The notes under the pieces were generated by a model. The model ran no database searches. It had not been told where the DNA came from and worked only from the letters and a program-made list of their open reading frames with translations. 35,893 nucleotides of DNA from Kiritimatiellales bacterium (GTDB lineage: Bacteria; Verrucomicrobiota; Kiritimatiellia; Kiritimatiellales; Pontiellaceae): NCBI GenBank assembly GCA_003246265.1, contig QKAU01000023.1:1-35893 (forward strand), given 5' to 3'. The position numbers and the translations under genes were made by a program. Below, piece by piece: positions 1 through 35,893 of the stretch (within the stretch, counting starts at the first letter, position 1; every line of letters begins with the position of its first letter).

Positions 1-1128
1 GTGCTCCTCGCCCTCGCCCCGGCGGTTGGCAGGGCCGCGGACGGGCCCGCGATCAGCCTGTTCGACCCGGAGGACGGGCAGCTGGACATGTCGGCCATGC
101 TGGCTTCCGCCAGCGGTTTCCTGCCCGTGCCCATCCTGATCACCGAACCGGCCGTTGGATATGGCGGGGGAGCGGCCCTGCTTTTCTTCCACGACTCGAT
201 CGCCGACCAGGCCAAGCGGGCGGCGGCCGGACATCCCGGGGGAAACCCCAAGCGGGTTCCGCCGCCCAGCATCAGCGGCGTGGCCGGAGCCGGAACGGAA
301 AACGGAACCTGGGCCGCCGGCGCATTCCACCTTGGAATCTGGAGGGAGGACACCGTCCGGTACCTGGGCGGCGTCGGCTACGCCTCGGTGAACTACGATT
401 TGTACGGACCGGCCGGCCGGGGCGTTCCGGTCAACGTCGAAGGGGCCGGGCTGCTGCAGCAGGCCATGTTCCGCATGGGGAAAAGCGACTTCTTTGCCGG
501 AGCCAACTACAAGCTGATCGCCGCCACGGCGAAGGCGGAGTGGTTATCCACCCTACCGCCTCCCGCAGGCGAAGGCGTGGAGGTCGTGTCGGGCGGGGCC
601 AGCCCCATCCTGGAATACGACACGCGCGACAACATCTTCACGCCGAACCACGGCATTAATTCAAAGTTCGAGTGGACGCACTTCGACGATTGGCTCGGCA
701 GCGACAACCGCTTCGATCTGGTGGCATTCAACAACCGCCTATGGATGCCGCTGTCGGACGCCCTGGTGCTGGGCATACGGGCTGACGGAGACTTCAGCAG
801 CGGGGACGTCCCGTTCTACATGGTTCCCTATGTCCAGATCAGGGGCATTCCCGCCATGCGCTACCAAGGCGACCATGTCGTCACCACCGAGGCCGAACTC
901 CGCTGGGATGTCACCCACCGGTGGAGCTTGGTCGGCTTTGCCGGAACCGGCTGGACCGCGCGGGGCGACTTGCCGGAACTCGGGGAGAATGGCAACCATC
1001 CGGCGGGCGGGGTCGGCTTCCGCTACCTGCTTGCCCGGCTGTTCAAGCTGCGCGCCGGGATCGACGTGGGGTTCAGCGAAGCGGATGCCGCCGTCTATCT
1101 CACGATGGGCAACGCCTGGAATATGTAG
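1..1128 (+). CDS. BamA/TamA-family outer-membrane beta-barrel protein (5' partial)
   Basis: The reading frame is open at the window edge. The GTG at base 1 may not be the true start, because the visible N-terminus already looks like the end of a signal peptide (Leu/Ala-rich, then GRAADG). About 375 residues are visible. They show alternating aromatic and polar beta-strand patterns, a conserved-looking LEYDTRDNIFTPNHG segment near residues 200-215, and a C-terminal block (GVGFRYLLARLFKLRAGIDVG, then AVYLTMGNAW) typical of the D15/bacterial surface antigen barrel. Proteins of this family sit in the outer membrane, and many have no assigned substrate. No POTRA domain is visible in this fragment. 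The 3' end overlaps the convergent AraC-type gene by 29 bases. The family call is good; the specific function is unknown. Confidence 0.7.
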   Translation: MLLALAPAVGRAADGPAISLFDPEDGQLDMSAMLASASGFLPVPILITEPAVGYGGGAALLFFHDSIADQAKRAAAGHPGGNPKRVPPPSISGVAGAGTENGTWAAGAFHLGIWREDTVRYLGGVGYASVNYDLYGPAGRGVPVNVEGAGLLQQAMFRMGKSDFFAGANYKLIAATAKAEWLSTLPPPAGEGVEVVSGGASPILEYDTRDNIFTPNHGINSKFEWTHFDDWLGSDNRFDLVAFNNRLWMPLSDALVLGIRADGDFSSGDVPFYMVPYVQIRGIPAMRYQGDHVVTTEAELRWDVTHRWSLVGFAGTGWTARGDLPELGENGNHPAGGVGFRYLLARLFKLRAGIDVGFSEADAAVYLTMGNAWNM

Positions 1129-2086
1129 CCGATTCGCACTGTTCATTCCGCAAGCGGAGGGTCTCCCTCGGATTTTCAGTGAACAGCCGCGTGTAGGACT
1201 GCGAAAACCGCCCCATGTGCGTGAAGCCCCATCGCCCGGCCACTTCGCTCACCCGGGCATGATCCCCGACAGCATGCATCAGTTCCATGCGTACCTGGTT
1301 GAGCCGCCGGGTCCGGAAGTATTCCACGGGCCCCATGCCGTAGGCTTCCGTGAAATAATGCTGCAGGGTTCTGCGCTTGATCCCGGCCGCCTTGCATAAC
1401 GCATCCACCTGCAGTGGCTGGTGGCGGGAAGCCTCTTCACAGGCATGGCATTTCTCCAGTACATGCATGCGGAACTTGTCGCCTTCCGTATAGAGCCCTT
1501 CAAGAATCCCCTCCTTGATGCGGGTGCGGATCAGGACACGCAATGTCGCTAATATCCCATCATGCAAACGTCCTAGTTCTTTAGACGCAACCTTGCCATT
1601 CCGTTTCATAGCCTCTTCTACCAACTTCACGAGCGGCTGCAGTTCCTCCCGCGAACCTTGCAGCATCACTCGCTGTTGCGGCTTTTCGATCCAAGGATGG
1701 CTGCCAATACAGCTTTCGATGAACCCTTGAGGGAACACCAGGTTGACCCACACCAACCGGGCTGGGAACACATAGTGCATGCAGGTATCCCCCAGGTTGA
1801 GATCCAGGGTGCCGTTGTCATAGACATGGGCCTGTACCGCGGCGGAAGAATCGGGATCTACGATGAAGCCGAGGCACTCCTTTCCGACATGGAAAGTGCC
1901 CTCGTAGAGCGCCGTCCGGTTCAAGGTCCCGGCATTCAGTTGAAATCCTTCCATGGGCAGGCTGAAGGTCCATCCATCCACCGGTCCCGGCTCCAGCTGA
2001 AAAGCCCCGATTCCCGGATACATGGGCTGCACCAGCGCCGAATCAAACCGGTTGATTGTCCTATAAATGACGTTGCATGCATTCAT
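1100..2086 (-). CDS. AraC-family transcriptional regulator
   Basis: A 328-residue protein with an unassigned N-terminal sensing region of about 210 residues and a C-terminal double helix-turn-helix. The first HTH is around residues 228-250 (CKAAGIKRRTLQHYF) and the second around 282-310 (SEVAGRWGFTHMGRFSQSYTRLF). The layout and the RFSQSY..F segment are characteristic of AraC/XylS DNA-binding domains. The gene is divergent from the DUF1254 protein gene, with about 110 bases between the two starts, an arrangement often seen when the regulator controls its neighbour. The ATG at 2086 has only a weak G-rich ribosome site. The ligand cannot be read from the sequence. Its 3' end overlaps the convergent outer-membrane gene. 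Confidence 0.88.
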   Translation of the reverse strand: MNACNVIYRTINRFDSALVQPMYPGIGAFQLEPGPVDGWTFSLPMEGFQLNAGTLNRTALYEGTFHVGKECLGFIVDPDSSAAVQAHVYDNGTLDLNLGDTCMHYVFPARLVWVNLVFPQGFIESCIGSHPWIEKPQQRVMLQGSREELQPLVKLVEEAMKRNGKVASKELGRLHDGILATLRVLIRTRIKEGILEGLYTEGDKFRMHVLEKCHACEEASRHQPLQVDALCKAAGIKRRTLQHYFTEAYGMGPVEYFRTRRLNQVRMELMHAVGDHARVSEVAGRWGFTHMGRFSQSYTRLFTENPRETLRLRNEQCESATYSRRCPS

Positions 2087-2103
2087 GCAGCCCCCATTTC
2101 AGC

Positions 2104-2132
2104 TTGGACAGATATTGCGCAAAGCGGATAAT
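2104..2132 (+). promoter_or_regulatory. sigma70-type promoter for the DUF1254 gene
   Basis: TTGGAC at 2104-2109 and GATAAT at 2127-2132 are separated by exactly 17 bases, a near-consensus -35/-10 pair. Transcription would start near 2139, giving a leader of about 60 bases before the ATG at 2200. The element lies in the divergent gap next to the AraC-type regulator, so it is the natural place for that regulator to act (inference). Confidence 0.65.
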
Positions 2133-2199
2133 GAAAACAGGAGCATTATGGTACTCTTTCTTCCTTCGCAGAAGGAATATACATACCAAGGAGATGATT

Positions 2200-3699
2200 A
2201 TGCAACGACTACTGCCCGGAACGACTTCCATATTGCTGGCCATTACCCTGCACGGACAGGCCGCGCAGCAAATGAAGATGACCACCGCCATTCCTGAAGG
2301 AATCGAAACCCCGAACGTCATGGAGACGCATCTGGGAACCTTGACCTCTTTTGATGCGGTTCCCGACAAGGCAACGACCCAGAAAATCTACGACGACCTG
2401 GATCTGCGTCGCGCAACGGAAGCGTTTCTCGCGGCGCTTCCCATCGCGTCCATGGCCGCCATGGAGACGGGCGTGCGCTCGTTCGGCCCGCCGAATACCA
2501 CGGCGCTGCTGTTTGAAAGCCTGATGGATTCCAAGTCGCTTTGGCTTACCCCCAACACCGTGTCCATCTACCAGGTCGCGTGGTGCGAGCTTGGGAATGA
2601 GCCCATGGTTATCGAAACGCCCCCCAAGGTGCTCGGCTTCATCGACGATGCCTGGTTCCATTATGTGACCGACTTCGGCAACGCCGGCCCCGACAAGGGC
2701 AAGGGCGGCAAGTTCCTGCTCGTCCCGCCCGGATACGAGGGTGAAATTCCCGATGGATATTACGTTGCCCACACCCTGACCTATGGCAACTGGGTGGTGT
2801 GGCGCGGCTTCCAGGTGGACAGCTCGACCGAACCCGCCATCCAGGCCACCAAATCGATGTTCCGGATGTATCCGCTGTCCCAGAAGGACAACCCGCCGAA
2901 AATGAACTTCATCAACGTGTCCGGAAACGAACACAACACCATTCACCGCATGGACTACGGCTACTGGGAGGAAGTGAACGAAACCATCCAGGCCGAGCCG
3001 GCCTCCGGGATCAGCCCCGAGGTCCGCGGCTACCTGGCGGCCATCGGCATCGAAAAGGGCAAGCCGTTCAATCCCGACGAACGGATGAGGAAGATCCTCA
3101 CCGAGGCCGCCAAGGTCGGCTCCGTGACCGCCCAGGCCCTCGCGGCCCGTCCGAGGGACCCGCGCTTCTACGTCTATCCCGGCGAACGGATGTGGACCAA
3201 TCCGATGCCCGGCGGCTGCTACGATTTCCTGGTCAACGGGGCCCTCTTCCATGATGCCCGCATCTACATGCACTTCTATGCCACTGGGATCACCCCCGCC
3301 ATGGCGGCGCGGAACGTCGGCGTCGGCTCGCAATACCTGATCGCCTATCTCGACAAGAACGGCGATGCGCTCGACGGCAGCAAGACCTACAGGATCCACC
3401 TCCCGCCCAACGTGCCAGCCAAGGATTTCTGGTCGTTCACCCTCTACGACAACCAGACCCGCTCCATGCTCCAGACCGACCAGCGCTTCCCGGGGGTCGA
3501 CAACCTCGGCGGCGTTAAGGCGAACGCCGATGGCTCCTACGACATCTTCATAGGCCCCAAGCCACCCGCAGGGATGGAGGACAACTGGATCCAATCGGTG
3601 CCCGGCAAGGCTTGGAACACCATCTTCCGACTCTACGGCCCGCTGGAACCCTTCTACGACAAGAGCTGGAAACCCAGCGATCCGGAATTGGTGGAGTAG
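2200..3699 (+). CDS. Exported DUF1254/DUF1214 domain protein
   Basis: A 499-residue protein. The frame is open upstream to 2077, but AAGGAG at 2188-2193 sits 6 bases before the ATG at 2200, and that start gives a short signal-like N-terminus ([19 protein letters not shown]). The N-terminal half matches the DUF1254 type ([20 protein letters not shown], with a [12 protein letters not shown] motif further on). The C-terminal part matches DUF1214 ([38 protein letters not shown]). The two domains usually occur together in exported proteins, and I know of no firmly established biochemical function. The gene lies downstream of a strong promoter and divergent from an AraC-type regulator, with aqpZ 143 bases downstream on the same strand. 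Confidence 0.85.
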
Positions 3700-3724
3700 G
3701 CCGGTTCGTGATCCTGCGAATCAA

Positions 3725-3768
3725 GCAACCGGGGCCCGGCATGGAAGGCGCGGGCAGGGCTCGGTTGC
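3725..3768 (+). other. Intergenic stem-loop between the DUF1254 gene and aqpZ
   Basis: GCAACCGGG at 3725-3733 pairs with CTCGGTTGC at 3760-3768 (one G-U pair), and a GCCC/GGGC pair can form inside the loop. No T-run follows, so it does not look like a standard intrinsic terminator. It could stabilise the upstream transcript end or attenuate read-through into aqpZ. Confidence 0.35.
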
Positions 3769-3842
3769 AGGCCGCGAGGAAATGGCAAACCGGGACCATG
3801 CGCATTCAGGAGTCGGTTCACAAGACAACCAAGGAGATGCAG

Positions 3843-4541
3843 ATGAACAAGTATGGTGCGGAGTTTTTCGGAACCTTCTGGCTGGTTCTGGGCGGATGCG
3901 GCAGCGCCGTGCTGGCTGCGGCTTTCCCGGACGTAGGCATCGGCCTGCTGGGTGTATCGCTGGCCTTCGGCCTGACCGTGTTGACCATGGCGTTCGCCAT
4001 CGGCCACATCTCCGGCTGCCACCTCAACCCGGCGGTATCCGTCGGCCTCTGGGCCGGCGGCCGTTTCCCGGCCAAGGAGTTGCTCCCCTACATCGCGGCC
4101 CAGGTCGCCGGGGGTATAGCGGCCGGAGGCATTCTCTATTTCATCGCCAGCGGCCAGCCCGGTTTCGAAGTGTCGGCGGGATTTGCCTCCAACGGCTACG
4201 GTGCCCATTCGCCGGGGGGGTACAACCTGCTCGCGGCCCTGGTCACCGAGGTGGTCATGACGATGATGTTCCTGCTGGTCATTCTGGGAGCCACGGACAA
4301 GCGGGCGCCGCAGGGCTTTGCACCCATTGCCATTGGCCTGTGCCTCACGCTGATCCATCTGATCAGCATTCCGGTAACCAACACCTCCGTCAACCCGGCC
4401 CGCAGTACGGGCGTGGCGGTGTTCGCCGGGGGATGGGCCGTCGCCCAGCTTTGGCTCTTCTGGGTTGCCCCCCTTGTCGGCGCGCTGCTCGGCGCGGCCG
4501 TCTACCGTCTCATCGGGCGCGATCTTTCGACCGCGCCGTGA
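3843..4541 (+). CDS. aqpZ: Aquaporin Z, water channel
   Basis: A 232-residue member of the MIP family, the usual AqpZ length, with six predicted membrane helices and two half-helices. The NPA boxes are at residues 62-64 ([16 protein letters not shown] context) and 184-186 ([11 protein letters not shown]). The selectivity-filter positions fit a water-selective channel: Phe42, His172, Thr181, Arg187. AAGGAG at 3831-3836 is 6 bases before the ATG at 3843. An in-frame ATG at 3837 lies too close to that site to be the main start. It conducts water across the inner membrane. No glycerol genes adjoin it, which agrees with AqpZ rather than GlpF. Confidence 0.95.
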
Positions 4542-4569
4542 TGCCGGAGGGTGCTGAATTCCCGAACCG

Positions 4570-4596
4570 GGGGTTCCATTCCGCGACGGGAACCCC
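4570..4596. other. Intergenic inverted repeat between aqpZ and bcp
   Basis: GGGGTTCC at 4570-4577 and GGAACCCC at 4589-4596 form a perfect 8-bp stem with an 11-base loop. There is no T-tract on either side. It may mark the aqpZ transcript end or separate expression of aqpZ from the peroxiredoxin gene. Confidence 0.4.
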
Positions 4597-4627
4597 TATG
4601 CTCCCGGCTATTGCAAGGAGGTGAGCC

Positions 4628-5176
4628 ATGAAAACGAGCCCTTTGGCAGGATTGCTTGCATTGACCCTAACCGTGGCAGTCCATGCCCAGGATGAAGGAG
4701 TTGAGGTTATGGAATCGTTGGAAGGAAAGAAGGCCCCGGCCTTCACGCTGGAAGGGAGCGACGGCAAGACCCACTCGCTCAAGGACTACGCGGGCAAGCG
4801 GGTCGTCATCTATTTCTATCCCAAGGACGACACGCCCGGATGTACGAAGGAGGCCTGCGGATTCCGCGACCTTACGGCCACGATCACCAACCTCAACACC
4901 GTGGTGCTTGGCGTAAGCAAAGACAGCCTTGCCTCGCACGACCAGTTCATCGGGAAGTTCGACCTCCCCTTCGTCCTGCTCTCCGATCCGGAGGCGAAGA
5001 TGATGCAGCGGTACGGCGCATGGGGCGAAAAGGTGCTCTACGGCAAGACCTCCATGGGCTGCATCCGCTCCACGGTGGTCGTCGACGAAAACGGCAAGGT
5101 GGTCAAGCACTGGCGCAAGGTGCCCAAGGCCGAGGAGCATCCGCAGAAGGTGCTCGAATATCTCCAAGGCCTGTAG
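4628..5176 (+). CDS. bcp: Bcp/PrxQ-type thiol peroxiredoxin with N-terminal signal peptide
   Basis: A 182-residue thioredoxin-fold peroxidase that reduces hydroperoxides using a thiol donor. The PGCTKEACGFRD motif holds the peroxidatic Cys72 and, five residues later, the resolving Cys77, the atypical 2-Cys arrangement of Bcp/PrxQ. Unlike most Bcp proteins it starts with a clear signal peptide (MKTSPLAGLLALTLTVAVHA) and so may act in the periplasm. The site AAGGAGGTGAGCCATG supports the start at 4628. A second strong ribosome site precedes Met28, which would give a leaderless form beginning MESLEGKKAP. A further Cys lies in the SMGCIRS segment. A terminator follows between this gene and convergent glnK. 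Confidence 0.92.
   Translation: MKTSPLAGLLALTLTVAVHAQDEGVEVMESLEGKKAPAFTLEGSDGKTHSLKDYAGKRVVIYFYPKDDTPGCTKEACGFRDLTATITNLNTVVLGVSKDSLASHDQFIGKFDLPFVLLSDPEAKMMQRYGAWGEKVLYGKTSMGCIRSTVVVDENGKVVKHWRKVPKAEEHPQKVLEYLQGL
4695..4711 (+). promoter_or_regulatory. Internal ribosome binding site and alternative start in bcp
   Basis: AAGGAG at 4695-4700 stands 8 bases before an in-frame ATG at 4709-4711 (Met28). Translation from here would skip the signal peptide and give a typical-length cytoplasmic Bcp. The spacing is as good as that of the upstream start. Confidence 0.5.
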
Positions 5177-5192
5177 CGCAACACCTCGGCAC

Positions 5193-5230
5193 AATAAGAA
5201 AGGCGCCCCGGCCATGACGGCCGGGACGCC
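5193..5230 (-). terminator. Intrinsic terminator of the amtB-glnK operon
   Basis: On the minus strand a GC-rich 12-bp stem (5202-5213 with 5219-5230, one mismatch, 5-base loop) is followed by TTTCTTATT. It lies 26 bases past the glnK stop, between convergent glnK and bcp, and may also block bcp transcripts. Confidence 0.75.
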
Positions 5231-5255
5231 CGGGTTGTGGAGGAGGAGAGATCGG

Positions 5256-5597
5256 TTAGCCGATGGCGTCCTTGCCCTTCTCGCCGGTGCGGATCCGGAT
5301 GCACTCCGGCAGCTCGAGGATGAAGATCTTGCCGTCCCCGATGTTGCCGGTGCGCGCGCCCTTGATGATCGCGTCGACCGTGGGATCGACGTACTCGTCG
5401 TTCACCGCGATCTCCAGGCGGACCTTCTTGAGCAGGTTCACCTCGATGTCGGCACCGCGGTAGGTTTCGTGGTAGCCCTTCTGCTGTCCGCAGCCCAACG
5501 CGTTGGTAACGGACATCTTGTAGATTTCGGCCTCGTAAAGCGCCTGCTTCACAGTGTTCAGCGCTTCGGGCTGAATGTATGCAATGATCAGTTTCAT
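5256..5597 (-). CDS. glnK: PII-family nitrogen regulatory protein
   Basis: A 113-residue PII signal protein that senses 2-oxoglutarate and ATP/ADP and typically plugs AmtB when nitrogen is plentiful. The T-loop region ([18 protein letters not shown]) keeps Tyr46, Arg47 and Gly48. Position 51, uridylylated in the E. coli proteins, is Ile rather than Tyr. The B-loop ([10 protein letters not shown]) and C-terminal RIRTGE motif are intact, so nucleotide binding should be kept. AGGAG lies 7 bases before the start. The gene follows amtB by 18 bases and ends just before a terminator, so the two form one operon. Loss of Tyr51 suggests control by ligand binding alone (inference). Confidence 0.95.
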
Positions 5598-5615
5598 GAT
5601 AAAACTCCTATCCGG

Positions 5616-6944
5616 TTAGACGTTCGTGAAGAACTGGAAGCCATGGTAGGCCTCCATGCCGTGTTCGCCAAGGTCGAGGCCCTTCAGCTCCTCTTCCTTG
5701 CTGACGCGGATGCCGACGGTCACCTTCAGGATGAAGAAGATCAGCAGCGCGGCCGGGAAACAGACGGCACCGTAGGCCAGGACGCCAAGCGCCTGTACGC
5801 CAAGGCTGTAGTCGGGACTGAATACGCCGACAAACAGCGTGCCCAGGATTCCGCAGACCAGGTGGACGGTCGTCGCGCCGACCGGGTCGTCGATCTTCAG
5901 GCGGTCGAGCGTCATGACCGAAACGACGGCCACGGCTCCGCAGACCAGCCCGATGATGATCGAGGCGGTAACGGAAACCGCATCCGCGCCGGCGGTGATG
6001 CCGACGAGGCCGGCCAGGCAGCCGTTGAGCACCATGGTGAGGTCCGGCTCCTTCTGGATGATCCAGGAGGCGGCCATGGAGCCGACGATGCCAGCGGCGG
6101 CGGCCAGCGAGGTAGTGACCAGCACGAACGAAACCGCGCCCGGATCGGCCGACAGCACCGACCCCCCGTTGAACCCGAACCAGCCGAGCCAGAGCAGGAA
6201 GACCCCGATGGTCAAAAGCGGCATGTTGTGGCCCATGATGGCCTTGACCTTGCCGTTGACATACTTGCCCAGGCGCGGACCCAGAGCGATGATCCCGGCC
6301 AGCGCGCCCCATCCCCCGACGGAGTGGACGAGGGTCGATCCGGCGAAGTCGTGGAAGTTCTTCTCGGCCAGCCAGCCGCCGCCCCACACCCACGAACCGA
6401 CGAACGGATAGACGAGCGCGACGTAGAGCGTGCTGAAGATGAGGAACGGCCCGAGCTTCACGCGCTCGGCCACTGCACCGGAGACGATCGTGGCCGCCGT
6501 GGCGGCGAACATGCCCTGGAACAGGAAGTCGGTCCAGTAGGTGTAGCCCGGATTGTAGGCACTCGTGAGCCCGCCCTCGGGGCAGGAGAGGCCCAGCGTG
6601 CCGCAGCCCAGGAACTTGCCCAGGATCCAGCCGGTGTCGCCCGGATACATCAGCGCGAAGCCGATCAGCGCGTAGGTCAGCAGGCCGATGGCGACGATCA
6701 TGGTGTTCTTGAACAGGATGTTGACCGTGTTCTTGGCCCGGGTGAGGCCGGTCTCCACCGTGGCGAAGCCCAAGTGCATGATGAACACGAGGAACGTGGC
6801 CACCATCATCCAGGTGTTGTTGACGGTAAACATGGCATCGGCGGCCGTCGTCTCCGGCACGGCCTCCTCCGCCATGGCGGCCATCGGCAGGCCGATGGCG
6901 CAGAGCGCGAGCAAGAGCATCGCGAATTTCTTGATTTGGTGCAT
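5616..6944 (-). CDS. amtB: Ammonium transporter
   Basis: A 442-residue Amt/Rh-family channel. It begins with a cleavable-looking signal peptide (ending PMAAMA, then EEAV), as in many AmtB proteins, followed by about eleven membrane helices. The pore histidine pair is visible in HDFAGSTLVHSVGGWG and GATTVHLVCGILGT, and the conserved Asp precedes AGST. The cytosolic tail ends GMEAYHGFQFFTNV. AGGAGG is 6 bases before the ATG at 6944. An ATG at 6950 abuts the ribosome site and is less likely. It is the first gene of an amtB-glnK unit; in enterobacteria the order is reversed. A sigma54-like promoter candidate lies about 60 bases upstream. Confidence 0.96.
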   Translation of the reverse strand: MHQIKKFAMLLLALCAIGLPMAAMAEEAVPETTAADAMFTVNNTWMMVATFLVFIMHLGFATVETGLTRAKNTVNILFKNTMIVAIGLLTYALIGFALMYPGDTGWILGKFLGCGTLGLSCPEGGLTSAYNPGYTYWTDFLFQGMFAATAATIVSGAVAERVKLGPFLIFSTLYVALVYPFVGSWVWGGGWLAEKNFHDFAGSTLVHSVGGWGALAGIIALGPRLGKYVNGKVKAIMGHNMPLLTIGVFLLWLGWFGFNGGSVLSADPGAVSFVLVTTSLAAAAGIVGSMAASWIIQKEPDLTMVLNGCLAGLVGITAGADAVSVTASIIIGLVCGAVAVVSVMTLDRLKIDDPVGATTVHLVCGILGTLFVGVFSPDYSLGVQALGVLAYGAVCFPAALLIFFILKVTVGIRVSKEEELKGLDLGEHGMEAYHGFQFFTNV

Positions 6945-7006
6945 GTGCATCCTCCTGTGGGTTGTAACCTCGTTGAATCGCCGACACGGCGAGTCGTATC
7001 CGTTTT

Positions 7007-7022
7007 TGCAGGAGGTATGCCA
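7007..7022 (-). promoter_or_regulatory. Candidate sigma54 (-24/-12) promoter for amtB-glnK
   Basis: Read on the minus strand, TGGCATACCTCCTGCA has the invariant GG and GC dinucleotides separated by 10 bases, and it differs from the TGGCAC-N5-TTGCA consensus at two positions. Transcription would begin near 6995, about 50 bases before the amtB start. Nitrogen-scavenging operons are classic sigma54 targets, but no rpoN or ntrC gene is in the window. Confidence 0.45.
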
Positions 7023-7033
7023 TCAGACAACTT

Positions 7034-7050
7034 ACAATGCATTGCATTGT
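7034..7050. promoter_or_regulatory. 17-bp palindrome upstream of amtB, possible operator
   Basis: ACAATGCATTGCATTGT is a perfect 7-bp inverted repeat around a 3-base spacer. It lies just upstream of the sigma54-like element in an AT-rich gap (6945-7181). Its size and symmetry suit a dimeric regulator. It does not match the NtrC consensus well. Confidence 0.4.
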
Positions 7051-7099
7051 TGATGAACTGTTTATGAATAAACACACAAACAACACATGCACACATTTT

Positions 7100-7113
7100 T
7101 GTCTACATAGACA
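7100..7113. promoter_or_regulatory. TGTCTA/TAGACA inverted repeat upstream of amtB
   Basis: TGTCTACATAGACA has two perfect 6-base arms around a CA centre. It lies about 80 bases upstream of the candidate sigma54 promoter, at a typical activator distance. The surrounding gap is AT-rich. No known regulator consensus was recognised. Confidence 0.3.
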
Positions 7114-7181
7114 GCACTAATTCATATTTGTAGAAGCACGTGCAACATGATCCCCTCCTGCCGCGGCCGAGGGGAAGGCGG

Positions 7182-9455
7182 CTATTCGCCAGCGGCGGGC
7201 GCGAGGTTGCGCTCGACCAGGAAGGCTTCGATTTCACTGATGCGCCCCATGTCGAGCATCTGTTCGGCGATGCTCCGCGCATCCTCGAGCGTGATGGCCC
7301 CTACGAGGCGCTGGACCGTCGGCGCGTTGACGATGTCGATGCTGAAGTTCCGCAGGCCGATACCGAGCAGGAAGGGCAGCATGCGCGCATCGGCGGAAAG
7401 GTCGCCGCAGATCGAGACATCCTTGCCGTGGGTCTCGGCGGCGGCCACAATGCGGTGGATCGCGCGCAGGATCGCCGGGTGATGGGCAAGATAGAGGTTG
7501 GAGACCGCCTCGTTTGTCCGGTCGACCGCCAGCATGTACTGGATCAGGTCGTTCGATCCGATCGAGAGGAAGTCGGCCTCGAAGGCCAGCTCGTCGGCCA
7601 CCTCCACGGCCGAGGGCAGCTCCATCATGACGCCCAGCTTCGTCTTGCGGTTGAAGGGGATGCCGTCGCGGTCCAGCTCGTCCATGCATTCGTAGACAAT
7701 GTCGCGGGCGGCGATGAAGTCGTCGACCGACGAGATCAGGGGGAACATGATGCGCGAATGGCTGTCGGCCCCCGCGCGCAGGAAGGCGCGCAACTGCTGC
7801 GAAAAGATGTCGCGGTTGCGCAGCGAAAAGCGGATGGCGCGCATGCCGAGGAAGGGGTTGGCCTCGTTGACGTTGGAAAAGTAGGAGAGCATCTTGTCGC
7901 CGCCGATATCGAGCGTGCGGAAGGTGACGGGGCGCCCCTCCATCTGGTCGACGAGCTTGCGGTAGATGAAGAACTGCTCCTCCTCCGTGGGGAAGTCGTT
8001 GCGGACGATGAAGGGGAATTCGGAGCGGTACAGCCCGACCCCCTCGGCCTTGAACTGGCGGGCGGGCTGCAGGTCGCTCAGCAGGTTGATGTTCGCATAG
8101 ATCCGCACGCGCTCCCCGCACCGGGTAAGGGTCTTCTCCTTGACGTCCGACGCGTTGTGCAGGGCTTCCCAGGTGGCCTCCAGCTCGCGGTATTTGGCAT
8201 AGACCTCCTCGTCGGGATCGAGGTAGACGACCCCCTGCTCGGCATCCATGAGCAGCTCCTCGCCGTCGACGATGCCGTCGGCCAGGTCGCGGGCCACGGC
8301 GACCATCGGGATCCCAAGCGACCGGCAGATGATCGCGTTGTGCGAGGTCACGCCGCTGCTGACGATGAATCCTTCCACGTTTTCCGCGGAAAGCTTGAGG
8401 ATGTCCGAGGGCAGCAGTTCGTGGGCGATGATGATCTGCCCGCGGTAGTCGAACGCCCCCGACTCCTCGCCGAGGAGGTTGCGCACCAGGCGATTCCCCA
8501 AGTCTTTCACATCCAGCACCTTTTCGCGGATGAGCGGCATCTTGCTGGCGGAAAAGATCTCGACGTAGTCGTCGACCACCTTGGCGATCGCCTTCAGGGC
8601 GGGTTCCCCCTGTTCGATCAGGCGGCCGATCCGGCCGGTGAACTGGTCGTCCTCGAGGATCAGCTGGTGGGCGCTGAAGATCAGGACGGCCACGTCCGCC
8701 AGCGTTTCGCTGGTCTGGCGCTGGAGCGCGTCGATCTGCCGGGCGGTCACCTCGATGGCCGCCTTGAACTCCTCCAGGGAGTGGGGCGGCCGGCCCGGAT
8801 CGGGGAGCAGGCAGCTCTCGCTCTGCCCGGAGGAGAGGGTGAAGGCGCGGCCGCGGCCGATGCCGGGGCTGGCGGAGCGGCCGCGGAGGATGTGGATTTT
8901 CGCCTTCGGCGCGGTCGCCACCGCGGCGCGCGCCGCCTGCTCCCGGGCCTCGGTCAGCAGCTGCACGTTTTCGATCATGGTGGCGAGCTGGGCCGCGATG
9001 GCGCGCAAGGCCTTGGTGTCGTTCGCCGTAAAGCAGTTCATCTCCTTCGCCTGGACCACGAGCGCCCCGATGCGCCGCAGCCCGCGCAGGATCGGAACGG
9101 CGAGGAAGGCTTCGTACTCCTCCTCGTGGATGCCGGGGAAAAACTTGTAGGAGGGGTTTTTCGACGCCGTGCCGACGCAGATGGGCCGCAGCTCGCGCAC
9201 CGCGCGGCCGGTGATCCCCTCGCCCAGCTTGAGCTTGACGGAACCGACCGCCGCATCGCTCAGCCCCTGGGTGGCGCGCAGGGTGAGCTCCCTGCCCTCC
9301 TCGTCGTAGATGTAGATCGAGCAGACGTCGGCCTGCATGTGCTTCGCCACCGCCGTGACGACGTTCTTCAAGAGCTCCTTGCGGTCGCCGCCGCTCTCGG
9401 TGAGCGATATCAGTTCGGCGATGTCGCAGACCAGATCTACATTGCGCTTTCTCAT
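7182..9455 (-). CDS. ptsP: GAF-domain phosphoenolpyruvate-protein phosphotransferase (EI-Ntr)
   Basis: A 757-residue PtsP-type enzyme that autophosphorylates with PEP and passes the phosphate to an HPr-like (NPr) protein in the nitrogen-related PTS. An N-terminal GAF domain (about residues 15-165) is followed by the enzyme I fold. The phosphohistidine is His372 in SSGVTSHNAIICRS. PEP-binding motifs include FRTLDIGGDKML, SIGSNDLIQY and the catalytic-Cys region SICGDLSAD. The frame is open upstream to a GTG at 9548. I chose ATG 9455 because the GAF domain begins there and a good promoter lies at 9480-9508, downstream of that GTG. No HPr or EIIA-Ntr gene is visible. It is divergent from the E1/KASIII fusion gene. 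Confidence 0.93.
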   Translation of the reverse strand: MRKRNVDLVCDIAELISLTESGGDRKELLKNVVTAVAKHMQADVCSIYIYDEEGRELTLRATQGLSDAAVGSVKLKLGEGITGRAVRELRPICVGTASKNPSYKFFPGIHEEEYEAFLAVPILRGLRRIGALVVQAKEMNCFTANDTKALRAIAAQLATMIENVQLLTEAREQAARAAVATAPKAKIHILRGRSASPGIGRGRAFTLSSGQSESCLLPDPGRPPHSLEEFKAAIEVTARQIDALQRQTSETLADVAVLIFSAHQLILEDDQFTGRIGRLIEQGEPALKAIAKVVDDYVEIFSASKMPLIREKVLDVKDLGNRLVRNLLGEESGAFDYRGQIIIAHELLPSDILKLSAENVEGFIVSSGVTSHNAIICRSLGIPMVAVARDLADGIVDGEELLMDAEQGVVYLDPDEEVYAKYRELEATWEALHNASDVKEKTLTRCGERVRIYANINLLSDLQPARQFKAEGVGLYRSEFPFIVRNDFPTEEEQFFIYRKLVDQMEGRPVTFRTLDIGGDKMLSYFSNVNEANPFLGMRAIRFSLRNRDIFSQQLRAFLRAGADSHSRIMFPLISSVDDFIAARDIVYECMDELDRDGIPFNRKTKLGVMMELPSAVEVADELAFEADFLSIGSNDLIQYMLAVDRTNEAVSNLYLAHHPAILRAIHRIVAAAETHGKDVSICGDLSADARMLPFLLGIGLRNFSIDIVNAPTVQRLVGAITLEDARSIAEQMLDMGRISEIEAFLVERNLAPAAGE

Positions 9456-9479
9456 AGGGCACCCACTTGGACGGAACAC

Positions 9480-9508
9480 AGAATATCGGGTCGTCCGCCC
9501 CGTGTCAA
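9480..9508 (-). promoter_or_regulatory. sigma70-type promoter for ptsP
   Basis: On the minus strand, TTGACA (9508-9503, a perfect -35) is followed after exactly 17 bases by TATTCT (9485-9480). Predicted initiation near 9473 leaves a short leader of about 18 bases to the ATG at 9455 and rules against the upstream GTG as start. Confidence 0.65.
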
Positions 9509-9591
9509 AAGCGGGAGATAATACAATTTCCGCGTAGACCTCCCCCACGGGCTCCCCTACTATTTATCCCCAATCCAATAGCGGGAACACG

Positions 9592-12500
9592 ATGAACCCA
9601 CCCTCCGCAGAACAACTGCTCGACCTCTACCGCCCCATGATCGCCTCGCGCTATACCGACCGCCTCCAGGCGGCGGCCGCGCAGCGCGGCGAAGTCTTCT
9701 TCTACATCCCCTCCTCCGGCCACGAGGCGAGCGCGGCCCTGGCCCCCCACCTCGGGCCGGCCGACTGGCTCCACCTGCACTATCGCGACCGCGCCCTGGC
9801 CTACGCCCGCGGCGTCTCCTGCGAAACCGTCTTCCACGGCCTCTTCAGCAAGCAGGAGTCCAACTCGGCCGGCCGCCGCATGCCCGCCTTCCCCTGCGAC
9901 CCGAAGCTCAATATCCTGAGCACCCCGACCCTGGTCGGCAGCAACGTGCTCCAGGCCGTCGGCGTCGCCTCCGCGGTCGCGGACCAGCCCGGAAAACCCG
10001 TCGTGCTCGTCTCGGTCGGCGACGGCGCCACCCAGCAGGGCGACTTCTACGAAGCCGTCGCCGAGGCTGTTCGCGCCAACCTGCCGGTGCTCTTCCTGAT
10101 CGAGGACAACCGTTTCGCCCTCTCCACCCTCACCAAGGGCAATACCTTCTATTCGCTCCCCGGCGGCGACGCCGAGAGCTTCTACGGCCTGCCGATCCAC
10201 CGCGTCGACGGCTCGGATGCCGCCGCCACCTACGCCGTTTTCGGCGCAGTGGTCGAGCAGCTGCGCGCCACGCGCGGACCGCAGATCGTGGTATTCCAGG
10301 TCGAGCGCCTGGAAAGCCACACCAATGCCGACGACCAGAGCGTCTACCGCACCGAGGCCGAACTGCGGCAGGCCATGGAGAACGCCGACCCCTGCGTGCG
10401 GCTACGCGCGCGGCTCCTCGGCGAAGGCATTGCCGAAGAACAACTCAAGGCGATCGAAGACGCGGTGAAGGAGCAGGTCGACGCCGCCTTCCACACCGCC
10501 CGCAAGGGCACCGCGCCCAAACCCGAATTCGGCGCCAAGCGCCCCCTGCCCGCCCCGCGCGAGGAATACCTCGGCACGGCGGAGAACCGTACGCTCAGCA
10601 TGCTCGAAGCAATGCGCGAAACCCTCAAGGCCCGGCTGGCCCGCGATCCCGGAACCACCCTGCTCGGGCAGGACATCGAGGATCCCAAGGGCGACGTCTT
10701 CGGCCTGACGCGCGGCCTGAGCAAGGCCTTCCCGCAGCAGGTGCACAACGCCGCGCTGGCGGAAAACACCATCCTGGGCGTTGCCACCGGCCGCGCCCTG
10801 GCGGGCGGCCATCCCGTGGCCTTCATGCAGTTCGCCGACTTCCTGCCGGTGGCCTACAACCACATCCTGTCCGAAATCGGCGCGATGCATTGGCGCACCA
10901 ACGGCCAATGGGAGGCCCCGGTGCTGGTGATGTCGATCGCGGGCGGCTACCGCCCCGGTCTCGGTCCCTACCACGCCCAGACGATGGAGTCGATCTGCGC
11001 CCATGTTCCGGGCGTCGATGTCTTCATGCCCTCCACCGCGGCCGATGCCGCCGGCCTGCTCAACGCCATCGCCGAATCGGGTCGCCCGTCGGTCTTCCTT
11101 TTCCCCAAGAACCTGATCAACGACCGCTCCAACACCACCTCCGCCGATGTGGCAAGGCAGTATGTCCCGATCGGCAAGGCGCGCGTCGCGCGGGCGGGGC
11201 AGGAGATCACGATCGTGGGCTGGGGCGGCGCCATGCCGGTCTGTGAACGCACCGCCGAAGCGCTGGCCGAAATCGGAATCAATGCCGAAGTGATCGACCT
11301 GCGCACCATTTTCCCGTGGGACGAAGCCACCGTCCTCGCCTCCGCGCAGAAGACCGGCCGCCTTGTGATCGTCCACGAGGACAACCAGACCGCGGGCATG
11401 GGCGGCGAGATCGCCGCCACGGTCGTGGAAAAGGCGGAGGCCCCGGTGCGGATCGCACGCGTCGTGCGGCCCGACACCTACATCCCCTACGACTTCGCCT
11501 GCCAGATCGAAATCCTCCCCTCCTTCAGGCGCACGCTCGAAAAATGCTGCGAACTGCTCGACGTCGACCTCCATTGGGAAAAGCCGGTGGAGGAAGAGGC
11601 CGGGATCGTGACGGTCAAGGCGATCGGCTCCAGCCCCTCCGACCAGACCATTACCGTCGCCTCCCTGCCGGTCAAGGCGGGCGACGCCATCGCGGAGGGC
11701 GACCTGATCGCCGCCGTGGAGGCCGACAAGGCCTCGATGGACATCTCCGCGCCGGTCGGGGGGACGATCGCCGAGGTGCTGGTCGAGGAGGGCGATGTCC
11801 TCTCGGTCGGCACGCCGATGGTCAGGATCGCCTCGAGCGAGGCGGCGCAGCTCAAGCCGGTCACCAGGGAGGATCCGGGCACGCCGATCATGGAACGCCG
11901 CCGCGCGACCGTGGCGGTCGCGGCCCCGAAAGCCGCAGGCCCCAAGCCGCCGGCCACGATCTACATCTCCACCATCACCACCGTGCTGGGCTCGCGGCAT
12001 ATCACGAACGACGAGCTGCTGCAGGGCCACGGCGAATGGGATTCGGAGGCGATCCGCAAGCGGACCGGCATCGAAAACCGCTACTGGATCGACGGCGACG
12101 AAAACGTCCTCTCGCTGGCCGTCAAGGCCACGCGCGACCTGCTCGACAGGGAGAACCTGCGGATTTCGGACATCGGCGCGATCATCTGCTCCACCGGTAC
12201 GCCAATGGCCATGACCCCCTCGCTCGCCTGCCAGGTGCTCCACGCGCTGAGCCCCGAGAAGGGCGAGGTGCTGATGCAGGCGCACGATGTCAACGCCGCC
12301 TGCTCGGGCTACATGTATGCCATGCAGTCGGCCTTCGACTTCCTCACCAACGCCCCCGACAAGAAGGTGGTCGTCATTACCGCCGAAACCCTGTCGCCGA
12401 TGGTCAACCACAACGACCAGAAAACCCTGGCGCTCTTCGGCGATGCCGCCACGGCCTCGCTGGTCAGCTGCGAAATGCGGCCCGGCAACATCGGCGTCAG

Positions 12501-12918
12501 GCTCAACCGCCCCGTCCTTTCCGCCACCGGCGTCGAACCCAAGGTGCTCTACGTCCCCAACATGGGCAGCGGCGAGGTGATCGAAATGGAGGGGCTGACG
12601 GTCTTCAAGCTGGCGGTGCGCAAGATGATCGACATGCTCGACGACGCCTGCCGCGAACGGGGCATTACCGTCGAAGACCTCGCCTACATCGTGCCGCACC
12701 AGGCCAACGAGCGCATCATCGAGGCGATCCGCAAGACGATCCACTGCCCGCCGGCAAAGATGTTCAACCACATCCGCCTGTATGGGAACACCTCGTCGAA
12801 CACCATCCCGATCGCGCTCGCCGAGCTGGTCCCGACCGTGAAGGCCGACACCCTCATCGGCCTCACCGCCTTCGGCGGCGGCTTCACCTTCGGCGCCGCC
12901 GTCATCGAGAAGGTGTGA
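9592..12918 (+). CDS. Four-domain fusion: 2-oxoacid dehydrogenase E1 alpha + E1 beta + lipoyl domain + FabH-type ketosynthase III
   Basis: One uninterrupted 1108-residue chain. Residues 1-310 form E1 alpha, with the ThDP motif GDG at 143-145 through Asn173 and a branched-chain-type signature at 239-253 (RLESHTNADDQSVYR). Residues 330-660 form E1 beta (ENTILGVATGRALAGG, GPYHAQTMESICAHVPG). Residues 670-748 form a lipoyl domain with the modifiable Lys713 in EADKASMD. After a Pro/Ala-rich linker (750-788), residues 789-1108 form a complete KAS III with Cys904, His1036 and Asn1066, spaced 132 and 30 apart exactly as in E. coli FabH, and GGGFTFGA at the end. No E2 acyltransferase or E3-binding domain is present. 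It probably decarboxylates branched 2-oxoacids and primes branched-chain fatty acids; direct acyl transfer from lipoyl to Cys904 is my hypothesis. The ribosome site is weak (GGGAAC). Confidence 0.93.
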   Translation: MNPPSAEQLLDLYRPMIASRYTDRLQAAAAQRGEVFFYIPSSGHEASAALAPHLGPADWLHLHYRDRALAYARGVSCETVFHGLFSKQESNSAGRRMPAFPCDPKLNILSTPTLVGSNVLQAVGVASAVADQPGKPVVLVSVGDGATQQGDFYEAVAEAVRANLPVLFLIEDNRFALSTLTKGNTFYSLPGGDAESFYGLPIHRVDGSDAAATYAVFGAVVEQLRATRGPQIVVFQVERLESHTNADDQSVYRTEAELRQAMENADPCVRLRARLLGEGIAEEQLKAIEDAVKEQVDAAFHTARKGTAPKPEFGAKRPLPAPREEYLGTAENRTLSMLEAMRETLKARLARDPGTTLLGQDIEDPKGDVFGLTRGLSKAFPQQVHNAALAENTILGVATGRALAGGHPVAFMQFADFLPVAYNHILSEIGAMHWRTNGQWEAPVLVMSIAGGYRPGLGPYHAQTMESICAHVPGVDVFMPSTAADAAGLLNAIAESGRPSVFLFPKNLINDRSNTTSADVARQYVPIGKARVARAGQEITIVGWGGAMPVCERTAEALAEIGINAEVIDLRTIFPWDEATVLASAQKTGRLVIVHEDNQTAGMGGEIAATVVEKAEAPVRIARVVRPDTYIPYDFACQIEILPSFRRTLEKCCELLDVDLHWEKPVEEEAGIVTVKAIGSSPSDQTITVASLPVKAGDAIAEGDLIAAVEADKASMDISAPVGGTIAEVLVEEGDVLSVGTPMVRIASSEAAQLKPVTREDPGTPIMERRRATVAVAAPKAAGPKPPATIYISTITTVLGSRHITNDELLQGHGEWDSEAIRKRTGIENRYWIDGDENVLSLAVKATRDLLDRENLRISDIGAIICSTGTPMAMTPSLACQVLHALSPEKGEVLMQAHDVNAACSGYMYAMQSAFDFLTNAPDKKVVVITAETLSPMVNHNDQKTLALFGDAATASLVSCEMRPGNIGVRLNRPVLSATGVEPKVLYVPNMGSGEVIEMEGLTVFKLAVRKMIDMLDDACRERGITVEDLAYIVPHQANERIIEAIRKTIHCPPAKMFNHIRLYGNTSSNTIPIALAELVPTVKADTLIGLTAFGGGFTFGAAVIEKV

Positions 12919-13007
12919 GCCCGCGACGCGCCGGGATTCGGGACTGCCGCACAAGATGATTCCAGGAATCGTGCCCCAACAGCGCGTTTCGGCCCGCGGC
13001 CAAGGCC

Positions 13008-13244
13008 CTATGGTGCGGCTTCCTTCTCCAGCCCGAAGACATAGGCCTGCTTCTTCATGAACAGCTGCAACCGGAACTCATACCCGCTTAAATCCATCTT
13101 TGGCATTCGCTTTTTCATTTCGCGGGCCTGTTCCAGCGCCTGGGCCTGTGTCTTTACAGCCTGGGGGAACAACCCCTTCCGCGCATAGGCGCAGGCGAGC
13201 GTGTCCAGCGTGCTGAAATGCTCATGGTTCGCGTTGGCCAGCAA
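13008..13244 (-). pseudogene. Remnant of a TPR-repeat protein
   Basis: A 78-codon open stretch that could only start at TTG. It encodes the end of a tetratricopeptide array (HFSTLDTLACAYARKGLF, then QAVKTQAQALEQAR), normally the C-terminus of a long TPR protein. Bases 13245-13339 upstream show no coding continuation, ribosome site or signal sequence, so the gene appears 5'-truncated. A functional small protein cannot be excluded. Confidence 0.5.
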
Positions 13245-13339
13245 TCCTTCCCCGCAAACCTGAATCCCTCAGACCCCATTCGTAGCCACAATATCCGGCA
13301 TTCGCCTGCATTTTTATAAGGGCCCTTGCCCATGAGATC

Positions 13340-14089
13340 CTACCACGCAGCTGGATCAATGGGAGGCAGCTTCAATTCCGGCAACTCGACCGCGAGGGGG
13401 GCCGGGGGCGCATCGGTCCATTCGACCTTGTCCCTGAGCCAGGAAGGGAGGCACACATCCCGCGCCAGCGGTTCGCTTTCCAATGCCGGACCGCTCACCT
13501 TGAACCAGACGCCCATCTCCTTGACTTCCGACTGCTTGACCTTGTTCGTGATGGGCGGGCCGGATTCGATCCGAACAGATTCTTGGGCATAGGTGCGCTC
13601 CAGCATCACCTTTTCCGTTTTCTTGTCCACCCTTCCATGGGGCGGAACTTGATCGATCAATACGAATCCGTGAACCCGCCGCACGCTGTCCTCGCCCCCC
13701 CTGAGTTGCTTCACCTCGATGAAGATGCAATACTTGATCTTCAGGCCCCGGATGGGCAGGTCGGTCCGGTTCTCCAGCGTCAAGGTGTAGTGCAGCTCCT
13801 GCCCGTTCCTCACCTCGTCGGCGGTGATCCGCAGATTCCGGTCCGACAGGAAGAGCCGGGCGACGCGCCACGCCCTGACGTACGCCCGGTCCTCGGCGGA
13901 GAAGACATCGGGTTGCACCCACGCCTTCTGTCCGTTGCGGCGTTCCACCTCGATCGATCCGTCGGGCTTCGAATCGACGATCCGCGCCTCGATCGTCCGC
14001 CCCTGCAGGTCGGTAAAGACCCGGTATGCCTCCTCGCCCCGGCTCCACGCCGCCAGCGCAACAAAACAAGCCATCAACAACCTTTTCAC
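13340..14089 (-). CDS. Exported SHD1-domain protein (first of a paralogous pair)
   Basis: A 249-residue protein with a signal peptide (VKRLLMACFVALAAW). Residues 22-75 form an SLA1-homology-1-like domain (YRVFTDLQGRTIEARI, then WVQPDVFSAEDRAYVRAW), a module frequent in exported proteins of planctomycetes and verrucomicrobia. The rest is a beta-rich region of unknown function (LHYTLTLENRTDLPIRGLKI). The GTG start at 14089 has GGAGGGG just upstream; the frame continues upstream, but into the neighbouring gene. It follows its paralogue by 10 bases, so the two are probably co-transcribed. The biochemical role is unknown. Confidence 0.75.
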   Translation of the reverse strand: MKRLLMACFVALAAWSRGEEAYRVFTDLQGRTIEARIVDSKPDGSIEVERRNGQKAWVQPDVFSAEDRAYVRAWRVARLFLSDRNLRITADEVRNGQELHYTLTLENRTDLPIRGLKIKYCIFIEVKQLRGGEDSVRRVHGFVLIDQVPPHGRVDKKTEKVMLERTYAQESVRIESGPPITNKVKQSEVKEMGVWFKVSGPALESEPLARDVCLPSWLRDKVEWTDAPPAPLAVELPELKLPPIDPAAW

Positions 14090-14099
14090 AACCCCTCCA

Positions 14100-14936
14100 T
14101 TACCGCGGGTCCGGTCGCCACGGATGCTCCATCTTCTCTGCAAGATCCTTCGGATAGGCATAGAGCTTCGTCGCCACCCCGCCCGATGGGAGCGGAACGG
14201 ACAGGTGGACGATGATGCCAATGGCCTCCTCGTCGACCTGCCTGAGCTTGGAGGTTCTTTTCTGCCCTATGGTGGCGGCCACATCCTCGCCCTTCGCCTC
14301 CACGCCCTCCCGCAGGCGGATGGAGGAGGTCACGATATCGCTGCACCCCTTCCATTCGATCTCCGCCACGTCGTAGGATCCATCCGTGGTCAAAACCGAT
14401 TCCTCGTCCCGAAGCTTCTTCGTGGAAATCCCATACCATCCCGAAATGCTGCCGTTGCTGCGGTATTCCGATTCCACCTCCTTCAACTTGTACTCGCGAC
14501 GGTGGTAGATGCGGTACTCGACCTTGATCCGGCAAAGGGTATCGCGGTTGCGGTTCTCAAGGTGGATGGCATAGGCAATGTCGTCGTAGTCCATGCCGGG
14601 ATAATGCGATTGCCAACCCTCGAGATCGCCATGGTACCGGTCCGATGCAACCACCTTCTTCTCAATCCCCACGACCAGGTTCTTCTCCGAAAGCATGACC
14701 GTCGAGAGGTACCACTCCCGGATGAACGCCTGGTCCTCCCCGGAAAAGATGGTTATGGGCGCCTGCTTCAGGGTTCCGTTTACCAGCTGCACCTTGACCG
14801 TGCCCGAAAGCGGATCGAACGCCAGCAGCCTGGCCTCCAGCGCCCTGCCCTGCTGGTCCGTGAACGCCCGCATGTCCCCCGCGCCCATGCAGTTCATGGC
14901 CAGCAAGACCAGCCACCCCGCCAACATCCTTTTCAT
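14100..14936 (-). CDS. Exported SHD1-domain protein (second of a paralogous pair)
   Basis: A 278-residue protein with a signal peptide (MKRMLAGWLVLLAMNCMGAG) and the same order of parts as the downstream gene: an SHD1-like domain (MRAFTDQQGRALEARLLA, then IFSGEDQAFIREWYLS), then a beta-rich region with a shared pattern of strand, ENR, and a basic strand (YAIHLENRNRDTLCRIKVEY). The resemblance indicates tandem duplication followed by strong divergence. The ATG at 14936 is preceded by a G-rich ribosome site. The 263-base gap upstream (14937-15199) is AT-rich and probably carries divergent promoters, though no clear -35/-10 pair was found. Function unknown. Confidence 0.75.
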   Translation of the reverse strand: MKRMLAGWLVLLAMNCMGAGDMRAFTDQQGRALEARLLAFDPLSGTVKVQLVNGTLKQAPITIFSGEDQAFIREWYLSTVMLSEKNLVVGIEKKVVASDRYHGDLEGWQSHYPGMDYDDIAYAIHLENRNRDTLCRIKVEYRIYHRREYKLKEVESEYRSNGSISGWYGISTKKLRDEESVLTTDGSYDVAEIEWKGCSDIVTSSIRLREGVEAKGEDVAATIGQKRTSKLRQVDEEAIGIIVHLSVPLPSGGVATKLYAYPKDLAEKMEHPWRPDPR

Positions 14937-15199
14937 GCCTGCCCCCATGTTAGCCAGCCCTGTCCCCGGCCATGATTCAAAATTCTTTCGCATTTGCGAT
15001 TCCGATTCAAGCCCTTCGCCATCTACCGCATTAATTGCACGGAATTCACCGAAGCCCTTCTTCCAACCGCCCGCCCACCTCTTTCCAATAGCAAATATTA
15101 CTAATAATATTTTCCGTTATGGTTTTTTCATCACGTCTCTTTTGTCTACTTATTTGCGCGGGTCGCAATGGAGCGGTCCATCAACCCAGGAGACGTACC

Positions 15200-15481
15200 A
15201 TGAAGAAGAGAACCCTGCTGAAGGGCCTGCTGGCTGCGACGCTGGTTTGCGCAACAGGGGCGTTCGCCCAGGAAGCGGCGGCGGTGAAAGGCAACCCGGA
15301 CAGCAAGATCTACCACCTGCCGGCCTGCCAGCACTACGCCGCCAAGGGATCCACCGTCGCGTTCAAGTCCGAAGAGGAGGCGAAGCAGGCGGGCTACAAG
15401 CCCTGCAGGCAGTGCGGCAAGGCGCAAGGCGAGAAGGGGACCGGGAAAAAAGCGGACAAGAAGGCCGCATCCGGCGAGTAG
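15200..15481 (+). CDS. Small secreted Cys/His protein with Ada-type (sunset-like) metal-binding motif
   Basis: A 93-residue protein with a clear signal peptide (MKKRTLLKGLLAATLVCATGAFA), then one compact domain. SKIYHLPACQHY, FKSEEEAKQAGYKPC and CRQCGK match the pattern of Ada-like zinc-binding or sunset domains: a Cys near the YH motif and a CxxC at the end. A Lys-rich tail (GKKADKKAA) follows. AGGAGA at 15188-15193 sets the ATG at 15200. A strong terminator follows, so it is a single-gene unit. Such domains often accompany surface or DNA-binding nuclease proteins; alone and exported, its role is unknown. Confidence 0.7.
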   Translation: MKKRTLLKGLLAATLVCATGAFAQEAAAVKGNPDSKIYHLPACQHYAAKGSTVAFKSEEEAKQAGYKPCRQCGKAQGEKGTGKKADKKAASGE

Positions 15482-15503
15482 CCCATCGTTCCTCCGACGC
15501 TGC

Positions 15504-15538
15504 AAGCCCCGGTCCACATGGGCCGGGGCTTTTCCTTC
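15504..15538 (+). terminator. Intrinsic terminator after the small secreted protein gene
   Basis: AAGCCCCGGTCC (15504-15515) pairs with GGGCCGGGGCTT (15520-15531) around an ACAT loop, with one wobble pair, and TTCCTTC follows. It sits 22 bases past the stop codon. Confidence 0.85.
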
Positions 15539-15583
15539 TATCGATGCTTGAGATCCAGGGACCGGGCAGTCTTCGCGCCGCGT

Positions 15584-16612
15584 TCAAGGCCGCCCGGCCA
15601 GTCCCCGGGCCGCCGCCAGGATCTGGTCCGGATCCAGCCGTACCTTGTAGTCGGGGTCGGCATGGGCGAACCTGACGATGCCATCCGTTCCCACCACGAA
15701 AACGGCGGGCACGGGGAGCATGTGGTGCTGCTCGCCCGAAGCCGCCTCGAGGTCGATTCCGTATTCCCCGTATTTCGCCAGCGTGTCCTCGTCGACCGCG
15801 AAGGCCAGTCCGAAGGCTCTCGCGGCATGCATGGAGGAGTCGGAGAGCAGGGTATAGGCAAGGTGGTGCTTCTCCGCCGTTTCCTTCAACTTGTCGGGCC
15901 GGTCGGGGCTGATGGCCAGGAGACGGAAGCCGAGATTCCTCAGCGGTTCTTCGATCTCCCGGAGGCGGGAGAGGTGGGCATTGCAGTAGGGACACCATCC
16001 GCCCCGGTAGAAGATCAACACCAGCGGCTGCCGTCTGGAGGCCTCCTGCAGGTCGAACGTTTCCCCGCCGGCGGTCTCGAGGAAGACGGCGGGCACGGCG
16101 TCGCCCACGGCCAGGGGCCGCTCCCTCGGGGGCGGGGCTGCCAGCGGATGGAAGGCGAGCGAGGCGGAGTTGATGCAATAGCGCAGCCCGGTCGGCGGCG
16201 GCCCGTCGGGGAAGACGTGGCCGAGGTGCGCCTCGCATTTCGAGCAGACCACCTCCGTGCGGACCATGCCGTGGGAGGTGTCGCGGTGTTCCACGACGAC
16301 ATCCTCCGCGATAGGCCGGAAATAGCTGGGCCATCCGCAGCCCGAGTCGAACTTCGTGTCGGAGAGGAAAAGCGCCTGCCCGCAGCAGACGCAGGAGTAG
16401 GTGCCCAGCTCCTTGTGGTTCCAATAGGCTCCCGCATAGGGGCGCTCCGTCCCCTTCTGCCGCGTCACGCGATACTGCTCCGGCGTCAGCTGCGCCTTCC
16501 ATTCGGCATCGGTCTTCATCACCTTCGGTTCCACGGTATCCCCCTTCTCCTTCGCACAAGCGGCCGTGGCCAGCGCGGCCAGCAGCATAAGCGTTTTCGT
16601 TCCTCGCATCAT
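15584..16612 (-). CDS. Lipoprotein fusing methionine sulfoxide reductase B to a peroxiredoxin-like domain
   Basis: A 342-residue protein. The N-terminus ([19 protein letters not shown]) suggests a lipoprotein anchored at Cys19, although the lipobox is not perfect. Residues 33-156 form MsrB: zinc pairs Cys74/Cys77 and Cys123/Cys126, the CGWPSY motif, and catalytic Cys146 in [11 protein letters not shown]. MsrB reduces methionine-R-sulfoxide. Residues 165-342 form an AhpC/TSA-type thioredoxin fold with Cys207-Pro-Tyr-Cys210 in [14 protein letters not shown]. That domain could supply reducing power to MsrB or remove peroxide (inference). GGAGG is 6 bases before the ATG at 16612. Envelope repair of oxidised proteins is the likely job. 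Confidence 0.88.
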
Positions 16613-16742
16613 GGTCGACCTCCGCAATGGTGACAGCCCTTCGCGGACGCTGTTCAATCATGGATCGTCTTTCCTCCAGCCCGGGATTGCGCCCGGCGCG
16701 CAGGGCGACTAGCTTTCCCCTGTTCCGGAGGATGTAGCCGAG

Positions 16743-17057
16743 ATGGACGACTGGATCGACATCAAAAGGGATGAGAAGCACATTGCCCGCGAGCGGGTGA
16801 AGGCCCGGGAGCTGCGCAAGAGCGACTGGTGGCGGCAACAGCTTGCCAGGGGCATCTGCCACTATTGCGGGAAGCATTTCGAGCCGGGGGAGCTTACGAT
16901 GGACCACATCCTCCCCGTCGTGCGGGGCGGTAAGAGCACGCATGGCAACTGCGTCCCCTGCTGCAAGGCGTGCAACAGCGGGAAGAAATACCTCACCCCC
17001 GCCGAGATCATCCTGCGCGAACTCGAGAACGGGCAAAAGCCCGACGGGGATGGCTGA
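16743..17057 (+). CDS. Small HNH endonuclease-type protein
   Basis: A 104-residue protein with a complete zinc-finger HNH core: CHYCGKHF (residues 39-46), DHILPVVRGGKST (54-66), Asn and CCKACNSGKK (72-82). The two CxxC pairs hold structural zinc, and the DH and N residues form the beta-beta-alpha metal nuclease site. The charged N-terminal helix (residues 8-35) may contact DNA. GGAGG lies rather far upstream (about 12 bases). It stands alone, with no methylase, intein or phage packaging gene nearby, so its target is unknown. Confidence 0.85.
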   Translation: MDDWIDIKRDEKHIARERVKARELRKSDWWRQQLARGICHYCGKHFEPGELTMDHILPVVRGGKSTHGNCVPCCKACNSGKKYLTPAEIILRELENGQKPDGDG

Positions 17058-17134
17058 CCAACCGGCAAATGCAGGCAGGATGCCTGGGTAGATCGCCGCC
17101 CACTTCGGCAACGACAAGCCAAGCCAGACTCGCT

Positions 17135-18130
17135 TTAGTCCGCCTTCACGGCGTTGACCAGCTCGGCCCCGCTTTCGTAGGCCGTGATGTTTTCCAGGGT
17201 GGTCTGGGCGATGCGCGCGACCGCCTCCTGGGTGAAGTAGGCCTGGTGGCCCGTGATCACCACGTTCGGGAAGGTGGTCAAGCGGGCGAATACGTCGTCG
17301 GTGAGGATTTCAAAGGTCTTGTCCTCGAAGAAGAGCGCCTCCTCCTCCTCGTAGACGTCGATGCCCAGGTAGCCGATCTTGCCCGACTTCAGCCCCTCGA
17401 TCGCCGCGCGGGTATCGATGAGCGCCCCGCGGCTGGTGTTGATGATCATCACGCCCCGCCTCATCTTGGCGATCGACTCCATGTTGACCAGGTGGTGGGT
17501 CTCCTTGAAGAGGGGGCAGTGGAGCGAGATGATGTCGGATTGGGCGAAAAGGTCGTCGAGCCCCACATACTCGACGCCCAGCGCCTCGCAGGCGGGATTG
17601 CGGTGCTTGTCGTAGGCGATGATTCGGCAGCCGAAGCCATGCAGGATGCGGATCACGCATTCGCCGATCTTGCCTGTTCCCACGATGCCGGCCGTGCGGG
17701 CGCGCATGTCGAAGCCCAGCAGCCCGTCCAGGGAGAAGTTGCCTTCCCGGACCCGGGAGTGCGCCCAGTAGATCCGGCGGTTGAGCGCCAGCATCAGACC
17801 GACGGTATGCTCTGCAACGGCATAGGGCGAGTAGGCCGGAACGCGGACCACCGTGACCCCGAGCTCCCGGGCGCTGTTGATGTCGACATTGTTGAATCCG
17901 GCGCACCGCAAGGCGATGAGCCGGGTCCCCTGCGCGGCCAGGGCGATGAGCACAGAGGCATCCACCTGGTCGTTCACGAATACGCAGGCGCACTCGTGTC
18001 CTTCGGCCAGCTTGAGGGTCTGCCGCGTCAGCCGCGTCTCGAAATAGGTGATCTCGTGGCCTGCCACGGCATTGGCCAGGTCGAAGAAGCGGCGGTCATA
18101 GGGTTTGGTACTGAAAAAGGCGATCTTCAT
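17135..18130 (-). CDS. ldhA: D-2-hydroxyacid dehydrogenase, probably D-lactate dehydrogenase
   Basis: A 331-residue NAD-dependent enzyme, probably interconverting pyruvate and D-lactate. The Rossmann motif GIVGTGKIGE is at residues 148-157. The catalytic triad is Arg234 (NTSRGALID), a Glu in the DVYEEEE segment (about 263) and His295 (GHQAYFT). The VAEHTVGLMLALNRR and EEALFFED segments are typical of the LdhA branch rather than glyoxylate or phosphoglycerate enzymes. The frame is open further upstream, but ATG 18130 starts the fold correctly (MKIAFFSTKPYD). It begins 20 bases after the exonuclease gene, so the two may be co-transcribed. Confidence 0.92.
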   Translation of the reverse strand: MKIAFFSTKPYDRRFFDLANAVAGHEITYFETRLTRQTLKLAEGHECACVFVNDQVDASVLIALAAQGTRLIALRCAGFNNVDINSARELGVTVVRVPAYSPYAVAEHTVGLMLALNRRIYWAHSRVREGNFSLDGLLGFDMRARTAGIVGTGKIGECVIRILHGFGCRIIAYDKHRNPACEALGVEYVGLDDLFAQSDIISLHCPLFKETHHLVNMESIAKMRRGVMIINTSRGALIDTRAAIEGLKSGKIGYLGIDVYEEEEALFFEDKTFEILTDDVFARLTTFPNVVITGHQAYFTQEAVARIAQTTLENITAYESGAELVNAVKAD

Positions 18131-18150
18131 GCAGGCGCTCCGGAAAGGGA

Positions 18151-18759
18151 TTAGAACAGGCTGAGCTGGTCGGGTTGCGGCAGGTATTGCGGAAAACGAA
18201 GCTCTTCCCGGCCGCACATGCGCACCAGGTCCGCTTCGCCGAGCGGTGCGCCGCGCTTTTCCAGGGTCTCGATGATCTTGGCGAAGAGCAGGCCGCAATA
18301 GGCGCTGTCCTCCTCGGCCCGGTGGAAGGTGCCGCTCGGGAACCCGAAGTGGCGCACGAGTGTCCACAGCTTGTAGTTGGGCAACCCGGGAAAGAGCTGC
18401 CGCGCCAGGGGCAGGGTGTCGAGCACCAGCCCCTTGGGGGCCGCCGCCCGGTGAAGCTTCACGTCTTCGAGCAGGAACTTGTAGTCGAAAGGCGCATTGT
18501 GCGCAACGAGCGGGAGCGTTCCGCAGAAATCGGCAAAGCCCCCCAGGACGGCATCGATGCGCGGCTTGCCGCGCACCATCTCGTCGGTGATCCCGTTGAC
18601 CGCCGAGGCGTCGGGGGGAATCGGCACGCCTGGATCGACCAGCGTTCCAAAACCCTTGACCGCGCGGTCGCCGTCGAACAGCACGGCGCCAATCTCCACG
18701 ATCATGCCTTCGCGCGGGTTGGTCCCGGTGGTTTCCAGATCGAATGCAACAAACTTCAT
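18151..18759 (-). CDS. DnaQ-like 3'-5' exonuclease with C-terminal clamp-binding motif
   Basis: A 202-residue DEDDh exonuclease. Exo I is FDLETTG (Asp7, Glu9), Exo II contains Asp92 in AHNAPFDYKF, and Exo III is HRAEEDSAY (His146, Asp151). All catalytic residues are present. The last five residues, QLSLF (198-202), match the consensus peptide that binds the beta sliding clamp. It may be a proofreading epsilon subunit or a separate clamp-linked exonuclease. AAGGA lies 8 bases before the ATG at 18759. The gap 18760-18995 upstream holds the secretin terminator; no convincing promoter was found there. Confidence 0.9.
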   Translation of the reverse strand: MKFVAFDLETTGTNPREGMIVEIGAVLFDGDRAVKGFGTLVDPGVPIPPDASAVNGITDEMVRGKPRIDAVLGGFADFCGTLPLVAHNAPFDYKFLLEDVKLHRAAAPKGLVLDTLPLARQLFPGLPNYKLWTLVRHFGFPSGTFHRAEEDSAYCGLLFAKIIETLEKRGAPLGEADLVRMCGREELRFPQYLPQPDQLSLF

Positions 18760-18941
18760 GGAAAGATCCTTAGCGCATGGTTCCCGCGGGTGCCACCCAA
18801 AACAGGAAATAATACCGATATTGTTTGGTTCGGGGGCAAGGTAGCCCGGACGGCGTCGGTACGTGTCGCAAGCGTATGCAATGCAAGCCACGATGGGTAC
18901 CGCAAAGGTCCATGCCCTTCCGGGGAGACGGGGCATGAACC

Positions 18942-18974
18942 AACGAAAAAGCCCGCCCTTGGCGGGGCGGGCTT
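18942..18974 (-). terminator. Intrinsic terminator after the secretin gene
   Basis: On the minus strand a perfect 10-bp stem AAGCCCGCCC/GGGCGGGCTT (18949-18974, 6-base loop) is followed by TTTCGTTG. It lies about 22 bases after the secretin stop and closes the pilus gene run. Confidence 0.9.
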
Positions 18975-18995
18975 CCGAAGTAGAGTAGCCAACAA

Positions 18996-21167
18996 CTAGT
19001 TGGAGGCCTGCTGCGCCTGGCGCGCCAGGTCGCGGTCTTCGCGGGTCATACCGCGGTCGTCGACCTGCGTGGCCTTCACGAAGATCGTCAGGTTCTTCTT
19101 CTGGGAGCGGGTACCTTCCGTGCGGAACAGGCGTCCGAGGTAGGGGATGTCGCCCAGGAAAGGAACCTGGTCGCGGAAGGTTTCGGTACGCTCGTCGACC
19201 AGTCCGCCCATCATGACGGTGTTGCCGTCGGCGATGGTGACCTGCGTCTGCACGGAGCGGACTTCGAAGTAGGGCATCAGCGCGATCAGGGCGCTGCCAT
19301 CACCCTGCTGCACCGGGGAGTTTTCACCACCGGTTTCGTAGGCGTTGTAACCTACGATGTAGGGGTCGTAGCCCTTGAACTTGCGGATTTCGGGCTGCAG
19401 GTCGAGGTCGATCGTGTTCGCTTCCGCGTCCACAACCGGGGTGACCTTCAGCACGACGCCCAGGTCGTAGTCTTCCCAGTCCTGCGGCTTGACGACCGGA
19501 GCGGTACGCTGGCCGGTTTCCACGTCGTAGTCCTGCGGGTAGCGGTGGATTTCCACAACCTTGATAACCGCCTCGTTGCCGCTCTTGGTAGTCACGCGCG
19601 GAGCGGAGAGCACGTCTGCAGTACCTTCCTGCTCGAGGGCGGAGATGGCGAGGTCGATCGGGAAGTGCCCCTTGTTGCTGAAGGACATGACCGCCGGGGC
19701 GCCGCCCATGAATCCGAGGATGCCGGAAACCGACTGGTCGAACGCGGTGGTGTTGTTGCGCTGGGCATTGCCAAAGAGGTTCTGGCCTACGCCGTTCTGC
19801 GGGGTGATCTTCTTATAGCCCGTGAGCGGATCGGTGTAGAGGTAGGGACCTGCAGCGGTGGTGCCGCCGTCGACTACCGTGGTCGTGCCATAGCCCTGGC
19901 CGCGGCGGTAGTAGGTGCCCTGCGAGAGGCCGAAGCCTGCAAACTCGCCGTTGTCGTAGAGCGTCCAGTCGAACCCGAGTTCGTCCAGCGCGCCTTCGTT
20001 GTACTCGACGAACTTGGCTTCGATGGAGACCTGCTGCGAACGCTTCTTGATGGCTTCGTCTTCCAGGTCGGCCAGCACGTTCTCTACCGACACGAGGTTC
20101 TTCGGCGTATTCTTGACGAAAAGCTTGTGGAAGTTGGGCTGGTAGATCGCGGAGGAGCCTTCGGGCCAGTCGACGATGGAGAAGAAATTCTTCACGTCCG
20201 TCGGCCCGCTCGCCGATGCGGAGGAGGAGGAGCCGCCGAAGAGGTCGTCCACCCCGCCGCCGCCGCTGTCGCCGGCCATGGAGGCCAGTTCTTCGCCCAC
20301 TTCGGGGATCACGTCGTAGGACTTCAGGACCAGGGCGGAATCCGGTACATAGTTGACCGGCATGACCGCAACCACGCCCGGCTTCACTTCGAACTTCAGC
20401 GAGGCCATCTCAACGATGTACTGCAGGGCGTCGTAGAGGCTCATGTTGACGATCGAGATGGTGATGTTGTTCTGGCCGCCCATGCCGTCATCCATGCCGA
20501 GGAGCAGGATGTTGACCCCCTTGCCGGTGGGATCCTGGCGGCGGCAGGTTTCGGTGAGGAACAGGACCACGTCCTTGATGTTGGCATCGCGGAAGTCGAG
20601 GCTCGGGATGACGATGCCCTTCAGGCGCTCGGTCATGGCCGCGATCTGCGCGGCCTGGGGATCGACGGCCTTGACCGGGGCCAGGTCGGTGCCGGCGACA
20701 TAGGACTTGGGCTCGGGGTTCCATGCGCCGTCCACTTCGGCGAACGCCTGGGCGCGGCTGGAATCCTGCTTGTGCAATTCACTGGCGGAAATCTTGTGCG
20801 CCGTGCGGCGGATGTAGTCCATCGCCTTGCGGTTGTAGGGATCCTGGGCCAGCACCGCTTCGAAGACGGCCTGCGCCTTGTCGTACTCGCCATCCTGGTA
20901 GTAGGCTACGCCCCGGTCCAGCAGATCGCCGCTGTCCATCGACGCGGCCGCCGGTGCGCCCGACACTTCAACCTGGGCCGGCTGGGCCGACTGCATGGTG
21001 GCTGGCGCAGACGCCGGCTTGACCGTTGCGGGTGCCGCTGCAGGCTGGGCTCCGCCTTCGGCGGCATCCAGCTGCGCGAAGACATCATCTAGGTTTCCCT
21101 GGGCTCGAATCGATTGCGCTCCTGCCAGAAGCACAACCAAAAGAGACGAGATATAGGTTTTTTTCAT
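18996..21167 (-). CDS. Secretin-family outer-membrane channel, Amuc_1098-like
   Basis: A 723-residue protein: signal peptide (residues 1-22), Ala/Pro-rich linker (25-75), a TPR-like segment (about 78-120), N-domains, then the secretin domain (about 470-700). The C-terminal hallmark VPFLGDIPYLGRLFR and the preceding NTVMMGGLVDERTET are clear. A Gly/Ser-rich insert (GDSGGGGVDDLFGGSSSSAS) lies near residues 310-330. Secretins form the multimeric outer-membrane pore for type IV pili or type II secretion. The TPR-bearing layout and the neighbours match the Akkermansia Amuc_1098 pilus protein. AAGGA precedes the ATG at 21167. It is the last gene of the locus, 94 bases after the Amuc_1099-like gene. 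Confidence 0.9.
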   Translation of the reverse strand: MKKTYISSLLVVLLAGAQSIRAQGNLDDVFAQLDAAEGGAQPAAAPATVKPASAPATMQSAQPAQVEVSGAPAAASMDSGDLLDRGVAYYQDGEYDKAQAVFEAVLAQDPYNRKAMDYIRRTAHKISASELHKQDSSRAQAFAEVDGAWNPEPKSYVAGTDLAPVKAVDPQAAQIAAMTERLKGIVIPSLDFRDANIKDVVLFLTETCRRQDPTGKGVNILLLGMDDGMGGQNNITISIVNMSLYDALQYIVEMASLKFEVKPGVVAVMPVNYVPDSALVLKSYDVIPEVGEELASMAGDSGGGGVDDLFGGSSSSASASGPTDVKNFFSIVDWPEGSSAIYQPNFHKLFVKNTPKNLVSVENVLADLEDEAIKKRSQQVSIEAKFVEYNEGALDELGFDWTLYDNGEFAGFGLSQGTYYRRGQGYGTTTVVDGGTTAAGPYLYTDPLTGYKKITPQNGVGQNLFGNAQRNNTTAFDQSVSGILGFMGGAPAVMSFSNKGHFPIDLAISALEQEGTADVLSAPRVTTKSGNEAVIKVVEIHRYPQDYDVETGQRTAPVVKPQDWEDYDLGVVLKVTPVVDAEANTIDLDLQPEIRKFKGYDPYIVGYNAYETGGENSPVQQGDGSALIALMPYFEVRSVQTQVTIADGNTVMMGGLVDERTETFRDQVPFLGDIPYLGRLFRTEGTRSQKKNLTIFVKATQVDDRGMTREDRDLARQAQQASN

Positions 21168-21261
21168 GTTCCTTCCCCTCTACTCTACTTCTATTCCAAA
21201 TGCCGATTTCCCGCGCGTTCATCAGGGTCCGCGGTCGGCATTCACCAACAACCATACCCTA

Positions 21262-22260
21262 TCAATCCAAACCTCCAAGGAGCGAGATCCGCTCTTCTTC
21301 GGTCACACCTGCAATGTCGAACACTTCTCCGGTCCGGCAATCGCGGACCACGACCTTGTCCGCGTACACGCCCAGAACCGTGTACTCGTCATTATTCAGA
21401 GATAATAACGCGCCCATAGTAGCCATTACGCGGGAGCGATCAAGTATATTAATCAGCTCAGCTTGACTTTCTGGGTCCGGCACGGAACCCCCTCTCGGCA
21501 ACGTGATCCGCGTGCTTCCGCGGCGCACCGACAAGGCCCCCCCGGGGTGCTCGGACCCACGCACAAAATCCTCGATCACAACCCCTTCCACCTCTTCGCC
21601 AAGGGCGGCGAAGTGCGTCTTGCCGTCGGCCGGCGTGTTGACCTGGAAGACCTGTCGCCCGCCAGGCAGCTCGGTCGCGCCCTGGAAGACCAGTGGAAAG
21701 GGTGCGTTTTTCCGCTCCATGAAGCGCAGTTTCGTGGCATAGGGCGGATGGCTCTGCGCTCGCAGCGGATCGGAGCCCGCGGCGAACTCCTCGCGGTTGG
21801 AGAACCCATCGCCGTCGCGGTCCGTTGCCGCATCGCCCGGCAGGTAGGGATCGAGCCCATACCTGGTTTCCCAGTCGTCCGTCATGCCGTCGCCGTCGCG
21901 GTCGAGCTGGTTCAGGGCGGGCTGGGGCATGCCGGTGTAGGGGCAGGTCTCCGCCTCGAACGGGATCGGATAGGCGCTGCCTACGGCTACAACGCGCAGC
22001 TCGCTGGTGAAGAGGCCTCGCAGGCCGGCGGGTGGCGCGCCACCCGCCCCGACCTGTTCGATGGCGGCTTCCAGCGTCCGAAGGTCGACGGGTTCGGCGG
22101 CATGCGGCCCTTCGCCGGCAAGCCGCCCGAGCTCCGCAATCCGCAACCGGGTTGCGCGGCCCTGGTTCCACAGCCCGAACATGGAAAACGCCATTCCCGC
22201 CGCCAGCAGGGCGAGTACGGCCAGCTCGGGCACCATGTACTTCCGGCGCTCTCCGTTCAT
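21262..22260 (-). CDS. Amuc_1099-like pilus-locus protein with calcium-binding repeats
   Basis: A 332-residue single-pass membrane protein with a helix at about residues 10-31 and the rest probably periplasmic. Two Asp-rich loops, DRDGDGMTDDWETRYGLDP (120-138) and DRDGDGFSNREEFAAGSDP (147-165), are thrombospondin type 3/dockerin-like calcium sites. The C-terminal region resembles a beta module (YTVLGVYADKVVVRDCRTGE). Its position between secretin and Amuc_1100-like genes, and its TM-plus-calcium-repeat layout, agree with Amuc_1099. The start codon overlaps the stop of the upstream gene by 4 bases (ATGA), indicating translational coupling. The specific role is unknown. Confidence 0.75.
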   Translation of the reverse strand: MNGERRKYMVPELAVLALLAAGMAFSMFGLWNQGRATRLRIAELGRLAGEGPHAAEPVDLRTLEAAIEQVGAGGAPPAGLRGLFTSELRVVAVGSAYPIPFEAETCPYTGMPQPALNQLDRDGDGMTDDWETRYGLDPYLPGDAATDRDGDGFSNREEFAAGSDPLRAQSHPPYATKLRFMERKNAPFPLVFQGATELPGGRQVFQVNTPADGKTHFAALGEEVEGVVIEDFVRGSEHPGGALSVRRGSTRITLPRGGSVPDPESQAELINILDRSRVMATMGALLSLNNDEYTVLGVYADKVVVRDCRTGEVFDIAGVTEEERISLLGGLD

Positions 22261-23249
22261 CGGGCCTCCCCGTTGGAGGGTGCATCCATTTCGAAGTTGT
22301 AGACCTCCACCACGAGGTCGACGGACACCGCCTCCTGGCCGGCGATGATCCGCTCCGTGCGCGGCAGGGCCTCCTTCCCCGTCAGGATCCCTTCGGCCAG
22401 ATACCGCGCCATCTCCTCGTCCGGCCCTTCGCCGCGCTTGACCGCCTCGGGATCGTAGGTGGGAATCCGCGTGTCGGTCCGGTGGGCGAATTCGCGCACC
22501 ACCATGAAGTGCGGTGCCGTGGCGAAGAGTTCCAGGACGCGCCAGAGCGCATCCTCCCGCGCGGTGAAGGAAGCCTCGATGCGCTCGACCATGTATCCCC
22601 CCTGCGGGTGGACGAACGATGCGGCCTGCGCCGCGCGATCCCCGCCCCCTTCCGTCGGGGTCGGGCGCCGCAGGTGGCGGCGTCCGCGCGAGGGGGCCTC
22701 CGCCTCCTCGCCCTGCACCTCGAACTCGTCGCGGGAGAGCCGATCGATCGAATCGACGCCGCCGCCAACCAGCACATCGGCCACCCGCTCCACCGAATAG
22801 AGCTGCCGCACCAGCCGCGGCACATGCTGCGGGTCGGGCACCGCGCCGCCGCTGGCATACTGCGCGAACCCGGCCTCCAGCGACTTCGGCAGCTTGACGC
22901 CCGCGCCACCGGCACGCTTGCGCAGCCGCTCGACCACGCCCTGCGCCCGGGCCGAAAAGTCGGCGGCCTCCACATCGTCGGCCGGGAAGGGGTCGGCCGC
23001 GAGTTCCGCGAAAAACTCCCCATAGCCGTACTCGAACCGGTCGAGACTCCCGCGTTCGACCTCGAGGTTCTCCGCCGAGGGAAAGGGATCCCGGTCATGC
23101 AGCCTGGCGAGGCGCTCCGCGCTACGCCGGAGTTCGGCCTCGGCGCGGGACCGCCCCAGGGCGGCCACGGCCAGCACCGCCGCCTCGACCAGCAGCAGGC
23201 CGGCGACGACTCCGGGCACGAGCCCCATCCTTTTTGCGCGCGACATCAT
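22257..23249 (-). CDS. Amuc_1100-family pilus-associated protein
   Basis: A 330-residue protein with a short basic N-terminus, one membrane helix (about residues 10-30), a coiled region (RAEAELRRSAERLARLH) and a two-lobed alpha/beta periplasmic part resembling PilO/PilN ferredoxin-like folds (MVERIEASFTAREDALWRVL). That is the arrangement described for Akkermansia Amuc_1100. A basic, low-complexity stretch (SRGRRHLRRPTPTEGGG) lies in the middle. The ATG at 23249 overlaps the pilM/N stop by 4 bases; the frame continues upstream only inside that gene. Identification rests on gene order and topology as much as on sequence. It likely forms the inner-membrane platform with its neighbours. Confidence 0.75.
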   Translation of the reverse strand: MMSRAKRMGLVPGVVAGLLLVEAAVLAVAALGRSRAEAELRRSAERLARLHDRDPFPSAENLEVERGSLDRFEYGYGEFFAELAADPFPADDVEAADFSARAQGVVERLRKRAGGAGVKLPKSLEAGFAQYASGGAVPDPQHVPRLVRQLYSVERVADVLVGGGVDSIDRLSRDEFEVQGEEAEAPSRGRRHLRRPTPTEGGGDRAAQAASFVHPQGGYMVERIEASFTAREDALWRVLELFATAPHFMVVREFAHRTDTRIPTYDPEAVKRGEGPDEEMARYLAEGILTGKEALPRTERIIAGQEAVSVDLVVEVYNFEMDAPSNGEAR

Positions 23250-24703
23250 TTCGGCAACGGCTCCTTGAAGCGGACATCCAGGACAAAACGGCGGGAAAAC
23301 AGCCGCTTGGCCGGCCGCTTGTACACGCTCGTTCCCGCATCGAAGCGGTCGCACGCCCGTATCCGGTCGCGCAGTTGCACGACCACGTCCGCCTCCGGGG
23401 GCTCCTTGTCCAGGTAGCTCAGCACCGTGATGCGCACACCGGCGACCTCACCCTCGGTTGAAATCGGTTCGCTTTGAAGCAGGAACATCCCTTCGGGCAT
23501 CAGGCCGCGCAGTTCGGAAAGGGCGTCCAACCACGCCGTCCGACGATCCACCAGCCTCTCGTACATGGCGGCGCGCTCCTGAAGTTCGCCCAGGCTTCGT
23601 TCAATGGGCAGCTGCTCCCGCTCGATCCGTTCAAGCGCACCGACGCGGGCGAGAACCATGCCATTTTCCCTTTGGGCGAGACGGGTCGCGTGCACGAGTC
23701 CTGCGATCCATGCCAGCCCCGCCAGCAGGGCCATTCCGGCGGCGGCTAGCCGCATCGGCCGGCGGCGGCGCGCACCGCGCGCGGCCCGCACCTCCGGGGG
23801 GGACAGGTCGATGTCGAGGGCGTCCGCAAAGGCCAAAGGGACCGCCAGTCCCGCCAGAACCCCGAACTCCGCCGACCCGGAAGCAGGCGGTACCGCTTCG
23901 ATCCGCTGCAGCGGATCGAATGGCTCGACGGGAAGGGCGAGGCGCTCCTCCAGTTCACTGGCGACCGCCGTTCCGCCGCCTCCAAGCAGGATGCGCACCG
24001 GCGGGGCGCCCCCCTGCTGGCTGCGGAAGAAGGAGATCGAGCGCTCGATCTCCTGGACCAGCCGCGGCACGGCATGGGCCGGTACCGGCAGGGTGCGGAA
24101 CAGCGTACGGCCCCCGCAGAGGAAGACCAGGTTGGCGGAGGAGTTGCCGGCATCCACCAGCAGGAGGGGATCCTGCAGGCCAGGAAGGTGGAAGCGGACC
24201 ACGTTGGCCAGCGCCACGGGGGCCACCTCGACGCGCACCACTTCAAGCCCGTTGGCCGCTACCGCATGGACCAGTCCGTTGACGAGGTCGGCCTTGGCGG
24301 CCACCAGAAGGATCTCCAGCCCGGATGGACCCGCAACCGGCGAGCCGGCCGCCCAGACCACCTCCTCGATGGGGAACGGGATGTTCTGGACCGCCTCGTG
24401 GCGGATCGTCTGCGGCATCTTGTCGGCCGGCACCGGCGGCAGGTTGGCCACGCGCGAGAAGACCGACTGCCCGTCGATGGCCAGGACCACCTCGCGCGCC
24501 GCGGGACGCTTTTCCTCCAGCAGCCGCCGGAGCGCCGTCGCAACGCGCGCCTCGCGGGCCATCTCGACGCCGGGCGCGACGTCGTAGGGAGAGGAGCCAT
24601 GGTCGACCAGTACCGGGATTCCGGGACGCGAGCGGTCGAAGACGGCCATGCGCAGGGCGTCCGTGCCGATCTCCAAGGCTATGAAGCAATCCTTTTTCAC
24701 CAT
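23246..24703 (-). CDS. PilM-PilN fusion, actin-like pilus assembly protein (Amuc_1101-like)
   Basis: A 485-residue protein. Residues 1-290 form an actin/FtsA-like PilM domain, with phosphate-binding type motifs LEIGTDALRMAVF (residues 10-22), LLVDAGNSSANLVFL (181-195) and ILLGGGGTAV (238-247). A PilN-like part follows: LDIDLSPPEVRAARGARRR, a membrane helix (about 317-339), a coiled coil and a small alpha/beta domain (YLDKEPPEADVVVQLRDRI). In canonical type IV pili these are separate proteins, PilM in the cytoplasm and PilN in the inner membrane. First pilus gene of the run, 69 bases after trpC, with a weak ribosome site. Confidence 0.85.
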   Translation of the reverse strand: MVKKDCFIALEIGTDALRMAVFDRSRPGIPVLVDHGSSPYDVAPGVEMAREARVATALRRLLEEKRPAAREVVLAIDGQSVFSRVANLPPVPADKMPQTIRHEAVQNIPFPIEEVVWAAGSPVAGPSGLEILLVAAKADLVNGLVHAVAANGLEVVRVEVAPVALANVVRFHLPGLQDPLLLVDAGNSSANLVFLCGGRTLFRTLPVPAHAVPRLVQEIERSISFFRSQQGGAPPVRILLGGGGTAVASELEERLALPVEPFDPLQRIEAVPPASGSAEFGVLAGLAVPLAFADALDIDLSPPEVRAARGARRRRPMRLAAAGMALLAGLAWIAGLVHATRLAQRENGMVLARVGALERIEREQLPIERSLGELQERAAMYERLVDRRTAWLDALSELRGLMPEGMFLLQSEPISTEGEVAGVRITVLSYLDKEPPEADVVVQLRDRIRACDRFDAGTSVYKRPAKRLFSRRFVLDVRFKEPLPK

Positions 24704-24772
24704 GGTGGTTCCCGCTTGTCCAGCACCATGGAATCCTGCCGTTGGCCGAACCCCATAAAAAGCAAAAAGGCG

Positions 24773-25552
24773 TTAAATCAGGCGCATCAGCCGGCCGGCG
24801 GCCGCGCCGGGCGAGGATTCGCGCAGCAGGCTCTCGCCCACCAGGATGGCATGGGCTCCCGCCGCCCGCAGGCGCTGGACATCGTCCGGCCCCTTGATGC
24901 CGCTCTCGCTGACGAGCGTGCATCCCGCCGGCGCCATGGCGGCCAGGGCGAACGTGGTTTCAAGCGTGGTGACAAAGGTCCTGAGGTTGCGGTTGTTGAT
25001 ACCGATGCAGTCCGCGCCCGCATCCACGGCGCGGCGCATCTCCGCTTCGTCGTGCACCTCCACGAGCGGCTGGAGGCCGATGGCGCGGACCTCGGCCATC
25101 AACGTGGCGAGCTCGACATCGGGCAGGGCCCCGACGATCAGGAGCACGGCCGAAGCGCCCATGGCCCTGGCGTGGGCCACCTGCCAGGAATCGACCACGA
25201 ACTCCTTGTAGAGCATGGGCAGCGAGACCGCACTCCGCACGGCGGCGAAATCCTCCTCGCCGCCGCCGAAGTATTTCCCGTCCATCAGGCAGGAGATCGC
25301 GTGCGCACCGTTCGCCTCGTAGTCGCGGGCGATGGCGGCCGGGTCGAACGGCTCCCGGATCACCCCGGCCGAGGGTGAACGGCGCTTCACCTCCGCGATC
25401 AACCCCATCGGAGCGGCGCGCAGCGCCGCCACGAAATCGGGCCGCGGTGCGCAGGCTTCAAGCCGTTCGCGCAGGATGCCGACCGGCAGGCGTTCCTTGC
25501 GGCGGGCGACCTCGATGCGCTTGTCGGCGATGATCTGTTCCAGAATGTCCAT
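24773..25552 (-). CDS. trpC: Indole-3-glycerol phosphate synthase
   Basis: A 259-residue single-function TrpC of normal length. It closes the indole ring in tryptophan synthesis, from 1-(2-carboxyphenylamino)-1-deoxyribulose 5-phosphate. Beta/alpha-barrel motifs are intact: IAEVKRRSPSAG (about 52-63, catalytic Lys), LYKEFVVDSWQV, GINNRNLRTF (about 181-190), VSESGI (about 213-218) and ILVGESLL. No other trp gene is nearby, so tryptophan synthesis is dispersed. It starts 9 bases after the stop of the exported unknown gene and ends 69 bases before pilM/N, within a long minus-strand run. No leader peptide or attenuator was seen. Confidence 0.97.
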   Translation of the reverse strand: MDILEQIIADKRIEVARRKERLPVGILRERLEACAPRPDFVAALRAAPMGLIAEVKRRSPSAGVIREPFDPAAIARDYEANGAHAISCLMDGKYFGGGEEDFAAVRSAVSLPMLYKEFVVDSWQVAHARAMGASAVLLIVGALPDVELATLMAEVRAIGLQPLVEVHDEAEMRRAVDAGADCIGINNRNLRTFVTTLETTFALAAMAPAGCTLVSESGIKGPDDVQRLRAAGAHAILVGESLLRESSPGAAAGRLMRLI

Positions 25553-25561
25553 GGTTTCGGC

Positions 25562-26068
25562 CTAGTCCGTTTCCCAGGTGCGTACGACCGGCGCCCCCGT
25601 CGAGCGGTTGAGGACGTGTTCGATGGGCTTGCCCAGCTTTCCATCCTCCCACCAGCGCTCCTTGCTCGAGTTTTCCAGCCCCACCTCTTCACCACGCAAG
25701 GTCGCCACGACGGCATACTCGCCGCCGCGCGGGTTGATGCATTTCACGATCTTCTGGGGCAGCACCGCCCCGCTCTTGTAGCCGGAGCCCTCTTCGAGGA
25801 AGCGATGGATCGTGCGGCAGTGGAAGAACAGGGGGCCCTGTTCCTTCCCGCGCGGTTCCAGCAGGATGTAGAAGTCGAACCGCAGCTCGTCGAACAGGTC
25901 GCCGCCCTTCACGTCGAAGGTGGCCGTCAGCGAAAGGCTGGCATCGATCCCCATCAGTCCGTCGAAGTCGACATCCCGGAGCCTGACCTCCGCCTTGTCC
26001 GCGGCCAGGACCGGAACGGCGAGCGCGGCGGCCATCAGGGCCGCCATCCACCTCTTGCTGCTTTGCAT
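25562..26068 (-). CDS. Exported protein of unknown function
   Basis: A 168-residue protein with a signal peptide (MQSSKRWMAALMAAALAVPVLAA). The mature part is beta-rich (VRLRDVDFDGLMGIDASLSL, then LRFDFYILLEPRG) and contains two Cys residues and a Trp-rich segment (SKERWWEDGKLG). No family was recognised. The beta pattern resembles that of the two SHD1-type proteins at 13.3-14.9 kb after their SHD1 domain, but this protein lacks SHD1 itself. AAGGAG is 8 bases before the ATG at 26068; the longer upstream frame runs into prfB. It sits 29 bases after prfB and 9 before trpC, so it is probably co-transcribed. Confidence 0.65.
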   Translation of the reverse strand: MQSSKRWMAALMAAALAVPVLAADKAEVRLRDVDFDGLMGIDASLSLTATFDVKGGDLFDELRFDFYILLEPRGKEQGPLFFHCRTIHRFLEEGSGYKSGAVLPQKIVKCINPRGGEYAVVATLRGEEVGLENSSKERWWEDGKLGKPIEHVLNRSTGAPVVRTWETD

Positions 26069-26097
26069 TGCGTCGTCTCCTTCGCGTTGTCCGCCGC

Positions 26098-27189
26098 CTA
26101 GCGGCCCATCTTGAGGAACGCCTCGATGAACGGATCGAGGTTCCCGTCCAGGACCCCCTGCACGTTGCCGATCTGCTCGTCGGTGCGGTGGTCCTTGACC
26201 ATCGTGTACGGCTGCATCACATAGGAGCGGATCTGGTGGCCCCAGGCGATCTCCCCCTTGTCCCCATAGAGCTGGTCGACGGCCTGCCGCTTCTTGTCCT
26301 GCTCGATTTCGTAGAGCTTCGCCTTGAGCATCTTCAGCGCGGTGGCGCGGTTCTTGTGCTGGGAACGCTCGGCCTGGCACTGCACCACCGTGCCGGTCGG
26401 CAGGTGGACGATGCGCACCGCGGAGTCGGTCGTGTTCACATGCTGGCCGCCAGCCCCGGAGGAGCGGAAGGTGTCGATGCGCAGATCCGACTCCGCCACC
26501 TCGATGTCGATCTCGTCGTCGATCTCCGGCGTCACGTCGGCCGCGGCGAAGGAGGTGTGGCGCCGCGACTGCGAGTCGAACGGACTGATGCGCACGAGGC
26601 GGTGCACGCCGCGCTCGGACTTGAGCAGGCCGTAGGCATAGGGGCCGCCAACCAGCAGGGAGACGCTCTTGATCCCCGCTTCTTCGCCCGCCTGGTAGTC
26701 GAGCACCTGGAGGTCGAATCCCTTCCGTTCGGCATAGCGCGTGAACATGCGGTAGAGCATGTCCGCCCAGTCGCAGCTCTCCGTTCCGCCCGCCCCGGCA
26801 TGCAGCGTCAGGTAGGCGTTGGCCCCGTCGAACTCGCCCCCCAGCAGCGACTGCATCTCGAGGGCCCGGAAGCCGCCCTCCACCTGGCTCACGGCGGACT
26901 CCGCCTCTGCCAGCGCGTCGCCTTCGCCGGCCGCGGCAAGTTCGAGCATCACCTCCGCATCGTCGAGCCGCGCGGCGATGGCGTCGTACGGTTCGAGCAC
27001 CAGCCGGAGCGCCTTGACGGCCGCGATGTTCGCCCTGGCCTTGTTCTGGTCGTTCCAGAACGAAGGGTCCGCCGCCTCGGCTTCGAGCCTTGCGAGTTCG
27101 GCGCGCTTCGCGTCGATCTTGAGGTAGTTCTTCATCTCCGCGAGCTGTTCGCGGAAACCATCGACCTGGGTTTTGAGTTCGTCGTGCAT
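26098..27189 (-). CDS. prfB: Peptide chain release factor 2, encoded without a frameshift
   Basis: A 363-residue RF2 that terminates translation at UGA and UAA. The stop-codon reading tripeptide is SPF (residues 202-204), marking RF2 rather than RF1, and the peptidyl-hydrolysis motif GGQ is at 247-249 (SSGAGGQHVNTTDS). In most bacteria prfB needs a +1 shift at an in-frame UGA near codon 25. Here the corresponding region (MKNYLKIDAKRAEL) is read straight through with no stop. No clear ribosome site precedes the ATG at 27189. It follows lnt by 80 bases. Confidence 0.97.
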   Translation of the reverse strand: MHDELKTQVDGFREQLAEMKNYLKIDAKRAELARLEAEAADPSFWNDQNKARANIAAVKALRLVLEPYDAIAARLDDAEVMLELAAAGEGDALAEAESAVSQVEGGFRALEMQSLLGGEFDGANAYLTLHAGAGGTESCDWADMLYRMFTRYAERKGFDLQVLDYQAGEEAGIKSVSLLVGGPYAYGLLKSERGVHRLVRISPFDSQSRRHTSFAAADVTPEIDDEIDIEVAESDLRIDTFRSSGAGGQHVNTTDSAVRIVHLPTGTVVQCQAERSQHKNRATALKMLKAKLYEIEQDKKRQAVDQLYGDKGEIAWGHQIRSYVMQPYTMVKDHRTDEQIGNVQGVLDGNLDPFIEAFLKMGR

Positions 27190-27269
27190 GGCTGTTCAGG
27201 AATTGGAGATGCGCAATATAGCCGAACGCCGGGCAATGCCAACCCCCGCTTTCGGGGAAAAGCGCGTCG

Positions 27270-28952
27270 TCAGGTCCCGGTCTTCTGCTGTTTCCGCTCC
27301 CGGGCGCGCAGGATGTAGAGCGCCGTGGCCCCGACCAGCAGGGCTAGCTGGGCGAAGAGGTTCGGATGCCGGGTGTAGAAGGTCGACGCCAGCCCGACCG
27401 GGCGGGGATGCAGCTCGCCCACCGCAACGCCTTCGGTCCGCACCTCCAGCTCGCGGCCGATGTTCCCGTAGGCATCGATGAAGCAGCTCACGCCGGTGTT
27501 GCAGCAGCGCACCATCGGAATGCGGTTCTCGATGCAGCGGAAGACGGCATGGGCGAGGTGCTGCTCCGACTGGGCCGAGGGGTCGAACCAGGCGTCGTTG
27601 GACTGGTTGACGAGCCAGCGCGCGCCGGCCCGCGCGGCCTTGGCGGCGAGCGGGGCGACGGTGTCCTCGAAGCAGATCAGGACGGAGAACGAGGCCCCTT
27701 CGGCCAGCGGCATCAGGGTGGCCTGGCGGCCGGGGGCGCAGTCGACCGGGATGGGGGTGAACTTGCGCAGCATTCCCGGGAACGGGACATACTCGCCGAA
27801 GGGGACCAGGTGCTGCTTGTCGTACTTGGCGACCTCCACGCCCCCGGCGCCGATCAGGATGGAGCTGTTGTGGTAGATCGTCCGCTCCCCGACCAGGCCG
27901 AAGTCCATCGTACCGACCAGTAGCGGGACCTGCGCGGCCGCGACGGTGTTCCGGACGAGGTCGTAGTCGGGCCGGCTGGCGCGCAGGAAGCCGGGCAGCG
28001 CGGTTTCCGGCCAGATCAGCAGGTCGGGTTTCCGCTCCGCCTCCGCCGCGGCCCTGCCGATGGCATCCGCGCTCAGCCGCCCGAGCGTTTCGCGGATCTG
28101 CCGGTCCTTCTCCTCGTCCCACTTTTCGGTCTGCGGGATGTTCGGCTGGACGAGGGCGACCCGGGCCGTCTGCAGCAGCGGCGGCCGGTTGAAGAGCGTG
28201 TTCATGCCGTGCATGACGGCGAGGGCCACGGGCAGGATGCCGAGCATCAGTTCGAAATGCGGGCGGTACTTCTTTGCCCGCGTCCCGTGGGTGTACTGCC
28301 GGAAGGTCACGAAGATGGCGGTGTTCATCCAGACGATGTAGGCGGAGACCACGGCCACCCCGCCCCAGGCGGCGATCTGGATGATGGTCGGGTTGGCGTA
28401 CTGCGTATTGCCGAGCGGGTTCCAGGGGAAGCCGGTGAAGAGCGTTCCGCGCAGGTACTCCGCGCCGGTCCAGACCATCGTCGTCGCAAACATGAAGCGG
28501 AGGTTCCGGCGGACGTTGCCGCCCACCCACTGGCGCACCCCCAGCGCCGCCGCGACCGCGAACGGAACGAAGTACAATGCGCAGTAGGCTGCGAGGACGG
28601 CGTATCCCAACCAGGCGCTGGCCTTCATGCCCCACCCCTCCACCGCGCCCGTCAGGTTGCGCAGCCAGGCGAGCGAGAGCACGAAGAAGACGAATCCGGA
28701 AAGCAGGCCCAGCACCGCCGCCCGGCGCGCAGTCGCCGACTGTACGGCATAGAGCAGCGGCACCAGCGCAACGAAGACGAGCGTGGCGTTGCCATGGGGC
28801 GGATAGCACAGGGCCAGCAGGACGCCGGAGAGCAGGCTCCCGGCCAGCGGCAGGAGGGGCGAACGCATCCAGGGATGCGCCGCGGCGTCGAACAGCGGCG
28901 GCCGCCCCCGCTCGGCCAGCTTCTTCTCCATCTCCTTCATCGATCCGATCAT
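27270..28952 (-). CDS. lnt: Apolipoprotein N-acyltransferase
   Basis: A 560-residue inner-membrane enzyme that adds the third acyl chain to lipoproteins. Several N-terminal membrane helices (about residues 30-225) precede a nitrilase-like periplasmic domain. The Glu-Lys-Cys triad is present: Glu316 (LLIWPETALPG), Lys379 (YDKQHLVPFGEYVP) and Cys427 (VLICFEDT). A C-terminal membrane helix (LFAQLALLVGATALYIL) follows. ATG 28952 has AAGGAT at good spacing; ATG 28967 is also in frame but abuts its ribosome site. The gene starts 19 bases after an unknown gene. The final C-terminus is basic (RARERKQQKTGT). Confidence 0.95.
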   Translation of the reverse strand: MIGSMKEMEKKLAERGRPPLFDAAAHPWMRSPLLPLAGSLLSGVLLALCYPPHGNATLVFVALVPLLYAVQSATARRAAVLGLLSGFVFFVLSLAWLRNLTGAVEGWGMKASAWLGYAVLAAYCALYFVPFAVAAALGVRQWVGGNVRRNLRFMFATTMVWTGAEYLRGTLFTGFPWNPLGNTQYANPTIIQIAAWGGVAVVSAYIVWMNTAIFVTFRQYTHGTRAKKYRPHFELMLGILPVALAVMHGMNTLFNRPPLLQTARVALVQPNIPQTEKWDEEKDRQIRETLGRLSADAIGRAAAEAERKPDLLIWPETALPGFLRASRPDYDLVRNTVAAAQVPLLVGTMDFGLVGERTIYHNSSILIGAGGVEVAKYDKQHLVPFGEYVPFPGMLRKFTPIPVDCAPGRQATLMPLAEGASFSVLICFEDTVAPLAAKAARAGARWLVNQSNDAWFDPSAQSEQHLAHAVFRCIENRIPMVRCCNTGVSCFIDAYGNIGRELEVRTEGVAVGELHPRPVGLASTFYTRHPNLFAQLALLVGATALYILRARERKQQKTGT

Positions 28953-28971
28953 CGGGTATCCTTCCATCCAC

Positions 28972-29652
28972 CTACTTCAGGTCCAGGTTGATCAGGCCGG
29001 GTACGGCGTGCCAGCCCCGCACCGCCCGCTGCCGGCCCAGGAGGCCGGCGACGTAGTCCATCAGTTCCCCCGTCTCCGTCAGATCCGCCGGACGCGCGGC
29101 TCCGCCATCGATGCGCAGCGTCTGCAGGCCCTTGAGGCCAAGCACGCCCTCGCCGCCGGTCGCATCCCAGAAATAGAGCATGTTGTCGATGATCAGGCGG
29201 ATCGAGCGGTAGAGCACCATCTCGTGCCGCTCCGCTTCGCCCATCGCCAGGCGGCCGAAGTCGAGCGTCCACATGCGGTCGAGGTTCGCTCCCGCCCAGT
29301 CGGCCGGACGGATGATGCCGCGCGAGAAGTAGGGCAGCAGCGCGGGGAAGTGGTGCAACTCGGAGAGGACTTCCAGCCACCGTTCCGCGTGGCGCGCATG
29401 CGGGCGCATCGAAGCCAGGGCGCGGGCGGCCGTCGCGCGGTCGTTGATGGCGCAAAAGGCGCGGGCGACCAGCAGTACCAAATCGGAGCGGGAGAGCCCG
29501 AGCGGATGGTACCGTCCGCAATAGGCCGCAATGCTGGCCGCCACGTGGTCGGCGACGGGGCCGGCGGGGATGTCCACTTCGCGAAACACCTCCTGGAGAT
29601 GGGCGCGCCATGCATCGCTGCGCCCGGAGGCCTGGGGAATCGTACGGTTCAT
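28972..29652 (-). CDS. Protein of unknown function coupled to nrdR
   Basis: A 226-residue, mostly helical soluble protein with no signal peptide or membrane segment. An internal stretch reads like helical repeats (VLLVARAFCAINDRATAARAL, then WLEVLSELHHFPALLPYFS), and a conserved-looking segment (VLYRSIRLIIDNMLYFWDAT) follows. No family was recognised. The start ATG 29652 overlaps the nrdR stop by 4 bases (ATGA), so translation is coupled to nrdR, and lnt begins 19 bases downstream. The longer upstream frame lies inside nrdR and is not used. Confidence 0.75.
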   Translation of the reverse strand: MNRTIPQASGRSDAWRAHLQEVFREVDIPAGPVADHVAASIAAYCGRYHPLGLSRSDLVLLVARAFCAINDRATAARALASMRPHARHAERWLEVLSELHHFPALLPYFSRGIIRPADWAGANLDRMWTLDFGRLAMGEAERHEMVLYRSIRLIIDNMLYFWDATGGEGVLGLKGLQTLRIDGGAARPADLTETGELMDYVAGLLGRQRAVRGWHAVPGLINLDLK

Positions 29653-30104
29653 TCCCGGCCGATGAGGCGCTCCACCTCGTTCATGAACTGGCCGGCATCG
29701 CGGAAGCGCCGGTAGACGGAGGCGTAGCGGATGTAGGCGACTTCGTCGAGCTTCTCGAGGGCGGTCATCACCTTCTTGCCGAGCACCATGCTGGGAATCT
29801 CCTTCTCGTATTCCGACTCTGCTTCCATGATGATCGTGTCGCAAACGCGTTCGATCTGTTCGACGCTGATGTGCCGCTTGCGGCAGGCGATGTTGATGCT
29901 GCGGACCAGCTTCGCGCGGTTGAACTCCTCGCGCCGGCCGTCGCGCTTCGTCACCTGGAGCTGCGCGCGCTGGATCTCCTCGTAGGTGGTGAAGCGGTGG
30001 CCGCAGCCGACGCAGACGCGGCGGCGGCGGATGGCGTCGCCATTGCGGACTTCACGGCTATCGATCACGCGGTTTTCCCGCCCCTCGCATTTCGGGCATC
30101 TCAT
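29649..30104 (-). CDS. nrdR: Ribonucleotide reductase transcriptional repressor
   Basis: A 151-residue NrdR of standard length, which senses ATP/dATP and represses nrd operons. The N-terminal zinc ribbon has Cys3/Cys6 (MRCPKCEG) and Cys31/Cys34 (CVGCGHRFTTYE). An ATP-cone follows (about residues 49-139), with VTKRDGRREEFNRAKL and YIRYASVYRRF. No NrdR box or nrd gene was seen in the window, so its targets are elsewhere. It is the first gene of the long minus-strand run, just downstream of the histone-like gene's terminator. The frame extends upstream to 30167, but ATG 30104 matches the family start. Confidence 0.97.
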   Translation of the reverse strand: MRCPKCEGRENRVIDSREVRNGDAIRRRRVCVGCGHRFTTYEEIQRAQLQVTKRDGRREEFNRAKLVRSINIACRKRHISVEQIERVCDTIIMEAESEYEKEIPSMVLGKKVMTALEKLDEVAYIRYASVYRRFRDAGQFMNEVERLIGRE

Positions 30105-30162
30105 CGGGTGCACCCCCCAGGCAACGTTGCGCGGAACATAGCCGGAACCATTGGTGGCGAAC

Positions 30163-30193
30163 AACAAAAAACGCCCCGCACATGCGGGGCGTT
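30163..30193 (-). terminator. Intrinsic terminator of the histone H1-like gene
   Basis: On the minus strand AACGCCCCGCA/TGCGGGGCGTT (30170-30193) forms an 11-bp stem with a tight loop, followed by TTTTGTTGT. It lies 20 bases past the stop of the histone-like gene and separates it from nrdR. Confidence 0.9.
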
Positions 30194-30213
30194 TCCACGC
30201 GTTGAAGTACGGG

Positions 30214-30435
30214 TTATTTCTTCTTTGCAGCCTTCTTCTTGGCCGGGGCTTTCTTGGCAGCCTTCTTGGCAGGTGCCTTCTTCGCGGGTGCCTTCTTCGC
30301 AGCCTTCTTGGCGGGTGCCTTCTTCGCTGCCTTCTTGGCCGGGGCTTTCTTCACTGCCTTCTTGGCGGGTGCTTTCTTGGCGGCGGCTTTCTTCTTCGCC
30401 GGTGCTTTCTTCGCTGCCTTCTTCTTTGCTGCCAT
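30214..30435 (-). CDS. Histone H1-like Lys/Ala/Pro repeat protein
   Basis: A 73-residue protein made almost wholly of Ala, Lys and Pro in KKAPAK-type repeats (for example KKAAKKAPAKKAAKKAPAK). It has no globular domain. The composition matches eukaryotic H1 tails and bacterial H1-like proteins such as chlamydial Hc and AlgP tails, which bind and compact DNA non-specifically. AAGGAGG lies 7 bases before the ATG at 30435, a strong promoter candidate is at 30543-30571 and a strong terminator follows, so it looks like a highly expressed single-gene unit. The DNA repeats reflect the codon repeats, and copy number may vary between strains. Confidence 0.85.
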   Translation of the reverse strand: MAAKKKAAKKAPAKKKAAAKKAPAKKAVKKAPAKKAAKKAPAKKAAKKAPAKKAPAKKAAKKAPAKKKAAKKK

Positions 30436-30542
30436 GTGTAGCCTCCTTGATGTTTACTCCGACTCTACTTCCCGACAGCGCAACCCCGACTCGGGCCTGC
30501 AGCCATCGAAAGAGCAATATCTAATCGCTCTTCTAGCAAACC

Positions 30543-30571
30543 TTTATATGCACCGCGCGAATTTTATGCAA
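30543..30571 (-). promoter_or_regulatory. sigma70-type promoter for the histone H1-like gene
   Basis: On the minus strand TTGCAT (30571-30566) and TATAAA (30548-30543) are separated by exactly 17 bases in an AT-rich part of the 282-base gap between this gene and infB. The predicted leader is about 100 bases. Confidence 0.55.
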
Positions 30572-30662
30572 CCAGTTTGAATCATTAAAACGCATTCTTC
30601 AACCCACATGCCGCGATCGGTTTTTGGATGGCGTTGAAAATGTTTTTCCTGCATGCGCGACG

Positions 30663-30694
30663 AAAAAAAAACCGTCCATGGAGATGGACGGTTT
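30663..30694 (-). terminator. Intrinsic terminator of the nusA-infB operon
   Basis: On the minus strand AAACCGTCCAT/ATGGACGGTTT (30669-30694, 4-base loop) is a perfect 11-bp stem followed by a run of at least six T. It lies 24 bases past the infB stop. Confidence 0.95.
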
Positions 30695-30717
30695 CCAACG
30701 CGCATCGATGGCGCGCG

Positions 30718-32799
30718 CTACAGCTCCTGCGCGATGCGTTCGACGAGGAACGCTTCGATCGTATCGCCGACATCGAAGTTGGTGAAGTTGTCTGGACGGA
30801 TCCCGCACTCCTGCCCCTGGCGCACTTCGGCCGCGTCGTTCTGGAAACGCTTGAGCGATCCGATCGCGCCTTCGAACAGGATGTCGCGGCCATGCTTGAT
30901 GCGGATGCGCGCCTTCGCGGTAACGCGCCCACTCATCACCATGCAGCCGGCGATCTTGCTCTTGCGGCTCAGCTCGAACACCTCGCGGATCTCCGCCTCG
31001 CCGATCACCTGCTCGCGCAGTTCCGGCTCCAGCAGGCCCTTCATGGCATTCTCCACATCCTCGATCAATTCGTAGATGATGCTGTAGAGGCGGATCTCCA
31101 CGCCTTCGCGCTTCGCCTCCGCGTTCGCCCCGCTCTCCTTGCCGGTGTGGAACCCGAGGATGATCGCATCCGACGCGCTCGCGAGCATCACGTCGTTGAC
31201 CGTGATGTTGCCCACGTCGCAGGAGAGGATGTTGATCTCGACCTTCTCGCTCTTGATCCCGCGCAAGGAATGCTCGATCGCCTCGATTGAACCCTGCACG
31301 TCGGCCTTGATGATGACGCGCAACTCCTTCTTCTCTTCGCCCTTGGCGCCGCCGAACAGGTCGTCGAGCGACATCTTCTTCGGGGCGGCGGCGCCGGCGA
31401 GCGCCTGCTTGCGCTCTTCGGCCTGCAGCTCTTCCGAGAGGGTCTTGGCTTCGCGGTCGCTGGCCAGCACCTGGAATTCGTCGCCGGCGCCCGGTACGTT
31501 GGTCAGGCCCAGGACCTTTACGGCGGTGGAGGGGCCGGCCGAGCGCACCTTGGTGCCCTGGTCGCTGATCAGCGCCTTGATGCGGCCCCAGTACTTGCCG
31601 CAGATCACGCTGTCGCCGACCTTCAGCGTGCCGCTCTTGACGAGCACGCTGGCCGTCGGCCCCATGCCCGGCTCCATCTGCGCCTCGACCACGAACCCAT
31701 GGGCCGGCTTGTTGGGGTTGGCCTTGAGTTCCATCATCTCCGCTTCCAGGATGATGCGTTCCAGCAGGCCGCTGATCCCCTCGCCGCTGATGGCGCTCAC
31801 CGGACAGCATCCGACCGCACCGCCCCAGTCCTCGACCGCGACATCGTACTCCTGCAACTGCTGCTTGAGGCGGTCGGGATTGGCGGTGCGCAGGTCCATC
31901 TTGTTCATGGCCACGATGATCGTCACCCCGGCCGCCTTGGCATGCTTGATCGCCTCGATGGTCTGCGGCATGACGCCGTCGTCGGCGGCCACCACCAGCA
32001 CGGCGATGTCCGTCAGGTTGGCGCCGCGGGCGCGCATGGCCGTGAAGGCCGCGTGGCCCGGCGTATCCAGGAAGGTGATCCGGTGGTCGTTGAGTTCGAC
32101 GGTATAGGCGCCGATATGCTGGGTGATGCCGCCGGACTCGCCCGCGACGACGCGGGTGTTGCGGATCTTGTCGAGCAGCGAGGTCTTGCCGTGGTCGACA
32201 TGGCCCATGAAGGTGACGACCGGCGGGCGCGGCATCAGGGCGTCGGGCGCGTCGGGCTCCTCCTCGATCTTGTGGACCTGGATCTTCTTGGCGGACGGCG
32301 CCGCCGGGGGCGCCTTCTTCTTCTCCTCCTTGCGGACCGTGAATCCATGCTTCTCGCCGATCTCCTTCGCGACCTTCAGGTCGATCTCCGCGTTGATGGA
32401 GGCGAAGACGTTCATCCGCATCAGCTCGGCGATCACCATGTTGGGCTTGAGGCCCATGCGTTCGGCGAACTCCTTGACGACGATCTTCGGCTTCTTGAGT
32501 TCGATGACGTTGGGCTCGGTCGCCTCCTCTTCCGCGCCGGTGGCGGGTTCCTCCGCCGGCACCGGCGCCGCGGCCGCTTCCGGCTCCGCAGGGGCGGCCG
32601 GTTCTTCGGCGGCGGGGGCGTTGTCGGAGCGCGCCTCCTCGATGGAGGCGTAGCCGAGCTCGTCGCAGACCTGTGCGATCTGCTCGCTGTTGAGTTCGGC
32701 GTCGAGGCCATCGACCTCGATGTCGATGTCCTGCAGGATCTGCAGCAGTTCGTCGGGGGAGACGCCTACGTCCCGGGCTGTATCGCGAAGAGTCATCAT
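30718..32799 (-). CDS. infB: Translation initiation factor IF-2
   Basis: A 693-residue GTPase that places initiator tRNA on the 30S subunit. The N-terminal part (1-185) is short, with an Ala/Glu/Pro-rich linker (60-97). The G domain has G1 GHVDHGKTS (199-207), DTPGH (245-249) and NKMD (299-302), followed by the usual C-terminal domains up to FLVERIAQEL. The start ATG at 32799 overlaps the nusA stop by 4 bases (ATGA), so translation is coupled. The operon ends here at a strong terminator, without the rbfA and truB genes that commonly follow. Confidence 0.98.
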   Translation of the reverse strand: MMTLRDTARDVGVSPDELLQILQDIDIEVDGLDAELNSEQIAQVCDELGYASIEEARSDNAPAAEEPAAPAEPEAAAAPVPAEEPATGAEEEATEPNVIELKKPKIVVKEFAERMGLKPNMVIAELMRMNVFASINAEIDLKVAKEIGEKHGFTVRKEEKKKAPPAAPSAKKIQVHKIEEEPDAPDALMPRPPVVTFMGHVDHGKTSLLDKIRNTRVVAGESGGITQHIGAYTVELNDHRITFLDTPGHAAFTAMRARGANLTDIAVLVVAADDGVMPQTIEAIKHAKAAGVTIIVAMNKMDLRTANPDRLKQQLQEYDVAVEDWGGAVGCCPVSAISGEGISGLLERIILEAEMMELKANPNKPAHGFVVEAQMEPGMGPTASVLVKSGTLKVGDSVICGKYWGRIKALISDQGTKVRSAGPSTAVKVLGLTNVPGAGDEFQVLASDREAKTLSEELQAEERKQALAGAAAPKKMSLDDLFGGAKGEEKKELRVIIKADVQGSIEAIEHSLRGIKSEKVEINILSCDVGNITVNDVMLASASDAIILGFHTGKESGANAEAKREGVEIRLYSIIYELIEDVENAMKGLLEPELREQVIGEAEIREVFELSRKSKIAGCMVMSGRVTAKARIRIKHGRDILFEGAIGSLKRFQNDAAEVRQGQECGIRPDNFTNFDVGDTIEAFLVERIAQEL

Positions 32800-33983
32800 T
32801 CTGCTATCTCACCATGTTCTTTCGTGTAGGCCGCTTCGGCGGCATGCCAGATGGTCCTTGCCTGCTCGGCGGAAATGCCCTCGATCGCCTCGAGGTCGGA
32901 ATGCTCCGCGGCAAGGATCCCCTCCAGGGTCAGGAAGCCCGAGAAGACCAGCTTCTCGGCCAGCTCCGCGCCGATGCCGTCGATGGCGGCCAGCTTGGTG
33001 ACGGCGGCGGCGACGCGCTCCTCGAAGCCCATGCTCTCCTCGTCCTTCTGGATGTCGACGCGCCAGCCGGTCAGCTTGGAGGTGAGCCGCGCGTTCTGCC
33101 CGCGCTTGCCGATCGCCAGCGAGAGCTGGTCGGGCTCGACGGTCACGGTGACGGTGCGGGTCTCCTCGTCGGCATCGACATGCTTCAGCCGCGCCGGCGC
33201 GAGGGCGTTCGTGATCAGCGTATGGATGTCCTCGCTCCACCGCACGATGTCGATCTTCTCGCCGGAGAGTTCGCGCACGATGTTCTTCACGCGCATGCCG
33301 CGCATGCCGACGCACGCCCCGACCGGGTCGACGCGCTCGTCGTGCGAGATCACCGCCACCTTGCTCCGGTAGCCGGCTTCGCGGGCGATGCCCTTGATCT
33401 CCATCGTGCCGTCGGCGATCTCCGACACCTCGAGTTCGAAGAGGCGGCGGACGAAGTCGGGATGGCTGCGCGAGAGGATGATTTCCGGGCCGCGCTCCTG
33501 CTCGCGCACCGCCAGGATCAGCGCGCGGACGCGCTCGCCGACCTCGTACTCCTCGATCGGCACGCGCTCCTTGGAGGGCATCAGCGCTTCGCCGTGCTCC
33601 AGCTCGACGATCACGTCGGAACGGTCGAAGCGCGCCACGGAACCGGTGATGATTTCGCCGACGCGGTCCTTGTATTCCTGGAAGAGCAGTTCCTTCTCCG
33701 CATTGCGGATCTTCTGCATGATGACCTGCTTGGCGGTCTGCGCGGCGATGCGCCCGAGGCGCGGCGGGGTGGTTTCGATCTCGGAGCCGTCGGACAGCTT
33801 CCTGTAGGCCTTGCGCTCGAAGGTTTTCCGGTCGATGGCGATGCGCAGCCCGTCGTCCTCCGCGCCGCTCTTCTCGGCCACGCCCTGCAGGGCCGCTTCG
33901 ATGGCGCGGATGATGACCTCGCGCTCGACGCCCCGCTCGCTTTCCATGTACTCCACCACGGCTTTCAGTTCTGCAGGATTCAT
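32796..33983 (-). CDS. nusA: Transcription termination/antitermination factor NusA
   Basis: A 395-residue protein that binds RNA polymerase and nascent RNA. An N-terminal polymerase-binding domain (about 1-130) is followed by S1 (about 133-200), KH1 (VGACVGMRGMRVKNIVREL) and KH2 (LSLAIGKRGQNARLTSKLTG), with a short helix-hairpin-helix C-terminal region (IDGIGAELAEKL, then IEGISAEQARTI). It lacks the second C-terminal acidic repeat of E. coli NusA. AAGGAG precedes the ATG at 33983. rimP, often found directly upstream, is missing; the 285-base gap to lemA (33984-34268) holds a terminator-like hairpin. Operon with infB. Confidence 0.97.
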   Translation of the reverse strand: MNPAELKAVVEYMESERGVEREVIIRAIEAALQGVAEKSGAEDDGLRIAIDRKTFERKAYRKLSDGSEIETTPPRLGRIAAQTAKQVIMQKIRNAEKELLFQEYKDRVGEIITGSVARFDRSDVIVELEHGEALMPSKERVPIEEYEVGERVRALILAVREQERGPEIILSRSHPDFVRRLFELEVSEIADGTMEIKGIAREAGYRSKVAVISHDERVDPVGACVGMRGMRVKNIVRELSGEKIDIVRWSEDIHTLITNALAPARLKHVDADEETRTVTVTVEPDQLSLAIGKRGQNARLTSKLTGWRVDIQKDEESMGFEERVAAAVTKLAAIDGIGAELAEKLVFSGFLTLEGILAAEHSDLEAIEGISAEQARTIWHAAEAAYTKEHGEIAE

Positions 33984-34030
33984 ACGCCTTCTCCTTGCTC
34001 AACCTTCAAATCAAATAACCAGGGCCCTAG

Positions 34031-34061
34031 AGAACAAAAGAGCGGGCATCGCCCACTCTTT
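34031..34061 (-). terminator. Terminator-like hairpin in the nusA leader
   Basis: On the minus strand AAAGAGTGGGC/GCCCGCTCTTT (34037-34061, 3-base loop, one G-U pair) is followed by TTGTTCT, about 47 bases before the nusA start. There is no minus-strand gene upstream that it would close, because the next gene, lemA, is divergent. It may therefore act as an attenuator in the nusA-infB leader. Confidence 0.6.
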
Positions 34062-34268
34062 AGCAGAGCCAAACTATCAACAGGCGAAGAAACCTACGCT
34101 TCCACCCCCCACCCGTCAAGCGGCAATCCGCCAAAATCCCGGAAGCCCTGCTCCGTCCGGCGGACCGGACCCATCGCAAACGCCGCGGTTCCAAAGCCCG
34201 CACCCTTTTGTAAGTGAAATGCCCGGCGGCATCCCCTACGATGCCGCTCGCTAACCAAGGAGAACCGG

Positions 34269-34859
34269 ATGATCGCACCACTTGCCCTGCTCGGAATCGT
34301 CGTCGCATTGCTCGTCTGGGTGGCCGGCACCTACAACGGCCTCGTCGCTCTGCGCAACCGCTTCAAGAATGCCTTCGCCCAGATCGACGTGCAGTTGAAG
34401 CGCCGCCACGACCTCATCCCCAACCTGGTCGAGACCGCCAAGGGGTACATGAAGCACGAGCGCGAAACCCTCGATGCCGTCATCCAGGCCCGCAACCAGG
34501 CCGCCGCGGCCGGCAAGGCCGCCGCGCTCAATCCCGGCGACCCCGGCGCCATGGCCGGCCTGCTCGGCGCAGAAGGGGCCCTGACCGGCGCGCTCGGCCG
34601 ACTCTTCGCCCTGGCCGAAGCCTACCCCGACCTCAAGGCCAACCAGAACATGATGCAGCTCTCCGGCGAGCTCGCCGCGACCGAAAACCGGATCGCCGCC
34701 GCGCGCCAGGACTACAACAACGCCGCCATGGCCTACAACACCCGCCGCGAAACCTTCCCGTCGAACATCGTGGCCAACACCTTCAACTTCTCCGCCGCCC
34801 TGCTCTTCGAGATCGAGGACGCTGCGCAGAAGGAGGCCCCGAAGGTCAGTTTCGCGTAG
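34269..34859 (+). CDS. lemA: LemA-family membrane protein
   Basis: A 196-residue protein with one N-terminal membrane helix (residues 3-20, LALLGIVVALLVWVAG) and a long helical domain facing the cytoplasm or periplasm depending on topology. Family motifs are clear: TYNGLVALRNRFKNAFAQIDVQLKRR, DLIPNLVETAKGYMKHE and ENRIAAARQDYNNAAMAYNT. AAGGAG is 6 bases before the ATG at 34269. In many bacteria lemA is followed by an M48 peptidase or TPM-domain (YgcG-like) gene; neither is present here, since the downstream stretch holds a decayed gene on the other strand. Molecular function remains uncertain. Confidence 0.95.
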   Translation: MIAPLALLGIVVALLVWVAGTYNGLVALRNRFKNAFAQIDVQLKRRHDLIPNLVETAKGYMKHERETLDAVIQARNQAAAAGKAAALNPGDPGAMAGLLGAEGALTGALGRLFALAEAYPDLKANQNMMQLSGELAATENRIAAARQDYNNAAMAYNTRRETFPSNIVANTFNFSAALLFEIEDAAQKEAPKVSFA

Positions 34860-34906
34860 CGCCCTCTCCTCTTCCTTAAGGGACCAGCGCACGCCGGACA
34901 TCCCGA

Positions 34907-35452
34907 TCAGTAGTTCAACGCCGCCCGATAGAACCGTTGCGTTCCGGTGGTGCCGCCATCGACGAAAAGGAACGGCGTTTGCGTGACATTGGTGGTATAG
35001 AGGGCCGTCCATTCCGCGTGGAGGTTCGGAGTGGTCTTGAACGTGTAGGTGAGCCCCGGCAGGAAGTGGAAGTTGCAGCTGAACTGCCCGTTCGCAACCT
35101 GGATTCCCGTTATCGGGACCGGGAGATCCAGCTTGAAATAGCGGATGTATTCAAACTGGGCTTCCGAGGGAAGGTAGGCATCGTCGATCTCGAACGTGTT
35201 GTATCCATTGATGAAGCCGAAGGATGACAACTAGATGTTCACATCCTGGTGTTCGATCGCCGTGGCATCATACACGTGGACCAACTGGCCGTCGCAATAG
35301 TAGCGCAGCTCGGCGGGGGTGAATTCGAGGCCGACCACATGGAACTCCGAGTTCAGGTCAGACGTGAACACCGGGTCTGTCCCCAATCGTATTTGAGGTG
35401 CCGGTTTCGGCTGAATCATTCCCGGATAACTGCTCCAGGCATATTCCTCCAA
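34907..35452 (-). pseudogene. Decayed GH16/concanavalin A-like glycan hydrolase (C-terminal part)
   Basis: Two adjacent open stretches lie in the same frame, split only by a TAG at 35231-35233. The upstream part ends in FHVVGLEFTPAELRYYCDGQ and DVNI, and the downstream part continues LSSFGF. In GH16 and related beta-jellyroll enzymes this strand reads NIWLS, so the TAG almost certainly replaces a TGG Trp codon. The C-terminal 85 residues resemble the small beta domain that ends in FYR on PVC-group secreted enzymes (LPGLTYTFKTTPNLHAEWTA). The 5' end is lost: a TAG lies at 35453-35455 and no coding pattern is seen beyond it. The catalytic ExDxxE segment is absent. Confidence 0.7.
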
Positions 35453-35455
35453 CTA

Positions 35456-35491
35456 GCGGCGGAAGCCGCCCCCCCTGCTCTAATAGGGGGG
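35456..35491. repeat. Two adjacent GC-rich hairpins at the pseudogene break
   Basis: GCGGC-GGAA-GCCGC (35456-35469) is a 5-bp stem with a GNRA-type loop. It is followed at once by a C-run (35469-35475) that can pair with GGGGGG (35486-35491) across a 10-base loop. The hairpins mark exactly where the GH16-like coding pattern stops. Confidence 0.45.
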
Positions 35492-35655
35492 TAGAAGGAA
35501 AATTCATTGAAGATCGTGGGTTCTACAGGCAAGCCGCTTGCTTGTTTTCCGGTGGGAGGAATCGGCGGCTGAAACGGGAAGAATCGAAGAAGGGAAACGA
35601 AACCCGCCGCGCTCCGGGGAGGAGGTGGCGATGAAGGAAAAACGCTACAATGTAC

Positions 35656-35693
35656 GGGCTGACCCCTCTTCCTACAAACTTCGGGGTCAGTCC
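35656..35693. repeat. REP-like inverted repeat next to the transposase
   Basis: GGGCTGACCCC (35656-35666) pairs with GGGGTCAGTCC (35683-35693), 11 bp with one G-U pair and a 16-base loop. The repeat touches the transposase stop codon. Palindromes with a GGGGTCAG/CTGACCCC core are typical partners of REP-associated tyrosine transposases. Confidence 0.6.
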
Positions 35694-35893
35694 TATAATT
35701 TGATATTTTTGATTTTCTGAAATTCAGTATATCCGCGCCCCCCCTTTCGGGAGGATTCCATCTTTTTCAATGATTCAGAAAGCGTGGTTGGAGTTCCCAT
35801 CCCAAGTCGCTTTTTTATCCATTCATTCCTGACACAGGTATGCTTCCGAACCAGCCATGCCAGCGCTGTTTTTTCCGGACTGCCTTTAATCTG
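35693..35893 (-). CDS. C-terminal part of a REP-associated (Y1-type) transposase, cut by the window edge
   Basis: Reading the minus strand from the right edge gives 66 open codons ending in TAG at 35693-35695. The sequence ALAWLVRKHTCVRNEWIKKR, then LGMGTPTTLSESLKKM, matches the helical C-terminal region of REP-associated tyrosine transposases, a domain in which a helix-turn-helix reads the REP hairpin. The N-terminal HUH nuclease part, with its His-x-His and Tyr, would lie beyond the window, so activity cannot be judged. The region is less GC-rich than its surroundings, which suits mobile DNA. Confidence 0.65.
   Translation of the reverse strand, partial: QIKGSPEKTALAWLVRKHTCVRNEWIKKRLGMGTPTTLSESLKKMESSRKGGRGYTEFQKIKNIKL

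Follow-up and report, generated by a model that had tools for sequence, protein, structure and literature searches.

In the textbook scheme of bacterial fatty acid initiation, an oxoacid is converted to an acyl-CoA, which is then taken up by FabH. A single gene of a Kiritimatiellales bacterium (Verrucomicrobiota; Pontiellaceae) raises the question of whether the CoA ester can be left out of this route. The gene lies in contig QKAU01000023.1 of assembly GCA_003246265.1 (3.0 Mb, 96% complete), of which positions 1 to 35,893, the window, were analyzed. A first-pass annotation, made from the DNA letters, had read it as one 1108-residue frame joining four enzyme modules, in which a ketosynthase takes the place of the E2 acyltransferase and an acyl group might pass straight from dihydrolipoyl to Cys904 without CoA.

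Domain Architecture

The open reading frame is uninterrupted from its ATG at position 9592 to its stop codon at 12916-12918, and the order of the domains is E1 alpha, E1 beta, lipoyl, a disordered linker rich in Ala and Pro, and a FabH-type KAS III (Table 1). All Pfam matches exceed the curated cut-offs, and the four-module reading is thereby confirmed. The fusion also matches the NCBIfam FabH-like model PRK09352 (265 bits, cut-off 249), while the E1 part matches PDH-type NCBIfam models, every one below its cut-off. No curated Pfam or NCBIfam model covers the entire architecture. The Pfam scan of the protein found neither an E2 catalytic domain (PF00198) nor an E3-binding domain nor an ACP domain; since the E3-binding domain is absent, E3 must act in trans.

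The AlphaFold2 monomer model (mean pLDDT 79.6, pTM 0.63) is consistent with these assignments. Its residues 328-658 match structures of E1 beta with a Z of about 36, and its residues 786-1108 match those of FabH with Z 36-38. Between the lipoyl domain and KAS III, pLDDT falls below 50 at residues 752-762 and 771-786, indicating disorder. In the orthologs this linker measures 34-44 residues (13% Ala, 12% Pro).

Table 1. Features of the fusion gene and its divergent neighbor (positions in the window).
Feature	Position	Strand	Remarks
Divergent neighbor, PtsP-like (GAF + PEP-utilizer)	7182..9548	-	Kept in host family and f2 only
Whole gene, E1 alpha-E1 beta-lipoyl-KAS III single chain	9592..12918	+	1108 aa
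E1 alpha domain (E1_dh), residues 14-311	9631..10524	+	PF00676, 1.4e-45
E1 beta domains	10594..11493	+	PF02779 + PF02780: Transket_pyr 335-509, Transketolase_C 528-634
Lipoyl domain, about residues 675-750	11614..11841	+	Biotin_lipoyl PF00364, 2.1e-16 at 689-746
Lys713, predicted lipoylation site, EADKA motif	11728..11730	+	Invariant in 47 orthologs
Flexible linker rich in Ala and Pro (751-789), predicted to act as swinging arm	11842..11958	+	Ortholog comparison, AlphaFold2 disorder
KAS III (FabH-type), residues 790-1108	11959..12915	+	ACP_syn_III 899-964, its C-terminal domain 1020-1106
W816 and A820, at E. coli FabH Thr28 and Trp32 positions	12037..12051	+	CoA-adenine contacts lost
T875, at FabH position 87	12214..12216	+	Thr in 47/47 fusions
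Cys904, predicted acyl-accepting nucleophile	12301..12303	+	E. coli FabH Cys112; 47/47
Q943, at FabH Arg151 position	12418..12420	+	Arg in 0/47 fusions
His1036 of Cys-His-Asn triad	12697..12699	+	FabH His244; 47/47
Asn1066 of Cys-His-Asn triad	12787..12789	+	FabH Asn274; 47/47

Catalytic Residues

Conservation was counted in an alignment of 47 distinct full-length fusion orthologs. In E1 alpha, the ThDP motif GDG143-145...N173 is constant except for Asp144, which is replaced by Glu in three orthologs; N173 is invariant. E391, H461 and H595 of E1 beta are likewise invariant, as are the predicted lipoylation site and the Cys-His-Asn triad of KAS III together with its NTSS motif. Aligned to E. 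coli K-12 FabH, the triad C904/H1036/N1066 has the same spacing as C112/H244/N274 (132 and 30 residues in both). The key residues had thus been placed correctly in the first-pass annotation.

Loss of the CoA-Adenine Contacts

If a lipoyl group rather than CoA serves as donor, the fused KAS III is predicted to lose the contacts to the CoA nucleotide and to keep those to ACP. FabH binds the adenine of CoA through a hydrogen bond from Thr28 and by stacking between Trp32 and Arg151, and the pantetheine through Arg36 and two Asn residues (PMC4606726). The fusions were compared with 20 distinct FabH proteins that stand alone, all from the same class and including that of the host. Thr28, Trp32 and Arg151 are each found in all 20 of these and in none of the 47 fused KAS III domains. 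A Trp occupies position 28 in 36 of the 47 fusions, one helical turn from position 32, and could partly replace Trp32. On the pantetheine side, Arg36 is retained in 40 of 47 fusions and Asn247 in 41 of 41; the ACP-docking Arg249 is present in every fusion. Since the adenine contacts are lost and the triad and Arg249 kept, the residues that bind the CoA nucleotide are gone, whereas those for condensation and ACP docking stay. The acyl site also differs: position 87, which shapes the acyl pocket, is Phe in E. coli FabH and in most separate FabH proteins and Thr in all fusions, suggesting a roomier pocket in the fused enzyme.

Distribution and Origin

The domain order is not confined to the host. 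At E <1e-90 the fusion was found in 60 of the 346 genomes of the class. Nearly all genomes of the host's family carry it (the two that do not are 72% and 84% complete), as do 14 of 14 genomes of family f2. Named relatives comprise Pontiella, including the type strain P. sulfatireligans F21, Pontiellaceae and Kiritimatiellales. Further carriers are known in families f61, f65 and f72 of other Verrucomicrobiota, in Verrucomicrobiota bacterium JB024, in a MAG labeled Thiotrichales and in the complete 6.6 Mb chromosome of Planctomycetales bacterium 10988. Plasmid homologs match the E1 or E1-lipoyl part only, and no relative was found on viral contigs in one scan with short patterns, sensitive to close relatives only.

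Isolates and MAGs of many origins share the order, with sequence identities of 46-83%, which excludes chance. An assembly chimera is ruled out by the 47 orthologs with their catalytic residues, among them single-contig genomes and a complete chromosome; these same residues leave practically no room for a non-functional fusion, and no point in favor of either was found. The expectation that other organisms would share the order is therefore borne out.

The 27 KAS fusions sampled for the E1 beta tree all fall into a single clade (100/99), whose sister group is made up of single-chain E1-lipoyl-E2 proteins (L108-L117) from other Verrucomicrobiota and of two E1 proteins from Streptomyces plasmids, which precede an NRPS/PKS starting with lipoyl-E2-ACP-KS. 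The fused KAS III domains also form a single clade, apart from separate FabH (100/100). A reasonable reading is that KAS III replaced E2 behind the lipoyl domain once, followed by joint inheritance of the parts and some transfer between phyla. Together with the missing PF00198 domain, the E2-bearing sister group upholds the view that a ketosynthase stands where E2 would be.

Genomic Partners and Neighborhood

The fusion is the sole E1_dh match in the host genome, and the same is true of genomes G015, G023, G024 (one contig), G027 and G031. E3 (TIGR01350, above cut-off) and LipA are present in 12 of 12 fusion genomes checked, and an E2 in every fusion genome checked. The separate fabH and E2 genes that were to be sought elsewhere in the host genome both exist. 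Its only E2 catalytic domain adjoins an AceE-type PDH E1, so that neither a dedicated E2 nor a second E1 of the fusion's family is present. Separate FabH is encoded in the host and in several fusion genomes; the fusion is therefore not simply a substitute for FabH with acetyl starters. Several relatives (G005, G021, G001, G032 and G030) bear a further E1-E3-E2 set, which could produce acyl-CoA, and the absence of an acyl-CoA-producing complex is thus not universal.

The genes next to the fusion vary. They encode PtsP and an ammonium transporter (Amt) in Pontiellaceae and f2, RNase E/G, FtsW/RodA, PBP, MreC and MreB in f6, glutamate synthase in f16 and a ComM-like protein in Planctomycetales bacterium 10988. 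These groups share no gene cluster, and the PtsP-like neighbor is not thought to be functionally tied to the fusion. A secondary-metabolite cluster was considered and rejected, the neighbors being ordinary genes that differ from family to family. The lack of a conserved cluster also argues against the earlier suggestion of a secondary lipid as product. A lone gene fits a stand-alone housekeeping enzyme.

Probable Substrate and Proposed Mechanism

An isobutyryl starter, which is derived from 2-oxoisovalerate of the valine pathway, yields even-numbered iso acids. The major fatty acids of P. desulfatans and P. sulfatireligans are C18:0, i-C12:0, i-C14:0 and i-C18:0, with i-C16:0 in addition (PMC7356697), and those of P. 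agarivorans are C18:0, i-C12:0, i-C18:0 and i-C14:0 (PMC10880615). The even iso acids of Pontiella point to an isobutyryl starter and hence 2-oxoisovalerate, which is the most likely substrate of the fusion on the basis of these published lipid profiles rather than of pocket residues. The profiles list neither anteiso nor odd-numbered iso acids among the major components, so the starter appears to be restricted. Of the proposed role as a starter module for iso and anteiso acids, the iso part thus agrees with Pontiella (i-C12, i-C14, i-C16, i-C18), but a general iso/anteiso supply does not, as the iso acids are even-numbered only. Kiritimatiella glycovorans is likewise rich in i-C14:0 (42%).

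As judged from sequence, there is a probability of roughly two in three that the fusion initiates branched fatty acids on one chain, working from E1 through lipoyl to KAS III without CoA, likely on 2-oxoisovalerate. The fused, ThDP-dependent E1 would decarboxylate the 2-oxoacid and reductively acylate the lipoyl group on Lys713. The flexible linker may let the lipoyl domain swing to the adjacent KAS III, where isobutyryl would move directly to Cys904, bypassing CoA. Condensation with malonyl-ACP would give 4-methyl-3-oxopentanoyl-ACP, which could join normal elongation towards even-numbered iso acids. Dihydrolipoyl would be re-oxidized by free cellular E3, and straight chains would be started by the ordinary FabH encoded elsewhere. 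The transfer without CoA, as first envisaged, gains support because the adenine clamp is lost, no dedicated E2 exists and the sister group carries an E2 in the same place; on these grounds direct passage to Cys904 is probable.

Alternative Explanations

The CoA-free mechanism might be correct and the main substrate nevertheless be pyruvate or another 2-oxoacid; acetyl from pyruvate would start straight chains, not iso acids. The PDH-type models matched by the E1 part, though below cut-off, point in this direction, as does the abundance of C18:0 in these organisms. However, acetyl starters are already served by the AceE-type PDH and by a stand-alone FabH whose CoA-binding residues are complete, Thr87 suggests more room for the acyl group, and the even iso acids need a source of isobutyryl, while G000, G024 and G027 contain no other E1 of the family. 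Pyruvate as main substrate is therefore considered unlikely. A different possibility retains CoA: an E2 acting in trans, for example that of PDH, would form acyl-CoA, the tethered KAS III would take up the CoA ester, and the fusion would provide proximity only. Acyl-CoA is indeed the normal substrate of FabH, and no fusion genome checked is devoid of an E2. Such a path is distinctly improbable in view of the adenine-binding residues missing throughout the fused KAS III domains and of the position of the host's only E2 beside AceE.

The fused KAS III might also catalyze no condensation at all. It would then act as an acyltransferase that hands isobutyryl from lipoyl to holo-ACP, leaving the first condensation to another ketosynthase, in the manner of QncL or of lipoyl-E2-ACP proteins. 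The His and Asn of the FabH triad are needed for malonyl decarboxylation, and the invariance of His1036, Asn1066 and the NTSS motif makes this role very unlikely, even though passage of an acyl group from lipoyl to ACP is known from QncN/QncL/QncM (PMC6335953).

Comparison with Known Systems

The proposed single-chain, CoA-free enzyme combines traits of several systems. It shares with BCKDH (E1/E2/E3) and a separate FabH the E1 alpha/beta and lipoyl domains, the FabH-type KAS III fold and triad, and iso fatty acids as expected end product, but differs in being one chain, in having KAS III in place of E2 and its CoA step, and in the loss of the CoA-adenine contacts. Set against the 2-oxoacid dehydrogenases as a class, it has an alpha/beta E1 with ThDP motif, a lipoyl acceptor Lys and an available E3, and lacks the E2; set against FabH, it has the fold, the triad and Arg249, and lacks the adenine contacts. 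The single-chain proteins L108-L117 follow the same order through the lipoyl domain but have an E2 catalytic domain (PF00198) as their last module, and acyl-CoA is therefore their expected product.

In QncN/QncL/QncM, a C2 unit is made and attached via ThDP, lipoyl and acyltransferase domains and an ACP (PMC6335953). This system and SclQ1-4, both of which form glycolicacyl-ACP for nonribosomal peptides (PMC6335953), resemble the fusion in leading from a ThDP enzyme through lipoyl to an acceptor without free CoA. In contrast to the fusion, they start from a ketose phosphate, consist of separate proteins, use an acyltransferase-type domain with an ACP and serve a secondary metabolite; the E2-type acyltransferase, the ACP and the biosynthetic cluster of the QncN/QncL type are all absent from the fusion. 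The Streptomyces E1 alpha/beta and NRPS/PKS (L082, L083) include a near relative of the fused E1 in the E1 beta tree and feed an acyl group towards a ketosynthase, but as two proteins, with E2-type domain and ACP kept and with a type I PKS KS. By analogy, the chemistry suggested for the fusion has its precedent in QncN/QncL/QncM. What looks novel is KAS III as direct acceptor, the single chain and the apparent use in primary lipid synthesis, the parts themselves coming from known families. No paper describing the architecture was found in the open literature searched; the nearest precedent was QncN/QncL.

Significance

With the fusion, initiation that bypasses CoA can readily be tested in species that grow in culture and whose lipid profile fits, and the loss of the CoA-adenine contacts provides a searchable sequence signature for lipoyl-fed ketosynthases elsewhere. 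The compact single chain could also serve the production of branched fatty acids without larger acyl-CoA pools. The broader reading, also favored if somewhat more cautiously, is that CoA-independent initiation of membrane fatty acids is widespread, with oxidative decarboxylation and first Claisen condensation in one chain and a lipoyl arm that would hand the acyl group straight to the ketosynthase Cys, replacing the E2 of BCKDH and acyl-CoA. In these marine bacteria, the synthesis of branched membrane lipids probably begins without CoA.

Variants of the fusion and neighbouring genes

The fusion frame in G032, a single-contig genome of family f2, carries approximately 409 additional N-terminal residues that have no Pfam match; these probably represent read-through upstream of the true start, or else an extra domain. 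The copy in the Thiotrichales-labelled MAG, where the contig end interrupts the KAS III part, reflects either horizontal transfer or mis-binning. Within the window, the two overlapping frames have no Pfam match but do have weak relatives at other Pontiella loci.

Features of the fusion loci and related loci
Feature	Location	Strand	Source
N-terminally extended fusion frame	L039:6851-8200	+	G032
Fusion	L077:6643-9143		MAG labelled Thiotrichales (Gammaproteobacteria)
Single-chain E1alpha/beta gene + NRPS/PKS	L082:11959-26226		Streptomyces plasmid
Single-chain E1alpha/beta gene + NRPS/PKS	L083:9878-21869		Streptomyces plasmid
MsrB (SelR) and AhpC/Redoxin-type domains, one fused 357-aa protein	window 15584-16657	-
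Overlapping frame	window 13340-14221	-
Overlapping frame	window 14100-14993	-
E1alpha-E1beta-lipoyl-E2 single-chain protein (example)	L113:2775-5924		other Verrucomicrobiota
E1 frame (~825 aa), then E3, E2	L136 (G005:C1:2004000-2012000)

Related 2-oxoacid dehydrogenases

The sister group of the KAS fusion includes proteins from other Verrucomicrobiota (L108-L117, frames of ~1010-1470 aa), in which E1alpha, E1beta, lipoyl and E2 lie on a single chain: a 2-oxoacid dehydrogenase with both E1 and E2 in one polypeptide. Some Pontiella genomes possess a second, separate set (L136 type), absent from the window's genome; the L136 E1 frame is 27% identical to E1 beta of the fusion.

In both Streptomyces plasmids, the NRPS/PKS directly follows the E1alpha/beta gene and begins with lipoyl-E2-ACP-KS. 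The flanks of this pair carry ABC-F, SARP and p-aminophenylalanine-type genes, a hint that the product is streptogramin-like, so the loading module may be charged via lipoyl.
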